Assembly (NCBI GenBank): GCA_022821645.1
Contig: JAJEDE010000026.1
Location: forward strand, 62,001 to 126,000
Length of the DNA: 64,000 bases
DNA from: Chloroflexota bacterium
GTDB taxonomy: Bacteria > Chloroflexota > UBA11872
Direction: 5' to 3'
The position numbers and the translations under genes were made by a program. The notes below the pieces were generated by a model, which saw only the letters and a list, made by a program, of their open reading frames with translations, ran no database searches and was not told the origin of the DNA. The first letter of the stretch is position 1. Every line of letters begins with the position of its first letter. Of this stretch, positions 1-64,000 are shown piece after piece.

Positions 1-99
1 CCCGTCTGCGGCCAACCGACTCGAGTCGGGTACACGATTGGCGACGATGGCGTGAAGCGGCGTATTTGCCGCAAATGCAACGAACAGATTGACGAGTAA
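1..99 (+). CDS. rplX: 50S ribosomal protein L24, C-terminal end (partial)
   Basis: This is the last 32 codons of L24, a protein that binds 23S rRNA early in large-subunit assembly. The frame is open from base 1 and reads P-V-C-G-x-P-T-R-V-G-Y, then C-R-K-C-N-E-x-I-D-E and a TAA stop. The T-R-V-G-Y block and the cysteines near the C terminus are typical of bacterial L24. The start lies outside the window. The TAA overlaps the ATG of the next gene as TAATG, so translation is probably coupled. L24 followed by L5 is the usual spc operon order. Confidence 0.9.
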   Translation, partial: PVCGQPTRVGYTIGDDGVKRRICRKCNEQIDE

Positions 100-653
100 T
101 GGCCCGTCTACTCACGCGCTTTCGAGAAGAGATCCGACCGCAGATGATGCGGGAGTTCGGCTATTCAAATCCGCTCGCTGTCCCGCGCCTGGACCGGATC
201 ATCGTGAACATCGGGCTGGGCGAGGCCCTGGAAAACGATTCCGCCGTGGACCACGCAGTCCGAGACGTCGCGACCATTACCGGGCAACGTCCCGTGGTGA
301 CGCGGGCTCGAAAGAGCGTGGCGGCGTTCAAGCTGCGCGCTGGTCAGCGCGTTGGTGTCAAGGGCACGCTGCGTGGTGCCCGCATGTATGAGTTCCTGGA
401 CCGGCTTGTTACGGTTGCGCTACCGCGTATGCGCGACTTTCGTGGGGTTCTACGTACGTCGTTCGACGGTCGTGGCAACTACTCGCTGGGACTCACCGAG
501 CAGTTGATCTTTCCGGAGATCGACTATGACCAGATTGATCGAATTCGTGGTTTGCAGGTTGTCATTGTGACGACCGCGCTACGTGACGGCGAGTCGCTGC
601 GGCTGCTGGAACTCCTCGGCATGCCGTTCCAACGCCTCGACGAGGCGGCCTGA
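99..653 (+). CDS. rplE: 50S ribosomal protein L5
   Basis: L5 binds 5S rRNA and helps form the central protuberance of the 50S subunit. The 184-residue product matches the family length. It carries the diagnostic N-terminal segment I-V-N-I-G-L-G-E and the stretch T-G-Q-R-P-V-V-T-R-A-R-K-S. The C-terminal half has G-R-G-N-Y-S-L-G-L-T-E-Q and I-F-P-E-I, both strongly conserved in L5. The ATG overlaps the stop of rplX. The next gene, rpsN, follows after 9 bases. Confidence 0.97.
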   Translation: MARLLTRFREEIRPQMMREFGYSNPLAVPRLDRIIVNIGLGEALENDSAVDHAVRDVATITGQRPVVTRARKSVAAFKLRAGQRVGVKGTLRGARMYEFLDRLVTVALPRMRDFRGVLRTSFDGRGNYSLGLTEQLIFPEIDYDQIDRIRGLQVVIVTTALRDGESLRLLELLGMPFQRLDEAA

Positions 654-662
654 GGTTCGGAT

Positions 663-902
663 ATGGCGAGAAAGGCAAAGATCGAAAAGTGGAAGCGCGA
701 GCGCGAGGCCTGGCTTGACCCTGAGTTTGAGACCAAGTCGATTCGCGGGCGCAAGCTGCGGTTTAAGGTGCGGTATCGCAACCGGTGTCGACTCTGCGGT
801 CGGCCACGCGCGCATATCCGTCGATTCGGCATATGTCGCATCTGCTTCCGAGAACTGGCCGTGAAAGGTCACATTCCCGGCGTGACGAAGGCGAGTTGGT
901 GA
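663..902 (+). CDS. rpsN: 30S ribosomal protein S14 type Z (zinc-binding), with an internal insertion
   Basis: S14 sits in the head of the 30S subunit. The zinc form is recognised by C-R-L-C-G-R-P-R and C-R-I-C-F-R-E-L, followed by the invariant ending [11 protein letters not shown]. Type Z proteins are normally about 61 residues; this one has 79. The extra roughly 18 residues lie between the N-terminal I-E-K-W-K-R-E and the F-K-V-R-Y-R-N-R-C segment (about residues 14-31). They are charged and have no cysteines. The reading frame is intact and the gene sits in the normal operon position, so the insertion looks like a lineage-specific extension rather than an error. Confidence 0.95.
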
Positions 903-909
903 GCCGACG

Positions 910-1299
910 ATGACCGACCCGATTGCGGACATGCTCACTCGGCTGCGGAACGGTGTGGCGGCTCGTCACACGAAGGTGCGCATTCCTCACTCAAAGACGA
1001 AGGCGCGGATCGCGGCGCTGCTGGCGGATGAAGGCTTTATCGGATCCATCGAGACGGTCCATGAGGGCCATCGAGCCTGGTTGGACGTGACCTTGCGCTA
1101 CCTGAATGGCGAGCCGGCATTCGGCGGCGCCAAGCGAGTCAGTCGCCCCGGGCTGCGTATCCATACGCGGTCTCGAGAGATTCCGCGGGTGATGGGCGGT
1201 ATTGGAACGGCCGTAATCTCCACGTCTCAGGGCATCATGTCGGGCCGCGAGGCCGCCAAACGTCGCCTCGGTGGCGAAGTCGTCTGTTTCGTCTGGTAA
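910..1299 (+). CDS. rpsH: 30S ribosomal protein S8
   Basis: S8 binds the central domain of 16S rRNA and, in well-studied bacteria, represses its own operon. The 129-residue product starts with the family hallmark D-P-I-A-D-M-L-T-R-L-R-N. It ends with the conserved I-S-T-S-Q-G-I-M-S-G-R-E-A, then G-G-E-V-V-C-F-V-W. It lies 7 bases downstream of rpsN and just before rplF, as usual in the spc operon. Confidence 0.97.
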   Translation: MTDPIADMLTRLRNGVAARHTKVRIPHSKTKARIAALLADEGFIGSIETVHEGHRAWLDVTLRYLNGEPAFGGAKRVSRPGLRIHTRSREIPRVMGGIGTAVISTSQGIMSGREAAKRRLGGEVVCFVW

Positions 1300-1303
1300 T
1301 CCC

Positions 1304-1855
1304 ATGTCCCGCATTGGAGTGACACCCATTGACGTGCCCGACGGCGTCAGCGTTACCTTTGACGCGGCCAATGTTGTGTCCGTGAAGGGTCCCAAGGGCG
1401 AAGTGACGCAAGCGCTCCCGCACGTCATTAAGTTTGCGCGCGACAACGGGCGTTTGCACGCCAGCCGTCCCAACGACGATCACCGTACACGCGCCTTGCA
1501 TGGATTGGCTCGCCAGTTGGTGGCCAACATGATTGTGGGCGTGACGCAGGGCTACGAGAAACGTCTGGAGATCCAGGGGACTGGCTACCGAGCGCAGCTT
1601 CAGGGCAATACGCTTGACTTGCAGTTGGGGTTCACACACCCGCAGCGGCGCCAGGCGCCCGACGGCATCGAGTTTGAACTTCCCGACCCGACGCACATCG
1701 TTGTCCGTGGAATCGACAAGCAGGCCGTGGGCCAGGTAGCCGCAGACATTCGAGCCATACGGCCGGCCGACCCCTATAAGGGGCATGGCCTTCGCTACCA
1801 GGGCGAGGTCGTACGGCGGAAGCCCGGCAAGACTGCCGCGACCGCTGTCGCCTGA
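1304..1855 (+). CDS. rplF: 50S ribosomal protein L6
   Basis: L6 lies near the factor-binding site of the 50S subunit. I take the ATG at 1304, which gives M-S-R-I-G-V-T-P-I, the typical L6 start. An upstream in-frame start at 1271 would lie inside rpsH and adds unrelated residues. The 183-residue product has the two repeated alpha/beta L6 domains. Landmarks are V-K-G-P-K-G-E near residue 30, G-T-G-Y-R-A-Q mid-protein, and the C-terminal D-P-Y-K-G-H-G-L-R-Y. The spacing to rpsH is 4 bases. Confidence 0.96.
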   Translation: MSRIGVTPIDVPDGVSVTFDAANVVSVKGPKGEVTQALPHVIKFARDNGRLHASRPNDDHRTRALHGLARQLVANMIVGVTQGYEKRLEIQGTGYRAQLQGNTLDLQLGFTHPQRRQAPDGIEFELPDPTHIVVRGIDKQAVGQVAADIRAIRPADPYKGHGLRYQGEVVRRKPGKTAATAVA

Positions 1856-1867
1856 GTGACCTGACAT

Positions 1868-2221
1868 ATGGCCCAACAGACTCGACAGGCGGCACGCAAG
1901 CGGCGACATCGCCGTCTTCGCCGGCGAATCGTCGGTCGGCCCGAGCGCCCACGCCTCGCCGTGTTTCGCAGCCTCAAGCACATCCACGCGCAGGTGATTG
2001 ACGACGCCGCCGGGCGTACCCTGGTGGCCGCATCGTCGTGCGAGCAGGCGACGGAGGGCGCCACGAAGGTTCAGCGCGCGGCGGATGTTGGCGCGCGTCT
2101 GGCCGAGCGTGCCAAGGAGCTTGATATCACCGCGGTCGTCTTCGACCGTGGCGGCCACCGCTACCACGGGCGCGTCCGGGCGTTGGCTGACGCCGTTCGC
2201 GCCGGGGGCATTGCACTATGA
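1868..2221 (+). CDS. rplR: 50S ribosomal protein L18
   Basis: L18 binds 5S rRNA together with L5 and L25. The 117-residue protein has a very basic N-terminal tail ([11 protein letters not shown]), then [18 protein letters not shown]. It ends with the family motif [25 protein letters not shown]. Its TGA overlaps the ATG of rpsE (ATGA), which suggests coupled translation. Confidence 0.96.
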
Positions 2222-2763
2222 CGATTGACACGCGACGAGTTTCCGGCGGTCCGGACGCGTCTCGCGACGGGGGCGATCTGCATCGCCTGGACGACCGCGT
2301 GGTGCGAATCAAGCGTGTGGCCAAGGTCGTGAAGGGTGGCCGACGATTTGGTTTCAATGCGATTGTCGTTGTCGGTGACCGTCGCGGACATGTGGGCGTG
2401 GGTATTGGCCGGGCCAACGAGGTTGTAGCGGCCATTCGCAAAGGCCAGGAGCGTGCACGCCGGTCACTGATTGCCATTCCGCTTACTGAAGACGGATCAA
2501 TTCCGCACTACGTGGAAGAGAGTTTTCGGGCATCCAAGGTCGTACTTCGTCCCGCCCGCCCCGGGACCGGCGTAATTGCAGGCGGCGCAGTACGAGCTGT
2601 GCTTGAGCTGGCCGGTGTGCGCAACCTGCTGACCAAGATCATCGGTTCAACAAACGCCGTCAACGTGGTCCGGGCGACGGTGAATGGTCTGGCTCGTGTG
2701 CAGATTCCAGAAGAGTCGATTGCACGTCGCCGGCAGGCCCTGGGGCCCTCCACCGATGAGTGA
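2218..2763 (+). CDS. rpsE: 30S ribosomal protein S5
   Basis: S5 contributes to decoding fidelity at the back of the 30S subunit. The 181-residue protein has a charged N-terminal extension, then [19 protein letters not shown], which opens the double-stranded-RNA-binding-like S5 domain. The C-terminal domain carries [15 protein letters not shown] and the S-x-N-A-x-N-V-V-x-A-T motif. The start overlaps the rplR stop. The rpmD start lies inside the last codons. Confidence 0.96.
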
Positions 2764-2956
2764 ATTGCGGCTGCGTCAGGTGCGCAGTTCCATTGGATCG
2801 CGAGAATCGCAGCGCCACACGCTCCAGGCCCTTGGGCTCGGCTCCATTGGGCGTCGATCGTCTCGCCCGAACACGGCAGACGTGAGGGCCATGGTTAAGG
2901 CTGTTGAGCACCTCGTTGAGATTGAGTCGGATTCGTCGCCGGGCACTGCGACATGA
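2756..2956 (+). CDS. rpmD: 50S ribosomal protein L30
   Basis: This is a small L30 homologue of 66 residues. It contains the L30 core [20 protein letters not shown] and I-G-R-R-S, followed by [12 protein letters not shown]. The ATG at 2756 overlaps the end of rpsE by 8 bases, a common arrangement for rpmD. The C-terminal tail of about 8 residues past the usual end is slightly longer than normal. The gene's TGA overlaps the rplO ATG. Confidence 0.93.
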
Positions 2957-3399
2957 AACCGCATCAGATCACCGCAAGTGCGCCGCGTCGTAAGCGCCGT
3001 CGTCGCGTTGGTCGCGGCGAAGGCTCGGGCAAGGGGAAGACCACAGGTCGTGGGACCCTGGGACAGGGCGCCCGGAGCGGCGGCAATGCCTACCCTGGCT
3101 TTGAGGGTGGGCAAACGCGCTTGCTCATGCGCTTCCCGAATCGCCGTGGGTTTACAAACCATCGGTTCAGACGTGACTACCAGCCGGTGAACGTAAGTGC
3201 GCTGAACGCGTTTCCAGAAGGTTCGGTTGTTGGCCCTGAGGAACTCAAGCTGCAAGGCCTGATTGAACCGGGCCTGTTCAAGATTCTTGCCGGGGGAGAT
3301 CTGGACCGTGCCTTGACGGTGCGGGCGCCGAAGTTCTCGGCGGCAGCCAAGGCGAAGATTGAAGGCGCCGGTGGCTCCGTCGAGGAGTTGAGCGAGTGA
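2953..3399 (+). CDS. rplO: 50S ribosomal protein L15
   Basis: L15 is a late-assembly protein of the large subunit. The 148-residue product has the glycine- and arginine-rich N-terminal tail R-V-G-R-G-E-G-S-G-K-G-K-T-T-G-R-G, the F-E-G-G-Q-T segment, and the C-terminal K-F-S-A-A-A-K-A-K-I-E-G-A-G-G. It overlaps rpmD upstream and secY downstream by four bases each (ATGA and GTGA). Confidence 0.96.
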   Translation: MKPHQITASAPRRKRRRRVGRGEGSGKGKTTGRGTLGQGARSGGNAYPGFEGGQTRLLMRFPNRRGFTNHRFRRDYQPVNVSALNAFPEGSVVGPEELKLQGLIEPGLFKILAGGDLDRALTVRAPKFSAAAKAKIEGAGGSVEELSE

Positions 3400-4676
3400 T
3401 CGAGACGGCCGTCGCGGCCTTCCAGCTGCCCGACGTTCGTCGCAAGATTCTCTTCACAATCGGCCTCCTGGTCGTGTTTCGGGCAGTTGCGCATATTCCC
3501 CTGCCCGGTGTGAACACGGAGTTGTTGGCCGATTTCTTTGCCGGAAACCAATTGCTGGGCTTCATGAACCTCCTTTCCGGTGGGGCGCTGGAGAACTTTT
3601 CGGTGGTGGCATTGGGCGTGTATCCCTATGTGACGGCCAACATTGCGTCCACGGTCCTGGTTCCGCTGATTCCGCCGCTGCAGGAACTCTCGCGCGAGGG
3701 TGAGTCGGGGCGCCGAAAAATCGCGCAGTGGACGCGTCTGGCCACCATCCCGTTCGCCATGCTGCAAGGGTTCGGCCAGATTCAGATCCTGCGATCGGCG
3801 CAGCAGGGGCTGTTGTCGCCAACGCTTGGCGCATTTGACATTGTCGTGATGCTCATCGTGATGACAGCGGGCACGATGTTTCTGCTGTGGATCGGCGAAT
3901 TGATTACCGAGAACGGTATTGGCAATGGCGTGTCAATCATCATTTTTGCGGGAATCGTGGCTGGCGCTCCGGCAGCGTTGGGTCAGTCGCTCTTTGCCGG
4001 CGAGAACATCGGCGGATTCATCTCTGTCGTAATCATCGGCCTCATCATGATCGCGGCCATCGTGTTTGTGCAGGAGGCGCAGCGCCGAATCCCGGTTCAC
4101 TACGCCAAGCGCATCCGGGGAACTCGCATGTACGGCGGGCAGAGCACACACATCCCGCTCAAGGTCAATTCGGCGGGCATGATTCCGCTGATCTTCGCGT
4201 TCTCGTTGATGCTGCTTCCGGCAACGATTGCCAGTTACTTCGAGACGTCGGAAGTCTCGTGGCTGGCGAATGCAGCCGGCGCCATTGCGCTCACGCTAAG
4301 CCCTAGTAATGCCATCTACTGGGTATTCACATTTCTTCTGGTCATCATCTTCACGTACGTCTATACCTTGGTCGTCTTTCAGCAGCAGAACTTGGCCGAG
4401 AATCTACAGAAGAATGGAGGCTTTATCCCGGGAATCCGTCCAGGCCGTCCGACGCAGCAATACCTGACCGGAGTCGTGAATCGCATCACGTTGGCGGGCG
4501 CCGTGTTCCTGGGAATCATCGCGGTCGTTCCCTTCGTCGCCCAGTCAGTGACTGGAGCGGACGCGGTAGCAATCAGCAGCACGGGAATGCTCATCGTGGT
4601 AGGCGTTGTGCTGGACACCATGCGCCAGCTTGAGTCTCAGTTGATGATGCGCAACTACGAAGGGTTCATTCGGTAG
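3396..4676 (+). CDS. secY: Preprotein translocase subunit SecY
   Basis: SecY is the channel of the Sec translocon in the inner membrane. The product has 426 residues and about ten hydrophobic segments, as expected. Landmarks are P-L-P-G-V-N-T near the plug region, G-V-Y-P-Y-V-T-A-N-I, W-I-G-E-L-I-T-E-N-G-I-G-N-G and R-R-I-P-V-H-Y-A-K-R. The cytoplasmic loop N-G-G-F-I-P-G-I-R-P-G is also present, as is the C-terminal M-R-N-Y-E-G-F. It starts with GTG overlapping the rplO TGA. SecE and SecG are not in the window. Confidence 0.97.
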   Translation: MIETAVAAFQLPDVRRKILFTIGLLVVFRAVAHIPLPGVNTELLADFFAGNQLLGFMNLLSGGALENFSVVALGVYPYVTANIASTVLVPLIPPLQELSREGESGRRKIAQWTRLATIPFAMLQGFGQIQILRSAQQGLLSPTLGAFDIVVMLIVMTAGTMFLLWIGELITENGIGNGVSIIIFAGIVAGAPAALGQSLFAGENIGGFISVVIIGLIMIAAIVFVQEAQRRIPVHYAKRIRGTRMYGGQSTHIPLKVNSAGMIPLIFAFSLMLLPATIASYFETSEVSWLANAAGAIALTLSPSNAIYWVFTFLLVIIFTYVYTLVVFQQQNLAENLQKNGGFIPGIRPGRPTQQYLTGVVNRITLAGAVFLGIIAVVPFVAQSVTGADAVAISSTGMLIVVGVVLDTMRQLESQLMMRNYEGFIR

Positions 4677-4680
4677 GCGG

Positions 4681-5253
4681 ATGGGCGAGCGTCCGTTGAT
4701 ATTGGTGTTGCTCGGTCCCCCAGGCGCCGGCAAGGGAACCCAGGGCGAGCGCCTGGTGCGTCGTATGGCGCTGGATCATGTATCCACCGGTGATCTTTTC
4801 CGTGATGCGGTAACGACCGGATCGCCCGCCGGCCTACGCGCCGAGTCATACCTGCACAGCGGCCAACTCGTACCTGACCAGGTCGTGCTGCAGGTGATTG
4901 AGGAATACCTGGGTGTCGCTCGCGGACGAGACACTTGCTTTGACGGCTTTCCCCGTACGCGCAACCAGGGAGAGAAGCTTGACGATCTCCTTCAGCAGTT
5001 CAACCTCGCGGTGACGGCTGTTGTCTACTTCAACGTGCCCGACGACGTGGCCCTGGAGCGTCTGCTGGCCCGAGGCCGGGCGGATGACACTGAAGAAACG
5101 GCGCGCTATCGATTGCAGGTGTACCACCAGGACACCGCGCCGCTGATTGACTACTACCGCGAGGCAGGCGTTCTTATTGAGGTGGACGGGTCCGGTGACG
5201 TGGATCGTGTCGCACGGCGCGTGTGGGCGGCACTGAAGCAGGCCAGTCGATGA
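4681..5253 (+). CDS. adk: Adenylate kinase, short-lid form
   Basis: This enzyme interconverts ATP plus AMP and two ADP in the cytoplasm. The P-loop G-P-P-G-A-G-K-G-T-Q is at residues 12-21, with H-V-S-T-G-D-L-F-R and the F-D-G-F-P-R-T AMP-binding segment further on. At 190 residues it lacks the long zinc- or hydrogen-bonded lid; the region after L-L-A-R-G-R goes straight to R-Y-R-L-Q-V-Y. The gene sits 4 bases after secY and overlaps map, the usual secY-adk-map order. Confidence 0.95.
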   Translation: MGERPLILVLLGPPGAGKGTQGERLVRRMALDHVSTGDLFRDAVTTGSPAGLRAESYLHSGQLVPDQVVLQVIEEYLGVARGRDTCFDGFPRTRNQGEKLDDLLQQFNLAVTAVVYFNVPDDVALERLLARGRADDTEETARYRLQVYHQDTAPLIDYYREAGVLIEVDGSGDVDRVARRVWAALKQASR

Positions 5254-6032
5254 ACTCCGGAACGATCAAACCGAAGACGGCGGAGCAGATCGAGGCCATG
5301 GCGGCTTCGGGTCGGGTCTTGGCTGGCGCGCTCAACGAGATTGAAGCGACCGTGAAGCCTGGCGTGACGACCGGAGAGCTCAACGAGATTGCCGAGAGCT
5401 ACATCCGCGATCACGGCGGCATTCCCTCATTCCTTGGCGTGCCGGCCGCCGACCCAGGCGTCAAACCGTTTCCGGGCGCGATCTGCGCCTCGGTTAATGA
5501 CGCCATTGTGCATGGGATTCCGGGTAGCGCCGAGTTGCAGGAAGGCGATATCATAGGATTGGATTGTGGAGTGATTCTTGACGGCTGGCACTCAGATTCA
5601 GCGCGAACGCTCGCGGTAGGCGAGATTGGCCCTGACGCGAGCCGCCTGCTTGATGTAACTCGCGCCGCCCTCGACGAGGCTATCTGTGCGTCTGTCGCGG
5701 GCGGTCATATTGGAGATATTGGGGCAGCTGTGCAGAAGCTGGTGGAGGATGCCGGACTCACGATCGTGAGGCGTTTCGTGGGTCACGGGATCGGCAGAAC
5801 CATGCACGAGTCGCCGCAGGTGCCGAACTTCGGTCGACCTGGCGGCGGTTCCGTGCTGGTTGCCGGGACGACGCTTGCCATTGAACCGATGGTCAACATC
5901 GGTTCCGCCGGCGTGGTATTCGACAACGACGGCTGGACGGCGCGAACCGATGATGGCTCGCTCTCTGCTCACTTCGAACACACCGTGGCCGTTACGGATG
6001 CAGGTCCGCGCGTCTTGACGGAAGTTGCCTGA
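5250..6032 (+). CDS. map: Type I methionine aminopeptidase
   Basis: This enzyme removes the initiator methionine from new proteins. I choose the ATG at 5250, which overlaps the adk stop, giving 260 residues. Metal ligands fit the pita-bread fold: D-C-G-V-I-L-D-G-W-H-S-D, G-H-G-I-G-R-T-M-H-E, A-I-E-P-M-V and the E-H-T near the C terminus. The V-N-D-A-I-V-H-G-I-P segment holds the conserved histidine. An in-frame start further upstream would lie within adk and adds nothing conserved. Confidence 0.95.
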   Translation: MNSGTIKPKTAEQIEAMAASGRVLAGALNEIEATVKPGVTTGELNEIAESYIRDHGGIPSFLGVPAADPGVKPFPGAICASVNDAIVHGIPGSAELQEGDIIGLDCGVILDGWHSDSARTLAVGEIGPDASRLLDVTRAALDEAICASVAGGHIGDIGAAVQKLVEDAGLTIVRRFVGHGIGRTMHESPQVPNFGRPGGGSVLVAGTTLAIEPMVNIGSAGVVFDNDGWTARTDDGSLSAHFEHTVAVTDAGPRVLTEVA

Positions 6033-6040
6033 GGATTCAG

Positions 6041-6385
6041 ATGGCGTCGCCAAGAAACCGCAAGACCGAAGCATCGGCGCAAGCTGATGAGTCGTCGAAC
6101 AAGACTCCAGTCATCGAGATTGAGGGCGAAGTCGTCGACTCGCTTCCCAACACGATGTTCCTGGTCAAGCCCATCGGGCCCAACGGGGAGCCGCTGCGAA
6201 TTCAAACCGGGGACGACGGTGACGAAGAGCCGAAGGCTATTCTGGCCCATTTGGCCGGCAAAATGAGGCTGCGCTTTATTCGCGTCGGTGTGGGCGACCG
6301 CGTGCGGATGCAACTCTCGCCCTACGACCTTTCGCGCGGACGAATCACGTGGCGGCTGCGCGCCGACCAGAGAGTGGAGCGGTAG
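6041..6385 (+). CDS. infA: Translation initiation factor IF-1, extended form
   Basis: IF-1 binds the 30S A site during initiation. The core OB fold is clear: [18 protein letters not shown] at about residue 25, [13 protein letters not shown] later, and [15 protein letters not shown]-1 is normally about 72 residues, while this product has 114. The excess is a 24-residue N-terminal tail rich in S, K and A, plus a roughly 20-residue insertion (P-N-G-E-P...D-D-G-D-E-E) between strands beta2 and beta3. The frame is intact, and rpmJ follows directly. Confidence 0.93.
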
Positions 6386-6389
6386 CACC

Positions 6390-6503
6390 GTGCGAGTCTC
6401 GGCATCCGTCAAGCCACGATGCGATCGTTGTCGCGTGATTCGTCGACATGGACGCGTCATGGTCATTTGCTCCAACCCGAAACACAAGCAGCGACAAGGC
6501 TGA
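6390..6503 (+). CDS. rpmJ: 50S ribosomal protein L36
   Basis: This is a 37-residue gene, short enough to be missed by length cut-offs, starting with GTG at 6390. The product reads [14 protein letters not shown] and continues through [11 protein letters not shown]. The C-x-x-C...C...H zinc ribbon is complete, and the length is exactly that of L36. It lies between infA and rpsM, its normal place. Confidence 0.96.
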
Positions 6504-6516
6504 GGACGGGGGATTC

Positions 6517-6897
6517 ATGGCACGAATTGCCGGCGTCGACATTCCGCGACATAAGCCGGTGGCTATTGCGCTGACGCACATCTACGGAATCGGACGCACA
6601 ACCAGCGCTGAGATAGTCCGCCAGGCCGACATCAACCCGCAGACACGCGTCAACGACTTGACCGAGGCCGAGCTGGGTCGGATCCGCGCCCTGATTGGGC
6701 GTGAGCGCGTTGAAGGTGACCTTCGACGCGTTGTGCAAACCAGCATTGCCCGCTTGCGCGAGATAGGCTCCTACCGCGGCTTGCGGCATCGAATCGGACT
6801 GCCAACGCGCGGCCAACGGACGCGAACGAACGCCCGAACGCGCAAGGGCCCGCGGAGGACTGTCGGCATTCGCAAGCGCGTAATCAAGCGAGGCTAG
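6517..6897 (+). CDS. rpsM: 30S ribosomal protein S13
   Basis: S13 is a head protein of the 30S subunit that contacts tRNA and L5. I take the ATG at 6517, preceded by a purine-rich GAGGACGGGGG stretch, giving [10 protein letters not shown]. The 126-residue product includes T-H-I-Y-G-I-G-R-T and [13 protein letters not shown]. It ends with [15 protein letters not shown], the classic S13 ending. Confidence 0.97.
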
Positions 6898-6901
6898 ACT
6901 G

Positions 6902-7291
6902 ATGGCGGAACGATCAAGTCGGTCCCGACGACGAAATCGTGCGCCCGTGCCCCGCGGGGCCGCGCACATTCATGCGACATTCAATAACACAATCATCACG
7001 ATCACCGACCCGATGGGTGACACCGTGGCTTCCGCCAGCGGCGGCACGATCGGCGCCCGCGGATCCCGCAAGAGCACGCCGTTCGCGGCACAGCAGGCGG
7101 CGGAGCAAGCCGCGCAGCGGGCCATGGACGCCGGCATGCGCGATATCAACGTCTTCCTGAAAGGCCCCGGATCAGGACGCGACGCCGCTGTGCGCGCGCT
7201 GCAAGCCGTGGGCCTGAACGTTTCGAGCATCTCAGACGTCACACCGATTCCTCACAACGGCCCGCGACCGCCGAAGCGTCGGCGCGTGTAG
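6902..7291 (+). CDS. rpsK: 30S ribosomal protein S11
   Basis: S11 lies on the 30S platform near the mRNA exit site. The 129-residue product has [26 protein letters not shown] and the C-terminal [18 protein letters not shown], all diagnostic. It starts 4 bases after rpsM. Confidence 0.97.
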
Positions 7292-7321
7292 GCCGGGAAT
7301 AGACCAGGGAGTCAAACTCGG

Positions 7322-7954
7322 ATGGCCCGTTATACCGGTCCTGTGTGCCGCCTCTGCCGGCGGGAAGGCGAGAAGCTCTTCCTCAAAGGCGACCGCTGCC
7401 ACACGCCCAAATGCGCAATCGAACGACGCGGTGATCGTGGCGGGCCCGGCGCCCGCGGCTTCAGTCGGCGGCGACCAACGGAATACGCCATTCAGCTTCG
7501 GGAGAAGCAGAAGGCTCGACGGATCTACGGCGTGCTTGAGCGCCAGTTCCGTCGGCACTATCGAATGGCCGGCAAGCAGAGCGGTCCCCGCGGCGAGCGG
7601 CTGCTGCAAATCCTGGAGCTTCGTGCCGACAGCGTGGTCTACCGGATGGGCTTCGGGCTCAGCCGTGCGCATGCGCGTCAACTGATCCAGCACGGCCACA
7701 TTGAGTTGAACAGTCGCAAACACGACATTCCGTCAGCCGTCTTGCGCGTCGGCGACCAGGTTCGGCTGCGCCAGAAGAGCCGGAACATCGATTCCGTGAA
7801 GAATGCCTTGGACCGTGCGGAGGCGCTGGGCCGCCCGACGTGGCTTTCGGTGGATCCCGAAGGGTTCGAGGGCACCATCAACGCGATCCCTGATCGTAAC
7901 CAGATCGATGCGACACTCAACGAGCAACTGATCGTGGAGTTCTACTCGCGCTAA
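7322..7954 (+). CDS. rpsD: 30S ribosomal protein S4
   Basis: S4 is a primary 16S rRNA-binding protein. The 210-residue product opens M-A-R-Y-T-G-P-V-C-R-L-C-R-R-E-G and includes C-H-T-P-K-C, so it is the zinc-binding (C+) form. An S4-type RNA-binding domain starts near residue 100 (L-E-L-R-A-D-S-V-V-Y-R-M-G-F). The segment R-Q-L-I-Q-H-G-H-I is typical. It lies 30 bases after rpsK and 48 bases before rpoA, the loosest spacing of the operon. Confidence 0.97.
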   Translation: MARYTGPVCRLCRREGEKLFLKGDRCHTPKCAIERRGDRGGPGARGFSRRRPTEYAIQLREKQKARRIYGVLERQFRRHYRMAGKQSGPRGERLLQILELRADSVVYRMGFGLSRAHARQLIQHGHIELNSRKHDIPSAVLRVGDQVRLRQKSRNIDSVKNALDRAEALGRPTWLSVDPEGFEGTINAIPDRNQIDATLNEQLIVEFYSR

Positions 7955-8002
7955 TTGGTGCGCGAGAGTCCGACGAACCGGACAGGAAGGTAAGGACCAG
8001 CG

Positions 8003-8980
8003 GTGTTTCTTGGACCCGTTGAATCAACTCAGGCCGAAGCCGATATCCAGCCGACCGTGCAGGTGGTTGAGGTTGGCGACAATTACGCACACTTTCATAT
8101 CGAGCCGCTGCGCCGCGGTTTTGCGCACACGCTGGGAAACCCCCTGCGGCGCGTTCTGCTCTCGGCCCTCCCGGGCGCGGCATTCGCCACGGCGCGCATT
8201 GATAGCGCCCTGCATGAATTCAGCGCGCTGGACTTCATGCGTGAAGACCTCGTCGAGTTCCTGCTCAACGTCAAAGGCGTGCGGCTCAGATCGCTCGACT
8301 CGGAGTCCGCCGTTGTCTATCTGGAAGTCGAGGGTCCGTCCGAGGTCACCGCTGCAGACATGGAGTTACCCAGCGGAATCGAGATCGTAAACCCCGAACA
8401 TCACCTGGCGTCTCTTACGGACGCAGGCTTTTTGCGGGCGGAGTTTTCAGTCGAAAATGGCGCGGGCTACGTCGGAAGCGAGACGCGCGGCGATCTGCCC
8501 ATCGGCGTAATTCCCCTGGACATGGTGTTCAGCCCGGTGACCAAGGTTGAGTACCACGTGGAATCGGCGCGCGTTGGTCGCGAGTCCGAGTACGACCGGC
8601 TCATACTGAAGATCTGGACTGATGGCGTCATGAGCCCGGCGGACGCGCTGCGAGGCGCTGCGCAGCAGCTCATCGAGTCCTTTCAGTTAATCGCAGGGGT
8701 TGACGAGACCGTCGACACCGTGACGTCGGCGTTCATTCCGCCGATGCCGGAAGCCGAAGGCGATCCGCTTGAAGACCTCAAGCTCTCGAATCGCGCGCTG
8801 AACAGCCTCAAACGCCACGAGCTCGAGACGGTGCAGGAGCTTATTCGCCTGTCCGAGAACGATCTCTACGAGCTGCGTGGCATGGGTGAACGTCTTGTAA
8901 CCGAGATTCGCGAGGCGCTGGAGTTGCGCGGCTTGGCCTTGGCCGACAATTCCGTGGCACCGGACGAACCTCAGGAGTAG
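8003..8980 (+). CDS. rpoA: DNA-directed RNA polymerase subunit alpha
   Basis: The alpha subunit nucleates RNA polymerase assembly and contacts upstream promoter DNA. The 325-residue product starts with GTG at 8003, after an AGGAAGG-type ribosome-binding site. The N-terminal dimerisation domain shows [15 protein letters not shown]. The C-terminal helix-hairpin-helix domain is near residues 260-310 ([11 protein letters not shown], then [10 protein letters not shown]). A linker rich in E and P joins the two. Confidence 0.97.
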
Positions 8981-8985
8981 TTCAA

Positions 8986-9336
8986 GTGAGGCATCGTCGA
9001 CGAGGACGCCATCTCGGGCGCAATCCCGCGCAGCGACGTGCACTGAAGCGTGGTTTGGTTCGGTCACTGATTCTGCACAGCCAGATCGAGACCACCCTGG
9101 CGCGCGCCAAGGAGATTCGACGCGACGTCGATCGCCTGATCACGCTCGCCAAGCGCGGTGATCTACACGCCCGCCGTCAGGCCATTGCCCGAATCCCTGA
9201 TCCGGAGACAATCGAGCGCCTATTTGAAGACATTGCCGATCAGTACGCCGACCGTCCGGGCGGTTATACGCGGATTCGACGCGTCGGCGTTCGGCTTGGT
9301 GATGGCGCCCCGTTAGTCCGCATGGAGTTGGTGTGA
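8986..9336 (+). CDS. rplQ: 50S ribosomal protein L17
   Basis: L17 lies near the polypeptide exit tunnel. The 116-residue product starts with GTG and reads [20 protein letters not shown], the L17 signature. It continues with [10 protein letters not shown] and ends [12 protein letters not shown]. It overlaps truA by four bases (GTGA). Confidence 0.97.
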
Positions 9337-10124
9337 CGAACGTACGCACCATTCGCGCCTCGGTCGAGTATGACGGTGCGGAATTTCAGGGCTTTCAGCG
9401 GCAGCGCAGCGTTCGCACGGTTCAGGGTGTGCTGGAGACGGCCATCCTGTCAGCCACCGGTAAGGATGTAGCGGTGGCCGGGGCTGGACGAACCGACAGT
9501 GGTGTTCACGCGCGAGGCCAGGTGATTGCTTTTCGAATCGCTTGTCGACTTGAAGACGCGACATTGCTGCGGGCGCTCAATGCGCACCTGCCCCCAGATG
9601 TCGCCATTGGCGAGCTTACGACCACGGTTCCCGAGTTTGACCCGCGACGTGACGCCACGTCGCGGGTTTACGAGTACCGAATTGAACAGCGTCCGGTACG
9701 CCCGGTGATCAATAGGCGCCGCGCGTGGCACGTTGCGCAGCCGCTTGACTTGGCTCGGATGCGCGGCGCGGCGGCTCAGCTCGTCGGCACGCATGACTTT
9801 GACGCGTTCACCGCCGGTCGCCAGACGAGTACCAGGCGCGAGATCTTCGCGCTTGAAGTCTGGCGGGAGGGCACCAAGATTTTCATTCGCATTGCCGCGA
9901 ACGCATTTCTTTTTCGGATGGTGCGACGAATCGTCTCCACGCTCGTACGTGCAGGCCGCAAGGAGATCGACGCGGCGTCCGTAGCCGAACTGCTGCGGCC
10001 GGCTCCTCGCGCACACGTGCGAGGCACGGCCCCAGCGCATGGATTGACCCTGCTGCGGGTTGAATACGCGGCGCCGTCGTCTCGATACAATCAGCAACGC
10101 ATTGAACAGGCGGTGACGGCGTGA
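9333..10124 (+). CDS. truA: tRNA pseudouridine(38-40) synthase TruA
   Basis: TruA converts U38-U40 of the tRNA anticodon arm to pseudouridine. The 263-residue product has the catalytic aspartate in [10 protein letters not shown] (D55). It also has the [14 protein letters not shown] segment, and F-L-F-R-M-V-R-R-I in the C-terminal domain. It starts with GTG inside the rplQ stop and overlaps rplM the same way. Its position between rplQ and rplM-rpsI is common in Gram-positive-type operons. Confidence 0.95.
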
Positions 10125-10537
10125 GCGAACCGAGCGGCCGGCGATGGGTGGTGGTTGATGCGTCAGGCCAGACGCTTGGACGTCTGGCATCGCGAATCGC
10201 CCACATGCTGCGCGGGAAGGACCAGCCGACCTTCACGCCAAACGTGGACGATGGGGCTGGAGTTATTGTGATCAACGCCGCACGCATTCGCGTCACGGGT
10301 CGCAAGCTCGAGCAGAAGTTCTACGCGCGACACAGCGGCTATCCGGGTGGCATCCGCATGACGCGACTTGACGAAATGCTTGCCCGGCGACCCGACCGAG
10401 TCATTCGCCTCGCAGTCAAGGGCATGTTGCCCAAGAACTCACTTGGTCGTCGCGCTCTGAAGCGCTTGCGTGTGTACGAAGGCCCTGAACACCGTCACGA
10501 GGCGCAGCGGCCCCAGACTCTTGAGGTTGGCGCATGA
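10121..10537 (+). CDS. rplM: 50S ribosomal protein L13
   Basis: L13 is an early-assembly protein of the 50S subunit. The 138-residue product shows [16 protein letters not shown], then V-I-V-I-N-A-A-R-I and [10 protein letters not shown], followed by [14 protein letters not shown]. The GTG start overlaps the truA stop, and the TGA overlaps the rpsI ATG. Confidence 0.97.
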
Positions 10538-10929
10538 CGCTGGAAGGCCATTACTACTACGGACTTGGACGTCGAAAGGCTGCCGTCGCGCAGGTTCGCG
10601 TATACCCCGGTCAGGGGCCCTTTGTCGTCAACGGCCGCCCAATCGAGGAATTCCTCTCGGTGCCCGATCACCGGTTCCACGCACTTGAGCCGTTGCGAAT
10701 GCTTGACGAGATGTCCGTGGGAATCTCGGCTCGCGTGAATGGCGGCGGTACGCGCGGCCAGGCCGGAGCCATTCGGCTTGGGCTGGCGCGCGCCCTGGTG
10801 GCCATGGACGTCGAGAATCGACCAAAGCTCAAGCAGGCTGGCATGTTGACTCGAGATCCGCGGGCCAAGGAACGAAAGAAGCCCGGCCTCGTGCGGGCAC
10901 GCAAGGCCAAGCAGTTCACGAAGCGCTAG
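10534..10929 (+). CDS. rpsI: 30S ribosomal protein S9
   Basis: S9 reaches the P-site tRNA with its C-terminal tail. The 131-residue protein begins [16 protein letters not shown] and ends [17 protein letters not shown], with the invariant final K-R. This is the last gene of the + strand ribosomal block. Its TAG overlaps the stop of the convergent scpB through the tetranucleotide CTAG, so there is no room for a conventional terminator between them. Confidence 0.97.
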
Positions 10930-11537
10930 TCGTTCGTCAGCTTTCGGTCGAGGTCGTCGGCGACGAATTTCAGGTCGAGCTCCGGTAGTTCGTCAAGCGA
11001 CGTCAGGCCAAAGTAGGCAAGAAACGTGTCGGTGGTAGTGAAGACGGCCGGCCGGCCCGGGGCGTCCAATCGTCCGGCTTCCCGAATCAGGTTCCGCGAG
11101 AGCAGCGTGGCCAGGGCACTGTCAGAGTCAACGCCGCGAACCCGCTCTATCTCCGCGCGTGTCGCCCGTCCCCGATAGGCCACGATGCCCAGCGTTTCCA
11201 ACGCTGCACGCGACGGCTGTCGGCGTTGATCCAGACCCAGGAGGCGGCGACAGTAGTCTGCCAGGTCGGGAGCCGAGACCAGCCGAAAGGCATTGCGATG
11301 CTCGAGCAGGACAACTCCACGGGTCCGGTAATGCGCAGAGAGCCTGCTCAGCGCCTCTCGTACGTCCGATTCCGAGGCGCCGGTGACTTCGCTAATCTCT
11401 GTCGCCGAAAGTGCGCGATCGGCCACGAAGAGCAGGGCTTCGATCGTGCGCGCCAGCCCGAAGTCGCCTGCCGACCATTCCGCAATCTGGTCCCGATCCG
11501 AGTCGGCGCCGACGTCGCTATCCCTTGCCATGCCCAT
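10926..11537 (-). CDS. scpB: Segregation and condensation protein B
   Basis: ScpB is the winged-helix partner that, with ScpA, joins SMC in chromosome segregation. The 203-residue product has the ScpB pattern T-I-E-A-L-L-F-V-A-D-R-A-L-S, then L-E-T-L-G-I-V-A-Y-R-G-R-A-T-R-A-E-I-E-R-V-R-G-V. The segment L-I-R-E-A-G-R-L-D-A-P-G-R-P-A-V-F-T-T-T follows. It overlaps the scpA end by 20 bases, so the two are co-transcribed. No smc gene is in the window. Confidence 0.93.
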   Translation of the reverse strand: MGMARDSDVGADSDRDQIAEWSAGDFGLARTIEALLFVADRALSATEISEVTGASESDVREALSRLSAHYRTRGVVLLEHRNAFRLVSAPDLADYCRRLLGLDQRRQPSRAALETLGIVAYRGRATRAEIERVRGVDSDSALATLLSRNLIREAGRLDAPGRPAVFTTTDTFLAYFGLTSLDELPELDLKFVADDLDRKLTND

Positions 11538-12273
11538 CCGTGGATTTGAGCACGATCGAGCCGAAAGGTCCAGACTGTTCCACGGTCACTGCGCGCTGCC
11601 GGACCAGGTGAAGGACGGCGACGAAGGCGGCGATGAGTTCAGCTCGGTCGGTGCAATCGGAGGCAATTGCGTCGAAGGTGACCGTTCCGCGGATTTCGAG
11701 CAGGGCTTTCAAGTCGCGAACCTTGTCGGCCACGCGGAATCGTCGCGTTGGTGCCTCGATGATCGAATCCGCGGGGGCATCCATCTGGGTCAGTCGATCC
11801 ATGGCCTTGAGCAAGCGAGCGAGATCGCCGGTGCCTGGTTCGGGCGACGGCTGGGGAAGACTCGGCGGCGCAACCCGGATGAACGACGACTGACCGGCCC
11901 GCAGTCGTGCGTCAAGGTCCAGCGCCACCGTCTTGAATGCCGCGTAGACGCGAAGACGCTCCGCAAGTTCTTCAGCCGTCTCTTCATCGTCCTCTGGCTC
12001 AGGCTGCGGCAGCAACGCTCGGGACTTGAGCAGTGCCAGCCGCGAGGCGACAAGCAGGAATTCGGACGCAGCTTCGGCAAATCGCTCATGCAACTGATGT
12101 GCAAACGTCACGAACTGGTCGGTTACGGCCAGCACCGATACGCCCGTGATATCCAGGCCTTGTTGCTCAATCAGTCGCACCAACAGGTCGAGTGGACCCT
12201 CGAAATCCTCGATGTCGATCTCGAATGCCGTTAGCGCGCTTGCCTGACCGGCGGGCCCCCAGGTGGCGGTCAC
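11518..12273 (-). CDS. scpA: Segregation and condensation protein A
   Basis: ScpA is the kleisin that bridges the SMC heads. The 251-residue product has F-E-G-P-L-D-L-L-V-R-L-I near residue 25, the kleisin N-terminal signature. It also has F-L-L-V-A-S-R-L-A-L-L-K-S-R-A-L-L-P and a C-terminal winged-helix segment. It starts with GTG overlapping the stop of the upstream HD-domain gene. Confidence 0.92.
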   Translation of the reverse strand: MTATWGPAGQASALTAFEIDIEDFEGPLDLLVRLIEQQGLDITGVSVLAVTDQFVTFAHQLHERFAEAASEFLLVASRLALLKSRALLPQPEPEDDEETAEELAERLRVYAAFKTVALDLDARLRAGQSSFIRVAPPSLPQPSPEPGTGDLARLLKAMDRLTQMDAPADSIIEAPTRRFRVADKVRDLKALLEIRGTVTFDAIASDCTDRAELIAAFVAVLHLVRQRAVTVEQSGPFGSIVLKSTDGHGKG

Positions 12274-12758
12274 AGCTGCCCGTCCAGTTCGGCGAGCCGT
12301 CGTCCGCGGGGGTGTTCACGGAAGCCGTAGGAGCGCAGCGTTTCCACCACGTCAGACCGTGAGCCGGCCAATTCGGCCAGGCGCGCGCTCGCTTCGGTGT
12401 CGCCGGCCAGGCGGGCAATGCGACCCCGTCGTGAAGTCGGCGGGCAGCGTTGCCAGCGCAGCAGCAGCCACGGCGCCAGAGCTTTGATTAGCGTCAGACC
12501 AGTTCGATCCGCCAATCCCGGCCGGCCTTTCCCAACGTCGTGGAGTAGTGCGGCGATCAGCAGCACCTCGTCGTGCGGGCAGGTTTCTTGGACCGCTAGA
12601 TACACCCCGAGCGCATGGCGTTGATCAGCAGGGGCGAGTCGTGCAAACAGCGCGCGTTCGTCGGCGTTCAGGATTTGGACGGCTTGGTCGCGGACGGAAG
12701 TCGGCACGCGCGGATCGAGAAGTGACAGCGCCTGTCCCAGCCGGTACCTAACCCCCAA
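12270..12758 (-). CDS. HD-domain protein, probable metal-dependent phosphohydrolase
   Basis: This 162-residue protein has an HD metal-binding core: R-H-A-L-G-V-Y near residue 48 and L-L-I-A-A-L-L-H-D-V-G-K-G near residue 70. HD proteins hydrolyse phosphate esters of nucleotides or similar compounds; the substrate cannot be read from the sequence. The best start is a TTG at 12758 inside the end of the M50 protease gene, so the start is uncertain. It is tightly packed in the order M50 protease-HD-scpA-scpB. Confidence 0.75.
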   Translation of the reverse strand: MGVRYRLGQALSLLDPRVPTSVRDQAVQILNADERALFARLAPADQRHALGVYLAVQETCPHDEVLLIAALLHDVGKGRPGLADRTGLTLIKALAPWLLLRWQRCPPTSRRGRIARLAGDTEASARLAELAGSRSDVVETLRSYGFREHPRGRRLAELDGQL

Positions 12759-13377
12759 GAAGCAGCCTCGTGGCCCAGAGGACTGGGCGGCTGATGATAC
12801 CGGTGGCGCCTGGAACGATGGCGATCAGCAGAAAGAGCCCAATCAGGAGCCCGGGCCCAAACCTACGCAGGCCGTCGAGCCTATTGGCCGCCTCGCGCGG
12901 CACCAGGCCGATCAGCACACTGAATCCATCAAGTGGAGGAAGCGGTATCAGGTTGAACACCGCCAGGAATAGATTCAGCTGAATGATCAGCACCACGGCG
13001 ACGCTGATCAGATCAGTTCCCGAGCCGGATGCGAGCTCCCGCGCGAACGGGGCGAGCACGAGCGCCAGGGCCACGTTGGATGCGGGTCCGGCGGCGGCTA
13101 CCAGGGCCATGCCACGATGCGAACCGAACCGCAGACGATAGGGATTGACCAATACCGGCCGCCCCCAACCGAAGGAGGCGATGATAATCATGACCGTCCC
13201 GAGAAAATCAAGGTGCCGAAGAGGATTCAACGTCACCCGGCCCTGAAGCCGGGGTAAATCGTCCCCCAGCCACGTCGCCACGAGCGCGTGGCTGGCCTCG
13301 TGCAGGGTAATCGCGATGACAAAGGCCAGCGCGACGATGAGGAAGAGTTCAGGGTCCTGGGCCAGGCGCAGTAGCAT
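12748..13377 (-). CDS. Site-2-protease-like M50 zinc metalloprotease (rhomboid-type short form)
   Basis: This 209-residue polytopic membrane protein carries H-E-A-S-H at about residue 26 (H-E-x-x-H zinc motif) in the first hydrophobic segment. It has the distal metal-ligand motif [10 protein letters not shown] near residue 140. This layout is the short, PDZ-less M50 family often called YwhC/SpoIVFB-like. It has four to five membrane segments. Such proteases cut membrane-embedded substrates, but the target is unknown. It is the first gene of a four-gene run ending in scpB. Confidence 0.88.
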
Positions 13378-13489
13378 CCCGTTCCACCGAGCCTTCTAGT
13401 CGTTCAGCGCCGCGGGCGATGCGGCTGTCGTAGCCATCGGCCGCGCCATCCGGTCGCGAAACGCGCCGCTTCTCGCTCGTGGTTGTGTT

Positions 13490-14257
13490 TCAGTCATCGG
13501 TGTGCCGAACGAATACGGTGTCGCGGATGCGACATTCCAATCTCTCGGCGGCCGAGCCGCCCGGCACGGCGATCTCCAGGAGGTTCCAACTGCCAATCAG
13601 CGCCACCGGCCTGTCGCCGTCGCCGTAGGTCCGAGCCAGGCCGTCAATACGGGTGGCGCCGACGCGGGTTTCCAGCATGGAACCAGTCTGCACGAATGCG
13701 GCTGGAATGTTCGTGATCAGGTTCCCAAAACCGTCGATGTGTATGATCTCGCCCCGGACACTGGGCGTGTCAACGCACGCCGATGGCCGGTCCACTCGTA
13801 CCGGATCCTGGACGGGTGAGCCAAGCCACTCGGGGCGCTCGAAGTTCGCCAGGCGTGCGGCAACCGGCGCAAAGACGTCGCGGGCGTGAAAAGTCGGCGC
13901 CACCCTGCGTCGCCACGTCTCGGGACGGTCCAGGGTCCAGCAACGAACGTCGCCGTTAACCGGCATCAGCAGGCCATTGTCGGGTCCGACCAGCCAGCGA
14001 CAATCGCGTCGAACGATCAGCCCGCGCCGCTCCGTGCCGACGCCGGGGTCGACCACGGCCAGGAGAACGGCTCCGGACGGCAAGAACTCAAGCGAGGCGT
14101 CGACGATGTGCGCGCCGAGTTGGATGTGATGCGCAGGGACACCGTGCGTCAGGCTGACGACGCGCGCGTTCGACGCCGCGGTAATGACGGCCGCCACCTG
14201 TCCGGCGTAAGGATCGTTCGTACCGAAGTCGGTCAGCAACGCAACCAGGCGGTTCAT
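13490..14257 (-). CDS. SAM hydrolase / fluorinase-chlorinase family protein (DUF62)
   Basis: The 255-residue protein matches the family that attacks S-adenosylmethionine with water or halide. It begins L-V-A-L-L-T-D-F-G-T-N-D-P-Y-A-G-Q and has V-V-D-P-G-V-G-T-E-R-R-G and G-P-D-N-G-L-L-M-P. The C-terminal beta-barrel domain contains the I-D-G-F-G-N-L-I-T-N-I segment. Most members without a halogenase context are SAM hydroxide adenosyltransferases, which yield adenosine and methionine. No chlorination-specific neighbours are seen. The start overlaps the stop of the upstream P1 peptidase gene. Confidence 0.87.
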   Translation of the reverse strand: MNRLVALLTDFGTNDPYAGQVAAVITAASNARVVSLTHGVPAHHIQLGAHIVDASLEFLPSGAVLLAVVDPGVGTERRGLIVRRDCRWLVGPDNGLLMPVNGDVRCWTLDRPETWRRRVAPTFHARDVFAPVAARLANFERPEWLGSPVQDPVRVDRPSACVDTPSVRGEIIHIDGFGNLITNIPAAFVQTGSMLETRVGATRIDGLARTYGDGDRPVALIGSWNLLEIAVPGGSAAERLECRIRDTVFVRHTDD

Positions 14258-15159
14258 GTGTGCGCCGCTGGTAGCCCGTAGGCGGGTCGTGCCCGCCGTA
14301 CGCCCTGGATAATGGCGGCCGAGAACGCTTCGGCAGCGGCGTGCCCCACCGCCGTGAGATCGAAGTCCCCGGCACGGGTGCCCAGAGCCACGGCAAAAAT
14401 CGCGTCGCCGTCGTTCATGCCATGGGTCGGACGCACGGCTCGCGCCAGGCCGTCGTGCGACATTTCAGCGACTTTCCGAAGCTGCCAGCGTTCCAGCACG
14501 GCATTCACGGCCACGATACCGATCGTAGTGTTTTGGCCAATACCCGCCTGGGTCGTATTGGGACCCGCGGCCAGTTGGCGCCCGGTGTTCGGGTCATGGA
14601 CGGCGCCCGCCGGGTTCACGACCGCCAACGCGGCGGCCTCAATTGTTCCGCTACACCACAAGGCGCTGCCAAGGCCGCCCTTCAAGCGACCAACGCCGGA
14701 TCCGATGGTCGCGCCGGTTCCCGCGCCCACATTGCCTTGCTGAATCGGCGCTGTGGTTGCCGTGGCGGCGGCCGCCTCGCCCGAGGCGGCGTTTGGTCGG
14801 ACCGACGGATCACCGACTGACAAGTCGTAAATGACCGCTGCCGGCACAATGGGCACCCGGCCGGCTGCGGTCGGAAACCCACGATCCCGTGCTTCCAGGA
14901 ACCTCATCACACCATCAGCCGCAGACAATCCAAAGGCGCTTCCACCGGTCAGAAGTATGGCGTCGGCGTGGCCTACCAGCCCGCCCGGATGCAGCGCGTC
15001 GGTTTCTCGAGTCCCGGGAGCCGATCCGCGGACATCAACGGCAGCCGGCACGGCACGCTCGAATAGCACCACCGTACAGCCAGTACCCGCGTGGGTGTCT
15101 GTCCAATGTCCCACCCGCACGCCTGGCAGTGCGGTGAGCGTCGAATTCGCGTCGGCCAC
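14254..15159 (-). CDS. P1-family (DmpA/NylC-type) N-terminal-nucleophile peptidase
   Basis: The product belongs to the P1 aminopeptidase/6-aminohexanoate oligomer hydrolase family, whose precursors cleave themselves to expose a nucleophile. Landmarks are A-L-P-G-V-R-V-G-H-W near the N terminus, L-T-G-G-S-A-F-G-L-S-A-A-D-G-V-M, and G-T-G-A-T-I-G. The likely cleavage site is in N-T-T-I-G-I-V-A-V-N-A (T as nucleophile), followed by G-M-N-D-G-D. I prefer the GTG at 15159 (301 residues). An ATG at 15234 would remove all space before the divergent gene and adds an unconserved 25 residues. Confidence 0.85.
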   Translation of the reverse strand: MADANSTLTALPGVRVGHWTDTHAGTGCTVVLFERAVPAAVDVRGSAPGTRETDALHPGGLVGHADAILLTGGSAFGLSAADGVMRFLEARDRGFPTAAGRVPIVPAAVIYDLSVGDPSVRPNAASGEAAAATATTAPIQQGNVGAGTGATIGSGVGRLKGGLGSALWCSGTIEAAALAVVNPAGAVHDPNTGRQLAAGPNTTQAGIGQNTTIGIVAVNAVLERWQLRKVAEMSHDGLARAVRPTHGMNDGDAIFAVALGTRAGDFDLTAVGHAAAEAFSAAIIQGVRRARPAYGLPAAHT

Positions 15160-15232
15160 GTGCTGCCTCGGACATCTCGAAGATGTGGACAGATTGTCAC
15201 AGACGCGCTGCGGCGCCTGAATAGAATCGTCC

Positions 15233-16510
15233 ATGGCGCGACGTTTTTCGCGGCGAATGTTTGTAACCGGGGCGGCTATCGCAACCGCCGCGTGCGGCGC
15301 CGCGGTTCAGTCAGCCGATGTGCCGCAGGCGTTGGTGGTTGCGGCAGGCGACGAACCGAGTGTCGACCTTCCGACCCCCGTGGTCGACGATCGTCAGTTG
15401 CGAGCGAGTCTAATGGCCGACGCAACAAGACTGGCTCGAATGGATGCAACGTCGTCGTTGCGAACGTCGGACCTTGGCGCGGCGCTGATTCGCTCGATAG
15501 GTGAGACTGGCCTGGATGCCGAACGCCGTGATTTCCTGGCCACTGGTCGCGGCCTCCCAGCCGTAAGCCTTCGAGTAGACGGTGACTTCTATCTCGCCGT
15601 AGGCATGATCTACTCGGCCATCGGTGTGGTCGAGGGACCGCTGCTCGAGGCCGAAGTCGACGAGGAGGGAACGCTTCGCGGATCGGGCTACGACGGTGCC
15701 GTTGTACTTGTAGCTCGCGGGGTCACGCCCTTTCGTGTAATTGGCCGGCTGCTTGAGGACGCCGGCGCCGCCGCCGTCATCATTTACAACAACCGCCAGG
15801 GTCTGCTCTACGGCACCCTCAGCCAGCCATCGAAGATTCCCGTGGTTTCCGTGACGGAGGAAGCCGGCGAGGACCTGGTTGAGCGCCTGGGACATGGTGA
15901 GGCTCGGGCCGTCGTGGATGTCTCCGCGCCACCGCGGTCGTTTGAGGGCGCGAATGTCATCGGGCATCGGGCTGGGCCGTCGCGGCGTCAGATCGTCGTC
16001 ACCACGCCAGCGGACAGTCACTTGGGCGACTACTCGGATGGCGGCAACGCCGATGGACTTGCGCTGCTCCTCGCGCTGGCACGCCACGCCGACGAAGTAC
16101 GACCCACGCATTCAATCAGCTTTGTCGCGTTTGACGGCTCGCATCGTGGATACGTCGGCAGCCGGTGGTACCTGGCGCACCTGTCGGAAGACGAGCGCGA
16201 GTCCATCGACGGCGTTCTCGCATTCGATCGGCCGGGACGCTCGCAACCGTTGCAAGTTGGCGCCTCGGCCACGCTCACCCCGCTGATCGATCAGCGACTC
16301 GAGGCCATTGGCGCTGACCTGCGAGTGATGCCAGACGTTGGCGTGGGGCGCGGCGACCACGACGTGTTTTCCGCTCGCGGGGTGCCCTATGTCTTCCTTA
16401 CTCGCGCCGGCCCCGGGAAAATCTCAGCGGATCACCTTGTTCGTGCATTCGAGGTTGCCACCGCCGCGCTCGACGTGATGGATGGCCTGGATTCGAGCGC
16501 CGCGCCCTAG
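15233..16510 (+). CDS. Tat lipoprotein with PA domain and degraded M28 peptidase domain
   Basis: The 425-residue protein starts with a twin-arginine signal, S-R-R-M-F-V, and a lipobox-like A-T-A-A-C with the cysteine at residue 21, so it is probably exported folded and lipid-anchored. A protease-associated (PA) segment spans about residues 130-230. The rest resembles an M28 zinc aminopeptidase. However, the usual H-x-D and E-E metal and catalytic motifs are replaced: T-P-A-D-S-H-L-G where H-x-D is expected, and F-D-G-S-H-R-G where D-G-E-E is expected. It may be a non-catalytic homologue. A TAGAAT box 5 bases upstream of the ATG suggests a leaderless transcript. Confidence 0.8.
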   Translation: MARRFSRRMFVTGAAIATAACGAAVQSADVPQALVVAAGDEPSVDLPTPVVDDRQLRASLMADATRLARMDATSSLRTSDLGAALIRSIGETGLDAERRDFLATGRGLPAVSLRVDGDFYLAVGMIYSAIGVVEGPLLEAEVDEEGTLRGSGYDGAVVLVARGVTPFRVIGRLLEDAGAAAVIIYNNRQGLLYGTLSQPSKIPVVSVTEEAGEDLVERLGHGEARAVVDVSAPPRSFEGANVIGHRAGPSRRQIVVTTPADSHLGDYSDGGNADGLALLLALARHADEVRPTHSISFVAFDGSHRGYVGSRWYLAHLSEDERESIDGVLAFDRPGRSQPLQVGASATLTPLIDQRLEAIGADLRVMPDVGVGRGDHDVFSARGVPYVFLTRAGPGKISADHLVRAFEVATAALDVMDGLDSSAAP

Positions 16511-17784
16511 GATCTCGAGCCAACGGTTCGCGGTCGGTCCAGAGCTTCGCGGCTGATTTGCCGCGCTTGGCCGTGACCATGGCTGTTCGACCATCGTTCT
16601 CGCAGCCGAGCGTTCGCATCTCGAAGCGCCATGTCCAGGTTGATGTCCGCCGCGTCGGCGCGTCCGGCCACCCACAACAGGGCGTCGCCCAACGATTTCG
16701 CGTCGACTCCCGATGTCAGCGCTGCGACCGCCTCTACCTGTCCGTCCGCCGCGTCCTGTCGATTGCCGGCGCGGCGAAGGGCGCGGACGGCCGAGTGCGC
16801 AAACGCCAGGCTGGGCAGCGAATCCGGCAGGCTGTCCAGTGGTCCCGACTCGCCACCGTGCTCCGCCGCCTTGATCTGGACCCACGACTTACCCAGGTCC
16901 TCTAAGTCTTCGAACGTGACGTCGCCGAAAACATGGGGATGTCGTCGAATCATCTTGGCGCTGATGGCTGCTACCACGTCCGGCCAGTCAAACCCGCCAC
17001 GCTGCCGGGCGATTTCCGCGTGAAGCACAAGGTTCAAGAGCACGTCGCCAAACTCGTCGGCCATGGCGCGGTCATTCTCCTGCTCGATGGCGACCAGAGC
17101 TTCGTGCGCTTCCTCGACCAGGTATGGACGCAGCGTCGCGTGCGTTTGGTTCTTGTCCCAGGGGCAACCGCCAGGACCGCGCAATTGGCGTGCAATGTCG
17201 AGAAGCGTGTTGGTATCGCGAAGTCTCGATTGTTCAGTCGGAAGTGCTCGCAGCGATGTGGGGAATGACAGCGGTTCCGCTGATGCGCCCGGCCGCCACC
17301 GCGCGGAAGACCACGGCCTGACTTCGATGATCGCGTCCGACCCATAGGCGGCGAGGAGGCGGCTCCGCCAGGCGTTCAGTTGACGATCGTCGGCGATGCC
17401 CCGCACCAGGGTCTGCATCCCGGGTGCCGGCCGCCAGTCCGTGGCGGCTGAACCGGTCACCGCGGGGCCTTTGATGGCCGGCGCTGATTCCGGTCCAACG
17501 GTCAGGGAGATTGTCCCCCGCCCCGCTAACTCCCGGAGAACGGCAACGGCTGGATCATCGTCCGAGCCGTGGCCCGGCGCCAGGTAGAGGATGTTCGCGG
17601 CTGCGAGGTCGGCAAATGCGCGTGCCCAGGCGTCGACGTTCGGGGGCGCTGGCATCCGCGTGGCACTTGGGACGCCGGGAATCGCAGTCCACGACGCAAG
17701 CGACTCAGACGGCGTTGCTGACGCTCTCGCTAGCGGATTGCCCGTCCCGTCCCCTACAAACGCCACGCGAACGGCGACGCTCAT
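16507..17784 (-). CDS. mazG: MazG nucleotide pyrophosphohydrolase with N-terminal methylase-like domain
   Basis: The C-terminal half is a MazG domain. It has L-R-G-P-G-G-C-P-W-D-K-N-Q-T-H, then Y-L-V-E-E-A-H-E-A-L-V-A-I and D-E-F-G-D-V-L-L-N-L-V-L-H-A, the E-E-x-x-E/E-x-x-D magnesium motifs. It ends with a second helical repeat including R-R-H-P-H-V-F-G-D-V. The roughly 200-residue N-terminal part (V-A-F-V-G-D-G-T-G-N-P) looks like a diverged tetrapyrrole-methylase-type domain, as in YabN-like fusions. MazG hydrolyses (d)NTPs to monophosphates. I use the ATG at 17784; another ATG at 17817 is in frame. The gene is convergent with the M28-like gene, sharing CTAG at the stops. Confidence 0.88.
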   Translation of the reverse strand: MSVAVRVAFVGDGTGNPLARASATPSESLASWTAIPGVPSATRMPAPPNVDAWARAFADLAAANILYLAPGHGSDDDPAVAVLRELAGRGTISLTVGPESAPAIKGPAVTGSAATDWRPAPGMQTLVRGIADDRQLNAWRSRLLAAYGSDAIIEVRPWSSARWRPGASAEPLSFPTSLRALPTEQSRLRDTNTLLDIARQLRGPGGCPWDKNQTHATLRPYLVEEAHEALVAIEQENDRAMADEFGDVLLNLVLHAEIARQRGGFDWPDVVAAISAKMIRRHPHVFGDVTFEDLEDLGKSWVQIKAAEHGGESGPLDSLPDSLPSLAFAHSAVRALRRAGNRQDAADGQVEAVAALTSGVDAKSLGDALLWVAGRADAADINLDMALRDANARLRERWSNSHGHGQARQISREALDRPRTVGSRS

Positions 17785-17799
17785 CGCTGGGTACTCGGT

Positions 17800-17830
17800 T
17801 TGACTGTGTCGCACCATGCGCTGCGATATT
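17800..17830 (+). promoter_or_regulatory. Candidate sigma-70-type promoter for gcvH
   Basis: TTGACT at 17800-17805 and GATATT at 17825-17830 are spaced 19 bases apart, 38 bases upstream of the gcvH ATG. This is a fair match to the housekeeping promoter pattern. The spacer is slightly long. No glycine riboswitch fits in the 84-base gap. Confidence 0.35.
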
Positions 17831-17868
17831 CTAGTTCTTAGCTCTGACTGCTAATCCCCGGTGAGTTC

Positions 17869-18255
17869 ATGTACCCGGACGACCTAGGCTACACGCGCGA
17901 ACATGAGTGGGTTCGCGACGAAGGCGATCACTTGCTTGTCGGCATTACGGCCTATGCGCAGGAAGAGCTTGGGGATGTCGTATACGTCGAACTGCCCACG
18001 CCGGGCGAGAGCTTCGCGGCCGGAGACGAATTCGGAACCGTCGAGTCGGTCAAGGCTGTTTCGCCGCTCTATGTCCCAATGTCAGGCGAAATCCTCGAGG
18101 TCAACGAGGAGCTTGAAGCGCAACCCGAACTGATTAACGAAGATCCATACGCGGCAGGCTGGATGATCCGGCTGGCGGCGAGCGATCCGAGCGAGCGTGA
18201 CACGTTGCTCGACGCTCCGGCCTATGAACAGCTAGTGAATGAGCTACGCGCCTAA
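17869..18255 (+). CDS. gcvH: Glycine cleavage system H protein
   Basis: GcvH carries the lipoyl arm that shuttles the aminomethyl group between the P, T and L proteins. The 128-residue product has Y-T-R-E-H-E-W-V, and the lipoylated lysine lies in the E-S-V-K-A-V-S motif (K62). It ends with the G-W-M-I-R-L segment of the family. It is the first gene of gcvH-gcvPA-gcvPB and overlaps gcvPA by 17 bases. A GGTGAG sequence ahead of the ATG serves as the ribosome-binding site. Confidence 0.97.
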   Translation: MYPDDLGYTREHEWVRDEGDHLLVGITAYAQEELGDVVYVELPTPGESFAAGDEFGTVESVKAVSPLYVPMSGEILEVNEELEAQPELINEDPYAAGWMIRLAASDPSERDTLLDAPAYEQLVNELRA

Positions 18256-19594
18256 CACCGACGCCGACCGGGCCGCGATGCTGCGGACGGTTGGTGTCGA
18301 ATCCATTGATGACCTTTTCGTAGACATTCCGGTCCAGCACCGCGACCCCGCGCTGGATCTGCCACCGGCACTTCCGGAAACCGATGTCATTCGCCATCTC
18401 TCCGAGCTTGGCGGGCGCAATGCCACGTCCAGCGACATTCCATCGTTTCTCGGGGCCGGCTTCTACCGCCACTTCGTGCCCGCACTGGTTGACCAGCAGT
18501 TACTGCGGTCGGAGTGGTACACGGCCTACACGCCGTACCAGCCGGAAATGGCCCAGGGCACGTTGCAGGCCATGTACGAGTTTCAGTCGCTGGTCTGCGA
18601 CCTCACTGGCATGGACGTGTCGAATGCCTCGCTGTACGACGGCGCGTCGGCCCTGGCAGAGGCCGTGCTCTTGTGCCGCGGCGTCACTCGTCGCCCGCGC
18701 GTCGTGGTAGCCGACACCGTTCATCCGGCCTATCGCGAGGTGGCCGAAACCTACGTAAGCGCCCTCGAAGTCGAGTTCAAGGTTGTATCGGCCGCCTGTC
18801 GAAACGGCGACCGCGTTCGCCCCGACCTTCAGCCGTTGGCGGAAGCCATCGACGATCAGACCAGTTGCGTCGTGGTCCAGCGCCCGGACTTCCTGGGCAT
18901 GGTGGCGGATCCGGATCCGGTCGTTCAGGCGGCTCGCCGCCACGGCGCGCGAGTCGTGGTTGTTGTTGGGGATCCCGTGTCGCTTGGTTTGCTGGTTCCG
19001 CCGGGTGATCTTGGCGCGGACATCGTGGTCGGCGAACTGCGCGCCTTGGCGGGTCCGCCAGCCTTCGGGGGGCCGGGCGCCGGCATGTTTGCCGTCAGGT
19101 CACCATTGATCCGCCGCGTTCCGGGTCGAATCGCTGGACGCACCGTGGACCTGGACGGAAAGAACGCCTTTGTCCTGACGCTGCAGACCCGCGAACAGCA
19201 CATCCGTCGCGAGCGCGCCACATCGAACATCACCACCAATCAGGCCCTGGTAACGCTCGGCGCCACAATCTCGTTGAGCGCGTTGGGCCGTCGTGGTCTG
19301 CGCGAGATTGCGGAGCAGTCGCTCAGCGCCGCCCATCGAACCGCCGACGCTCTGGCCGAAGCGGGGGCCTTAATTGCCACTGACGCCCCCTACTTCAACG
19401 AGTTCGCCGTGCACGCGCCTGAGGGCGCCGCGGCCCGGCTCGACCGTCTTCGCTGCGAGGGGGAAGTTCTGGCCGGCGTCGATCTCGCCTGTGTGTCTCC
19501 CGAGTTTGATGACCTGATTCTCGTCGCCGCGACGGAACTCACCACCGCCGGCGATGTGGAAGCGCTGGCCGCGGCCTGGGCAAAAGCCAAGTGA
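18239..19594 (+). CDS. gcvPA: Glycine dehydrogenase (decarboxylating) subunit 1
   Basis: This is the N-terminal half of the split P protein, which decarboxylates glycine with PLP. The 451-residue product shows the family start (E-S-I-D-D-L-F-V-D-I-P), F-L-G-A-G-F-Y-R-H-F-V-P-A, and Y-T-P-Y-Q-P-E-M-A-Q-G-T-L-Q. It also has the R-E-Q-H-I-R-R-E-R-A-T-S-N-I segment, where the split protein is highly conserved. It works only as a complex with gcvPB. The start overlaps gcvH and the stop overlaps the gcvPB GTG. Confidence 0.96.
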   Translation: MSYAPNTDADRAAMLRTVGVESIDDLFVDIPVQHRDPALDLPPALPETDVIRHLSELGGRNATSSDIPSFLGAGFYRHFVPALVDQQLLRSEWYTAYTPYQPEMAQGTLQAMYEFQSLVCDLTGMDVSNASLYDGASALAEAVLLCRGVTRRPRVVVADTVHPAYREVAETYVSALEVEFKVVSAACRNGDRVRPDLQPLAEAIDDQTSCVVVQRPDFLGMVADPDPVVQAARRHGARVVVVVGDPVSLGLLVPPGDLGADIVVGELRALAGPPAFGGPGAGMFAVRSPLIRRVPGRIAGRTVDLDGKNAFVLTLQTREQHIRRERATSNITTNQALVTLGATISLSALGRRGLREIAEQSLSAAHRTADALAEAGALIATDAPYFNEFAVHAPEGAAARLDRLRCEGEVLAGVDLACVSPEFDDLILVAATELTTAGDVEALAAAWAKAK

Positions 19595-21048
19595 ACGACG
19601 AACCCCTGATCTACGACCTCTCCAGTCCCGGGCGGCGAGGCGTGCGTCCTCCGCTGCCGCAGTTTGAGCCGGTCGACCCGACCACGGCGCTCCCGGCCTC
19701 CGAGCTTAGGTCCGACCTGCCGTTGCCCGAGGCCTCCGAGATAGACGTGATGCGCCACTTCCTGCGCCTCTCGCACAAGAACCACAGCGTGGACACGGCC
19801 ATGTATCCGCTTGGTTCCTGCACCATGAAATACAACCCCAAGGTCAACGAAGTCACGGCGCGCACGCCCGGCCTGGCCGATGTCCATCCAAATCAGGCGC
19901 CTGAGACTTGCCAGGGTGCCTTGGAATTAATCTTCGAACTCGAGGCATTGCTGGCCTCGATTACTGGCTTCCCGGCGGTTTCCACCCAGCCGGCCGCCGG
20001 CTCGCAGGGCGAACTCTGCGGCCTGCTCAGCATTCTGGCGTGGCATGAGTCGCGCGGAGAGACTCGCACCCAGGTCTTGGTGCCCGACTCGGCCCACGGC
20101 ACGAATCCCGCTACGGGAACGATGAGTGGGCTGGAAGTCATCAGCCTGCCGACAGCCGACGACGGCGGTATCGACCTGCGAAACCTCAAGGAGAGTCTTG
20201 GTCCGGGTGTGGCGGCAATCATGCTTACGCTCCCGAGCACCCTCGGCTTGTTCGAGCGCCGCATCGTGGAGGTCGTCGAGTTGGTCCACGCCGCCGGCGC
20301 GCAGGTCTACTGCGATGGCGCCAACATGAACGCCATGCTGGGCCGTGTGCGTCCGGCGGACCTTGGTATCGACGTGATGCACCTGAATTTACATAAGACG
20401 TTCAGCACGCCTCACGGCGGTGGAGGTCCGGGGGCAGGGGCTCTGGGCGTGCAGGCTCATCTGGAACCGTTCTTGCCCGAACCGCGCGTGGTGCGAAACG
20501 GCGACACCTTTGCGCTGGCGGGTTCGTCGGCCACCAGCATCGGGCGGGTGCATAGCCACCTCGGCAATTTCGGCAACCTGGTTCGCGCCTACACCTATAT
20601 CCGCTCGCTCGGAGCCGAAGGGCTGCGTGAGGCCGCTGACGATGCCGTCCTCAACGCCAACTATCTGCGTGCCTCACTATCCGACGACTACGACCTGCCC
20701 TACGACCGCATCTGCATGCACGAGGTCGTGCTGGCGGGGACGCGTCAGAGGCGCCAGGGCGTTCGTACGCTCGATATTGCCAAGCGGCTCATCGACTACG
20801 GCATCCATCCGCCGACGATTTACTTTCCAATCATTGTGGACGAGGCCCTGATGATCGAGCCGACCGAGACCGAGTCTCGCGAGTCGCTCGATTACTTCAT
20901 CGACGTCATGCGCCGCATCGCTCGCGAGGCCGAAACTGACCCCGATAAGCTCCACGATGCTCCGGTCAACGCGCCGGTTCGCCGACTCGACGAAGTCACC
21001 GCCAACCGCCGCCCGAATGTCCGGCGGGCCCCAGAAGGCGGCGACTAG
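19591..21048 (+). CDS. gcvPB: Glycine dehydrogenase (decarboxylating) subunit 2
   Basis: This is the PLP-binding half of the split P protein. The 485-residue product contains Y-P-L-G-S-C-T-M-K-Y-N-P-K near residue 72. The PLP lysine lies in M-H-L-N-L-H-K-T-F-S-T-P-H-G-G-G-G-P-G at about residue 268. It starts with GTG overlapping the gcvPA stop. The T protein (gcvT) and the L protein are not next to it, so the complete system must be assembled from other loci. Confidence 0.96.
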   Translation: MNDEPLIYDLSSPGRRGVRPPLPQFEPVDPTTALPASELRSDLPLPEASEIDVMRHFLRLSHKNHSVDTAMYPLGSCTMKYNPKVNEVTARTPGLADVHPNQAPETCQGALELIFELEALLASITGFPAVSTQPAAGSQGELCGLLSILAWHESRGETRTQVLVPDSAHGTNPATGTMSGLEVISLPTADDGGIDLRNLKESLGPGVAAIMLTLPSTLGLFERRIVEVVELVHAAGAQVYCDGANMNAMLGRVRPADLGIDVMHLNLHKTFSTPHGGGGPGAGALGVQAHLEPFLPEPRVVRNGDTFALAGSSATSIGRVHSHLGNFGNLVRAYTYIRSLGAEGLREAADDAVLNANYLRASLSDDYDLPYDRICMHEVVLAGTRQRRQGVRTLDIAKRLIDYGIHPPTIYFPIIVDEALMIEPTETESRESLDYFIDVMRRIAREAETDPDKLHDAPVNAPVRRLDEVTANRRPNVRRAPEGGD

Positions 21049-21144
21049 GCTTCGACGTTGTGCGTGCGTGCCCGTCCGGTCGTTCTCGCAAGCCTTGCGC
21101 CGGTCGTTGATCCGCTGGCCGACGCGTCGAAGAGCGTGCGGCGG

Positions 21145-22026
21145 CTAGCGCACGGCCTGCCAGACGCGCTGCAACTCGCGGTAGCCGATGATCTGGATGC
21201 CTTCGTCTGCTACGATTTGCGCGATCTCATCGGAAATTGCCGCATCAAAGTCCGACTGCCGGCCCTCCGGCGTGCCGGTGACACCCGGCACCCGTGGATC
21301 GGCCATCACCGCCCGCAACTCGTCGGTCGCGATGCCGGGATGCAACGCCCACTCGCTCAGACCTGCGGGTAGCTCCCGCAGTTTCGACGCCAGCACCTCC
21401 GCCTTCTCCTCCGCGGGGATCCGACCTGAATCCAGCACCCCATGCTCAGGCGCCGGCAATCCTTGCTCCAGTAGCTTCCGAACGAGATGCGGCGACCCCG
21501 CGCGCATGGCCAGCCCGTACTCGCGCGCCAGGCGGAACACCAGGTCGAAGATGTCGTCTCGAAACTCATGCGGACCGTAATGCGTGTCCAGGTGAGTCGG
21601 CTCTAGCCCTAGTGCCTTGACAGCCTCGATCTGAGCTCGAAATTCGGCCTCCAGTTCGCCGATATCCGCCGTTGTCAGCATGTGGTCGAACCGGTCGTCA
21701 CCAAAGAAGTATCCCTGCTCATCAATCAACGTCGGCACCTCTGCCGGCGGCGCCAGCGGTCCCCACCGGTAGTGCCGGTACTCGGAAACAATGGTCAAGT
21801 GCACGGCAAATGAAACGTCGGGATGCCGGCGCAGAAACTCGGCTGCATGCAAACACCACGGCGTCGACGCCATCAGTGAGCACGAACTCACCAACCCTTC
21901 GGTAATCGAGCGGATGGCGCCCAGGTTCTGTCCGTGGCACATGCCGAAGTCGTCCGCATTCACGATCAGTAAGCGGGAGTCGGCGGGGTACCCGAGCAAC
22001 ACGTTGGCTCGTGGAACGCCTGCCAT
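21145..22026 (-). CDS. YdjC/ChbG-family carbohydrate deacetylase
   Basis: YdjC-type enzymes remove acetyl groups from amino-sugar oligosaccharides using a metal. The 293-residue product carries the N-A-D-D-F-G metal-site motif at residues 23-28, F-A-V-H-L-T, and T-H-L-D-T-H-Y-G-P-H in the middle, all family hallmarks. There is no signal peptide, so it should be cytoplasmic. It is divergent from the IolD-like gene, and the shared 157-base gap should hold both promoters. The location next to sugar genes fits a role in glycan catabolism. Confidence 0.88.
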   Translation of the reverse strand: MAGVPRANVLLGYPADSRLLIVNADDFGMCHGQNLGAIRSITEGLVSSCSLMASTPWCLHAAEFLRRHPDVSFAVHLTIVSEYRHYRWGPLAPPAEVPTLIDEQGYFFGDDRFDHMLTTADIGELEAEFRAQIEAVKALGLEPTHLDTHYGPHEFRDDIFDLVFRLAREYGLAMRAGSPHLVRKLLEQGLPAPEHGVLDSGRIPAEEKAEVLASKLRELPAGLSEWALHPGIATDELRAVMADPRVPGVTGTPEGRQSDFDAAISDEIAQIVADEGIQIIGYRELQRVWQAVR

Positions 22027-22183
22027 TTCAGTCCTCCCGCATGCCGCTGTGGCTCGCCGTTACCGCGTCTGACCACCCCGGAATTGAGGCCATTTCTCGT
22101 ATGATTCCGGTCGAGTTCGCAGGTCGTGCGCGGCCGCGTTTGCGCTTGGCACCGCCGCCGAATCTAGCAGAGGGGAACTTCTG

Positions 22184-24037
22184 ATGAAGAAGACCATGGC
22201 GCAGGCGCTCGTTGAATTCCTCAAGGTCCAGCAAGTCGCTCGCGACGGCCGGCAACAGCCGTTTTTTGCCGGCTGTTTCGGCATCTTCGGCCACGGCAAC
22301 GTCGCCGGTGTTGGCGAGGCGCTACAGGAAAACCCCGACTTTCGCTACTACCAGGCCCGCAACGAGCAGTCGATGGTCCACAGCGCCATCGGCTACGCCA
22401 AGATGAAGAATCGCCTGGGCGCCCTCGCCTGCACCTCGTCCATCGGACCCGGCGCCACCAACATGGTCACCGGCGCAGCCACCGCCACGATCAACCGGCT
22501 CCCCGTTCTGCTGCTGCCCGGCGACATCTTCTCCAACCGCAAGGTCGCGCCCGTCTTGCAGCAACTGGAAGCCCCCTGGTCCCACGATGTCTCGGTCAAC
22601 GACTGCTTCCGTCCCGTGTCCACCTACTGGGACCGGATCAACCGGCCGGACCAGTTGGTGCCTGCGCTGATGGAGACGATGCGTGTCCTCACGTCACCCG
22701 CCTCCACCGGCGCGGTCACGCTCTGCCTCCCGCAGGACGTGCAGACCGAGGCCTACGACTACCCCGACCGCCTGTTCGAGGCCCGCGTCTGGGACATCCC
22801 CCGCGCGCGCCCCGACGCCGGCTTGCTGCAGCGGGCGGCCGCCTGGATTCGCGAAAGCCAGCGCCCGCTCATCATCGCCGGCGGCGGCGTGCTCTACAGC
22901 GAAGCGTCGGCCACACTCCAGGCCTTCGTCGAAGCCACCGGCATCCCGGTTTCCGAAACCAAAGCCGGAAAGGGCGCTTTGCCCCACGACCATCCCCAGG
23001 TGCTGGGCGCCGTCGGTTTCTCCGGCGGCACCGCCGCCAACCTCGTGGCACGGGACGCCGACCTGATCATTGGGATCGGCACCCGCTACACCGACTTCAC
23101 CACCGCTTCCAAGACACAATTCCAGAACCCGGATCTTCGCTTTATCAACATCAACGTCGCCGAACTGGACGCCTACAAGCACGCGGCGCTTCCGCTGCAG
23201 GGCGACGCCCGGGTCGTGCTCGAGGAACTGGCCGAGGCGACCGCCGGCTACCGCGTCCCGGCGTCATTCAGCCAGCAGGTCGACGCCTGGCGCGACGCCT
23301 GGATCGCCGAAACCGACCGCCAGCGGGCCGCCACCGACGCCATTCCACTGCGGCAAGGCCACGTCTTGGGCGTCGTCAACGACTTCACCCGGCCCGAAGA
23401 CGTCGTGGTTTGCGCCGCCGGCAGCCTGCCCGGCGACCTCCACAAACTGTGGCGCACCAGGCAGCCCGGCGGCTTTCACCTGGAGTACGGCTACTCCTGT
23501 ATGGGCTACGAGATCGCCGGCGGTATCGGCGCCAAGATGGCGGCGCCCGAGCGCGAGGTCTACGTCATGGTCGGCGATGGCTCCTACCTGATGATGGCCC
23601 AGGAGCTAGTCACCGCCCTCCAGGAGGGCATCAAGATCAACGTCGTCCTGCTCGACAACCACGGCTGGGGCAGCATCCGGGCACTCTCCACCGACGTCGG
23701 CGCCGATGGCTGGGGCACCCAGTACCGATATCGCAACGGATCGTCGGGCCAGCTGGACGGCGACACCATCCCCCTCGACTTGGCCGCCAACGCCGAAGGC
23801 CTCGGCATGAACGTCATCCGCGCCGACACCGCCGACGACCTCCAGGAGGCCCTGGAAGACGCGCGCGACTCGGACAGCTCAACGCTCATTGCCGTGGACG
23901 TCAGCGCCGATGACGGCGTGCCCACCTACGAGTCCTGGTGGGACGTTCCGGTATCGGAGGTTTCGACCATTGAGGGCGTCCAGGCCTCGCGTGAACGCTA
24001 TGCCGAAATGGTCAAGAACGAACGCCCGCTCATTTGA
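22184..24037 (+). CDS. iolD: IolD-like ThDP-dependent trihydroxycyclohexane-1,2-dione acylhydrolase
   Basis: IolD opens the ring of 3D-(3,5/4)-trihydroxycyclohexane-1,2-dione during myo-inositol breakdown. The 617-residue ThDP enzyme begins K-K-T-M-A-Q-A-L-V-E-F-L, then G-C-F-G-I-F-G-H-G-N-V-A-G-V-G-E-A-L, the distinctive IolD start. The ThDP-activating glutamate is in Y-Q-A-R-N-E-Q-S-M. The V-G-D-G-S-Y-L-M-M ThDP motif lies near residue 464, followed by L-L-D-N-H-G-W-G. It is followed by a TIM-barrel epimerase of IolE type, as in inositol loci. A related ring-opening role on another cyclitol is possible. Confidence 0.88.
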   Translation: MKKTMAQALVEFLKVQQVARDGRQQPFFAGCFGIFGHGNVAGVGEALQENPDFRYYQARNEQSMVHSAIGYAKMKNRLGALACTSSIGPGATNMVTGAATATINRLPVLLLPGDIFSNRKVAPVLQQLEAPWSHDVSVNDCFRPVSTYWDRINRPDQLVPALMETMRVLTSPASTGAVTLCLPQDVQTEAYDYPDRLFEARVWDIPRARPDAGLLQRAAAWIRESQRPLIIAGGGVLYSEASATLQAFVEATGIPVSETKAGKGALPHDHPQVLGAVGFSGGTAANLVARDADLIIGIGTRYTDFTTASKTQFQNPDLRFININVAELDAYKHAALPLQGDARVVLEELAEATAGYRVPASFSQQVDAWRDAWIAETDRQRAATDAIPLRQGHVLGVVNDFTRPEDVVVCAAGSLPGDLHKLWRTRQPGGFHLEYGYSCMGYEIAGGIGAKMAAPEREVYVMVGDGSYLMMAQELVTALQEGIKINVVLLDNHGWGSIRALSTDVGADGWGTQYRYRNGSSGQLDGDTIPLDLAANAEGLGMNVIRADTADDLQEALEDARDSDSSTLIAVDVSADDGVPTYESWWDVPVSEVSTIEGVQASRERYAEMVKNERPLI

Positions 24038-24112
24038 CCGACCATGCGCATGGTCTTCAATGACGCTGCATCGTCGCCATAACACCTCGCCGACGAACGG
24101 GAGAGATTCGCC

Positions 24113-25078
24113 ATGAAGCTCGGCCTTTACACCGACATCCTCAACGACAAGTCCTTCACCGAGGCGCTCGACTACGCCGCCGGCCTTGGCCTCGACGCCG
24201 TCGAAATCGGCACCGGCAACTTCTCAGCCGCGCCCCACTGTCAGCTCGACGAGTTGGTCCAAAGCCAGGCCGCGCGCGACGACTTCATGGACGCCATCAC
24301 CGATCGCGGTCTGGCGCTCTCCGCGCTCAATTGCTCCGGCAACCTGCTGGACCCGCATCCCAAACGCCGCGAGCGTTGCCAGCAGGTCTACTACGACACG
24401 ATCCGGGTGGCGAGCGATCTGGGGCTGGACATCGTCATCACCCAGAGCGGCTGTCCCGGCGCGCCCGACGGCGGAACCTACCCCAACTGGGTCACGGCCA
24501 CCTGGCCGGCCGAATACGTGGAATGCGGTCTCCGCCAGTGGGCCGAGGAGGTCACGCCGTTTTGGACCGAAGCCGGCCGCTTCGCCGCCGACCACGGAAT
24601 GAAGATCGCCATCGAAATGCACCACGGCATGGTCGCCTACAACCCCCGCTCACTCCTGCAACTCCGCGACATCGCCGGCGACCCGCTCGGAGCCAACCTC
24701 GACCCCAGCCACCTTTGGCCCCAGGGCATGGAACCCACCGTCGTGGTTCAGGGTCTCGCCGGCTGCATCTGGCACGTGCATGCCAAGGACACCGGCATCG
24801 ACCCCAACGAGGCCGCCCTCAATGGCTTGCTTGAGATCCGCCCCTGGGATCAATCATTCGAACGCTCCTGGGCCTTCCGCACCGTCGGCTACGGCCACGG
24901 CGAACTCTGGTGGCGTCAGTTCTTCAGCGCCCTCCGGAAAACCGGCTTCGACGGTGTTGTGAGCATGGAGCACGAGGACCGCTGGATGGGACGCTTGGAA
25001 GGTCTTGAAAAGAGCGTCGACTTCCTGAGGCCGCTACTCCTCCAGGACCAGGAGGACGTAATCGCCCCGCGCGCTTAA
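24113..25078 (+). CDS. Xylose-isomerase-like TIM-barrel sugar epimerase/dehydratase
   Basis: This 321-residue protein belongs to the AP-endonuclease-2/xylose-isomerase-like TIM-barrel family (IolE, IolH, IolI relatives). It begins K-L-G-L-Y-T-D-I-L-N-D and has L-G-L-D-A-V-E-I-G-T-G, with metal ligands probably in I-A-I-E-M-H-H-G (E), A-N-L-D-P-S-H-L (D, H), H-V-H-A-K-D (H) and S-M-E-H-E-D (E). The exact reaction cannot be assigned. Position right after iolD suggests an inositol- or cyclitol-related isomerase or dehydratase. It is convergent with a Gfo/Idh gene and shares TTAA at the stops. Confidence 0.85.
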   Translation: MKLGLYTDILNDKSFTEALDYAAGLGLDAVEIGTGNFSAAPHCQLDELVQSQAARDDFMDAITDRGLALSALNCSGNLLDPHPKRRERCQQVYYDTIRVASDLGLDIVITQSGCPGAPDGGTYPNWVTATWPAEYVECGLRQWAEEVTPFWTEAGRFAADHGMKIAIEMHHGMVAYNPRSLLQLRDIAGDPLGANLDPSHLWPQGMEPTVVVQGLAGCIWHVHAKDTGIDPNEAALNGLLEIRPWDQSFERSWAFRTVGYGHGELWWRQFFSALRKTGFDGVVSMEHEDRWMGRLEGLEKSVDFLRPLLLQDQEDVIAPRA

Positions 25079-26238
25079 CCCGCCTCGACCTCTGCGGCCA
25101 GCGCCGTAACACCCTCGCCGTACACCGGATCAGCTGAGTCCAGCGGCAGGGCAACCGGCTGACGACGCGCCGCCGAGGCATAGCACGCCAGCACCGTATC
25201 CACCGCTTGCGCCCCGTCCTCGCCGGTGCTCCGCGGCTGACGCCCCTCGGTTACCGCCTCAACCACGTCGCTGACCAGGTTCAGGTACGAGTTCTGCATG
25301 TTGTACCCGTCAAACGCCCAGGCCAGTCGCTCGTCCTCGCTCGCATGCGCCGAATCGGCATCGGCGATCACGCCCTCCACCTCCAGCGGTTGCGTCGTCA
25401 TCCCGTCGGAAGTAAATGCCGAGTGGAACCGGTCGAACGGCGTCGTGCCGTTATTCACATACCGAAGCCAAAGGCGTCCCTCGCTTCCGCCGACCCCAAT
25501 CCCGCCGGGCCCCAGGCCCCAGCCAAGGTTCAGGCTGGCGTACACGTCGCCAAGTCGCAGGTGACACATCGCCAGGTCGTCGACAGGCAGTGGCCCTTGA
25601 CCGGTTCGCCGAATCATCGCTGATACCTCGCTCACCGGCGCGCTCGCCAGCCAACTCATCACATAGAGCGGGTGCAGCATGTCCATCAGGATCCCGCCGC
25701 CCGCGCGTCCCAGGTCGCGCCGCCAGCCCGGCTGAAAGGTCGCCGCCCCTGGGTTGTCCGGCACGCACAGCAGGTTGGCGCTGACGGTCTGCACCTCCCC
25801 GATCGCGCCGCGGTCGATCGCCGCCTTCGCCGCCTCGAACTCCGGAAAGAACAGGTAGTTGTGCATCATGGCCAGCACCCGGTCGCCGCGCTCGGCCGCT
25901 TTCGCCATCTCCCAGGCGTCCTGTGGCACTGAGGCCAGCGGCTTCTCGGCCAGCACATGCTTGCCAGAGTCCAGCGCCGCCAACACCGGAGCCTTCCGTA
26001 GCCACGGCGGCGTGGCCACCACCACTAGGTCAAGATCCGGCAGCGCTACCAGGTGCTCCGCGTCGCCAAATCGGCGCTCGGCCGGAATGCCCTGTTCGTC
26101 GCCCACCCGCTCCAGGTTTGGCGCGGTAACGTCCGCGATCGCGCTCAACTCGATCTGCGGATGACTGGCCAGTCCCGGTGCATGAACGCCCCCGCCCATG
26201 CTCCCGCAGCCAACCAGGCCCGTGCGCAGCTTCGTCAT
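25075..26238 (-). CDS. Gfo/Idh/MocA-family NAD(P)-dependent oxidoreductase
   Basis: The 387-residue protein opens with the Rossmann fingerprint L-V-G-C-G-S-M-G-G-G-V-H-A. The core L-D-S-G-K-H-V-L-A-E-K-P-L-A is at about residue 92, with the catalytic-site E-K-P motif of the family. The second half is the alpha/beta substrate domain with W-R-R-D-L-G-R-A-G-G-G-I-L-M-D-M. Members include inositol and glucose-fructose dehydrogenases. Next to iolD and an epimerase, a cyclitol or sugar dehydrogenase role is likely but not proven. Confidence 0.88.
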   Translation of the reverse strand: MTKLRTGLVGCGSMGGGVHAPGLASHPQIELSAIADVTAPNLERVGDEQGIPAERRFGDAEHLVALPDLDLVVVATPPWLRKAPVLAALDSGKHVLAEKPLASVPQDAWEMAKAAERGDRVLAMMHNYLFFPEFEAAKAAIDRGAIGEVQTVSANLLCVPDNPGAATFQPGWRRDLGRAGGGILMDMLHPLYVMSWLASAPVSEVSAMIRRTGQGPLPVDDLAMCHLRLGDVYASLNLGWGLGPGGIGVGGSEGRLWLRYVNNGTTPFDRFHSAFTSDGMTTQPLEVEGVIADADSAHASEDERLAWAFDGYNMQNSYLNLVSDVVEAVTEGRQPRSTGEDGAQAVDTVLACYASAARRQPVALPLDSADPVYGEGVTALAAEVEAG

Positions 26239-26281
26239 CGCAAATGCCCTCTAGGCGAACCTCGCTGACACGCCCACGCTG

Positions 26282-27406
26282 CTATTCGATAGCCTCCTGG
26301 CTTTCCCCGTCGAACAGTCGGATTCGATCCGGCTTCGGGCGGATCCAGATGTTCTCACCGGGCTGACCGGCAAAGGTCGTTTCCGCGCGTGCTTTGACTC
26401 GCGTGTCCTCGTCCAGCAGCACGTCAACCAGCACTTCGCTGCCCATCGGCTCCACCGCGAATATCTCGGCCTTCGCGTACCCAGTTTCCTCCATGAACGA
26501 GAGTTCCATCGCCTCTGGACGTGCGCCCGCAATGGCGGGCCTGTCGACCCGGGGCCGACGCAACACGGCAGTGGCGGCGTCGCCGGCTACATCCCATGAA
26601 AAGCCATTCCCATTCACCCGAACCCAGCCGTTCGTGCTCGTCAACGTTCCCGAGACCAGACTCATCCCAGGGCTGCCCACAAAATGCCCAACGAACGCAT
26701 TGGCGGGCCGGTCGTAAATGTCCATCGGCGAACCCACCTGCAGGATCTTCGCGTCCCGCATGACCGTAATCCGGTCGGCCATCGCCAGCGCTTCCGCCTG
26801 GTCGTGGGTTACGTAGATGGCCGTCGTTCCCAACTGCCGCTGCAGATACTTCAACTCCCCGCGCATCTCCTGCCGCAACTCGGCGTCAAGATTTGAAAGC
26901 GGTTCGTCAAATAGGAACACGTTCGGTTCGCGAATGATCGCCCGCGCCAGGGCCACCCGTTGTCGCTGCCCCCCGCTGAGCTCCCGCGGCTTCCGATCCA
27001 TCAGTTCCGGGATCCGCAGCAATTCCGAAACTTCCTTCACGCGCTCGCCGATACGCGCCTTCGACGTTTTGCGGATCTTCAGCGGGTAGCCAATGTTGTC
27101 GGCCACCTTCATATGCGGATACAGCGCGTAGCTCTGGAACACCATCGCCACGTTTCGCGCTCGTGGCGGCACCTTGTTGACCACGGTATCGCCGATCTTG
27201 ATCGTCCCAGCCGTCGCCATCTCCAGGCCGGCGATCATCCGCAGCGACGTCGTCTTCCCACAGCCCGACGGCCCCAGCAGGACCATGAACTCGCCTTCCT
27301 GCACGTGCAGGTCCACTTCGTCCACCGCGATCACGCTGCCGAAGTGCTTCGAGACGTTCTCGAAGGTCACAGGCAGCGAAGGCATCCGAGTTGTTGAGTC
27401 GCTCAT
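26282..27406 (-). CDS. Sugar ABC transporter ATP-binding protein (MalK/UgpC type)
   Basis: This is the ATPase that drives the importer encoded just upstream on the same strand. The 374-residue protein has Walker A G-P-S-G-C-G-K-T-T at residues 45-53, and the signature L-S-G-G-Q-R-Q-R. Walker B is in F-L-F-D-E-P-L-S-N-L-D, and the switch histidine is in Y-V-T-H-D-Q-A-E-A. The C-terminal roughly 130 residues form the OB/TOBE regulatory region of the MalK class. Its start overlaps the stop of the adjacent permease gene (ATGA). Confidence 0.95.
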   Translation of the reverse strand: MSDSTTRMPSLPVTFENVSKHFGSVIAVDEVDLHVQEGEFMVLLGPSGCGKTTSLRMIAGLEMATAGTIKIGDTVVNKVPPRARNVAMVFQSYALYPHMKVADNIGYPLKIRKTSKARIGERVKEVSELLRIPELMDRKPRELSGGQRQRVALARAIIREPNVFLFDEPLSNLDAELRQEMRGELKYLQRQLGTTAIYVTHDQAEALAMADRITVMRDAKILQVGSPMDIYDRPANAFVGHFVGSPGMSLVSGTLTSTNGWVRVNGNGFSWDVAGDAATAVLRRPRVDRPAIAGARPEAMELSFMEETGYAKAEIFAVEPMGSEVLVDVLLDEDTRVKARAETTFAGQPGENIWIRPKPDRIRLFDGESQEAIE

Positions 27407-28245
27407 GCTCCCGAAACTCCACCGAGGGTCAGGCCCCGGATCAGGTTGCGCTGGACCAGCAGCGTGAAGATCAAGACCGGGATGATCGAGATGGCCGAGG
27501 CCGCCATCATGCGGCCGTAGAGGATGTCGAACTGCGTGACTTGATTTGCGACCGCGATCGGCAGGGTCTGCGCTTCCGTTCGCGTAAGGATCAACGAAAA
27601 CAGGAACTCGTTCCAGGATGCGATCAGAACGAGAATCGAAGTTGCCGCCAGCCCCGGCCGGACCAGTGGAACGATCACCTTGCGGAACGCCCCCAGCCAG
27701 TGGTCGCCGTCCACCATCGCCGCTTCTTCAAGATCTCGCGGGATGTCGCGGAAGAAGCCCAGCATCATCCACACCGCCAGCGGGAGCTCCAGCATCGAGT
27801 GCACCAGCCCCATGCCAATGTGAGTGTCGATCAGCCCAACCTGCGTGAAGAAAATGAATAGCGGAACCACGGTCACCGTCTGCGGAAACATGCGAACGGT
27901 CAGGATGAAAAACAAGATGTGGTAGTTCAGGCCCCACGGCAACTGAAATCGTGAAAGTCCGTACGCCGCCAGGCTGCCCACGGTGATCGCGATCGAGGTC
28001 GCGATCACCGCAATGATGATGCTGTTCATAATCTGTTCGCCGAATCCGCGCTTGCCAAGCACCGCCTCAAACCACTCCAGCGTGAATTCCTGCGGCCAGA
28101 TCGTCGGCGGGATCTGCGAGAACTCCGACTCGGTCTTGAGCCCGATCATCAGCATCCAGTAGACCGGCGCCAGCACCATCAGCACCACCCCGAGCATCAG
28201 CACGTGGCGGCTCAGGACAAGTGGCGCGCTGCGTTCACCAACCAT
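27403..28245 (-). CDS. Sugar ABC transporter permease (MalG/UgpE type)
   Basis: This 280-residue inner-membrane protein has six hydrophobic segments and starts with a helix from about residue 12 (V-L-M-L-G-V-V-L-M-V-L-A-P-V-Y-W). The cytoplasmic E-A-A loop that docks on the ATPase is present as E-E-A-A-M-V-D-G-D-H-W-L-G-A-F near residue 185. It pairs with the permease encoded at 28259-29227. The 13-base gap between the two genes indicates co-transcription. Confidence 0.94.
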   Translation of the reverse strand: MVGERSAPLVLSRHVLMLGVVLMVLAPVYWMLMIGLKTESEFSQIPPTIWPQEFTLEWFEAVLGKRGFGEQIMNSIIIAVIATSIAITVGSLAAYGLSRFQLPWGLNYHILFFILTVRMFPQTVTVVPLFIFFTQVGLIDTHIGMGLVHSMLELPLAVWMMLGFFRDIPRDLEEAAMVDGDHWLGAFRKVIVPLVRPGLAATSILVLIASWNEFLFSLILTRTEAQTLPIAVANQVTQFDILYGRMMAASAISIIPVLIFTLLVQRNLIRGLTLGGVSGA

Positions 28246-28258
28246 GGCTATCTCACAC

Positions 28259-29227
28259 CTATGTCTGCAGGATTCGTCGGATGTAGAACGTCGCCAAGAT
28301 AATCAAAACGACTTGAAACATGACGGACAAGGCCGAGGCATAGCCAAAGTTGAAATGAGTGAATGCATATTTGTAAATCGATAGCGTCACGGTTTCAGTC
28401 GATGATCCGGGACCGCCCCGCGTCATCACCAGCATCCGGTCGGCGATACGCGCCGCATCCAGCGTTCGCAGCAGCAGCACAACAACAAACGTCGGGCGCA
28501 GCAGCGGAATCGTGACGTCACGGAAAATCTGCCACGGTGACGCACCGTCAATCGCGGCGGCCTCATAGGGGTCCTGTGGCAGCGACAGAATCCCCGCGTA
28601 CATCAGGATGAACACGAACATGCTCGACTGCCAGATATCGATCAGCATGATCGACGGCAGCGCCGTCCGGTCGTCGGCCAGCCACAGCAGCGGCTCGATT
28701 CCCACCAGGCTCAGCAGGTAATTCAGCACGCCGAAATTCACGTCCATCATCACCAGCCAGCCCGCGCCCACGCTGACCGGCGGCAGCACCAGCGGAATGA
28801 TCAGCGCGGCGGTAAAGACCATCCGCGCGCGCGAGTGCAGCTTGCTCATCAGGAACGCGATGATCAGCCCGACAACGATCTCCGCGGATACGACGACAAG
28901 CACCCAGACACCCGTTCGTACCGTGGAGCCGATGATCAGGTTGTCGCTGAATACCTTCGTGAAATTCGCGAAGCCGATCGGCTCGATCGCGAGCTCGCCA
29001 AGCTTGAAGGTCACCCGCGAAAAGGACATGCGCCAGCTCATGATGGCCGGGAAGACCGCCATTACGGCCAGCAGCGCCAGGGATGGCGCTATGAAAAAGA
29101 ACCTGAGGTGCACCTCCCACCAGGGAGTTTTGGCAATGGCCTGCAGGTCGTCGCCGCGGCGCCGGCGCAGGACGTTAAGCACAGTCGCCCTGGCCAAGAG
29201 CTGGTTGCATTGTTCGATATGACGCAA
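28259..29227 (-). CDS. Sugar ABC transporter permease (MalF/UgpA type)
   Basis: This is the second permease of the importer, up to 322 residues. Six membrane segments follow a basic cytoplasmic N-terminal region. The E-A-A loop is Y-E-A-A-A-I-D-G-A-S-P-W-Q-I-F near residue 222. The start is uncertain: the only far-upstream candidate is a TTG at 29227, lying directly after a hairpin, and the membrane part begins only about 40 residues later. An internal start is possible. The binding-protein gene lies 131 bases upstream. Confidence 0.9.
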   Translation of the reverse strand: MRHIEQCNQLLARATVLNVLRRRRGDDLQAIAKTPWWEVHLRFFFIAPSLALLAVMAVFPAIMSWRMSFSRVTFKLGELAIEPIGFANFTKVFSDNLIIGSTVRTGVWVLVVVSAEIVVGLIIAFLMSKLHSRARMVFTAALIIPLVLPPVSVGAGWLVMMDVNFGVLNYLLSLVGIEPLLWLADDRTALPSIMLIDIWQSSMFVFILMYAGILSLPQDPYEAAAIDGASPWQIFRDVTIPLLRPTFVVVLLLRTLDAARIADRMLVMTRGGPGSSTETVTLSIYKYAFTHFNFGYASALSVMFQVVLIILATFYIRRILQT

Positions 29228-29234
29228 AAGGCCC

Positions 29235-29262
29235 GGCGGCGCTCACCTGCGTGAGCGCCGCC
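29235..29262 (-). terminator. Hairpin between binding-protein and permease genes (attenuator-like)
   Basis: A perfect 12-bp stem (GGCGGCGCTCAC with GTGAGCGCCGCC) encloses the 4-base loop CTGC. On the - strand it is followed by GGGCCTTTTG, so it has a short T run. It sits after the binding-protein gene and just before the first permease. That position suits partial termination or protection of the upstream mRNA, making more binding protein than permease. Confidence 0.6.
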
Positions 29263-29358
29263 AGGCCCGGGCCTGGTTGCGTAACCAGTTCCGCGATCAC
29301 CTTGCGATCGGGCGGCGCTAGGCCGACGCGATCCCTGCGACCGTGGTTCTCAGCGTCC

Positions 29359-30837
29359 TTATGAGTACGCGCCCTTCTCTTCCAGCGCCACTCGGACTTC
29401 CTCGTCGGCCAGTCGTGCGGCGTCGCCCACCGACTCCTGCTCGGCGATCACGGCCGACACGTGCCGGCCCACGATCTCCTCGACGATGGAGTAGTGCTCC
29501 GTCCGCGGGCGCGGCACGGCCACGGAGGCCGCGTTCTTGATGCCCGCCAGGAACGGGAAGTCCGCCAGCAGTCCGGGGTCGTCCATCAGGCTGAAGCGAA
29601 CCGGCGGCCAGTTGTTGGCGTACATGTTCTCCTTCTGGTTCTCCGCCTGGGTGAGCCAGTGGATCGCTTCCGCCGCCTCCTCGTGGTTCTCGCTGCCCTG
29701 CGGAACCCCGAACAGCCACACCCCCGTCATGTTGGCGTGGTCCGCGCCGGGCTGAGCCGGCTCCGGCAGCACTTCAATCTTGCCAACGACCGAGGACAGG
29801 TCCGGCGTGTACATCTTCAGCAGCTGGTCGGGCCACACGTCGCCTGACATGGCCGCCAGTCCCGTGTACATCAGCTTGCCCAGCTCGTGGTGGCCGATGT
29901 TCTCCACGCCCGGGGGCGCCAGGTCCTTCAGCGTCACCACCATGTCCAGCGCGGCCAGGCCCTCTTCCGTGTTCACCTGCGGGTTCAGGTCGCCGTCGAT
30001 CACGTCGCGCCCGAAGCCGCGCATGATCGGCAGGAAGCTGGTCATCGCCGGGTTCCCCGGCTGCCCGCGGATGGTGTACCCGTACAGGTCAGGGGCCATG
30101 TCGCCGGTGATCTTGGTCGAGTACTCGGCCACCTCGTCCCAGGTCTTCGGTGGCTCAACGCCAAGATCCTCCATGACGTCGGTCCGGTAGGCAAAGCTCT
30201 GGATATTGCCGATGTTCGGCACGGCGCGCGGGCCGTACTTGCCCGGCGGCCAGTCGCCCAGGTCCACGATCGCCGGGATCATGTCCGGGTCGGGCCACAC
30301 CCAGCCGAACCCCTGGTACAGCGGCGTGATGTCGGCCAGGAACTCCGTGAACTGCGGCATCCACGGGTCGTCCATCGAGGCGATGTCGTAGGCCGATCCG
30401 CCCTGGCTCAGGTTGATGAGCAGACTCTGGTAAGTGGCCGCGTACGGCTGCTCAACGTGGTCCAGCTCGATCTGCGTCTCGGAAAGCAGCTTGTCAAAGA
30501 TGCCGGTCTCCGCGGTGCCAAGCGGCCCCGTGCCACGCAAGCGCACGCGCGGCTTCCCGATCGGCTGCTCGATGACAACGGTCACGATCCGCTCGACTTC
30601 CTGCGTCACCACCTTCTCGACCGCGACCTCGCGGGTCACGATCTTCTGGACGACCTTCTCTACGGGAACTTCCTTCTCGACTTGAACGATCTTCTCAACC
30701 TGTTGCGTCACGATCTTCTCTTGCGTGACAACCTGCGTCTCGCCGCAGGCCGCCAGGATCGCAGCGCCGCCAACGCCAAGCGCGACGCCTCCACCGGCGC
30801 GCAACATCTGCCGGCGAGTCATTGAGCGTGGAAGCAT
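29359..30837 (-). CDS. Sugar ABC transporter substrate-binding lipoprotein with V-E-K repeat stalk
   Basis: This is the extracytoplasmic binding protein of the importer, 492 residues. A Tat-like start (T-R-R-Q-M-L-R) and the lipobox I-L-A-A-C put the lipidated cysteine at residue 31. Residues about 35-95 are a low-complexity stalk built from V-E-K-I-V / V-E-K-E-V / V-V-T-Q-E units, predicted to be extended or coiled-coil and to lift the binding domain off the membrane. The rest is a type 1 extracellular solute-binding fold (E-Y-S-T-K-I-T, A-A-M-S-G-D-V-W-P). It is the first gene of the - strand ABC operon. The sugar is unknown. Confidence 0.92.
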   Translation of the reverse strand: MLPRSMTRRQMLRAGGGVALGVGGAAILAACGETQVVTQEKIVTQQVEKIVQVEKEVPVEKVVQKIVTREVAVEKVVTQEVERIVTVVIEQPIGKPRVRLRGTGPLGTAETGIFDKLLSETQIELDHVEQPYAATYQSLLINLSQGGSAYDIASMDDPWMPQFTEFLADITPLYQGFGWVWPDPDMIPAIVDLGDWPPGKYGPRAVPNIGNIQSFAYRTDVMEDLGVEPPKTWDEVAEYSTKITGDMAPDLYGYTIRGQPGNPAMTSFLPIMRGFGRDVIDGDLNPQVNTEEGLAALDMVVTLKDLAPPGVENIGHHELGKLMYTGLAAMSGDVWPDQLLKMYTPDLSSVVGKIEVLPEPAQPGADHANMTGVWLFGVPQGSENHEEAAEAIHWLTQAENQKENMYANNWPPVRFSLMDDPGLLADFPFLAGIKNAASVAVPRPRTEHYSIVEEIVGRHVSAVIAEQESVGDAARLADEEVRVALEEKGAYS

Positions 30838-31004
30838 TGTCCCCCCCAGTTGCGCTTCCCGATCGGCTCAAGTCCGTGCCCGGAAGCGCCCAATTGGCGC
30901 ATCGAATCGTCAGCGCCCGATGCACAACCTACACGGACGTGAGAATACCAGCGGCGGGAAATGCGGCCAATCGAAGCCAATCCTTCGGCGTTCTGTCTGA
31001 AAAC

Positions 31005-31022
31005 CAGCCGATCAACCGGCTG
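31005..31022 (-). terminator. Short terminator-like hairpin after the unknown gene at 31047-32060
   Basis: The arms CAGCCG and CGGCTG enclose a 6-base loop. On the - strand the hairpin is followed by GTTTTCAG. It begins 25 bases after the stop of the gene at 31047-32060 and upstream of the ABC operon. It could terminate that gene weakly. The short stem and four-T tail make this tentative. Confidence 0.35.
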
Positions 31023-31046
31023 ATTCCGGAACAATCCCCACGTCAA

Positions 31047-32060
31047 CTACGACGTTGTGGGCACGTCGGCAGACATCTCCCGCACCTGATTCGACCCCGG
31101 TCGCCGCAGCGAAATGACGCGATCGACGTCCGCCGATTCGTTCTCCGGCAACGGTGACGCCCCGTTCGCCGCGCCGATCTCCGCCACGCTGGCAATCCCT
31201 CGCAGCTTGTCGGTCTCCGCAATAGCCGTCAGGTCGCCGCCAAAGTAGTCGAACCACGGCAGGCCGGCCGACGCATACGCGCTGGCCGTCGGCGCCTCCG
31301 TCGGCGGTCGTTCCCCGGTCAGCGCCATCCACCGCACCGAGTTGGCGATCGTCACAAAGCAGCGGCTGGCGTGCCGCTGATCCCATGCGTCCAGGCCGTA
31401 GTCATCGTCGTAGATCTCCTGCCGCATCCGACCGCCGGGGGCGAGGCCCATTGAATCCAGTGGCGCCGGCGAATACAGAACGTGGCCTTCAAACTCGGGT
31501 TCGCGACTTCGGTCAGCCACTAGCTCCTCGTACCGCTCCGCCTTCATCGGATATGCAATCAGCTGCAGGCCCCCATGCTCCGCCTCGCCCGTCAGCTGCT
31601 CCTCCACCGTGTAGCCCTGCCCCAGCGGCATCGCCACGAACTGGCGAACGATCCCCTGGGCCACGCAATACCCGTCCAGCCAGGGCTGCTCCGGCAGCAC
31701 CGCGTAGTCCTGCGGATCCGTGTTCAGGCGATTCATCCAGCTCTCGCCCGTCAGTGCGCAGACCTTGCCCGTCGCGATCTTCACGGCAAACGGGTACTCG
31801 CCGCAGTCAAAGCTGATCCACATCGCCTCGGCCTGGTGCATCGGCATCAGTACCCCGCCGCGCCGCAGCCAATCCGTCGGCATGCGTCGGGCGTAGTCGT
31901 CCAGGTGCCGCAGCGGAAACCGGCCCATCCCCGGCGGCAGCGGATAGTCCAGGCCGTCGTCCGGAATTCGCAGCGTCCGCTGAAACTCGATGGCGCAGCG
32001 CGCGTCCTTGTGCACCTCCGGGACCCGGAACACCAGGCGGTCGTTTTCGAGGGTGATCAT
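31047..32060 (-). CDS. Protein of unknown function
   Basis: I do not recognise a characterised family. I choose the ATG at 32060, preceded by GGAGATGAG, giving 337 residues beginning M-I-T-L-E-N-D-R-L-V-F-R-V-P-E; a longer in-frame opening to 32216 overlaps the XRE gene and looks non-coding. The product is soluble, without signal peptide or membrane segments. It is rich in aromatic and acidic residues and has W-I-S-F-D-C-G-E-Y-P-F-A-V-K-I-A-T-G-K. It lies between an XRE regulator and a sugar ABC importer on the same strand, which hints at a metabolic role without defining it. Confidence 0.7.
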   Translation of the reverse strand: MITLENDRLVFRVPEVHKDARCAIEFQRTLRIPDDGLDYPLPPGMGRFPLRHLDDYARRMPTDWLRRGGVLMPMHQAEAMWISFDCGEYPFAVKIATGKVCALTGESWMNRLNTDPQDYAVLPEQPWLDGYCVAQGIVRQFVAMPLGQGYTVEEQLTGEAEHGGLQLIAYPMKAERYEELVADRSREPEFEGHVLYSPAPLDSMGLAPGGRMRQEIYDDDYGLDAWDQRHASRCFVTIANSVRWMALTGERPPTEAPTASAYASAGLPWFDYFGGDLTAIAETDKLRGIASVAEIGAANGASPLPENESADVDRVISLRRPGSNQVREMSADVPTTS

Positions 32061-32157
32061 TCGTCGCTCATCTCCTTGGCGTAGCGCCGTATAGATCCGT
32101 TGCTTCGGAATCGGTCGATCACGAATTGAGTGCGATAGCTGTCGTTGACCGTTTGCC

Positions 32158-32511
32158 CTACCAATCCCCGTCACGCACCTCGCGCACGATGCGCAGGACG
32201 GCGTGGTCGGGTGCATCCCGCAGTTCGCGGATCAGCCGGGCAAACAGCCGCGGCCGCTTGCGAATAACCTCCTGCAGGTCGCTGGAGACCTTTCCGCCCA
32301 GCGCCAGCAGCACGTCCGGGTCCTGGTCGAGTTCCCTGGCAAGCCGCACCGTCGCGGCTTCGGAGGGGGGCGCCACCTGCCCGCGCTCGATCTTGCTCAG
32401 GTACCCCGGCTCAACGCCGATCCGCTTGGCCACCTGCCGTAGCGAGTACCGGCGGTCATGCTCTTGCAAGCTCCGCCGGGCCGTATTGACGAACGTGCCA
32501 AACTGCGTCAT
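32158..32511 (-). CDS. XRE-family helix-turn-helix transcriptional regulator
   Basis: The 117-residue protein has an XRE-type DNA-binding domain in its first 65 residues: Y-S-L-R-Q-V-A-K-R-I-G-V, then E-P-G-Y-L-S-K-I-E-R-G-Q-V-A-P-P. The C-terminal part is helical and could mediate dimerisation. No cupin or other ligand domain is attached. It is divergent from the ThDP enzyme gene at 32661. The shared gap contains two short palindromes next to its start, consistent with autoregulation and control of the neighbour. Confidence 0.85.
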   Translation of the reverse strand: MTQFGTFVNTARRSLQEHDRRYSLRQVAKRIGVEPGYLSKIERGQVAPPSEAATVRLARELDQDPDVLLALGGKVSSDLQEVIRKRPRLFARLIRELRDAPDHAVLRIVREVRDGDW

Positions 32512-32536
32512 GTTTCATAAACACTACACATATGTG
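32512..32536. promoter_or_regulatory. Candidate XRE operator in a divergent promoter region
   Basis: Two short inverted repeats lie immediately upstream of the XRE start: GTTT-CAT-AAAC at 32512-32522 and the perfect palindrome CACATATGTG at 32527-32536. The surroundings are AT-rich compared with the rest of the window, as expected for promoter or operator DNA. Binding is inferred from position only. Confidence 0.35.
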
Positions 32537-32660
32537 CCCCACCTGTCAAGTCGTCATTGTTGGCCAGGAGTGGCCGCTCGACGGGCGCGCGCGACGGGTT
32601 TCGCCTAGGATCGTGCCGCACGCGGCTTACACCTGCGTTGACTCAGGGAAGGCGGTTCCA

Positions 32661-34343
32661 ATGCCCACGATGACCGGCGCGCGCTTCCTCGCCGAGACCC
32701 TCCACGCCTACGGCGTGACCCACTACTTCTTCATGCCGGTCAGCGTGCCGGAGGCCATGCCCGAGCTCGAACGCGTCGGCGTCGAGCCCGTCATGGCCCA
32801 CACCGAGAAGGGCGCGGCCTACATGGCCGACGGCTACGCCCGCATCAGCGGCGGCGCCGGCGTCTGCGGCGCCCAGTCGGTCGGAGCCCTCAACCTGGCC
32901 GCCGGCCTGCAGGACGCCTACCTGGCCTGTTCGCCGGTAATCGCCCTGACCGGCCGCCTGCGGCAGATCATGCAGAACCGCCACGCCTATCAGGAGGTCG
33001 ACCACTCCGCCCCCTTCGAGGCGGTCACCAAGTTCAGCACCCCGGTGACCTCGCTCGAGGAGTTCCCCATCTTCCTGCGCCAGGCGCTGCGCGAAGTCGT
33101 GTCCGGCACTCCGGGCCCCGCCCACCTCGATCTCTGGGGAATCACCGGCGGCGACATCATGAATTCCCAAGACGACCTCGAGGTCATCGTCGAGGAACCC
33201 TTCCGCCGCACACCCCCGTTCCGTCCGGAGCCCGACGCGGCCAGCGTCCGCGCGGCCCTGACCGAACTCGCGCAGGCTTCCCGACCGGTGATCGTGGCTG
33301 GCGGCGGCGTGCGCGCCTCCGGCGCCCGCGACGAACTGATCGAACTGGCCGAAGCCCTCGACATCCCGGTTATAACCTCGCTGAACGCCAAGGAGACCTT
33401 CCCGGCCGACCATCCGCTTGCGGTCGGCGTGTCCGGCACCTACTCCCGCGAATGTGCCAATCGAGTCTTTGCCGAAGTCGATCTCGCCTTCTTTATCGGC
33501 AGCCACAAGGGCGAACAGGTCACCAACATCTGGAAACTCCCCCGTCCCGGCGCCCGCATCGTCCAACTTGACATAAACGCGGCAGAGCTCGGCCGCTCCT
33601 TCCCGATCAACGTTGGCCTCCTCGCCGACGCCCGCGCCGGACTCCGCAAGCTGCTGGATCAGGTCAAAACCGATTCGATAACACCGCCGGCGTCACGTGA
33701 TCCTTGGGTCCAGCGCGTCCAGTCCCTCGTCCGCACCTGGAAGGCCCAGGTCGACCCACTCGTCACCTCCGACCAGGTCCCTATGCGCCCCGAGCGCCTC
33801 TGCGGCGAACTCACCCGCCTGCTCCCGTACGACGCCATCCTGGTCTCCGACACCGGCCACGCCGGCATCTGGACCGGCACCATGATCGACCTCACCTCCC
33901 CCGGCCAAAGCTTCATCCGCTGCGCCGGTTCGCTGGGCTGGGGCCTGCCCGCCGCCATCGGCGCTAGGTGCGCCGCGCCGGACCGCCCCGTCGTCTGCTT
34001 CACCGGCGACGGCGGCATGTGGTACCACCTCACCGAGCTCGACACCGCCGCCCGCTACGGCATCCGCACCGTGACCGTCGTCAACAACAACGCCTCGCTC
34101 AACCAGGAACAGGCGCTCAACGAACGCATCTACGGCGGCGCAACCCCCGGCTCCGACCGGCTCTGGAAACTCAACGACGCCGACTTCGCCGCCATTGCCG
34201 AGACTATGGGCTGCGAAGGCATCACCGTCACCCGGCCATCCGAAATGGAAGGGGCCTTGGACCGCGCCCTGTCCTCGGACCGGGCCGCCGTCATCGACGT
34301 CAAGACCGACATCGCCGGCATCGCGCCACGGGCCTGGGACTGA
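32661..34343 (+). CDS. ThDP-dependent enzyme of the acetolactate synthase-like family
   Basis: The 560-residue protein has all three domains of the ThDP decarboxylase/synthase family. The activating glutamate is in M-A-H-T-E-K-G-A-A-Y-M-A-D-G-Y-A-R at about residue 50. The central domain starts near residue 195. The ThDP motif C-F-T-G-D-G-G-M-W-Y-H ends in V-N-N-N-A near residue 480. The family includes acetolactate synthase, sulfoacetaldehyde acetyltransferase, oxalyl-CoA decarboxylase and benzoylformate decarboxylase. The reaction here is not clear, and no regulatory (IlvN-type) subunit is adjacent. I use the ATG at 32661; an upstream opening to 32532 overlaps the promoter region. Confidence 0.85.
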   Translation: MPTMTGARFLAETLHAYGVTHYFFMPVSVPEAMPELERVGVEPVMAHTEKGAAYMADGYARISGGAGVCGAQSVGALNLAAGLQDAYLACSPVIALTGRLRQIMQNRHAYQEVDHSAPFEAVTKFSTPVTSLEEFPIFLRQALREVVSGTPGPAHLDLWGITGGDIMNSQDDLEVIVEEPFRRTPPFRPEPDAASVRAALTELAQASRPVIVAGGGVRASGARDELIELAEALDIPVITSLNAKETFPADHPLAVGVSGTYSRECANRVFAEVDLAFFIGSHKGEQVTNIWKLPRPGARIVQLDINAAELGRSFPINVGLLADARAGLRKLLDQVKTDSITPPASRDPWVQRVQSLVRTWKAQVDPLVTSDQVPMRPERLCGELTRLLPYDAILVSDTGHAGIWTGTMIDLTSPGQSFIRCAGSLGWGLPAAIGARCAAPDRPVVCFTGDGGMWYHLTELDTAARYGIRTVTVVNNNASLNQEQALNERIYGGATPGSDRLWKLNDADFAAIAETMGCEGITVTRPSEMEGALDRALSSDRAAVIDVKTDIAGIAPRAWD

Positions 34344-34408
34344 CCGGCCGTCCTCATCGCCGGTGCCCGCAGTGAGAGAACGACCGGCGTTTCTTTGGCG
34401 GAAACCCT

Positions 34409-34590
34409 GAACACGTCACCAGGTCCAGGTGGACACATCCAGGCAGAAACGGGACACATTCGCCCTAAAACTGGACACATCCGCCCAGAAAGTGGACACA
34501 TCGGCCCGAAAACTGGACACATCGGCCCGAAAACTGAACACATCAGGGCAAAAACTGAACACATCGCCCGTGATTCGGTGAACACCTGCC
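34409..34590. repeat. 21-bp tandem repeat array, seven regular units plus degenerate edges
   Basis: Seven units of exactly 21 bases start at 34431, 34452, 34473, 34494, 34515, 34536 and 34557. Each begins G(G/A)ACACATC and most end in a C/A-rich GCCC-AAAACT-type tail; units at 34494 and 34515 are identical. A degenerate 22-base unit precedes (34409) and a partial one follows (34578). There are no unique spacers, so it is not CRISPR. The regular two-helical-turn spacing suggests protein-binding DNA, such as iterons or the multiple terminal repeats of an IS21-type element end. Confidence 0.85.
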
Positions 34591-34887
34591 TGAGCGGCGA
34601 GTCGTGACGCTCGCTGGACCCGTCGTTACCCCGCTCGTCCTTGCCCTGCGTTATCCGTCAGAGTACACTGGGGCCGATGGTCCCAGCCTTCCTGTCCCCC
34701 GAATGCCCGCCGCTCCGTCCGCCCCTGCTTCTCGTAGTGAACCTGTTCAGCCGTCCCGTCGCGCTGTCCTGCCGTCCTCGCCGGAGGGACCGCAGCGGCA
34801 ATCCCTTCGAGAAGCCGCCGTTCTTTCCCCTCTCCTCGGAGACCTTCGCAAAACGCCCCGCGCCCCCAAGGCGCATCCGCTCTTGCT

Positions 34888-34907
34888 CCCTCTCCTCGGG
34901 GAGAGGG
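34888..34907. repeat. REP-like GC-rich hairpin
   Basis: CCCTCTCC and GGAGAGGG form a perfect 8-bp stem with loop TCGG, followed by TTGGGGTGAGGGG. A shortened relative (CCCTCTCCTCGGAGAC) lies about 60 bases upstream at 34828-34843. The motif resembles the widespread family of intergenic repeats ending in GGGGTGAGGG. It is probably a mobile, non-autonomous repeat remnant rather than a dedicated terminator. Confidence 0.6.
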
Positions 34908-35022
34908 TTGGGGTGAGGGGTCTTCCGGGCAACCACTTCAGGGTTGTGCAAAGGTCTCCCCACGCCTCACCCTGCCCCGCGAACGACCGCAGAATTCAGA
35001 GTTTCGCCAAAAAATCCGCCAA

Positions 35023-35076
35023 AACGCTCCCTCGCCAGCCCGACCCCTTAAGGGGTCGGGCTGGCGAGGGAGCGTT
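35023..35076. repeat. 54-bp perfect palindrome
   Basis: The left arm at 35023-35049 (AACGCTCCCTCG...CCCCTT) is the exact reverse complement of 35050-35076, with no loop bases; the centre is TTAA at 35048-35051. All 27 pairs match and symmetry stops abruptly on both sides. A cruciform or very strong RNA hairpin is expected. It ends 66 bases before the GTG of the following gene. A dimerised repeat or a site made by joined inverted element ends would look like this. Confidence 0.9.
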
Positions 35077-35130
35077 CCCCCCTTCACCCCCCACGCCGCT
35101 GCTGCGCTGCCGAGTGGATCGATGACCCAA

Positions 35131-35145
35131 AGGAGGCCCGAAGTG
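35131..35145 (+). promoter_or_regulatory. Strong Shine-Dalgarno site that decides a GTG start
   Basis: AGGAGG at 35131-35136 lies six bases before the GTG at 35143. The alternative ATG at 35122 lies upstream of this site and has no such signal. This supports GTG as the start of the second Gfo/Idh gene. Confidence 0.7.
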
Positions 35146-36249
35146 GCTGAAGGCATCCACGTCGTCCTGGTCGTCAACGATGAAGCCGCCCACTGGCAGG
35201 GCTATCGCGACCGCCTGGCCGCCAACGACGGCGCTGCTTCGGTCTCCGTGGCCGTTCCAGCGGGCGAGCGCCGCGACTCCATCCTCGCCGCGCTCGGCGA
35301 CAAGGTCCGCACGGTCGCCGATGACCCTGCCGAACTCTTCACCGCCGAGTCCCCCCAACTGGCCGTCATCACCGTCCCGCCGCTTGATTCACCGCCGATC
35401 ATCGACGCGGCGCTCGACGCCGGCGCCCACGTCCTTGCCGAGAAACCGGCCAGCGTCTCGGATGTCGTCCTCGAGCCACTCGCCCGTAAAGCGATTCAGT
35501 GCGACCGTCACCTCATGCTCGCCTTCGCCGGCAGCCAGCAGCCCGCCGTTCGCGATGCCGCCCGCCTCATCCGCGACGAGGGCCGCCTGGGCACGCTCTA
35601 TGGCGTCACCGCCCACTACATCGCCGACCAGGCCCGCATCCGCGACGTCGAGCAACTCCAGCGCCGCACCGGCTCCTCCAACACCTGGTTCTTCGAGAAG
35701 CGCGTCGGCGGTGGCGGTCACTTGTCCTGGCTCGGCATCCACTTCGTGAACATGCTGCACGTCGTCACCGGCCACGACATCGTCGAAGTCAGCGCCATGA
35801 CAAACGTGGCCGGCGGCCAGCCCATCGACGTCGAAGACTCCGCCGTCCTCACCCTCCGCTACGACAACGGCATGCTCGCCTCGCTCACCTCGGCCTACTA
35901 CTTGGACCAGCACGACGTCGCCGACGACAAGCAGGCGCTCTTCAAGGTCTGGGGCGAGAACGGCTGGCTCCAGATCGACCCGCACGAGGGCACCCCGCTC
36001 ACCTGCTACAGCAACTTGCCCGCCTTCGCCGACCAGCCCCGCGAACGCATCGACTACGACTCCGACTTCATCACCGGCTACGACACCCTCATGTACGAAG
36101 CCCTCCGCGCCGCGGCCGGCCTCGGCGACCCGCCCACCTCAACGCTCGACGCCCTCCAGGCCCTGCGAGTCGTCCACGCCGCCTACCGCTCCGCCGCCAG
36201 CGGTCGCGCCCAGCCCGTACCCGCCCGCGGCCAATGGACGCTCCCATGA
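35143..36249 (+). CDS. Gfo/Idh/MocA-family oxidoreductase (second copy)
   Basis: The 368-residue protein is a member of the Gfo/Idh/MocA family with an atypical N terminus. Instead of a clean G-x-G-x-x-G it begins V-A-E-G-I-H-V-V-L-V-V-N-D-E-A. The core is clear: A-V-I-T-V-P-P-L-D, then L-D-A-G-A-H-V-L-A-E-K-P-A-S-V-S near residue 100. The substrate domain carries G-G-G-G-H-L-S-W-L-G-I-H. It is translationally coupled to the FAD-dehydrogenase gene (ATGA overlap), so the two probably act on the same compound. It differs in sequence from the copy at 25075. Confidence 0.82.
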   Translation: MAEGIHVVLVVNDEAAHWQGYRDRLAANDGAASVSVAVPAGERRDSILAALGDKVRTVADDPAELFTAESPQLAVITVPPLDSPPIIDAALDAGAHVLAEKPASVSDVVLEPLARKAIQCDRHLMLAFAGSQQPAVRDAARLIRDEGRLGTLYGVTAHYIADQARIRDVEQLQRRTGSSNTWFFEKRVGGGGHLSWLGIHFVNMLHVVTGHDIVEVSAMTNVAGGQPIDVEDSAVLTLRYDNGMLASLTSAYYLDQHDVADDKQALFKVWGENGWLQIDPHEGTPLTCYSNLPAFADQPRERIDYDSDFITGYDTLMYEALRAAAGLGDPPTSTLDALQALRVVHAAYRSAASGRAQPVPARGQWTLP

Positions 36250-37625
36250 CCGAAATCCCCACCCTTGAAACCGATGTCCTGGTCTGCGGCGCCGGAATCG
36301 CCGGCCTCACCGCCGCCCGCACCGCCCAGGAAGCCGGCGCCCGAGTAGTCGTCCTCGAAAAGGGCCCCGGGACCGGCGGATCCTCCGCCGTCTCCGCCGG
36401 CATCGTCTGGACCGCCCGTGACCTCGCGGGCTGGCTCTCCGTCCAGCCCGGCGGCGACCCAACCCTCGGCAAGGCCCAGGTCACCACCTTCCCCGAGGCC
36501 ATCGAGTGGCTTCGATCCCAGCACGTGCGGCTCGAACCCTTCGAGTTCGGCGCCAGCGGCTGGAATCCCCCGTTCCCCTACGCGGCCTTTCAACTGGAGC
36601 CCAAAGCGGACGGCCGTTCCAACCCGCGCGCTGCCATGGATCGACTCACCGCCAACATCGCCGAGGCCGGCGGCCAGATCCTCACCGAAACGGCCATCCG
36701 CGAGTTTCACCAGGACGCCTCGGGACGCATCATCGGTGCCGAAGCGCGCGGACCCAACCGCCGCATCCGCATAACCGCCAAAGCCACCGTCATGGCCACC
36801 GGCGGCTTCCAGGGCAATCCCGAGCTCCGCGCCCGCTACTTCGGCCCCCACAGCGACCGCATGATCCTGCGCGCCAACCCCTACAGTACCGGCGAGGCCT
36901 TCCAGGCCGCCACGGCCGCTGGAGCGGGCACCGTGGGACCCTTCGGCCGCTTCTACGGCCATCGGGTCGTCGCGCCGCCGGCCGTAGTCGACTTCCCCTC
37001 ATTCCCCCGAGTCCACCTTGGCGGCGCGCTGCCGGGCGCGATCCTCGTGAACCTCCGCGGCAAACGCTACGTCGACGAGTCCGAGAGCGACGAAGTCAGC
37101 GTCCACGCCCTCCCCCACCAACCCGACGCGCTCGGCTTCATGATCTACAGCGAATCCGACGCCGCCACGGACGTCGGCTCGGCGGCGCTCGATACCGTCA
37201 GGTCCGTCGGCACCGAAATCCTCGAGGCGCCCTCACTCGATTCACTGGCCGAGCAAATGTCCGCCCGCTGGGGCGTCGCCCGCGCCCCGCTCCTCCGCAC
37301 CCTTGCCGCCTACAACGCCGCGGCTGCCGCCGTCGATCCAACCATGCTCCCCATTCCCCGCGCCGACGATCTCCATCCCCTGACCCAACCGCCCTTCTAC
37401 GCCATCCGCTTCCTACCCGGCATCACCGTTACCTACGGCGGCGTCCGCATCGACGCATTCGCCCAGGTGCTGGACTCCACCGGCCGGCCGCTCGGCGGCC
37501 TCTACGCCGCCGGTGCCGACGCCGGCGGCATCTACACCCGCGGCTACGCGGGCGGCCTCTCCATGGGCCTCGCCTTCGGCCGCATCGCCGGCCGCGAAGC
37601 CGCCGCGAGCGCGCTGGTGCCCTAG
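36246..37625 (+). CDS. FAD-dependent dehydrogenase of the fumarate reductase/ketosteroid dehydrogenase group
   Basis: The 459-residue flavoprotein starts D-V-L-V-C-G-A-G-I-A-G-L-T-A-A, the G-x-G-x-x-G dinucleotide fold, with V-V-V-L-E-K-G-P-G-T-G-G-S-S following. The A-T-G-G-F-Q-G-N-P segment near residue 185 and the C-terminal G-L-Y-A-A-G-A-D-A-G-G-I-Y motif are typical of FAD_binding_2 enzymes (fumarate reductase flavoprotein, urocanate or tricarballylate dehydrogenases, 3-ketosteroid dehydrogenase). No signal peptide or heme partner is seen. The start is the ATG overlapping the Gfo/Idh stop, although the frame is open far upstream. The stop is shared with the convergent dipeptidase gene via CTAG. 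Confidence 0.88.
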   Translation: MTEIPTLETDVLVCGAGIAGLTAARTAQEAGARVVVLEKGPGTGGSSAVSAGIVWTARDLAGWLSVQPGGDPTLGKAQVTTFPEAIEWLRSQHVRLEPFEFGASGWNPPFPYAAFQLEPKADGRSNPRAAMDRLTANIAEAGGQILTETAIREFHQDASGRIIGAEARGPNRRIRITAKATVMATGGFQGNPELRARYFGPHSDRMILRANPYSTGEAFQAATAAGAGTVGPFGRFYGHRVVAPPAVVDFPSFPRVHLGGALPGAILVNLRGKRYVDESESDEVSVHALPHQPDALGFMIYSESDAATDVGSAALDTVRSVGTEILEAPSLDSLAEQMSARWGVARAPLLRTLAAYNAAAAAVDPTMLPIPRADDLHPLTQPPFYAIRFLPGITVTYGGVRIDAFAQVLDSTGRPLGGLYAAGADAGGIYTRGYAGGLSMGLAFGRIAGREAAASALVP

Positions 37626-38809
37626 TCGATTACCTCCGCCATCACCCGCATGAAGTTCTCGCCCGCGATCGCGTCCACCTCGCGCCCGCTATATCCCCGG
37701 GCCTCCAGCGCCGCCAGGAACTGCCCCGTCTCGTGCGCGCCCGCAAAGCCCTCCACGACATCCTCCAGGAACTCAAAGTCCGTCCCGATCCCAACGTGCT
37801 CATACCCCGCCAGGTTCACCATGTAGTCCACCACGTCCACCAGCGCATCCAGCCCGACTGTCGGAAACCTCTGGTAAAGCGGCTGTGCCACCCCCGTGCG
37901 AACGCCAGCCTCCGCCGCAAACGGATCCAGCCGGCCCGACCTCACGTCATCCAGCAGCTTCATCCCCCGCGCACGCTCCGAGGCGCTGATGCCCGGTCCC
38001 TCGCCGCGCCCGTGCTGGCACTCGATGTCCACAAACGCCGACGAGCAGTGAATCCCCACCACGCCCCCGCCGTCCGCGATCCTGCGAATGTGCTCATCCG
38101 TCAGGTTTCGCTGTATCGCACTGATAGCCTTCGGATTCGAGTGCGAAGCCACGATCGGATCGGAACTCTCCTCCAGCACGTGATCGATAGCGCTCATCGA
38201 TGCGTGCGAGACATCAATCAGGATCCCCAGCCCGTTCAACTCATGAACCACCTCCCGCCCAAACTCCGTCAAACCGCTCGGCACGCGCTGCTCGCTATCA
38301 CAGTCGATCCACGTCTGCGGCGCCGCATGCACCAGTCCCGTCACCCGCAGCCCCAACTGGTGATAGGCCCGCAGCATCGCCAGGTCCTCGCCTATAAGCA
38401 GATTCTCCGTGTGCAGCAACACCGCGATCCTGCCCGCGTCCACCGCGCGTCGTACACCCTCGGTCGTGGTGACCAGCTCAAGGTCCTCCGACCCCTCGCA
38501 CAACCGCCGCACCGCGTCGAACCCACGCAGCAACCGCTGCACCCCCGACGCTCCCTCAAAGAACGTTCGCCGGAACAGCGCCGTACTCGGCTGCTCAACG
38601 GCCTGAAACGCGGGCATCGGATCCACCGTGAACTCCCCCGGCGCCCCTTCCGACAGCCAGATGCAATTCACCCCGCCCTGCTTCAACTTCGGAATATCCA
38701 CCTGCCGCCCCGGCGCATCCGCCATCGGCTCCCGGTACTCAATCCGCTCCGCCGTAAACACCCGCTGCATGTGCAAGTGAGCAAGCAAACTCAATCGGTC
38801 GCTGGACAT
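37622..38809 (-). CDS. M19-family (membrane dipeptidase-like) metallopeptidase
   Basis: The 395-residue protein matches the M19 renal-dipeptidase family. It has L-K-Q-G-G-V-N-C-I-W-L-S, H-T-E-N-L-L-I-G-E-D-L-A-M-L-R, and L-I-D-V-S-H-A-S near residue 198. I-V-A-S-H-S-N-P-K-A-I, R-N-L-T-D-E-H-I-R-R-I and the G-I-G-T-D-F-E segment follow. The canonical N-terminal H-x-D metal pair seems replaced by H-L-H near residue 11. There is no signal peptide, so it is likely cytoplasmic. Substrates could be dipeptides, D-amino-acid peptides or lactone-like amides. Confidence 0.85.
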   Translation of the reverse strand: MSSDRLSLLAHLHMQRVFTAERIEYREPMADAPGRQVDIPKLKQGGVNCIWLSEGAPGEFTVDPMPAFQAVEQPSTALFRRTFFEGASGVQRLLRGFDAVRRLCEGSEDLELVTTTEGVRRAVDAGRIAVLLHTENLLIGEDLAMLRAYHQLGLRVTGLVHAAPQTWIDCDSEQRVPSGLTEFGREVVHELNGLGILIDVSHASMSAIDHVLEESSDPIVASHSNPKAISAIQRNLTDEHIRRIADGGGVVGIHCSSAFVDIECQHGRGEGPGISASERARGMKLLDDVRSGRLDPFAAEAGVRTGVAQPLYQRFPTVGLDALVDVVDYMVNLAGYEHVGIGTDFEFLEDVVEGFAGAHETGQFLAALEARGYSGREVDAIAGENFMRVMAEVID

Positions 38810-38948
38810 GGGTTCCTGACTTCAGATGGATTCCGCCGCAGCCTGCAAGGCTACTTCGTCGTCAGATTCACTACTTCTGGCCCTCAATGACCACTGTGCG
38901 CTTGCTCATTGGTCGCTGGCCGATTGATTCCCCAGTCCTTTGCCCTCC

Positions 38949-40313
38949 TCACGCGATGAGTTGGTCAAGATGCACTCGGCCCAGAGTGATCTTCTCGAGG
39001 TCACGGACGTTGCCCACGCTATACAGGCAGAGCACGGTGCCATCGGGGGTAACGGCAAGGTCGGAGTAGCGGCAGGGTCGGGGATCGATGATTCTCGAGA
39101 TCGGCCATGTGCGCCCGGCGTCCGTGCTCGCATAGATGGTCATTTCGGTACCGCCGGGGATTCGGTGGTTGACGCCGACCGGATGGGAGAACAGGAGAAT
39201 CTCCGGTCGGTTATCGTCGCCCGATCCATGGCGGGCGAGGCCCACGTTGACCGGCCGGCCGCTGATTTCGGGATGCTCGCCGAGTTCGTAGAAGCTCCGT
39301 CCGCCGTCGCGGCTACGTGCGTAGGTTCTGCCGTCGCGGCGCTGGGTGTTTCGGCGATAGCTGACGTAAATCTCGCCGCCGCTCGTCTCCACCAGTGACG
39401 CCTCGTCCGATCCATCGGGTAGGACTCCGCCGACCGTCCAGGTCGTTCCGTGGTCGTCGCTATAGAGCAGGCCGCCGCGCACGCCCGGAACCTGTCCGGG
39501 CTCGCCTTCCTTGTAAAGGAAGGCAGGTATCACCAGCCGACCGCGGTGCGGCCCGGCCATGAGTTGAATCCCGTGCTCGTTGTTGTTGGGCCACCCGGTC
39601 CAGCCCTCGGCGTTTGGGCTCGGATCGACGCGCACGGCGTCCGACCAGGTCCGGCCGTCGTCGGTGCTTTTGACGAGCCCGAACCCGCCGCCCTGCGCGG
39701 CGTAGGTGCTGAAATACCCAAGGTCATCTCGGACATCGGCGGGGATGTTCCAGAAGGTCACGAGAATCGTTCGCGTAATCCGGTCTTCAACAATCGCCCC
39801 AAGGAACGTGTACTGGCCTTTTTCGGCGTGGATGACCTGCTGTCGCGACCAGGTCTTGCCGTCGTCCACGCTGCGCGCCGACAGGAGGTCATTTTCATGG
39901 CCGCCGTCGCTCATTGAATCGTGGCGCCGGCAACACACGGCCACCACGTTCCCGGCGCCCGTAACGATCAGTCCGGGCATGCCGACGCCGAAGCCGTCGT
40001 AGTTGTGGTACTGCAGGTTCGTGAAATCGACGGTCACCTTGGCCTGGGCCATTCGCTTGCGCATCGGGCGGTCGGTGCTGATGACCGCAATGAGAAGCTC
40101 GTTCGGGTCCCGAGTACTGGTATAGAAGTTCGCGGTCACCCCGAGAGTGTGAATCGCATTCGAATCCGGCTCGTTCTGTTCCGAGAGACCTTCCTTCGCC
40201 GAAACCTCCGCCGGCGCCTCCGTCCGATCCCAGTGATAGGCCGGCGCCTGGGTCAGCTTGTCGCCCTGACCCGGAAAAAACACGTCAACGTATTCGACCG
40301 ACGGATCAGACAC
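38949..40313 (-). CDS. Sialidase-fold protein with Asp-box repeats (exo-alpha-sialidase type)
   Basis: This 454-residue beta-propeller protein carries several Asp boxes of the pattern S-x-D-x-G-x-T-W: S-V-D-D-G-K-T-W, S-T-D-D-G-R-T-W, S-D-D-H-G-T-T-W, S-R-D-G-G-R-S-F and S-T-D-A-G-R-T-W. The spacing fits a six-bladed GH33-type propeller. No signal peptide is visible, which is unusual for a sialidase acting on outside glycans. It could instead act on imported sugars or be a non-enzymatic propeller. It starts with GTG. Confidence 0.78.
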   Translation of the reverse strand: MSDPSVEYVDVFFPGQGDKLTQAPAYHWDRTEAPAEVSAKEGLSEQNEPDSNAIHTLGVTANFYTSTRDPNELLIAVISTDRPMRKRMAQAKVTVDFTNLQYHNYDGFGVGMPGLIVTGAGNVVAVCCRRHDSMSDGGHENDLLSARSVDDGKTWSRQQVIHAEKGQYTFLGAIVEDRITRTILVTFWNIPADVRDDLGYFSTYAAQGGGFGLVKSTDDGRTWSDAVRVDPSPNAEGWTGWPNNNEHGIQLMAGPHRGRLVIPAFLYKEGEPGQVPGVRGGLLYSDDHGTTWTVGGVLPDGSDEASLVETSGGEIYVSYRRNTQRRDGRTYARSRDGGRSFYELGEHPEISGRPVNVGLARHGSGDDNRPEILLFSHPVGVNHRIPGGTEMTIYASTDAGRTWPISRIIDPRPCRYSDLAVTPDGTVLCLYSVGNVRDLEKITLGRVHLDQLIA

Positions 40314-40392
40314 GGTCGCCCCCTTGTTGCCGCCTCAGAACGCGCGGTGCCCTTAGCGTAAAGGTCCGAGCGTGATGACGTACCTGCGCGAC

Positions 40393-41841
40393 TCAACTGC
40401 CGGCCGAACTTGCCTGCATCTCCTGAATCGCCCGCCGCAGCCCCTCGCCGGGCTCCGTGTCGCCCAGGAGCACGTCGCGAACGAGCGTGTTCCGGAGCGC
40501 ATCGAATTCGGACTGCGAGGCGCCGTAGAACGCCGCGTTTTCGAGCAGGTGAACCAGCACCTGCTCATCGTCGCCGTTCAACTCGGGCATCAGCCGCCGA
40601 ACGGCCGCCGCATCAACCCGAAACGGCGGCAGTGTCGACTCCGGCGCGATGACTGAATAGAGCCGCCGTAGCGCATCATAGGAAACGTCTGGATCCCTAT
40701 CCGACTTCACGATGCTTAGCAGGAACGTGGAGGTGGGGTTGCGACCCGAACCGAACGCGGGAAAGGGGAAGACTCGATTGTCGCCACGGAACTCGCCAAT
40801 GTCGGAAAAGGCGATCGGTAGGAAGCCCATTCCCCACTGGCCGGTCTGCACATAGTGGCCGAAATCGAAGTCGCCGATGGGGAGCAAGCGGTGCCGGTGG
40901 ATGAGGTCGCTGTAGAACTCCAGAACCTGACGAGCTCTATCGCTCTCGAGCGGAGTAAAGCCGCCAGCGGAATCGCGGAAACTGCCCACCGCCGAGAGCA
41001 ATGCGGCGGTCAATGGCGGAAGCACCAGGTAGTCGCCGCGCAGCGTCGGCTCCGAAAGGATGCCGCCCAACATTCCCCGGGTACCAATGCCGCCGTCAGG
41101 CGGGTCAGGCTCGTGGAATGCCTGCGCGGTTCGCAGGCAGGCCTCGGCGGTGAAGGCCTGCATGGTTGGCTCGGGCAATTCGATATCCCGCTCGGCCGCT
41201 AGTTCGCCGTTGACCAGGGTGATGGAGGGCGAGATGGCAAACGGCAGGCCGTATTGCAGACCCTCGTAGCGACCGCTTTCCAGGACGCCCGGCCAGTAGA
41301 CGCCGGGATCTACGTCCGGATCAGCGGCCAGGAAGTCGTCCAGCGGCACAAGTTGGTCGTGCGCGACCAGGTCTTGAAGATCGAAGTCAAAGCAGACCAC
41401 AAGCTCTGGCGCGGAGGCTTCGGTCGCCGCAAGCGATCGGCTGATGCTCCAGTCGTCCGATTCGTAAATGTCCAGGGGTACGTCGTCGAACTTGTAGCGG
41501 CCCTCGGATTGGCGTCCTGCCTCCAATAAGCCGTTCGCGAACAGCGCAAAAATCCTGCCCCCCGCGATCTCCAGCGGCATCGCGGCCACGGGCACCTCGC
41601 GCCGCTCCCCGGGTTGCGGAAGTGACGGACCCGGCGCCGGTGCCCGCTCGGTCACGGTCGCTGCGGCGGTGCGAGCCCGCTGCAGCGCGGCATCCAGATC
41701 CCTGCGTCCCGTGCTTGGAGTCGGAGTGGCCGGCTCTGGCGCTGACTCGCCACAGGCGGCCAGAGCCAGCAGGACCGGACCGGCGGCAAGAGCGCGAAGC
41801 GCGGATCGCCGCGAGTATGTGATTCCTCGGGAGAGGCCCAC
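40393..41841 (-). CDS. Tat-exported lipoprotein resembling ABC solute-binding proteins
   Basis: The product (482 residues from a GTG at 41841) has a twin-arginine signal Y-S-R-R-S-A-L-R-A-L and a lipobox L-A-L-A-A-C, followed by a P/T-rich linker. The mature part resembles family 1 extracellular solute-binding proteins (P-L-D-D-F-L-A-A-D-P-D-V-D, G-L-P-F-A-I-S-P-S, W-G-M-G-F-L-P-I-A). No ATPase or classical permease is nearby. The GTG overlaps the stop of the upstream membrane-protein gene (TAGTG). An ATG at 41874 is in frame but adds a proline-rich stretch before the signal peptide. Confidence 0.8.
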   Translation of the reverse strand: MGLSRGITYSRRSALRALAAGPVLLALAACGESAPEPATPTPSTGRRDLDAALQRARTAAATVTERAPAPGPSLPQPGERREVPVAAMPLEIAGGRIFALFANGLLEAGRQSEGRYKFDDVPLDIYESDDWSISRSLAATEASAPELVVCFDFDLQDLVAHDQLVPLDDFLAADPDVDPGVYWPGVLESGRYEGLQYGLPFAISPSITLVNGELAAERDIELPEPTMQAFTAEACLRTAQAFHEPDPPDGGIGTRGMLGGILSEPTLRGDYLVLPPLTAALLSAVGSFRDSAGGFTPLESDRARQVLEFYSDLIHRHRLLPIGDFDFGHYVQTGQWGMGFLPIAFSDIGEFRGDNRVFPFPAFGSGRNPTSTFLLSIVKSDRDPDVSYDALRRLYSVIAPESTLPPFRVDAAAVRRLMPELNGDDEQVLVHLLENAAFYGASQSEFDALRNTLVRDVLLGDTEPGEGLRRAIQEMQASSAGS

Positions 41842-43217
41842 TACACCACCGCCAGGTGGCGCCGGTGGATCCATCCGAGCGCAGCTGCGAGCAAGGCGCC
41901 AATTGTCAGGGCGATCGCGTCGAGGCCGACGGCCGCCCTGAACGGCGCGAAGTCAATCTCATAGATTCGCCACGCCGCGCAGCGAACCAGCAGCCAGACC
42001 GCAAACGTGACTCCTACCCCACCGCTTGCATAGCGCACTTGATCGCGCCGAGTCAGGCCGTCGCTGGAGACTGCGGCCGTCTTCCTCTGGATCCGCCGAC
42101 GAAGAGCGGCGCGCCGCAGGTGCGGGTCGATTCCCATGGATGCCAGCGTCGCGGCTGCCCACAGACTTGCCGCCGCATTCCCGGCCGGCGAGCTGGGGCC
42201 GAACGAACCTCGACCATAGAAGCTCCCTTCGGCCGCAACCTCCAGCGCAATGTCGCGCTCGATCAATGGACGCGCGTAAGCCGCGGCATCAAGGCGGGAC
42301 GCGTGCCGAAGCGTCCAGTCGAAGAGTGGAGCAAAAGCCGCGCGACCGGCTGCAACCAGCAGCAGCGCTCCGGGCACGATGACCGCAAAGATGAGCACCA
42401 CGGCATCGCTGCCGAAGACCAGCAGCGCGCACAGCGAGGCTGCGGCCATCGCTATGGCGGTCAGCAGCGCAATCTCAACCCCGTGGGCGCCGTCTGGCGT
42501 CAGTTCTCGAAACGTGCGATGTACTCCCCTGCGGCGCCAATGGCTGCGTTGCGCGCGTCCGGCAACCACGCCGAATGCCGCGACAATCACCGCGAGCGCC
42601 AATCCCAGGGTGGGCAAGGGAGGCGCGGGGCTCTGGGGATTCTCCGGCGCGTTGGCTCGGACCTGAGCCACGGCGATTCCGTCGGTCACGTAAAACGGCC
42701 GCTCCATCTGGCCCAGGCCGACCACGACCGCGAGGATGAGAGAAATCGCGCCGAGTGCTCCCAGTAGTCCGAGCGCAATGACGGCAACAGCGACCACGCC
42801 CGCGACCGAAGCGTCCCGTACCGGTGCCACCGCCGCCCGGACTCGCCGGAGATAGCGGCCAACGTCCGATCGCGCCTCGCTGATCGGAACGCCAACATGT
42901 CTCAGTGCCTTCACAGCACGGGCCTCTTCACGCGGATCATCCACTGGACCACTCATTCCCGCGGCTGATTCCACGAATCGACACACGGCCATGAGCGCCT
43001 TCGTGACTGCGCTGGCAGACTCTCCCAACCGATTCCGTCGCTGACGCACGCGCTCATGCAGGGCGTGACCGACGATTTGCAAATCGAGCAGAGCCCGTTC
43101 TCTCCGGCGCTGTGCTTCGCTTCGCTGCATTTGCCACAGCGCAATCGCGTCAGCCCGCCAGTCAATGCCGTCGTCGGCCGACGTCGGAAACAGGGTTGCG
43201 ACCAGCCGTTCGATCAC
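41841..43217 (-). CDS. Polytopic membrane protein of unknown function
   Basis: I do not recognise this 458-residue protein. The first 130 residues are soluble, charged and probably helical (R-R-R-E-R-A-L-L-D-L-Q-I-V-G). Then come about seven hydrophobic segments, the first at roughly residues 140-170 (V-A-V-A-V-I-A-L-G-L-L-G-A-L-G). A 50-residue loop and a cytoplasmic-looking basic region (R-R-A-A-L-R-R-R-I-Q-R-K) follow. It is sandwiched, with overlapping start and stop codons, between a PadR-type regulator and a Tat lipoprotein, so the three form one operon. A sensing or transport role regulated by PadR is a guess. Confidence 0.7.
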   Translation of the reverse strand: MIERLVATLFPTSADDGIDWRADAIALWQMQRSEAQRRRERALLDLQIVGHALHERVRQRRNRLGESASAVTKALMAVCRFVESAAGMSGPVDDPREEARAVKALRHVGVPISEARSDVGRYLRRVRAAVAPVRDASVAGVVAVAVIALGLLGALGAISLILAVVVGLGQMERPFYVTDGIAVAQVRANAPENPQSPAPPLPTLGLALAVIVAAFGVVAGRAQRSHWRRRGVHRTFRELTPDGAHGVEIALLTAIAMAAASLCALLVFGSDAVVLIFAVIVPGALLLVAAGRAAFAPLFDWTLRHASRLDAAAYARPLIERDIALEVAAEGSFYGRGSFGPSSPAGNAAASLWAAATLASMGIDPHLRRAALRRRIQRKTAAVSSDGLTRRDQVRYASGGVGVTFAVWLLVRCAAWRIYEIDFAPFRAAVGLDAIALTIGALLAAALGWIHRRHLAVV

Positions 43218-43573
43218 CGCGGGCTCTCCAGCCTCTCGCCTGATGGCTTGAGTGAGGTCTGAACGGCGCTGGCAATCCGTACCAGCGACGCCGCCTCTTC
43301 AAGCGCCAGCTGGCGGCCAGCGTCGGTGAGCGTGAACAGACGCAATTCAGGTCCCTTGGCGGAGGGACGAAGGCCGGCATCTTCGATGAGCTCACGCTGC
43401 ACGAGCTGCTGAAGAGCCTGGTAAAACGCTGCGCTCGAAGGCTTGCGCCCGAATTGCCTGGAGAACTCCTGCAGCAATGCGTAGGCGTGTGACGTGTGGC
43501 CCGGCATCGCGCTCAGGGCCAGAAGCGCCCAGTAGGCCAAGCTTCCAAGGCGAAGATCGTCGTGTGATGTCAT
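43214..43573 (-). CDS. PadR-family transcriptional regulator
   Basis: The 119-residue protein has the PadR winged-helix layout: L-A-Y-W-A-L-L-A-L-S near residue 12, then H-A-Y-A-L-L-Q-E-F, F-Y-Q-A-L-Q-Q-L-V-Q-R-E-L-I-E, and the wing L-R-L-F-T-L-T-D-A-G-R. PadR proteins are usually local repressors that respond to small molecules. The stop overlaps the start of the membrane-protein gene (ATGA), which makes that gene and the lipoprotein its likely targets. Confidence 0.82.
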   Translation of the reverse strand: MTSHDDLRLGSLAYWALLALSAMPGHTSHAYALLQEFSRQFGRKPSSAAFYQALQQLVQRELIEDAGLRPSAKGPELRLFTLTDAGRQLALEEAASLVRIASAVQTSLKPSGERLESPR

Positions 43574-43698
43574 TCAGACTAGGTTGGTAACTGGTATTCC
43601 GTAAACAAGTATAGCAGGAAGCGGGCAACGAGGTGAATTCTTGAAGGGCCAGCCAAGCGCGAAATAGGCTTCGCCTGCCGGCAAGAAGGCGCCGGCGG

Positions 43699-44547
43699 CT
43701 ATCCGCGCGAAGGTTCGCTCATCTCCTCGCGAGCCTTGCGCACCAGTTCCGGCAAATGGCCATCGTTTGCGAGGCGCTGTTCCAGGTGGCGCATGCGCTC
43801 TGGGCCGGCGGTGCGGATCATGGCGTCGCCGTAGGCGCGCTCGATCCAGAACCGGGCCGCGTGCCCGATGTCCTGACGCAGTTCGTCCAGATCCTCTTCC
43901 GCAAAGCGCTCGGACACGTTGATGGTGAACATGCGGCGCCGGGTTCCGCCGCCGAATGACGCGTGCTTGAGGTCCTGGTTGAACATCAGCAGGTCGCCGG
44001 GACGTGTCTCCAGCGCCACGGCCGGCATCTCCTGGCCTGTGACGCCCACGTGTTCCGCCATGGTCCAGGTCCGCTGGCTTGACATAATGTCCTGCAAGCC
44101 CTCCGCGTAGTCGTCGCCCCGATGGTGGCTGCCGGGAATCACTCGCAGGCACCCCGTGTCGCGGTCGACCGGATCCAGGTAAAACGCGAACTTGATGTTC
44201 CGGTACTTGCTGCGCGCGTAGCCGTCGGAGTGCCAGCGCGTGTCGCCCACGTAGAAGTTGCCGTCGCTGCCGGTGTAGTTGTAGTCCTCGCCCAGCAGGT
44301 CGCTGGCCACGTCGTCGATCCGCGGATCGTCCAGCAGCCCGCTCAGGTACTCGCTTTGGTCGATAAAGGGGACCAGCGCCGAGCGCTGCTCATGATCGTG
44401 CGCCTGCCCGTGATGCCCGCCGCCATGCTCGGCCCAGAGGCGCTCGAACGCGGCGGTAATAGCCTCCGCTTCCTCCGTGAAGCGCCCGGGAAAGCCCAGG
44501 TAGCCAAACGTCTCAAAGAACGTGCGCTGCTGACTGGTGAGCTTCAT
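43699..44547 (-). CDS. Phytanoyl-CoA dioxygenase (PhyH) family Fe(II)/2-oxoglutarate oxygenase
   Basis: The 282-residue protein belongs to the PhyH family of non-heme iron oxygenases. The iron-binding triad can be read as H-S-D (H106, D108) and H196 in D-L-K-H-A-S-F-G-G-G. The arginine run R-R-R just after it (about 204-206) would bind 2-oxoglutarate. The segment L-R-V-I-P-G-S-H-H is typical of the family. The substrate is unknown; PhyH families are often expanded in marine and sponge-associated Chloroflexota. It is a single-gene transcript with good spacing on both sides. Confidence 0.88.
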   Translation of the reverse strand: MKLTSQQRTFFETFGYLGFPGRFTEEAEAITAAFERLWAEHGGGHHGQAHDHEQRSALVPFIDQSEYLSGLLDDPRIDDVASDLLGEDYNYTGSDGNFYVGDTRWHSDGYARSKYRNIKFAFYLDPVDRDTGCLRVIPGSHHRGDDYAEGLQDIMSSQRTWTMAEHVGVTGQEMPAVALETRPGDLLMFNQDLKHASFGGGTRRRMFTINVSERFAEEDLDELRQDIGHAARFWIERAYGDAMIRTAGPERMRHLEQRLANDGHLPELVRKAREEMSEPSRG

Positions 44548-44657
44548 ACCTCGGCTCCGGAGGAGGCGTGACCACGTACCGCAAGTCTAGGCAAGCGAAA
44601 CCTGTCTGGCGCATTGGGGTGATGCGCTGGATGCAGCGTCCGGCGCGGAAGCGGGAG

Positions 44658-45170
44658 CTACAGCCTGGCTTTCTTCACGACATCCAGGATCCGCCCTCGC
44701 AACGGCCGTGACGCCGCCAGCAGTTCGTAGAGCTGCGCTACAACTGCCGCCTTGTCCGGCACCTTCCAGTCGGGATAAACGCCGATCCGCCAGTGGAGGT
44801 GCTCGCGCAATTGACCGGGCCCTCTCAACATCGCCTTGGTGGCCAGCAGCTCAATCAGAATCGCTCGTCGATGGGCGTAGGCGTGACTCCGTCCCGCCAG
44901 CTTGTGGCTGATCTCCACCTGTTCGTGCAGCGCTACGAGCTCGGCACGTTCAGGGCTCCCATTCGCGAACCGCTCGGGGAGATAGATGTTGCCGTCCTCG
45001 TCATACATGGCCAGGTCAGCCTCATCGGGCCATGGATCGCAAACGAAGTAGCGAATCGTGACCCCGTCCACCTCGCACATGCGCCCTTCTGTGACGCTCG
45101 TCTTGATCGCATCGACAATCCGGATAAACTCCGGGTGCGGCAACCTGAGGCGCTTGGAGGGCTGGGACAT
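44658..45170 (-). CDS. Protein of unknown function with H-E-Q-V-E motif
   Basis: No known family is evident. The 170-residue soluble protein has Y-D-E-D-G-N-I-Y-L-P-E-R-F, then L-V-A-L-H-E-Q-V-E-I-S-H-K-L-A-G-R-S-H, near residues 60-100. The pattern of a histidine-glutamate pair in a helix followed by more histidines is reminiscent of metal sites, but it is not a true H-E-x-x-H. The C terminus is basic. It stands alone on the - strand, divergent from an ABC exporter. Confidence 0.6.
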   Translation of the reverse strand: MSQPSKRLRLPHPEFIRIVDAIKTSVTEGRMCEVDGVTIRYFVCDPWPDEADLAMYDEDGNIYLPERFANGSPERAELVALHEQVEISHKLAGRSHAYAHRRAILIELLATKAMLRGPGQLREHLHWRIGVYPDWKVPDKAAVVAQLYELLAASRPLRGRILDVVKKARL

Positions 45171-45349
45171 GTCGGGACATCCGGCTGTTCAAGCTCTCGC
45201 TCGAATTATCCTCTGAAGGCGCTGTAGCCCAGTCTCGCGTGGCCCGCATCTGCGGTGCGCTAGGTTGGTGGGGAGTCTCTGCTGGTCAGGAAGGCGTGAG
45301 ACATGGGCCTACGGACTCGCCGATCTGCGCGCCGCTCCGGCTCAAGAGC

Positions 45350-46243
45350 ATGAGCGTGAACGACCGCCCACCGCCAATTCAGGTCAAAGACCTCAGCAAG
45401 CGCTACAAGGACGGCCCTCACGCCAACCGCAACATCTCCCTGACCCTCAACTGGGGCGAAGCCCTCGGCGTCCTGGGCCCCAACGGCGCGGGCAAGACCA
45501 CGCTGGTCCGTCAGATCACCACGGAACTCGTGCCGACCTCCGGCGAGGTGCGCGTGGTCGGCATCGACGCGGTAGCGAATCCGGACGACGCGAAGTCGCG
45601 CATTGGCGTGGTTCCGCAGGAGGCCCGGCTATTCGATGGGCTTTCTGTGTACCGGCACCTGCGCATCTTTGGCGTACTACGCGGGCTGTCGCGGCGGGAT
45701 GCGCGCGAGCGGGCGGACGAGTTGATCAAGGAGCTCGACCTGACGGCTCACCGCGACTTCACCAGCGAACGGCTGTCGGGCGGCCTCCGCCGTCGGTTGC
45801 TGGTCGGCATTGCCATGATGGCCGACCCGGACGTTCTGATCCTGGACGAACCCACGGTTGGCCTGGACGTGGAGTCCCGCCAGCGACTCTGGGAGGTCCT
45901 CCAGAGCTACCGGCAACGCGACGCCGCCGTGCTCCTGACCACCCACTATATGGAGGAGGCCGAAACGCTCTGCGACCGTATCGGCATCATCCAGGACGGG
46001 CGCCTGATCTCGCTCGACACGATCGCGAACCTGCGGGCCTCGATCGGCCACGAATACAAGCTGGTCTACGAATCTCCCGAGGGTCCCCAGACCGTCTTCG
46101 GCGACGACCACCTGGACCTGGCCGCCCGGCTACGGTCCCAGGGCATCGACGAGTACGCGGTCATGCGCACGAGCCTTGAGGACGTCTACCTGGCGCTAAC
46201 GCAGCAGGCACGAAATGAAGACGAGACCGATGGCGCGGACTAA
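45350..46243 (+). CDS. ABC-2-type transporter ATP-binding protein
   Basis: This is the ATPase of an exporter of the daunorubicin-resistance/NatA type. From the ATG at 45350 it has 297 residues. Walker A is G-P-N-G-A-G-K-T-T (43-51), the signature is L-S-G-G-L-R-R-R-L, and Walker B is V-L-I-L-D-E-P-T-V-G-L-D, with the switch histidine in L-T-T-H-Y-M-E-E-A. The start is not certain: a GTG at 45296 is in frame with a nearby AGGAAGG, and the frame is open to 45239. The gene overlaps the permease gene by 29 bases. Confidence 0.92.
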   Translation: MSVNDRPPPIQVKDLSKRYKDGPHANRNISLTLNWGEALGVLGPNGAGKTTLVRQITTELVPTSGEVRVVGIDAVANPDDAKSRIGVVPQEARLFDGLSVYRHLRIFGVLRGLSRRDARERADELIKELDLTAHRDFTSERLSGGLRRRLLVGIAMMADPDVLILDEPTVGLDVESRQRLWEVLQSYRQRDAAVLLTTHYMEEAETLCDRIGIIQDGRLISLDTIANLRASIGHEYKLVYESPEGPQTVFGDDHLDLAARLRSQGIDEYAVMRTSLEDVYLALTQQARNEDETDGAD

Positions 46244-46994
46244 CCGACTCAACACACCCGGCCCGCGCAAGTTTCTGAGCGATTCGCTGGCGGTGCTGGA
46301 GATACACGCGTTGCCGATGATCCGCCAGTGGTATCTCATCGTGCTGGGCACGCTGGTCTTTCCGATCCCGATGTTCTACGTATTCCAGTCCATCGCGCCC
46401 GACGACGCGGCCGTCTGGCAACGCCTGCTGGCGGGAACCCTGATCTTCGGCGTGTCCTTCAGCACCGCCATGCTCGTCGGACAGCAAATCGTGGCGCAGC
46501 GGTTCATGGGCCACCTGAAGCTCGTCATCACCATGCCCGTGTCCAAGGCCGCCTACGTCGTAGGCACGTTGGCCTATACGGCGATCTCGGGAGCGCTTTC
46601 GGCCGTGTTTCTTCTGGGCTTTGCCTTCATCGCCGGCGTCGAGATCGAACCGACCTGGTCGCTGGCGCCCGCGCTGTTGCTTACGGTCCTGGCGCTTGCC
46701 GGCATCGTCCTGTTCGTCATGAGCTTTGCGCCCTCGTTGCCGGTGGGCAACATCATCGCCAGCCTCATCGCCATCGTCCTCGTCATCATCTCCCCGGTCT
46801 ACTTCACCATGGAGTCGGCGCCGCTCGTCCTCCAATGGTTCGGCTATGTGTCCCCGCTCCGCTATGCCGCCGACGCCATTGCCGCCTCCCTAGGTGGACG
46901 CGTGGATGTGTGGCTGGAACTTGGCGTCCTGGCGGCCTACGCGGTCATTGCAATGGGCCTGGGCCTGTGGCGATTGCCCTGGCGGGAGAAATAG
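46215..46994 (+). CDS. ABC-2-type transporter permease
   Basis: The 259-residue membrane protein has six hydrophobic segments and the ABC-2 layout: a soluble N terminus, then W-Y-L-I-V-L-G-T-L-V-F-P-I-P-M-F. The typical last-loop segment is V-S-P-L-R-Y-A-A-D-A-I. It pairs with the ATPase encoded directly upstream, which it overlaps. Such pairs export drugs, lipids or polysaccharides. The cargo is unknown. Confidence 0.9.
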   Translation: MKTRPMARTNRLNTPGPRKFLSDSLAVLEIHALPMIRQWYLIVLGTLVFPIPMFYVFQSIAPDDAAVWQRLLAGTLIFGVSFSTAMLVGQQIVAQRFMGHLKLVITMPVSKAAYVVGTLAYTAISGALSAVFLLGFAFIAGVEIEPTWSLAPALLLTVLALAGIVLFVMSFAPSLPVGNIIASLIAIVLVIISPVYFTMESAPLVLQWFGYVSPLRYAADAIAASLGGRVDVWLELGVLAAYAVIAMGLGLWRLPWREK

Positions 46995-47122
46995 GGCGCT
47001 TCGATTCCTCTCGTGACACATCCGCGGGCATGAGAACCGCGTAGCTTTCGCACCACCACTAACGAGCGGGCGCCCAGGCCCTGCAGCAGATCCGGATCTG
47101 CCTGCGTCCCGGTGTTCAACAG

Positions 47123-48061
47123 TTAGCGAAGAGACCGAATCCGAATCTCCTCAAGCTCATCTGCGGTAAACACACCGGCACGATAAAGATTCAGGTACTC
47201 ATCCGAAACGCTCTGCCCAAAGATCATCAGATCGTCGGTGTTGATCGTGACATCCACCCCGTGGTCGTACAGCACGCGGATTGGATGCGACTTCAGGTCG
47301 GCCACGGCGCCCAGCACCACGTTGCTCGTCGGGCAGACATTCAGCCGAGTCCGGTTGTCGGCCAGCCAGTGCATCACAGCCGCGGACTCAGCGGCACCGA
47401 TTCCGTGCTGCACTTCCTCAAGCTGAAGAATCTCGACCGTCCGCTTCACCTCGTCGGCGCCCCCAAACTCCCCGACGTGCGCCTTGAGCTTCATGCCGTG
47501 CGAACGAGCCTTCTCGTAGATCCACCGCACAGCTTCGGGCTCGCAGTCGTGCTCATGGGCGTACATGTCGATTGACCGAAAGACGCCGGTCTCGATCGCT
47601 TCGGAAAGCGATGACATCAACTGGTCCTTTGATACGAACGAGCGCGAAAATCCCACTTCCGGCCGAAAGTCGACCTGGCCTCGAAACTGCGATTCCAACG
47701 ACGCGGCAAATGCCACAACGCCGCGCAGCCCTTCTGGGTGGTGCCGGACGGCCCAGATGTCGATGCTCGTCTCAAGCAGGACCACGCCGTCACTTTGCGC
47801 GTGTCGCACGGCTGCATCTGCCACGAATTCGAAAGCCGTCCAGTTGTCCATGTAGGGATTGATCGCCCGACGCGCGTATTCCCGCATGCCGTCCAGGCCG
47901 TCCATCCTGGGCGGCGGACGCTCGACCGTGCGGCCAAGCCAGCGTTCGACGTCGGCAATGGGTGCGGCAAAGTACAGGTGCGAGTGGAGGTCTGCCTTGG
48001 CCGTGCTTCGGATCGCAGCGGTGTCTCCTGCCGCCAGGGCCTCAGCAAATGCGGATGACAT
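47123..48061 (-). CDS. Adenosine deaminase-family amidohydrolase
   Basis: The 312-residue protein has the metal-binding TIM-barrel signatures of the adenosine/AMP deaminase family. These are K-A-D-L-H-S-H-L near residue 22, K-L-K-A-H-V-G-E-F-G-G at about 193, V-Q-H-G-I-G-A-A-E, L-N-V-C-P-T-S-N-V and I-N-T-D-D near the C terminus. It is shorter than classical adenosine deaminase (about 340 residues). It could act on adenosine or on a related modified adenine or aminofutalosine-like compound. It is a single gene. Confidence 0.87.
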   Translation of the reverse strand: MSSAFAEALAAGDTAAIRSTAKADLHSHLYFAAPIADVERWLGRTVERPPPRMDGLDGMREYARRAINPYMDNWTAFEFVADAAVRHAQSDGVVLLETSIDIWAVRHHPEGLRGVVAFAASLESQFRGQVDFRPEVGFSRSFVSKDQLMSSLSEAIETGVFRSIDMYAHEHDCEPEAVRWIYEKARSHGMKLKAHVGEFGGADEVKRTVEILQLEEVQHGIGAAESAAVMHWLADNRTRLNVCPTSNVVLGAVADLKSHPIRVLYDHGVDVTINTDDLMIFGQSVSDEYLNLYRAGVFTADELEEIRIRSLR

Positions 48062-48066
48062 TCGTG

Positions 48067-48171
48067 CTACCGCCTGAGCGACGGCTCAGTGGCGAAGACG
48101 ACAATCTCTGCACTTCGCACGCACCTCAGCTTGCGGTTGGCAATGAAGCGAGTGTAAGGGGCACCGGAGTT
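48067..48171 (-). pseudogene. C-terminal fragment of a beta-propeller hydrolase-like gene
   Basis: The last 34 codons before a TAG at 48067 read N-S-G-A-P-Y-T-R-F-I-A-N-R-K-L-R and end in V-F-A-T-E-P-S-L-R-R. This aligns with the very end of the intact protein at 49215-50834 (D-S-G-T-V-Y-T-R-F-I-P-H-R-R-L-R ... F-T-V-E-R-S-S-D-G). Upstream of the fragment the frame runs antisense to the small membrane-protein gene, so the rest of the gene is missing. It points to a duplicated or rearranged paralogue on the left side of the tandem array. Confidence 0.55.
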
Positions 48172-48259
48172 GGCGCATTGACTCGTGGCCGGAAACTGCC
48201 CCCGCGCCAGGCGATAGACTGTGCCAGGGACAACCATGGGCGGTAGAAGGAAAAACCGG

Positions 48260-48478
48260 ATGACGGTGGACCTGACCGCCATTGAGATCGAGCGGCGACT
48301 AACCGCCATTGAGACCACGCTTCCGACCTTGGCAACCAAGGCCGACCTTCAGGCCATGCGAGCCGAATGGAAGTCCGACCTCCACAGCTTGACCCGCTGG
48401 ATGGTCGTCGCCGTGCTCGGTTCGGTAACAGCCGCGGCCACGATCACCGGGTTGATCGTTCGCTTCCTCGGCGCGTGA
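48260..48478 (+). CDS. Small coiled-coil membrane protein, tandem copy 1
   Basis: The 72-residue product starts M-T-V-D-L-T-A-I-E-I-E-R-R-L-T. It has a short charged coiled-coil region (A-T-K-A-D-L-Q-A-M-R-A-E-W-K-S-D-L), then one C-terminal membrane helix (W-M-V-V-A-V-L-G-S-V-T-A-A-A-T-I-T-G-L) ending R-F-L-G-A. It is one of three adjacent copies. An in-frame ATG at 48236 (M-G-G-R-R-K-N-R-M) is possible here. In copies 2 and 3 the same upstream motif is one base shorter and out of frame. The function is unknown; tail-anchored coiled coils of this size often act in phage, toxin or membrane-scaffold contexts. Confidence 0.75.
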   Translation: MTVDLTAIEIERRLTAIETTLPTLATKADLQAMRAEWKSDLHSLTRWMVVAVLGSVTAAATITGLIVRFLGA

Positions 48479-48569
48479 AGCGGCAAGACACCGCCGGTTC
48501 AAGGCGGCGTCGCTACACCGGACGCTACACTGAGCCTGAAGCAATCATGGGCGGGAAAGGGAAAACCGA

Positions 48570-48842
48570 ATGACGGTGGACTTGACCGCCATTGAGATCG
48601 AGCGTCGGCTGACCGCCATCGAGACCACGCTCGAGACGACGCTTCCGACCTTCGCAACGAAGGCCGACGTCCACTCGTTGAAGGCCGACATGCACGCGCT
48701 GAGGACCGAAATCCAAGCCTCGCGCGCCGAGTGGAAGTCCGACCTCCACAGCCTGACCCGCTGGATGGTGATTGCCGTGCTTGGATCAATAACGGCCGCG
48801 ACCACCATCACCGGGCTAATCGTCCGCTTCATCGGTGCCTGA
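48570..48842 (+). CDS. Small coiled-coil membrane protein, tandem copy 2 (longest)
   Basis: This 90-residue paralogue of copy 1 has the same N terminus and the same C-terminal membrane helix ending V-R-F-I-G-A. The coiled-coil part is expanded: a duplicated T-L-E-T near residue 20, and extra units (V-H-S-L-K-A-D-M-H-A-L-R-T-E-I) before Q-A-S-R-A-E-W-K. The ATG at 48570 overlaps the TGA of a tiny upstream frame (M-G-G-K-G-K-T-E) starting at 48547, which could couple translation. The upstream region is closely similar to that of copy 3, so whole units were duplicated. Confidence 0.75.
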   Translation: MTVDLTAIEIERRLTAIETTLETTLPTFATKADVHSLKADMHALRTEIQASRAEWKSDLHSLTRWMVIAVLGSITAATTITGLIVRFIGA

Positions 48843-48932
48843 GGCGTGTGGTAGGTCTGGCGCAAGGCGGGGTCGTCAAACCGGGCGCCACACTGAGCCT
48901 GAACTAATCATGGGCGGGAAAGGGAAAACCGG

Positions 48933-49172
48933 ATGACGGTGGACTTGACCGCCATTGAGATCGAGCGTCGGCTGACCGCCATCGAGACCGCGCTCCCGAC
49001 CTTCGCCACTAAGGCCGACATTCAGTCGTTGAGAGCCGAGATCCAGGCCTCGCGAGCCGAATGGAAGTCCGACCTCCACAGCCTGACCCGCTGGATGGTG
49101 ATCGCCGTGCTCGGTTCGGTAACGGCCGCGGCCACGATCACAGGACTAATCGTTCGCTTCCTTGGCGCCTGA
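48933..49172 (+). CDS. Small coiled-coil membrane protein, tandem copy 3
   Basis: This is the third tandem paralogue, 79 residues: seven longer than copy 1 and eleven shorter than copy 2. It has A-T-K-A-D-I-Q-S-L-R-A-E-I then Q-A-S-R-A-E-W-K before the membrane helix, and ends R-F-L-G-A. As in copy 2, GGGCGGGAAAGGGAAAACCG precedes the ATG, supplies purine-rich ribosome-binding sequence, and forms a short leader frame whose TGA overlaps the start. It is convergent with the propeller gene at 49215, 42 bases away. Confidence 0.75.
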   Translation: MTVDLTAIEIERRLTAIETALPTFATKADIQSLRAEIQASRAEWKSDLHSLTRWMVIAVLGSVTAAATITGLIVRFLGA

Positions 49173-49214
49173 AAGAGCCTGAGCCGGGGAAGCGGTTCGT
49201 CTGGATAGGGCTGA

Positions 49215-50834
49215 CTATCCGTCGCTCGACCGCTCCACGGTGAAGGAATACAACTCCGCATTCCGCATCACGAACCGCAGCCGCCGATGCGGGATAAAAC
49301 GGGTGTACACAGTCCCCGAGTCGGCATCGTGAGGTAGCGGCAAGTTCGCCTCGCCTCGCCACCTGACAGCATGACGGACGCTGTCGCCGGTAAACAGATC
49401 GCAGTCGTCCAGCCCACGTCCGGGCAGCACCCGGTCCCTCACGTCGCGAACCTCGACCTTCACGTAGCCGCCAGACCCACATGAGGCGTTAATCACCAGC
49501 CGGTCGCCCTCCGACACCAATGGCTGCGTGGCCACCATGCCCTCGCGCGTCGAACCGGCTCCGACCGATACAAACCCGTTGCGCCGCAGCTTGCCGACAC
49601 CCAGCGCGTACCGAGGATCGCTCGCGGCCAGCGCCGCGGGGCTATCCGGACTCTCCTGGTCCTCCGCGTACCAGAGGTCGTGCTGCGAAGTCGCGCCGCC
49701 GAAGTACACCCAGGTCTCATCATCGCCAACGTCCACGGTCCGCGGAATCCCGATCTGGTTGGCGCACCAGCTCCCCGGCTCCCCCAGTCCTATCCAGTCG
49801 TGCGTGGGCGCCAGCCGCTCCCAGCGCCGTCCGTCACGGCTATGCACTAACTCCACCGTCGAGGTGTTGGAAACCTGGTGGAACACGCCCAGGAAACCGA
49901 TCCAATGACCGCCCAGCCGGAACGGCCGCATGCCGTAGAACGCCACGTCTAGGTTGTCCAGGTCGGGATCGGGAGCCAGGATCAACCGCGGCTCGCTCCA
50001 GTTCACGAAATCCCGGCTCTCGCACATGAAGATGCGGCGTACCACCCGCCGGTTGGGCGTGGCCATCACCGCGTCAAAGCTGGGCGCCCCGCCAACCATC
50101 GGTGCATGCGTCGGACGCGTGCGCGGCGCCAGTTCCATCAGCGGGTGGCGGGTGACGATTCGATAAACGCCGCTATCCGGATCGAACGTAGGGAAGATCG
50201 TGTCACCGAGTCGATCTCCCAGGGACCCGAACGTAGGTATCTCCTCAGCAGAGGTCCAATGGACCCCGTCTGACGAATAGGCGAGCCGGATGTGTGCGCC
50301 CGGAGTCTCATCGGATACCCGGAAACCTGGAGCACCTAACTCATACAGCATCTTGTAGCGACGCCCCGGATCCGTTTCCAGCGGGTCGTCCAGCACCGCC
50401 GGACCCCAGACGTTTCCATAGGTCTCGTTGCCAAGGACGATGTTCGTGTCGTGCCCACCCTCGCGCACGATGCCCATCGCTGGCTTTTCCCAATTCAGCC
50501 CGTTCGCCGACCGTGCATACATGACACGAAAGCGGCTGATGTGCCAGTCGATCAACGTCCCGCCCTCGCGCGCCAGCTTCTCCCGGTCCAGCGCCATGTC
50601 CGTGTACAGGCAGTGAAACTCGCCATCGTCGTCCCGCCACAACGCCCAGTCGTCCGCCCCGAAGTTGGTGAAGTGTTCCCAAGGCCGATCCAGTTCCAGC
50701 ACCGGGTTCCGCGCCAGTTGCCGCGGCGCATGCACCGTGCGCCTGATGTTCTGAATCTCTTCGATCAGCCCGCTGTCAAAGAAGTACTGCGGCCGCTCGC
50801 CAACGATCAGTTCCGTGGAGTCAAGCTTGGTCAC
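49215..50834 (-). CDS. Beta-propeller glycosidase-like protein (GH43/GH32-type fold)
   Basis: The 539-residue protein looks like a five-bladed-propeller glycoside hydrolase of the GH32/43/62/68 superfamily with a C-terminal beta-sandwich. Repeated blades show R-Y-K-M-L-Y-E-L, A-Y-S-S-D-G-V-H-W, C-E-S-R-D-F-V-N-W-S-E-P and V-H-S-R-D-G-R-R-W. There is no signal peptide. It starts with GTG. A related protein is encoded at 54876-56303, and a fragment of a third at 48067. The substrate is not predictable; the neighbouring esterase suggests action on an acylated glycan. Confidence 0.75.
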   Translation of the reverse strand: MTKLDSTELIVGERPQYFFDSGLIEEIQNIRRTVHAPRQLARNPVLELDRPWEHFTNFGADDWALWRDDDGEFHCLYTDMALDREKLAREGGTLIDWHISRFRVMYARSANGLNWEKPAMGIVREGGHDTNIVLGNETYGNVWGPAVLDDPLETDPGRRYKMLYELGAPGFRVSDETPGAHIRLAYSSDGVHWTSAEEIPTFGSLGDRLGDTIFPTFDPDSGVYRIVTRHPLMELAPRTRPTHAPMVGGAPSFDAVMATPNRRVVRRIFMCESRDFVNWSEPRLILAPDPDLDNLDVAFYGMRPFRLGGHWIGFLGVFHQVSNTSTVELVHSRDGRRWERLAPTHDWIGLGEPGSWCANQIGIPRTVDVGDDETWVYFGGATSQHDLWYAEDQESPDSPAALAASDPRYALGVGKLRRNGFVSVGAGSTREGMVATQPLVSEGDRLVINASCGSGGYVKVEVRDVRDRVLPGRGLDDCDLFTGDSVRHAVRWRGEANLPLPHDADSGTVYTRFIPHRRLRFVMRNAELYSFTVERSSDG

Positions 50835-50898
50835 GAAGGCGCTCCCGCGTTCCTTGCCTTGCGCACGGCGTCTCCCGGCGGTTGCTTGGCTCCTTCGG

Positions 50899-51990
50899 TC
50901 AAGCCTGCGTCAGTTGCTCCACCAGCCACGGCTCCGCGACATCCCCGTACCACTGGTGCTCCCCCGGCTGCACGTCATGCACCAGGCAGTCGCCGGCGCC
51001 GTGCAACTCGTAGGCCTCGCGTGTGATGGCCACTTGCTCGTACACGTTGTCCAGCCCGCGCGCGCCGTTCAGCGGATCCTCGTCGCCGGTTTCCACCAGC
51101 AGCGGACGCGGCGCGATTAGTGCTCCCAGGTCGCCCATGTCCACGGCCTGCCACAGCCCGGGGACGAAGTTGCAGCCGCAGTTGTCGTTGATGTCCAGCA
51201 GCGAGTCGCGATTCCCGTAGAAGTAGCCGCTCACCACCGCCGCGCAAACCCGCTCGTCCATCGCGGCCAGCCACAGCGTCTGCAACCCTCCGCCGCTAAG
51301 CCCGGCGCACGCAATCCGACTGGGATCGCAGTCGTCGCGCGTCAGCACGTAGTCCACCAGCCGCATCAGGTCCCAGGTCCACATGCCGGTGACCGTCTGG
51401 CCCAAAGAGATGGCCGCGAAATTGAGTGGCGTGCAGGTCGACCGCATGAACGAGTCTTCGTCGTTCGCCTGCCCCACCGGCTCGCGCCGCTCCCCGAATG
51501 CTCTGGCATCGGGCGCGAACACGATCAGCCCCGCTTGCGCAAAACGCTCCGCGTAGGCGCCGTTGTACGTATCAATGGCGTCGGCCACGGCCGGAATGTC
51601 GCGCCGACCGGCCGTCATGTTCTTGCCCCCGCTGCCGTGCCCATGCGGCGCGATAACCACCGGCCGCCGCTCGCCCGCCTTCAGGTCGTCCGGCAGCAGC
51701 GCATACAGCGGCATCACCACGCCCGGCTCCGTATGAACCTCCATCCGCTGCCGCACGTAGCCGTCGCACTGGACCGACTCGGTGACCACCGGCTGTGGAT
51801 CTGCAGGCCGCAGGCTGTCCATGCCCGTGATGGCGGACAGGTGCCGCCGCGTCGCCTTCCGCCAGGTCTCGAATGCCGCCTGGCTGCTGACATCCACCGG
51901 CATCCGCCGCGCCTCGCGGTCGAATCGCGCTTGCAACTCGGCGTGGGCCGGAAAGAAGCGCGTGAGCGTGGGAACTCGGGGAATCGCCAT
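50899..51990 (-). CDS. Alpha/beta-hydrolase, acetylxylan-esterase/dienelactone-hydrolase-like
   Basis: From the ATG at 51990 the product has 363 residues. It is an alpha/beta hydrolase: P-V-V-I-A-P-H-G-H-G oxyanion region near residue 110, and the nucleophile elbow C-A-G-L-S-G-G-G-L-Q with the serine near residue 229. The acid is in L-V-E-T-G-D-E-D-P-L-N, and the histidine is probably in G-E-H-Q-W-Y near the end. Similar proteins are annotated as acetylxylan esterases or cephalosporin-C deacetylases. It lies upstream of the propeller gene on the same strand, 64 bases away. Confidence 0.83.
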   Translation of the reverse strand: MAIPRVPTLTRFFPAHAELQARFDREARRMPVDVSSQAAFETWRKATRRHLSAITGMDSLRPADPQPVVTESVQCDGYVRQRMEVHTEPGVVMPLYALLPDDLKAGERRPVVIAPHGHGSGGKNMTAGRRDIPAVADAIDTYNGAYAERFAQAGLIVFAPDARAFGERREPVGQANDEDSFMRSTCTPLNFAAISLGQTVTGMWTWDLMRLVDYVLTRDDCDPSRIACAGLSGGGLQTLWLAAMDERVCAAVVSGYFYGNRDSLLDINDNCGCNFVPGLWQAVDMGDLGALIAPRPLLVETGDEDPLNGARGLDNVYEQVAITREAYELHGAGDCLVHDVQPGEHQWYGDVAEPWLVEQLTQA

Positions 51991-52077
51991 GGCTCCGTAC
52001 TTTAGGGCGACCCGCAAAGCCACGCGAACGACAGGACCACTGCCTGTCGCCGAGTGACGACGGCCGACGCATCGCGC

Positions 52078-53091
52078 CTAGGCCAGAAGCATCTCGCTCC
52101 GCGCGCGGTCGGTCTGCAACCGAGCGGTCACGACCCCCAGCAGCATGTCCGCCAACTCATCCTGGTTCACCGGCGTCGCGGCCTGCACCTGCTCGGCCCA
52201 TCGAGGCCGAATTCCGCTGGCCCCGGTCATCGCCCCGGCCACCGGGCCGCCCATGGCGCCGATGGAGTCGGCGTCGCGGCCAAAGTTCGCGGACATCAGC
52301 GCCACCTGGTTCGGGTCGCCGTCAGCCAGCAGCAGCAGCGCCAGCGCCACGGACGCCGACTCGCGCGGGTCCACCGCGTTGCTGTGTCCTTCTTCGGGTT
52401 GCTGCGGCCAGTCCCACAGATGGTCGGCGTAATAGGCGGCGCGGAACTCGGCAAAGTCACCGGTTGACCGCGCCAGGCTCACCGCCGTATTGATGGCTGC
52501 GGGCACGTCGCTTTCGCTGTCCAGGTTGCTGACCGCCGCCTCTATGACGGATTCGGCATCGGCGTTCGGCTCGAACGCCGCGGCGGTGGCGGCGGCCATG
52601 GCCAGCGCGCCGTCCTGCGGGGAGCCGCGATGGATCAGGCTGGTTACCTCGTACGCCTCCAGCACGGCCCGACGCGGATCGCCTGCGTTGATGATGCCGA
52701 TCGGCGAGATACACATCGCCGTGCTGTTGGAGATCATGTTCCCGATGCCGGCTTCCCTGGCCCTGACTCCGCCGGTCGAGATCTTGTAAAACGAACTGGC
52801 CACCGGCGGATAGAACTTGAACGGGTTCATGCGCTCGCGCCACACCTGCGCCCAGTCCGAGGCCATCACGTTGCCGTTCGTTCGCGCAATCGCCTCGCAC
52901 AGCATGTGCTTCAGCGCCGAGTCGTCCGTCCCGGCCCCCGGCTGCAAACCGCGGTGCTCCTTCAGATCCGTGACTTCGCCGTGGCGCTGCTGGATGAACT
53001 CGTAGTGCAGCCCTTCCACCGGCCCGCCCATCGCATCGCCCAGCAACCCGCCGGTCAGGCAGCCCAGGATCTTGTCGCGCAAATCGTTCAT
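52078..53091 (-). CDS. ADP-ribosylglycohydrolase-family protein
   Basis: The family removes ADP-ribose from proteins (DraG, ARH) or cleaves related N-glycosides. From the ATG at 53091 (preceded by GAGAGGACGAG) the product has 337 residues. It begins L-R-D-K-I-L-G-C-L-T-G-G-L-L-G-D-A-M-G-G-P-V-E. The di-magnesium ligands are G-T-D-D-S at about residue 54 and the late N-F-G-R-D-A-D-S-I-G-A-M motif. The real role may be nucleoside or ribosyl hydrolysis in catabolism, given the hydrolase-rich surroundings. The frame continues upstream to 53226, but without conservation. Confidence 0.88.
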   Translation of the reverse strand: MNDLRDKILGCLTGGLLGDAMGGPVEGLHYEFIQQRHGEVTDLKEHRGLQPGAGTDDSALKHMLCEAIARTNGNVMASDWAQVWRERMNPFKFYPPVASSFYKISTGGVRAREAGIGNMISNSTAMCISPIGIINAGDPRRAVLEAYEVTSLIHRGSPQDGALAMAAATAAAFEPNADAESVIEAAVSNLDSESDVPAAINTAVSLARSTGDFAEFRAAYYADHLWDWPQQPEEGHSNAVDPRESASVALALLLLADGDPNQVALMSANFGRDADSIGAMGGPVAGAMTGASGIRPRWAEQVQAATPVNQDELADMLLGVVTARLQTDRARSEMLLA

Positions 53092-53225
53092 GGTCTCGTC
53101 CTCTCTGGTTCGACTGGTTGGCCCGGCCGCCGCGTCCCGAACGATGGCCGCCGATCCGCAGACGTTCGCCGAGTGTATTGTGAGCCACCGAAACGCCGCC
53201 GCGTCGCCCCACCAAGGCCGGTCCA

Positions 53226-54074
53226 ATGCTCGACTTCACCCGCTCCTTCATCACCTGGACCACCCATCCCAGGAAGCCCCATCCGTATTACCGCTGGGAT
53301 GGAGGTTTCGTCGGCGACCTTGGCGACGTCTACCGCGTGCGAATGCAGGTCGACTCGACCATGGACATCGTCAATCCTTCTGGATCGTCGATCACCCACT
53401 ACCTCAACTATCCCTGCCGCGCCGAGCTCACCATCGCGACCGAGCAGTTCTTCATGATTCCCAGCGGCGAGTGGCGGGCGGTCTTTACCCGCGAGCACGG
53501 CGTGCCGATCGCGCGGGGTTTGTCGGACGTCCCCGAGGCCGTCGCCCGCAGGCCGTGGCCCGAGCGCTACGCGGACATGGATTTCCGCCCCGTCACGCTC
53601 CCCGACGCCGATCGTCTCCTGGACGGCCACGCCGTCAACGAAGCCACCCAGGCCGGCGCGGTCATCAACGGCCAGACCACCTACCGCGACAAGGCCACCG
53701 GACTCGAAATTCGAGTCGAGTTCCCGATTCGACTGATGAACCTGCACCCAGACTCCGGGAAGTTCCAACTCTGCTGCGGACCGGTCATCCTTCCCGACAT
53801 GGCCACCTGGGACGGCGAAGGCGTCGACCGCGTCTTCCTGGCCGAGGTTGCCTTGAGCCAGTTCGACTACGTCGAGTTCATCCTCCGCCGCGAAATCGAG
53901 CCGGCCGAAAGCGAAAAGGAGTGGTTCCACCAGGTCCGCGGCCGCGACCGCCTGGAACTCTGGGACCCCGACAACCCACCGCCCACGCCACTCGTACTCC
54001 AACGACCCCGCCCCCACGTCTACCACGAAACCTGGGAGTTGGAGGCGCAAAATGTAATCCTGCGTGCGCCCTAG
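53226..54074 (+). CDS. Protein of unknown function
   Basis: This 282-residue soluble protein matches no family I recognise. It begins M-L-D-F-T-R-S-F-I-T-W-T-T-H-P and is rich in aromatic residues and prolines. Features include Y-R-W-D-G-G-F-V-G-D-L-G-D, a mid-protein C-C-G-P-V-I-L-P, and H-V-Y-H-E-T-W-E near the end. It has no signal peptide or membrane segment. The composition suggests a beta-rich fold. It is divergent from the ADP-ribosylglycohydrolase gene and 33 bases ahead of hicB. Confidence 0.65.
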   Translation: MLDFTRSFITWTTHPRKPHPYYRWDGGFVGDLGDVYRVRMQVDSTMDIVNPSGSSITHYLNYPCRAELTIATEQFFMIPSGEWRAVFTREHGVPIARGLSDVPEAVARRPWPERYADMDFRPVTLPDADRLLDGHAVNEATQAGAVINGQTTYRDKATGLEIRVEFPIRLMNLHPDSGKFQLCCGPVILPDMATWDGEGVDRVFLAEVALSQFDYVEFILRREIEPAESEKEWFHQVRGRDRLELWDPDNPPPTPLVLQRPRPHVYHETWELEAQNVILRAP

Positions 54075-54107
54075 CCCTGCACCGCAGGGCCTGAAACAGT
54101 CTGAGCC

Positions 54108-54320
54108 ATGACGGAACACGCTGGATATCGAGCCGGAGTCAGATACGACGATGACGTCGGCTTATTCCACGGCGAGGTGATCGACACCCTTGACGTGATC
54201 ACCTTTCAGGGCACGTCAGTCGCCGGGCTGCGTCAGGCTTTCAAGGACTCGGTGAACGAGTACCTCAAGGTCTGCGCCGAGCGAGGCCGCAATCCCGAAA
54301 AGGTGGCGTCGGCACCCTAG
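54108..54320 (+). CDS. HicB-like antitoxin, no HicA partner
   Basis: The 70-residue protein has the HicB partial RNase-H-like fold: Y-R-A-G-V-R-Y-D-D-D-V-G-L-F-H-G-E-V-I, then D-V-I-T-F-Q-G-T-S-V-A-G-L-R-Q-A-F-K-D-S-V-N-E-Y-L. HicB normally neutralises the mRNA interferase HicA. No HicA-like gene (about 60 residues with the conserved histidine) is seen on either side, and no DNA-binding tail follows. It may be an orphan antitoxin or have an independent role. Confidence 0.82.
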   Translation: MTEHAGYRAGVRYDDDVGLFHGEVIDTLDVITFQGTSVAGLRQAFKDSVNEYLKVCAERGRNPEKVASAP

Positions 54321-54366
54321 TCGTTCGGACCGAGAACCGGGCGGGCGATACGACGACCGTGCGGAG

Positions 54367-54768
54367 CTAACAGCAACCGTCGTCCACGTACGCCTCCGCC
54401 TCGATCTCCAACACCGACTCGCCGCCGACCAGGCTCGTGCAGCCGATAAAGGCTGACACCGGCATGGCCTTCCCGAACGACTCCAGGTGCGCCTGCCCGA
54501 CCGCGTCCGCGTCGCGGTCGATGTCGGTCAGAAACACCCGCGTTCGCACGACGTCATCCAGCGTCGCGCCGGCCTCTTGCAGGGCCTTCTCGATAATCCC
54601 AATCGCGTGCTTCGCCTGCGCGTAGGCGTCCCCCGGCGCGTCCGGATGATTCGGTGGCAGCGGGCCCGTTGTTCCCGCAATCCAAATATGCGGGCCCACC
54701 CGCACCGCCCGCGAGTACCCGATCACCGCCTCTGTCGGCTTGCCCGAAGAAATGCACTGACGCTCCAT
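54367..54768 (-). CDS. ridA: RidA/YjgF-family enamine/imine deaminase
   Basis: RidA proteins hydrolyse reactive enamines and imines released by PLP enzymes. I choose the ATG at 54768, which has an ideal AGGAGG sequence 2 bases upstream, giving 133 residues. The fold signature is clear: A-V-R-V-G-P-H-I-W-I-A-G-T-T-G, Q-A-K-H-A-I-G-I-I-E-K-A-L, V-V-R-T-R-V-F-L-T-D-I, and the late E-I-E-A-E-A. The usual catalytic arginine is plausibly that in V-V-R-T-R. It is convergent with hicB. Confidence 0.87.
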   Translation of the reverse strand: MERQCISSGKPTEAVIGYSRAVRVGPHIWIAGTTGPLPPNHPDAPGDAYAQAKHAIGIIEKALQEAGATLDDVVRTRVFLTDIDRDADAVGQAHLESFGKAMPVSAFIGCTSLVGGESVLEIEAEAYVDDGCC

Positions 54769-54875
54769 GTCCGTCCTCCTGGAAAACTCGCTTCCGCGCA
54801 TCGTGGCCGTCGAACCGTCCGGCGCGCAATCCCCGTCAGCCCGCGCTCCCTACCAATCCGAATCGACTGACCCCG

Positions 54876-56303
54876 CTAAGTCAGCGAGTACGCGTGCAGC
54901 CGGGCCGCCCCATGAATGTGGATTCGCAGGCGAACCTGCCGCCGACCGCAGGCGCCGAGTTCCATGCCCTGCCAGGTAGCCCGCGCCCGCACGTTATCGA
55001 CCGCCAGCGGCACGCAGTCCTCGCGGCTGAATCCCGGAATCACCTCGCCCGTCTCCGCGTCAAGCACATCCACGTCCACCCAGCTCCGCCGCGCGATCAC
55101 TTCGGCCACGTTCGCGGTCAGTCGCGTGTCCGTTTCTACGTCCAGCGCCGTCGTCTCCAGCGACCCCGAGATCTCCCGATCCACCGTCTGCATGCACGTG
55201 AACCCATCCAGCCGCAGGGTCGCCAGGCCCAGTTGCGTCAGTCGAACGGACCCACTCTTCCCGCCCCCGAACTCTTTGGGATAGTTCCCCGGCGGCCAGA
55301 GGCTCCAGTCCTCGCCCTGTCCGCTGTAGTAGATGTAGATCGTGTCGTCCTTGACGATGATCCGGTCCCCTATCACCAGGAATCCGGCGTCCCACGTGCC
55401 CCGCTCGCCGCGTGGGACCACTTTGTCGGTCAGGCAGATGCGCGAGAAGTGTTCGCCGTCCTTGCTGACGGCCAGCCGCAGGTCCGCTGCGTACTGTCCG
55501 AACACCCCGAGCCCGTTGGGCACGTACCAGCCGAACTCGTACACCGAAATCCAGCCGTTGCCATATCGGTCCAGCGTCAGGAAGTGGTTCTCCTGCTCCA
55601 GCCCGTCCTTGGGATCCAGAAACGGGTTGTCGGGACTGGCCGTGAACTTCTCGATGCTTGGCCCGTATGCGATGAACTTGCCTCGGACCGTCCGTGGCCC
55701 CGGCTTGGCGGCCGGCACCCGCTCCTGCCAGATCAGGATGTAGCGCCGATCCGGGTCCGTGGCCTCCTCGTCCAGCGCCAGCACCACGATGTCCGGACCG
55801 TGCGCCAACGCCGAGAGGTCGACGGCCGGGCCCACGGTCCAGTGAATGCCGTCGGGCGAGTACGCGGCGCGGGCCGGCCCACTCCCTACGAGATTTTTCG
55901 TGACCATCTTGAACCGGCGGGCCGGGTCGGGCTCAGTCGGATCGCGAATCACCGCCCCCAGCATGTCCAGACAGATGTTGTTGTCCTTGGATCCGTTGAA
56001 CTCGAAGAGACCCAGCTTCGGCTTGATCCATCGGATGCCGTCCTCGCTGTAGGCGTAGCCCATGCGCCGCCAGCGCAGGCGCTCCTGGTCGGCCCCCGTG
56101 TACCAGCACTTGAACAAGCCGTCGTCCGGGTCGTACAGCACCGTCCGCACCGACCACACGCTGGCTCGAACCGCGTCCCACTCGTCTAGCCGCCCAACCG
56201 GCAACACCGGGTTCGCCGGATGCTTCGTCGCCTCGCACACCCGCTGCTCCACGTTGTGCGTGGCCGCAACCTCGTCCAGGTCAAGAAACAGGTGCTTGTC
56301 CAT
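54876..56303 (-). CDS. Beta-propeller glycosidase-like protein, second paralogue
   Basis: This 475-residue protein has the same general plan as the one at 49215-50834: propeller blades with A-Y-S-E-D-G-I-R-W, R-R-F-K-M-V-T-K, A-Y-S-P-D-G-I-H-W-T, R-Y-I-L-I-W-Q-E and A-V-S-K-D-G-E-H-F. A C-terminal beta-sandwich (R-S-W-V-D-V-D-V-L-D-A-E-T-G-E) follows. It lacks a signal peptide. It is probably a GH43/GH32-type hydrolase or phosphorylase on plant or algal glycans, but catalytic residues cannot be fixed by eye. Confidence 0.75.
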   Translation of the reverse strand: MDKHLFLDLDEVAATHNVEQRVCEATKHPANPVLPVGRLDEWDAVRASVWSVRTVLYDPDDGLFKCWYTGADQERLRWRRMGYAYSEDGIRWIKPKLGLFEFNGSKDNNICLDMLGAVIRDPTEPDPARRFKMVTKNLVGSGPARAAYSPDGIHWTVGPAVDLSALAHGPDIVVLALDEEATDPDRRYILIWQERVPAAKPGPRTVRGKFIAYGPSIEKFTASPDNPFLDPKDGLEQENHFLTLDRYGNGWISVYEFGWYVPNGLGVFGQYAADLRLAVSKDGEHFSRICLTDKVVPRGERGTWDAGFLVIGDRIIVKDDTIYIYYSGQGEDWSLWPPGNYPKEFGGGKSGSVRLTQLGLATLRLDGFTCMQTVDREISGSLETTALDVETDTRLTANVAEVIARRSWVDVDVLDAETGEVIPGFSREDCVPLAVDNVRARATWQGMELGACGRRQVRLRIHIHGAARLHAYSLT

Positions 56304-56339
56304 CCGGCTTGACCTCCTACAGGCAATGCCGCCTGTCAG

Positions 56340-56594
56340 CTACCCGGTAGGCGTGGGCGTGGCCTGGTATCCGGCGCAACTCACGGAACTCACCCCGCCG
56401 CAACGCTCGGGCGCGATGACCGAGTAATAATCCTGGCGCACCAACTTCTCGTCGCCCCCGCAGGCGGCAACCGTCAGCCCAACCAGCACCGCGGCAATCG
56501 CGACGCATACGCGCTGTCGGCTCCAGCGTGCTGACCGATAAGGAGTCATTGATGGCTCGTTCTGCGGCTGGCGCTGCTTCCGTGAACCTATCAC
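56340..56594 (-). CDS. Small putative lipoprotein
   Basis: An 84-residue frame carries a signal-like hydrophobic stretch V-C-V-A-I-A-A-V-L-V-G-L and a lipobox T-V-A-A-C, followed by a short mature part rich in G, S and C that ends T-P-T-P-T-G. If translation begins at the ATG at 56549 the signal peptide has a more typical length. There are two further cysteines in the mature part (R-C-G-G-V and S-C-A-G-Y). The function is unknown, and the gene could be spurious because it is short and the region is GC-rich. Confidence 0.5.
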   Translation of the reverse strand: MIGSRKQRQPQNEPSMTPYRSARWSRQRVCVAIAAVLVGLTVAACGGDEKLVRQDYYSVIAPERCGGVSSVSCAGYQATPTPTG

Positions 56595-56699
56595 GGCCGG
56601 CGCCGCGGGCGGGCACGGGCGTGAGAGCCGCGCCCGCGCAGGAGTGATTCCAGGCTGAATTCGCCTGGCTCAGACGTGTGTCTGGTCGGTCTGCCTCGG

Positions 56700-58061
56700 T
56701 TACGACAGCCCCGCAAAGAGGATTCGCCGACGCCGCTGGCTCTCGCGTACCTGCTCCTCGATTTCGTCCGGCGACCAATCCTCGAGAACCAGGGCGATGA
56801 GATCGTCTCGGACGCCGGCAAACGCCGGCTTCGAGGCCAGGTCCATCGTCTCGTGCGGATCGGCCTCCAGATCGAACAACTCGGGTGGCTCTCCGTGGTA
56901 GTAGTTCAGCTTGAACCGCCCCCGCCGGACCATTCGCCCCGGCCGGTCCGTAGCGTGCGCCTCGAATTCGGCAAACACCGCTCGGCCTTCATCCAGTTCC
57001 GGATCCAACAGGTTGTGGCCCACGATGCCGTCGGAATCCGCGCCCGCTTCGTCAACAATCGTTCGGGTGAGATCCAGCAACGAAACCGGCGTGTCCACCC
57101 GCGAACCGCCCTCAATCCGCCCCGGCCACGCCGCGATCAGCGGAACGCGCACCGACGGCTCGTAGAACGAGCTCTTCCACCACAACCCGTGCTCGCCAAT
57201 CATCTCGCCGTGATCCGACGTGTAAACAACCAGCGTGTTCTCGCTTGCCCCACTGGCCTCCAGGGCTTCCAGGACCCGCCCCATCTGCGCGTCCGTGAAC
57301 GAAACCATGCCGTAGTACGCCGCGCGTGCGCGCCCGATTTCTGCCTCTGAGAGTCCCTCGACGCCCAGAGACTCTCGAAAGCGTCGGCTCTGCGGATGCA
57401 CTGTGTCGATAGGTTTCGCCGCGGCACTCGGCTGATCCGCATGCGCGGGGTAGTACCGGTCGAAATACTCCGACCGCACCGTCAGCGGCGTATGCGGCAG
57501 GAACCAGCCCACCACGGCCGCCCACGGACCGTCCCGGCGTTCCGGGTCCGAGAGATAGGCCACGGCGGCCTCGGTCACGTCGTCGTCGTATCGCTGCTGA
57601 AAGGTGTCGCCGGCGCCCGCGGTCCCAAGCCGTTCCCGCGTTCCCGGACGCGCCCGAATCGGAGCATCCCAATTGGGAAAACTCGAACCCATTTTGCCCG
57701 GGCGCATTTCCGGGTGAATGCGTTGCGCGAATCCGTGCATCTGGTTTGGACCGCCAATGCTCATGCGACCGCAAAGCGTCGTCTCATAGCCCGCGGCGTT
57801 GAGCCGGTGCGCCCACGTCGGCTCGCTGATCGGCAACGGACACGAGTTGTCCCAGGCGCCAATGACGTGGACCGGCAGCCCCGTGAGAAACGCGGAACGC
57901 GAAGGCACACAAAGCGGCGACGGACAGTACGCGTTCTCGAACGTCATCCCGCGTTCGGCCAGGGTCTGGATCGCCGGGGTGCGGATGAAGGAATGACCGT
58001 ACGGCGAACTCACCATCGGGTTGTGCTGGTCGCTCATCAGCACGAGCACGTTGGGTTGCAT
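56700..58061 (-). CDS. Type I sulfatase
   Basis: Sulfatases cleave sulfate esters using a formylglycine made from cysteine or serine. From the ATG at 58061 the product has 453 residues. The metal-site start is L-V-L-M-S-D-Q-H-N, and the modification motif is L-C-V-P-S-R (C51-x-P53-S54-R55), so it is the cysteine type needing a maturase. V-Y-T-S-D-H-G-E-M-I-G-E-H-G-L-W-W-K lies mid-protein and is family-typical. There is no signal peptide. Sulfated glycans or sulfate esters from a marine host or algae are plausible substrates. No anSME or FGE gene is nearby. Confidence 0.92.
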   Translation of the reverse strand: MQPNVLVLMSDQHNPMVSSPYGHSFIRTPAIQTLAERGMTFENAYCPSPLCVPSRSAFLTGLPVHVIGAWDNSCPLPISEPTWAHRLNAAGYETTLCGRMSIGGPNQMHGFAQRIHPEMRPGKMGSSFPNWDAPIRARPGTRERLGTAGAGDTFQQRYDDDVTEAAVAYLSDPERRDGPWAAVVGWFLPHTPLTVRSEYFDRYYPAHADQPSAAAKPIDTVHPQSRRFRESLGVEGLSEAEIGRARAAYYGMVSFTDAQMGRVLEALEASGASENTLVVYTSDHGEMIGEHGLWWKSSFYEPSVRVPLIAAWPGRIEGGSRVDTPVSLLDLTRTIVDEAGADSDGIVGHNLLDPELDEGRAVFAEFEAHATDRPGRMVRRGRFKLNYYHGEPPELFDLEADPHETMDLASKPAFAGVRDDLIALVLEDWSPDEIEEQVRESQRRRRILFAGLS

Positions 58062-58286
58062 GTCAGCCCTCACCCTGTCCTGTGCAATGTCGATCCCGCT
58101 CCGGCCGCAAGCGTCGTTTGCTCGCCGAGCCACCGAGCCGAGAGACCGATTATGCGTTGGGCTTGCAGCTGACCGGCACGAGCAGCAAGTCGCGTCATGT
58201 CGTCCAATCCCCCTGGCGCGTCAGCGCACGTCTCGCTTCGCTGCATGCGAAAATCGGATACGACTCCGCGATCGGATGGATTACGC

Positions 58287-60548
58287 ATGGCAGTCACCAC
58301 GCCGAAACTGAATGTTGTTGGCACCAGCCCAATCCGCCATGACGGCGTCGACAAGGTCACCGGACATGCGGTCTTCGGTGTGGACGTCAGCATTCCCGGC
58401 ATGCTGCACGCCCAGGTCCTGCGCAGCCCCCACGCCCACGCGCGCATCACCCGCATCGACACCTCGCGGGCCGAATCTCTCCCCGGCGTTCTGGCCGCCA
58501 TGACTTCGGCCGACCTGCCGTTGGCCGCTGCCGAGGGCCCCCAGGCCTTCGGCAACGCCATCCGCCTCAAGGCCATGAACGTCATGGCGCGGGACAAGGC
58601 CCTCTACCACGGCCACGCCGTGGCGGCCGTGGCCGCGACTTCACCCCATGTCGCCGCCGAGGCCCTCCGCCTGATCCAAGTCGACTACGAAGTCCTCGAC
58701 CCCGTCCTCGACGCCAAATCCGCCATCGCCCCCAACGCCCCCATCCTGCATCCCGACCTCCGCATGGAGACCGCCGGCGCGTTCGCCGACGCGCCCGGCA
58801 ACATCGCCAAGCACATCGTCCTCGAAGAGGGCGACATCCAGGCCGGCTTCGCCGCCGCCGACCTGATCCTGGAACGCGACTTCAGCACCTCCACCATCCA
58901 CCAGGGCTACATCGAACCCCACAACGCCACCGCCTTCTGGCGCGCCGACGGCACCCTCGAAATCCACTGCAGCACCCAGGGCCACTTCGGCGTCCGCAAC
59001 GAAATCAGCCAGATGCTCGGCATTCCGATCTCCAACATCCGCGTCGTCCCCGCCGAAATCGGCGGCGGCTTCGGCGGCAAGCTCACCAACTACGTCGCCC
59101 CCATCGCGGTCGTCCTCGCCCGCAAGGCCGGCCGACCCGTCAAGATCACCATGGACCGCACGGAGACCCTGCTCGGCACCGGCCCCGCCCCCGCCGCTTT
59201 CATCCGCTGCAAGATCGGCGCCACCTCGTCCGGTGACCTCACCGCCGCCCAACTCGAAATGCACTTCGAGGCCGGCGCCTTTCCCGGCTCCTCCGTCGGC
59301 GGCGCCGCCAACTGCGGCTTTGCCCCGTACCGGCTCCAGAACTTCCGCGTCGACGGCTACGACGTCGTGGTCAACAAGCCCAAGTCCCAGGCCTTCCGCG
59401 CCCCCGGCGCCCCGCAGGCGGCCTTTGCCGTCGAGGGCGTGATCGACGAGCTGTCGGAATCTCTGGGCATGGATCCCCTCGAATTCCGCCTGCGCAACGC
59501 CTCCGGCGAAGGCGACTTGCGCCCCAACGGCACCCGTTTCAACGACATCGGCAACAGCGAGCAGCTACGCGTCGCCCGCGCCACCAGCCACTACCAGTCG
59601 CCCGTCGCGCAGCAGAACGGCCGCCTCTGCGGCCGCGGCGTCGCCTCCGGCTTCTGGGGCAACGGCGGCGGAACGTCATCCGCCACCGCCCGCCTCAACG
59701 GCGACGGCTCCGTAACGCTCCTGGAGTCCTCCCCCGACATCGGCGGCACCCGCACGTCCATCGCCATGCAACTGGCCGAGACCCTCGGCATCGGCGCCGA
59801 CCGCATCCACCCGCGCATCCCCGACACCGACGCCATCGCCGAAGGCGGCAACGCCGCCGGCAGCCGCACTACCTTCGCCACCGGCTGGGCCGCCATCGAA
59901 GCCGGTCGCGATCTTCAAAGCAAGATGCGCGACGCCCTGGCCGACATCTGGGACGTGGCCGAGTCGACCATCGACGTATCGTTGGATGGCTTCGCCGCCA
60001 ACGGCTATTCCGTCGACTTCGCCGAGGCCGCCCGCCTGATCGTGAGCGAGGGCGAGGCCCCCGTCGGCGTCGCCACCACCACCCCAACCCTCCCCGGCCC
60101 CTCATTCGCCACCCACATCGTGGATGTCGCCGTCGATCCCGAAACCGGCAAAGTCGACGTCCTCCGCTACACCGCCGTGCAGGACGTGGGCAAAGCCGTC
60201 TATCCGCCCTACGCCAGCAGTCAGATCGAGGGCGGAATTGCCCAGGGGATCGGCTGGGGAATCACCGAGGGCTACACCTACGACGATGCCGGCCGCATGA
60301 CCAACACCTCGTTCCTGGACTACCGCATGCCCACCGCGCTCGACGTCCCCAACCTCGAAGTAGTCATGGTCGAATACCCGAACCCCGGCCATCCCTACGG
60401 CGTGCGCGGCGTTGGCGAACTGCCCATCGTCCCGCCCCTCGCGGCCCTCGCCAACGCCATCCACAGCGCCACCGGCGGCCGCATCCGCCACCTCCCCGCC
60501 TCGCCAGTCCGGGTGCTGGAGGCCGTGAACTCAGAAGGACTCGCTTAG
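58287..60548 (+). CDS. Xanthine dehydrogenase/CO dehydrogenase-family molybdopterin-binding large subunit (solitary)
   Basis: From the ATG at 58287 this 753-residue protein matches the molybdenum hydroxylase large subunit. An N-terminal Ald_Xan_dh_C domain starts D-K-V-T-G-H-A-V-F. The molybdopterin domain has E-I-G-G-G-F-G-G-K near residue 257, S-Q-A-F-R-A-P-G-A-P-Q at about 370, and the catalytic glutamate in G-V-G-E-L-P near 707. The iron-sulfur and FAD subunits that normally form an operon with it are absent from both sides. The next gene is an aldo/keto reductase. Codons are strongly C-ending. Confidence 0.9.
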   Translation: MAVTTPKLNVVGTSPIRHDGVDKVTGHAVFGVDVSIPGMLHAQVLRSPHAHARITRIDTSRAESLPGVLAAMTSADLPLAAAEGPQAFGNAIRLKAMNVMARDKALYHGHAVAAVAATSPHVAAEALRLIQVDYEVLDPVLDAKSAIAPNAPILHPDLRMETAGAFADAPGNIAKHIVLEEGDIQAGFAAADLILERDFSTSTIHQGYIEPHNATAFWRADGTLEIHCSTQGHFGVRNEISQMLGIPISNIRVVPAEIGGGFGGKLTNYVAPIAVVLARKAGRPVKITMDRTETLLGTGPAPAAFIRCKIGATSSGDLTAAQLEMHFEAGAFPGSSVGGAANCGFAPYRLQNFRVDGYDVVVNKPKSQAFRAPGAPQAAFAVEGVIDELSESLGMDPLEFRLRNASGEGDLRPNGTRFNDIGNSEQLRVARATSHYQSPVAQQNGRLCGRGVASGFWGNGGGTSSATARLNGDGSVTLLESSPDIGGTRTSIAMQLAETLGIGADRIHPRIPDTDAIAEGGNAAGSRTTFATGWAAIEAGRDLQSKMRDALADIWDVAESTIDVSLDGFAANGYSVDFAEAARLIVSEGEAPVGVATTTPTLPGPSFATHIVDVAVDPETGKVDVLRYTAVQDVGKAVYPPYASSQIEGGIAQGIGWGITEGYTYDDAGRMTNTSFLDYRMPTALDVPNLEVVMVEYPNPGHPYGVRGVGELPIVPPLAALANAIHSATGGRIRHLPASPVRVLEAVNSEGLA

Positions 60549-60585
60549 CGCTCAGCCTCGTCCAGCCGCCCCGGAGGTACACCAA

Positions 60586-61485
60586 ATGCCAACCGATCTA
60601 CCCACCGCCGTCCTTGGCCGCACCGGACTTGACATAACCCGCCTCGGCCACGGCGCCATGGAAATCCGCGGTGCACCCCGCGGCCGCGACATCAGCGACG
60701 ACGACGCCCGCCGCATCCTCAACGCCGTCCTCGACTCCGGCATCACCTACATCGACACCTCCAACGACTACGGCCGTAGCGAGGAACTGATGGGCCGCTA
60801 CATCGGCTCGCGCCGCGACGAGTACATCCTCGCCACCAAGTGCGGTTGCATCCCCGGCGGCGGCGAACACGTCTGGACCCGCCGGAACATGTTCCGCGGC
60901 CTCGAGGAGAGTCTGCGTCGCCTAAAGACCGACTACGTGGACGTCATGCAACTCCACAACGCCACCGTTGAGCAGTGCGAGGCCGAAGGCGTCGTCGACA
61001 CGCTCCAGGACATGCGCGCCCAGGGCAAGGTCCGCTGGATCGGCGCCTCAACCACGCTGCCGCACCTGCCCACCTACATCGAGTGGGGCGTCTTCGACGT
61101 CTTCCAGATCCCCTACGCCGCCGTCCTGCGCGAGCACGAGGAGTGGATCACCAAGTCCGCCCAGGCCGGCATTGGCACCGTCATCCGCGGCGGCGTCGGC
61201 AAAGGCGAACCCGGCGTCGGCCTCGCAAGTGCCGATCGCTGGGCTGCCTATGAGCGGGCCGGTCTCGACGACCTCCGCGACGAAGGCGAAAGTCCCACCG
61301 CCTTCATGCTCCGCTACACCCTCTCCCACCCCCACGTCCACACCATCATCGCCGGCACCCTCAACCCAAACCACCTCGCCGAAAACGTCGCCACCGCCCA
61401 ACGCGGCGCCCTTCCCTCAGACGTCTACGTAGAAGCCAAACGTCGCCTCGACCGGGCCGGAGAGTCACCAACCCCTGCGGACTGA
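60586..61485 (+). CDS. Aldo/keto reductase
   Basis: The 299-residue TIM-barrel protein has the AKR tetrad: D in Y-I-D-T-S-N-D-Y-G-R-S-E (also the tyrosine), K in I-L-A-T-K-C-G, and H in V-M-Q-L-H-N. The R-R-L-K-T-D-Y-V-D segment is typical. It reduces aldehydes or ketones with NADPH, or runs in reverse on sugars and alcohols. It lies 37 bases behind the molybdopterin oxidoreductase on the same strand, so the two may share a pathway. Confidence 0.9.
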   Translation: MPTDLPTAVLGRTGLDITRLGHGAMEIRGAPRGRDISDDDARRILNAVLDSGITYIDTSNDYGRSEELMGRYIGSRRDEYILATKCGCIPGGGEHVWTRRNMFRGLEESLRRLKTDYVDVMQLHNATVEQCEAEGVVDTLQDMRAQGKVRWIGASTTLPHLPTYIEWGVFDVFQIPYAAVLREHEEWITKSAQAGIGTVIRGGVGKGEPGVGLASADRWAAYERAGLDDLRDEGESPTAFMLRYTLSHPHVHTIIAGTLNPNHLAENVATAQRGALPSDVYVEAKRRLDRAGESPTPAD

Positions 61486-61531
61486 CTCAGGCAGACCACG
61501 CCTTCGCTTCGTGGCTGGTCTGTCGCCGCGT

Positions 61532-61738
61532 CTAGGTCCAGAACCGGCTGATCACCGACACGATCGCTCCGGTGGCCACTACCGCGGCTAAGACGGACCC
61601 AACCATCCATTTGATCAGACGCGTTTCCAGGGCGTGCAAATCGGCCTTGGTTGCAAATGTCGGCAGTTTCGCGTCAAGCGTGGCTTCAATCCTGGTCAGC
61701 CGACGCTCGATGTCGAGGGCGTTTAGCTCGGCCGTCAT
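61532..61738 (-). CDS. Small coiled-coil membrane protein, dispersed fourth copy
   Basis: The 68-residue product M-T-A-E-L-N-A-L-D-I-E-R-R-L-T-R-I-E-A-T-L is clearly related to the three tandem proteins at 48260-49172. It shares I-E-R-R-L-T-x-I-E, L-P-T-F-A-T-K-A-D-L-H-A-L, and a C-terminal W-M-V membrane helix ending R-F-W-T. The coiled-coil portion is the shortest of the four. It is on the opposite strand, over 12 kb away, so the family has moved around the chromosome. Confidence 0.72.
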   Translation of the reverse strand: MTAELNALDIERRLTRIEATLDAKLPTFATKADLHALETRLIKWMVGSVLAAVVATGAIVSVISRFWT

Positions 61739-62062
61739 CCGTGCCTCCGTGCGTGGCAGGGCTTAGTTCCCGCAGTCAGAAAAATCGAGAGCCCGCCGCA
61801 CCGCCTACAGAAGGCCGAGCCTCAAGAATTGTAACGCGAGGCACTGAGGGCCAAAGCCACGGTCAAACCCGACGTTTAGCGCCCCTCGTGGTTGATACCG
61901 CGCCCCGGCCGTCGCCGCTAGGACGGTAGGAAGCTATTCCCAGCACGCTGAGCCACGTGCGAAACGCTCGACCGTCCGAGTACGAGCCATGACCAAAAGC
62001 CAGGCACAGCCCTCCTTGGCCCTGAAACCGACTCCCGGATCCTCTGCTGAGGCTGCTTCGGG
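61739..62062. other. Gene-free stretch
   Basis: Between the small membrane protein and the SelW-like gene I see no convincing gene, strong hairpin or repeat. Short open frames here lack ribosome-binding sites and conserved features. Confidence 0.5.
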
Positions 62063-62314
62063 TTACCCCGCCAGCGCCGCGCTCACCAGCGGCAGAACTT
62101 CGCCGTCCTCCGCGTGGCGTCCAAGCGACTTCTTCGAGAACACCAGGTCCCCGTCGACGACCACTTCGAACACTCCGCCGCCCGAAGGCATCAGCGTCAT
62201 CTCGCCAACGTCGGTCCCATGCTCGCCCAATATCTCCTCCGTCGCACGGACGGCTTTAGGGAGATAGTTTCATTGGCTGCAGTATTCGATCGAAATTCGG
62301 GCGCCGCGTCCCAT
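62063..62314 (-). CDS. SelW/Rdx-family selenoprotein with in-frame TGA (CxxU)
   Basis: Read through one TGA, this frame gives 83 residues: M-G-R-G-A-R-I-S-I-E-Y-C-S-Q-U-N-Y-L-P-K-A-V, ending F-S-K-K-S-L-G-R-H-A-E-D-G-E-V-L, a few more residues and TAA. This is the SelT/SelW/SelH (Rdx) thioredoxin-like fold: a beta-strand leading into C-x-x-C/U, then G-G-V-F-E-V-V-V-D-G and K-K-x-L-G-R-H, all family hallmarks. The TGA (62270-62272) sits exactly at the second active-site position, C12-x-x-U15. An AAGGGAG ribosome-binding site lies 6 bases before the ATG, and a SECIS-like hairpin follows the TGA. These proteins are small redox proteins. Frame and conservation continue on both sides, which argues against a dead gene. 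Confidence 0.88.
62231..62272 (-). promoter_or_regulatory. Bacterial SECIS-like element
   Basis: On the - strand, three bases after the UGA, TATCTCC (62266-62260) pairs perfectly with GGAGATA (62237-62231). Inside it, after a 6-versus-1-base internal loop, CCGTC pairs with GACGG around the 5-base loop CGTGC (62248-62244). The apical loop begins 22 bases after the UGA and has G at its second position. Bacterial SECIS elements are known to lie directly downstream of the UGA with a small G-containing loop at this distance, where SelB binds. Confidence 0.75.
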
Positions 62315-62397
62315 GATGCACTCCCTTGCGTGGCGGAGTCGTTGCGTAGACCGGCCTATTGTCGCATGCACGCCGCCGCCAACAACAATGGCGGGCC

Positions 62398-64000
62398 TCA
62401 TCCGCAATCTTCCCGCACCTCCATCGGCAGCTTGATCTCCCCGAACCACGAATCTTCGACCATCCCCAGTGTCAACAGATAAGCGCCGGGGCCGGACGGC
62501 GCCTTGATGCCCCCCTCAAAAGCCATCCCCGATCCCGTCCCGATTCCCGGCCCTTGGTAGGTCTGCACCTGCAGCAGCCGCCCTTCCAGGTCCTCCAGTC
62601 GTTGCAGGATGAACCGGTCGTCCGCCGTCGACCAGCGAAACCCGACAAGGTGATCCTGGCCCCACGCCTCTGCGCCAACATTCACCGCCTGCACCTGGGC
62701 CAGCGTGGTCGTCCCTGGGAACAGGCAGGTCGGCAGCTTCAGGACTCGTAGTTCCGCGGCAAGGGCGGGAATCGCGTCTTCACTCGAAGTGCGAACCTCG
62801 ACTACCACGGATGCCTTCGGCGCATCGTCAATCACCAGCCGCACCCGGTATCGACCGGCAGCCGAAGGCGACTGAGTACCAATCAACTCAAGCGCCGGAA
62901 CCATCGCCCCGGCGGCAATCACCGGCGGCAGCCGCAGCCGCACATCCTGCCGAACAGCCTCGCCTCCCCCCAGCCGCTCCCAGACCAGGCTGCCCGATGC
63001 GATCCCCCGGCGTGATGCCGGAACCCACGCCCGGTCGGCCGGGTTGGAAAACGTGACCGACAGGTCGACGGTGGCCTCCGGCGCTATGTTGGACGCCAAT
63101 CCCAGCCGCAACTCGACATCGGACAACGAACTGTTCGGCGGTGTGCCCGGCGGACCCACGTCGATGACAACGAACCCCTCCGTCTCGCGCGCCGCCGCCA
63201 ACGGCTGCACGGTTCGAATGGTGGCCAGCCATGCCTCCACCCGCTCTGGTGCTAGGTAGTCCCGGTCCAGCACGACCGTTCGAACGCCAAAGGCAACCAG
63301 GGCCTCCAGCACGTCCCGCCGGTTCCCGTCATCGGCCCAGTACGTCATCCGCCCCAACTGCGACGTGCCGCGCGGCTCGTAGCCGGAATACCCGTCCACA
63401 ATCGGCTGGCGCCCCCCGTGCAGCGTCCACAGGGCGCGCTCGACGTTCCGAACCTGGTGCTCGTGAGTCCGTTCAACGTCCAAGCCAAGTCGCTCGCCGC
63501 CAATTGGAATAAAGGCCACGGGCCCCTCCGTCGCCGCGGCCAGCGCCGCCTGCAGATTCCGGTCGTACGGAATCGGTGCCCCCGACGTCGGGACGCGAGC
63601 GAATTCCAATGCAAGGAACCCAAATAAAGCCACGCCTACGGCCCCGGCCGCCAAACCCCCTGGCCGCCGCCACCGCATTAGCCGGTCGAAAGCAATAGCG
63701 CCCAGCAAGGCCATCGCCAGCACCATCCCAACAGCCAGGAACTGTGGATTCCGCATCGCGGCAAATCCCGGAATCAGCGCGTACGCGGCGCCAGACGGCA
63801 GTCCGATGCCCGTCAATTCGCCGCTCCACCAGAGCTCCGGCCCCAGCGTCAGGACGAACATCAGCAGGCCGCTGAGCCCCAACCCAAGCGTCACCCACCG
63901 CAAGCGCCGCGTCGCGGTACCTGCGGCCAGCCCCAGGCAGGCCAGCACCGCCGGCATCAGCGCAGGAAAGCTAACGTCAAACCCCTGTACGCGCTCGGCA
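62398..64000 (-). CDS. Large membrane protein with C-terminal periplasmic domain (partial, runs off right edge)
   Basis: The frame is open to the window end; an internal ATG at 63957 exists, but the reading frame continues upstream of it, so the N terminus is probably outside. The visible roughly 530 residues begin with four hydrophobic segments (L-A-C-L-G-L-A-A-G, L-S-G-L-L-M-F-V-L-T-L). A long soluble part starts after A-L-E-F-A-R-V-P. It has V-A-F-I-P-I-G-G-E-R and D-G-Y-S-G-Y-E-P-R, then beta-sandwich-like repeats. The layout resembles the C-terminal half of YfhO/GT-C-type membrane proteins involved in glycan assembly. That assignment is tentative. Confidence 0.65.
   Translation of the reverse strand, partial: AERVQGFDVSFPALMPAVLACLGLAAGTATRRLRWVTLGLGLSGLLMFVLTLGPELWWSGELTGIGLPSGAAYALIPGFAAMRNPQFLAVGMVLAMALLGAIAFDRLMRWRRPGGLAAGAVGVALFGFLALEFARVPTSGAPIPYDRNLQAALAAATEGPVAFIPIGGERLGLDVERTHEHQVRNVERALWTLHGGRQPIVDGYSGYEPRGTSQLGRMTYWADDGNRRDVLEALVAFGVRTVVLDRDYLAPERVEAWLATIRTVQPLAAARETEGFVVIDVGPPGTPPNSSLSDVELRLGLASNIAPEATVDLSVTFSNPADRAWVPASRRGIASGSLVWERLGGGEAVRQDVRLRLPPVIAAGAMVPALELIGTQSPSAAGRYRVRLVIDDAPKASVVVEVRTSSEDAIPALAAELRVLKLPTCLFPGTTTLAQVQAVNVGAEAWGQDHLVGFRWSTADDRFILQRLEDLEGRLLQVQTYQGPGIGTGSGMAFEGGIKAPSGPGAYLLTLGMVEDSWFGEIKLPMEVREDCG

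Follow-up and report, generated by a model that had tools for sequence, protein, structure and literature searches.

Bacterial SelW-like selenoproteins are known from the Sargasso Sea (PMC1088965) and from the GOS data (PMC2398784), with 427 as the GOS figure in the accessible portion of that paper. The accessible portion of PMC1088965 takes the CxxU motif as a sign of a redox role and reports an interaction of SelW with glutathione. A survey from 2006 (PMC1794560, accessible sections) puts the selenoproteins of the Chloroflexi at three, each from a different family, and describes SelW-like proteins as having very few Cys homologues in organisms that use selenocysteine (Sec). Among the open-licence papers searched, none has the selenoproteome or the selenoproteins of the Chloroflexota as its topic by title, and the terms SelW and Chloroflex are absent from the accessible text of PMC12013277, PMC9312934 and PMC13188914. 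The gene described here lies in a 64-kb stretch of DNA from a member of the Chloroflexota, hereafter called the window. It belongs to the same family as the Sargasso Sea and GOS proteins and has the same CxxU motif, and in both cases the UGA is closely followed by a bacterial SECIS or SECIS-like element whose small apical loop contains a G. The host of the window gene is a member of the Chloroflexota, and, as far as the accessible parts of PMC1088965 and PMC2398784 go, no difference of kind is seen. The SelW family has long been known, and the window gene adds one further bacterial member to it.

The selW-like gene is located at positions 62063-62314 on the - strand and extends from an ATG to a TAA, encoding 83 residues with the N-terminus MGRGARISIEYCSQU when its single in-frame TGA is translated as U. 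The TGA is codon 15 (62270-62272, - strand), the predicted Sec codon, and the partner cysteine is encoded by a TGC at codon 12 (62279-62281, - strand), giving the CxxU motif C12-S-Q-U15 near the N-terminus of the protein. Both columns are invariant in our alignment of 42 sequences (A1), in which U is shown as C, and column 12 is Cys in 42/42. The sequences GGVFEV and KKSLGRH, the hallmarks of the family, are both placed on the C-terminal side of the TGA codon. A ribosome-binding site, AAGGGAG, is present 6 nt 5' of the ATG (62321-62327, - strand), and AAGGGAG or GAGGGAG occurs at this position in 11 of the 12 nearest loci, the one without it being L032. The 83-residue frame, the placement of the TGA at the second redox position of C-S-Q-U, the downstream hallmarks and the ribosome-binding site had been proposed in the initial annotation, and all were recovered here, the 83-residue Rdx protein being confirmed both by its translation and by its match to the Pfam family. 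The locus represents a clean example of a gene that annotation with the standard code would probably lose.

The protein scores well above the cut-off for Pfam Rdx (PF10262; 69.5 bits, cut-off 22.6) and for NCBIfam TIGR02174, CXXU_selWTH (52.6 bits, cut-off 34.2). It is also a member by score, just above the cut-off (90.8 bits, cut-off 88), of NF041051, SelTWH_Campy, described as a SelT/SelW/SelH family (seleno)protein, a name that we take to indicate Campylobacterota. The solved Rdx structures 2fa8 (Atu0228), 3dex, 2ojl and 2obk, along with Selenoprotein W (2npb), match within residues 5-69, with 2fa8 as the best match (E 1.7e-14) and 2npb at E 0.0072. In the aligned sequences of 2fa8 and 3dex, a Cys is found where the window protein has its predicted Sec. 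A search of the source genome with the Rdx profile returned the window locus, with its one TGA, as the sole match. As a test of how often such a frame arises by chance, we collected all frames in the 64-kb window in which a TGA forms part of a CxxU or UxxC motif, a start is found upstream of it and 40 or more codons stay open after it. The 23 resulting frames were scanned against Pfam at E 0.001. Two of them gave a match, and the frame at 62063-62314 was the only one with a domain that spans its TGA. In the other matching frame, at 14831-16510, the TGA is located at about residue 130 and the matches to PA and M28 start at residues 286 and 375.

The initial annotation also reported a SECIS-like hairpin after the TGA, and such a structure was found at 62231-62266 (- strand), in which a lower stem of 7 bp is followed by an upper stem of 5 bp and capped by the apical loop CGUGC, which starts 21 nt after the UGA. 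The segment 62231-62272 has a folding energy of -12.8 kcal/mol (z -2.6), and longer stretches give z values of about -1. The accessible text of PMC13188914 sets the limits of a bSECIS element at a loop of 3-9 nt with a G in the first two positions, an upper stem of 4-16 bp, a distance of 16-37 nt from the UGA and a minimum free energy of -7.5 kcal/mol or lower, and, judged by eye, the window hairpin lies within every one of these (5-nt loop, 5 bp, 21 nt, -12.8 kcal/mol). An Rfam search of 62000-62400 up to E 10 identified no SECIS, the sole match being to an unrelated Streptococcus sRNA (E 3.9). For comparison across the family, we used 75 distinct, codon-aligned 48-mers from 94 TGA-bearing records, with L079 dropped as it contains an N. 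All five pairs of the upper stem form in 44 of the 75. Synonymous resampling, repeated 1000 times, yields 6.9 on average and never more than 21, registers slid by 1-3 positions yield 0 to 9, and among the Cys homologues the count is 0/7. Standard pairs changed on both sides were observed at four of the five upper-stem pairs, one of them in a single sequence, and the fifth pair is G-G in 17/75. The second position of the loop is a G in 75/75, which may reflect constraint on the protein since it is a second codon position, and a G followed by G or U is seen in 64/75. Taken by itself, the window sequence offers modest evidence: 15% of its synonymous resamplings produce the five-pair stem and 4% reach its energy, so that it takes the whole family to make the hairpin convincing. 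The exact stem is absent from 31/75 homologues, some of which (for example L056, L067 and L072) form a hairpin next to it instead, and when 48 nt are folded, 10 of the 11 nearest loci favour another pairing that lacks the 7-bp lower stem, with the bases of the upper stem unchanged.

The source genome is a draft bin of 3.55 Mb in 28 contigs, estimated to be 95.44% complete and 7.13% contaminated. It contains selA (437.2 bits to Pfam SelA, cut-off 22.8; TIGR00474, E 1.7e-154), selB (345.6 bits, cut-off 242.25), selD (369.4 bits, cut-off 125; interrupted by an in-frame TGA) and one tRNA-Sec with the anticodon TCA (71.2 bits, gathering threshold 47). The four genes selA, selB, selC and selD, whose absence had been named as evidence against a selenoprotein, are thus all present. 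A second Rfam match to tRNA-Sec above the cut-off, on contig C11, was identified as tRNA-Ser(TGA) by ARAGORN, and Rfam alone is accordingly not specific. Contamination of the bin does not explain these results, because selA, selB and a TGA-bearing Rdx gene were found in 12/12 of the same-genus genomes drawn. With selA, selB, tRNA-Sec and selD in place, the organism is able to insert Sec.

The in-frame TGA of selD (L019; G000:C12:9971-10897, - strand) is located in the motif GAGUACK, and the gene is a predicted selenoprotein gene. This motif corresponds to the known Sec/Cys site of SelD. Seven of the 15 AhpC/TSA-type matches in the genome also hold one TGA (loci L128-L134, on contigs C27, C4, C10, C2, C18, C18 and C7). 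By motif, all seven TGAs appear to occupy the active-site position, six in U-x-x-C and one in TPGU. Together with SelD and SelW, this amounts to nine predicted selenoproteins in the few families searched, and the proportion of AhpC/TSA-type genes with an active-site TGA points to a selenoprotein-rich genome. The search for CMD/AhpD-like selenoproteins gave no CMD match at all in this genome, and two matches to GCS2 were found.

Since the genome is a draft bin, and a single base change turns a Cys codon into TGA, the TGA at 62270-62272 could in principle be a sequencing error, or a genuine stop followed by the remains of a decaying pseudogene. The homologues bear on this question. A scan of contigs with six peptide patterns, one of which finds only Cys forms and none of which favours TGA, yielded 72 loci from assemblies labelled as Chloroflexi, Actinomycetota, Gemmatimonadota, Planctomycetota and Desulfobulbaceae, among others, the nearest being Chloroflexi/Chloroflexota MAGs. 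Codon 15 is a TGA in all 71 loci that are readable there, across many separately named assemblies; the remaining locus, L092, is a partial match near a contig end, where the alignment stops short of this codon. The count refers to sequence assemblies and speaks against a sequencing error. The frame downstream of the TGA, for which disruption in close relatives had been proposed as a contrary sign, is intact in the nearest loci. Relative to the window, pN/pS is 0.06-0.14 for the 11 nearest loci, which are 88.5-94.0% identical to it, and 0.33 for L032 (59.5% identical), and the changes at codon positions 1, 2 and 3 number 80, 32 and 249 in the 12 comparisons to the window, L032 included. This pattern indicates strong purifying selection through the whole frame, and an error or a pseudogene is extremely improbable. 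The same substitutions bear on whether the true gene could be on the opposite strand, where the open reading frames 62114-62482 (+) and 61989-62267 (+) overlap the locus. The former is open for 122 residues, and in 12 of 13 sequences one antisense frame runs across the gene without a stop, but neither of the two reading frames has a family match in Pfam and the substitutions track the codon positions of the Rdx frame on the minus strand, leaving hardly any probability for 62114-62482 as the gene.

An open frame is in itself silent on which residue is inserted, and the UGA might instead specify a residue other than Sec, such as Trp or Cys, through a suppressor or an altered genetic code. Against this, the 519-residue frame immediately upstream (62398-63957) terminates at a TGA, the tRNA with the anticodon TCA scores as tRNA-Sec, the SECIS-like hairpin is present, and the TGAs in the SelW, SelD and seven AhpC/TSA-type genes are all placed at redox or known Sec positions. 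We therefore regard this reading as very unlikely. The interpretation put forward in the initial annotation is supported overall: of the three observations that it had named as contrary, namely missing Sec genes, an error at the TGA and a disrupted frame in close relatives, each was looked for and none was made. We conclude that the gene very probably encodes a SelW-type (Rdx) selenoprotein, into which Sec would be inserted at codon 15.

During translation, SelB carrying Sec-tRNA(Sec) would bind the hairpin just 3' of the UGA, and Sec would be inserted there in place of termination in a SelB-dependent manner. The protein would be thioredoxin-like, with Cys12-x-x-Sec15 as its thiol/selenol redox centre. 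The Sec may attack a substrate that is oxidised or of the glutathione type, and Cys12 may resolve the intermediate, with re-reduction possibly provided by a low-molecular-weight thiol or by thioredoxin.

To place the gene in the phylum, we searched 301 Chloroflexota genomes and found Rdx in 138 of them. Among the matches listed, a one-TGA copy is found in at least 99 of these genomes, and 37 show uninterrupted copies only; two genomes, G047 and G282, were left out of this division, their matches not being among those listed. The TGA was read directly at codon 15 in 22 loci and in the window's own, and the remaining genomes were counted by the presence of one TGA. The 22 come from a set of 30 loci from the best phylum matches, in which the Cys homologues that the initial annotation suggested looking for were also found, seven loci having a TGC or TGT and one, L110, giving no alignment. 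At E values up to 1e-70, and among the matches listed, selB was identified in 96/99 genomes with a TGA-bearing Rdx and in 28/37 with uninterrupted Rdx only, and it was found in 108/163 genomes without Rdx. The three with a TGA-bearing Rdx and no selB match at E 1e-70 (G044, G197 and G259) are 83-89% complete, and all have a selA match. The counted genomes are related to each other and the counts are not independent, so that Fisher values for selB and Rdx, which treat them as independent, overstate the evidence. Since 28 of the 37 genomes with only uninterrupted Rdx among the matches listed have selB, Cys-type and Sec-type Rdx are found together among the Chloroflexota that decode Sec, and some genomes (G105 and G153, for example) list both forms. 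The same count is a poor fit to the statement on Cys homologues in the accessible sections of PMC1794560.

Based on the AhpC/TSA-type, SelW and SelD genes of the source genome and on the at least 99 of 138 Rdx-containing genomes with a one-TGA copy, it is likely that this Chloroflexota lineage is rich in selenoproteins and relies on Sec for much of its peroxide and thiol redox chemistry, and that Sec is commoner than Cys in the Rdx proteins of the phylum sample. The results suggest that Sec use belongs to the ordinary redox biology of these little-studied Chloroflexota. With TGA-bearing and uninterrupted Rdx genes in one phylum, and matched data on selA and selB, the exchange between Sec and Cys becomes testable.

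The gene neighbourhood was compared at the 12 nearest loci, some of which have short flanks, and no operon partner of selW could be established across them. The 519-residue gene directly upstream (62398-63957, - strand) has no Pfam match at E 0.01 and is present in 4/12, and an aldo/keto reductase gene is found near selW in 9/12. Downstream of selW, a gene for a 68-residue protein (61532-61738, - strand) is present in 10/12; it has no Pfam match above the cut-off and, by eye, a hydrophobic stretch at its C-terminal end. In one of the loci, L023, about 1 kb rather than 0.3 kb separates selW from the 68-residue gene, and this interval contains a frame of 249 residues (L023:3344-4093, - strand) that may resemble creatininases.
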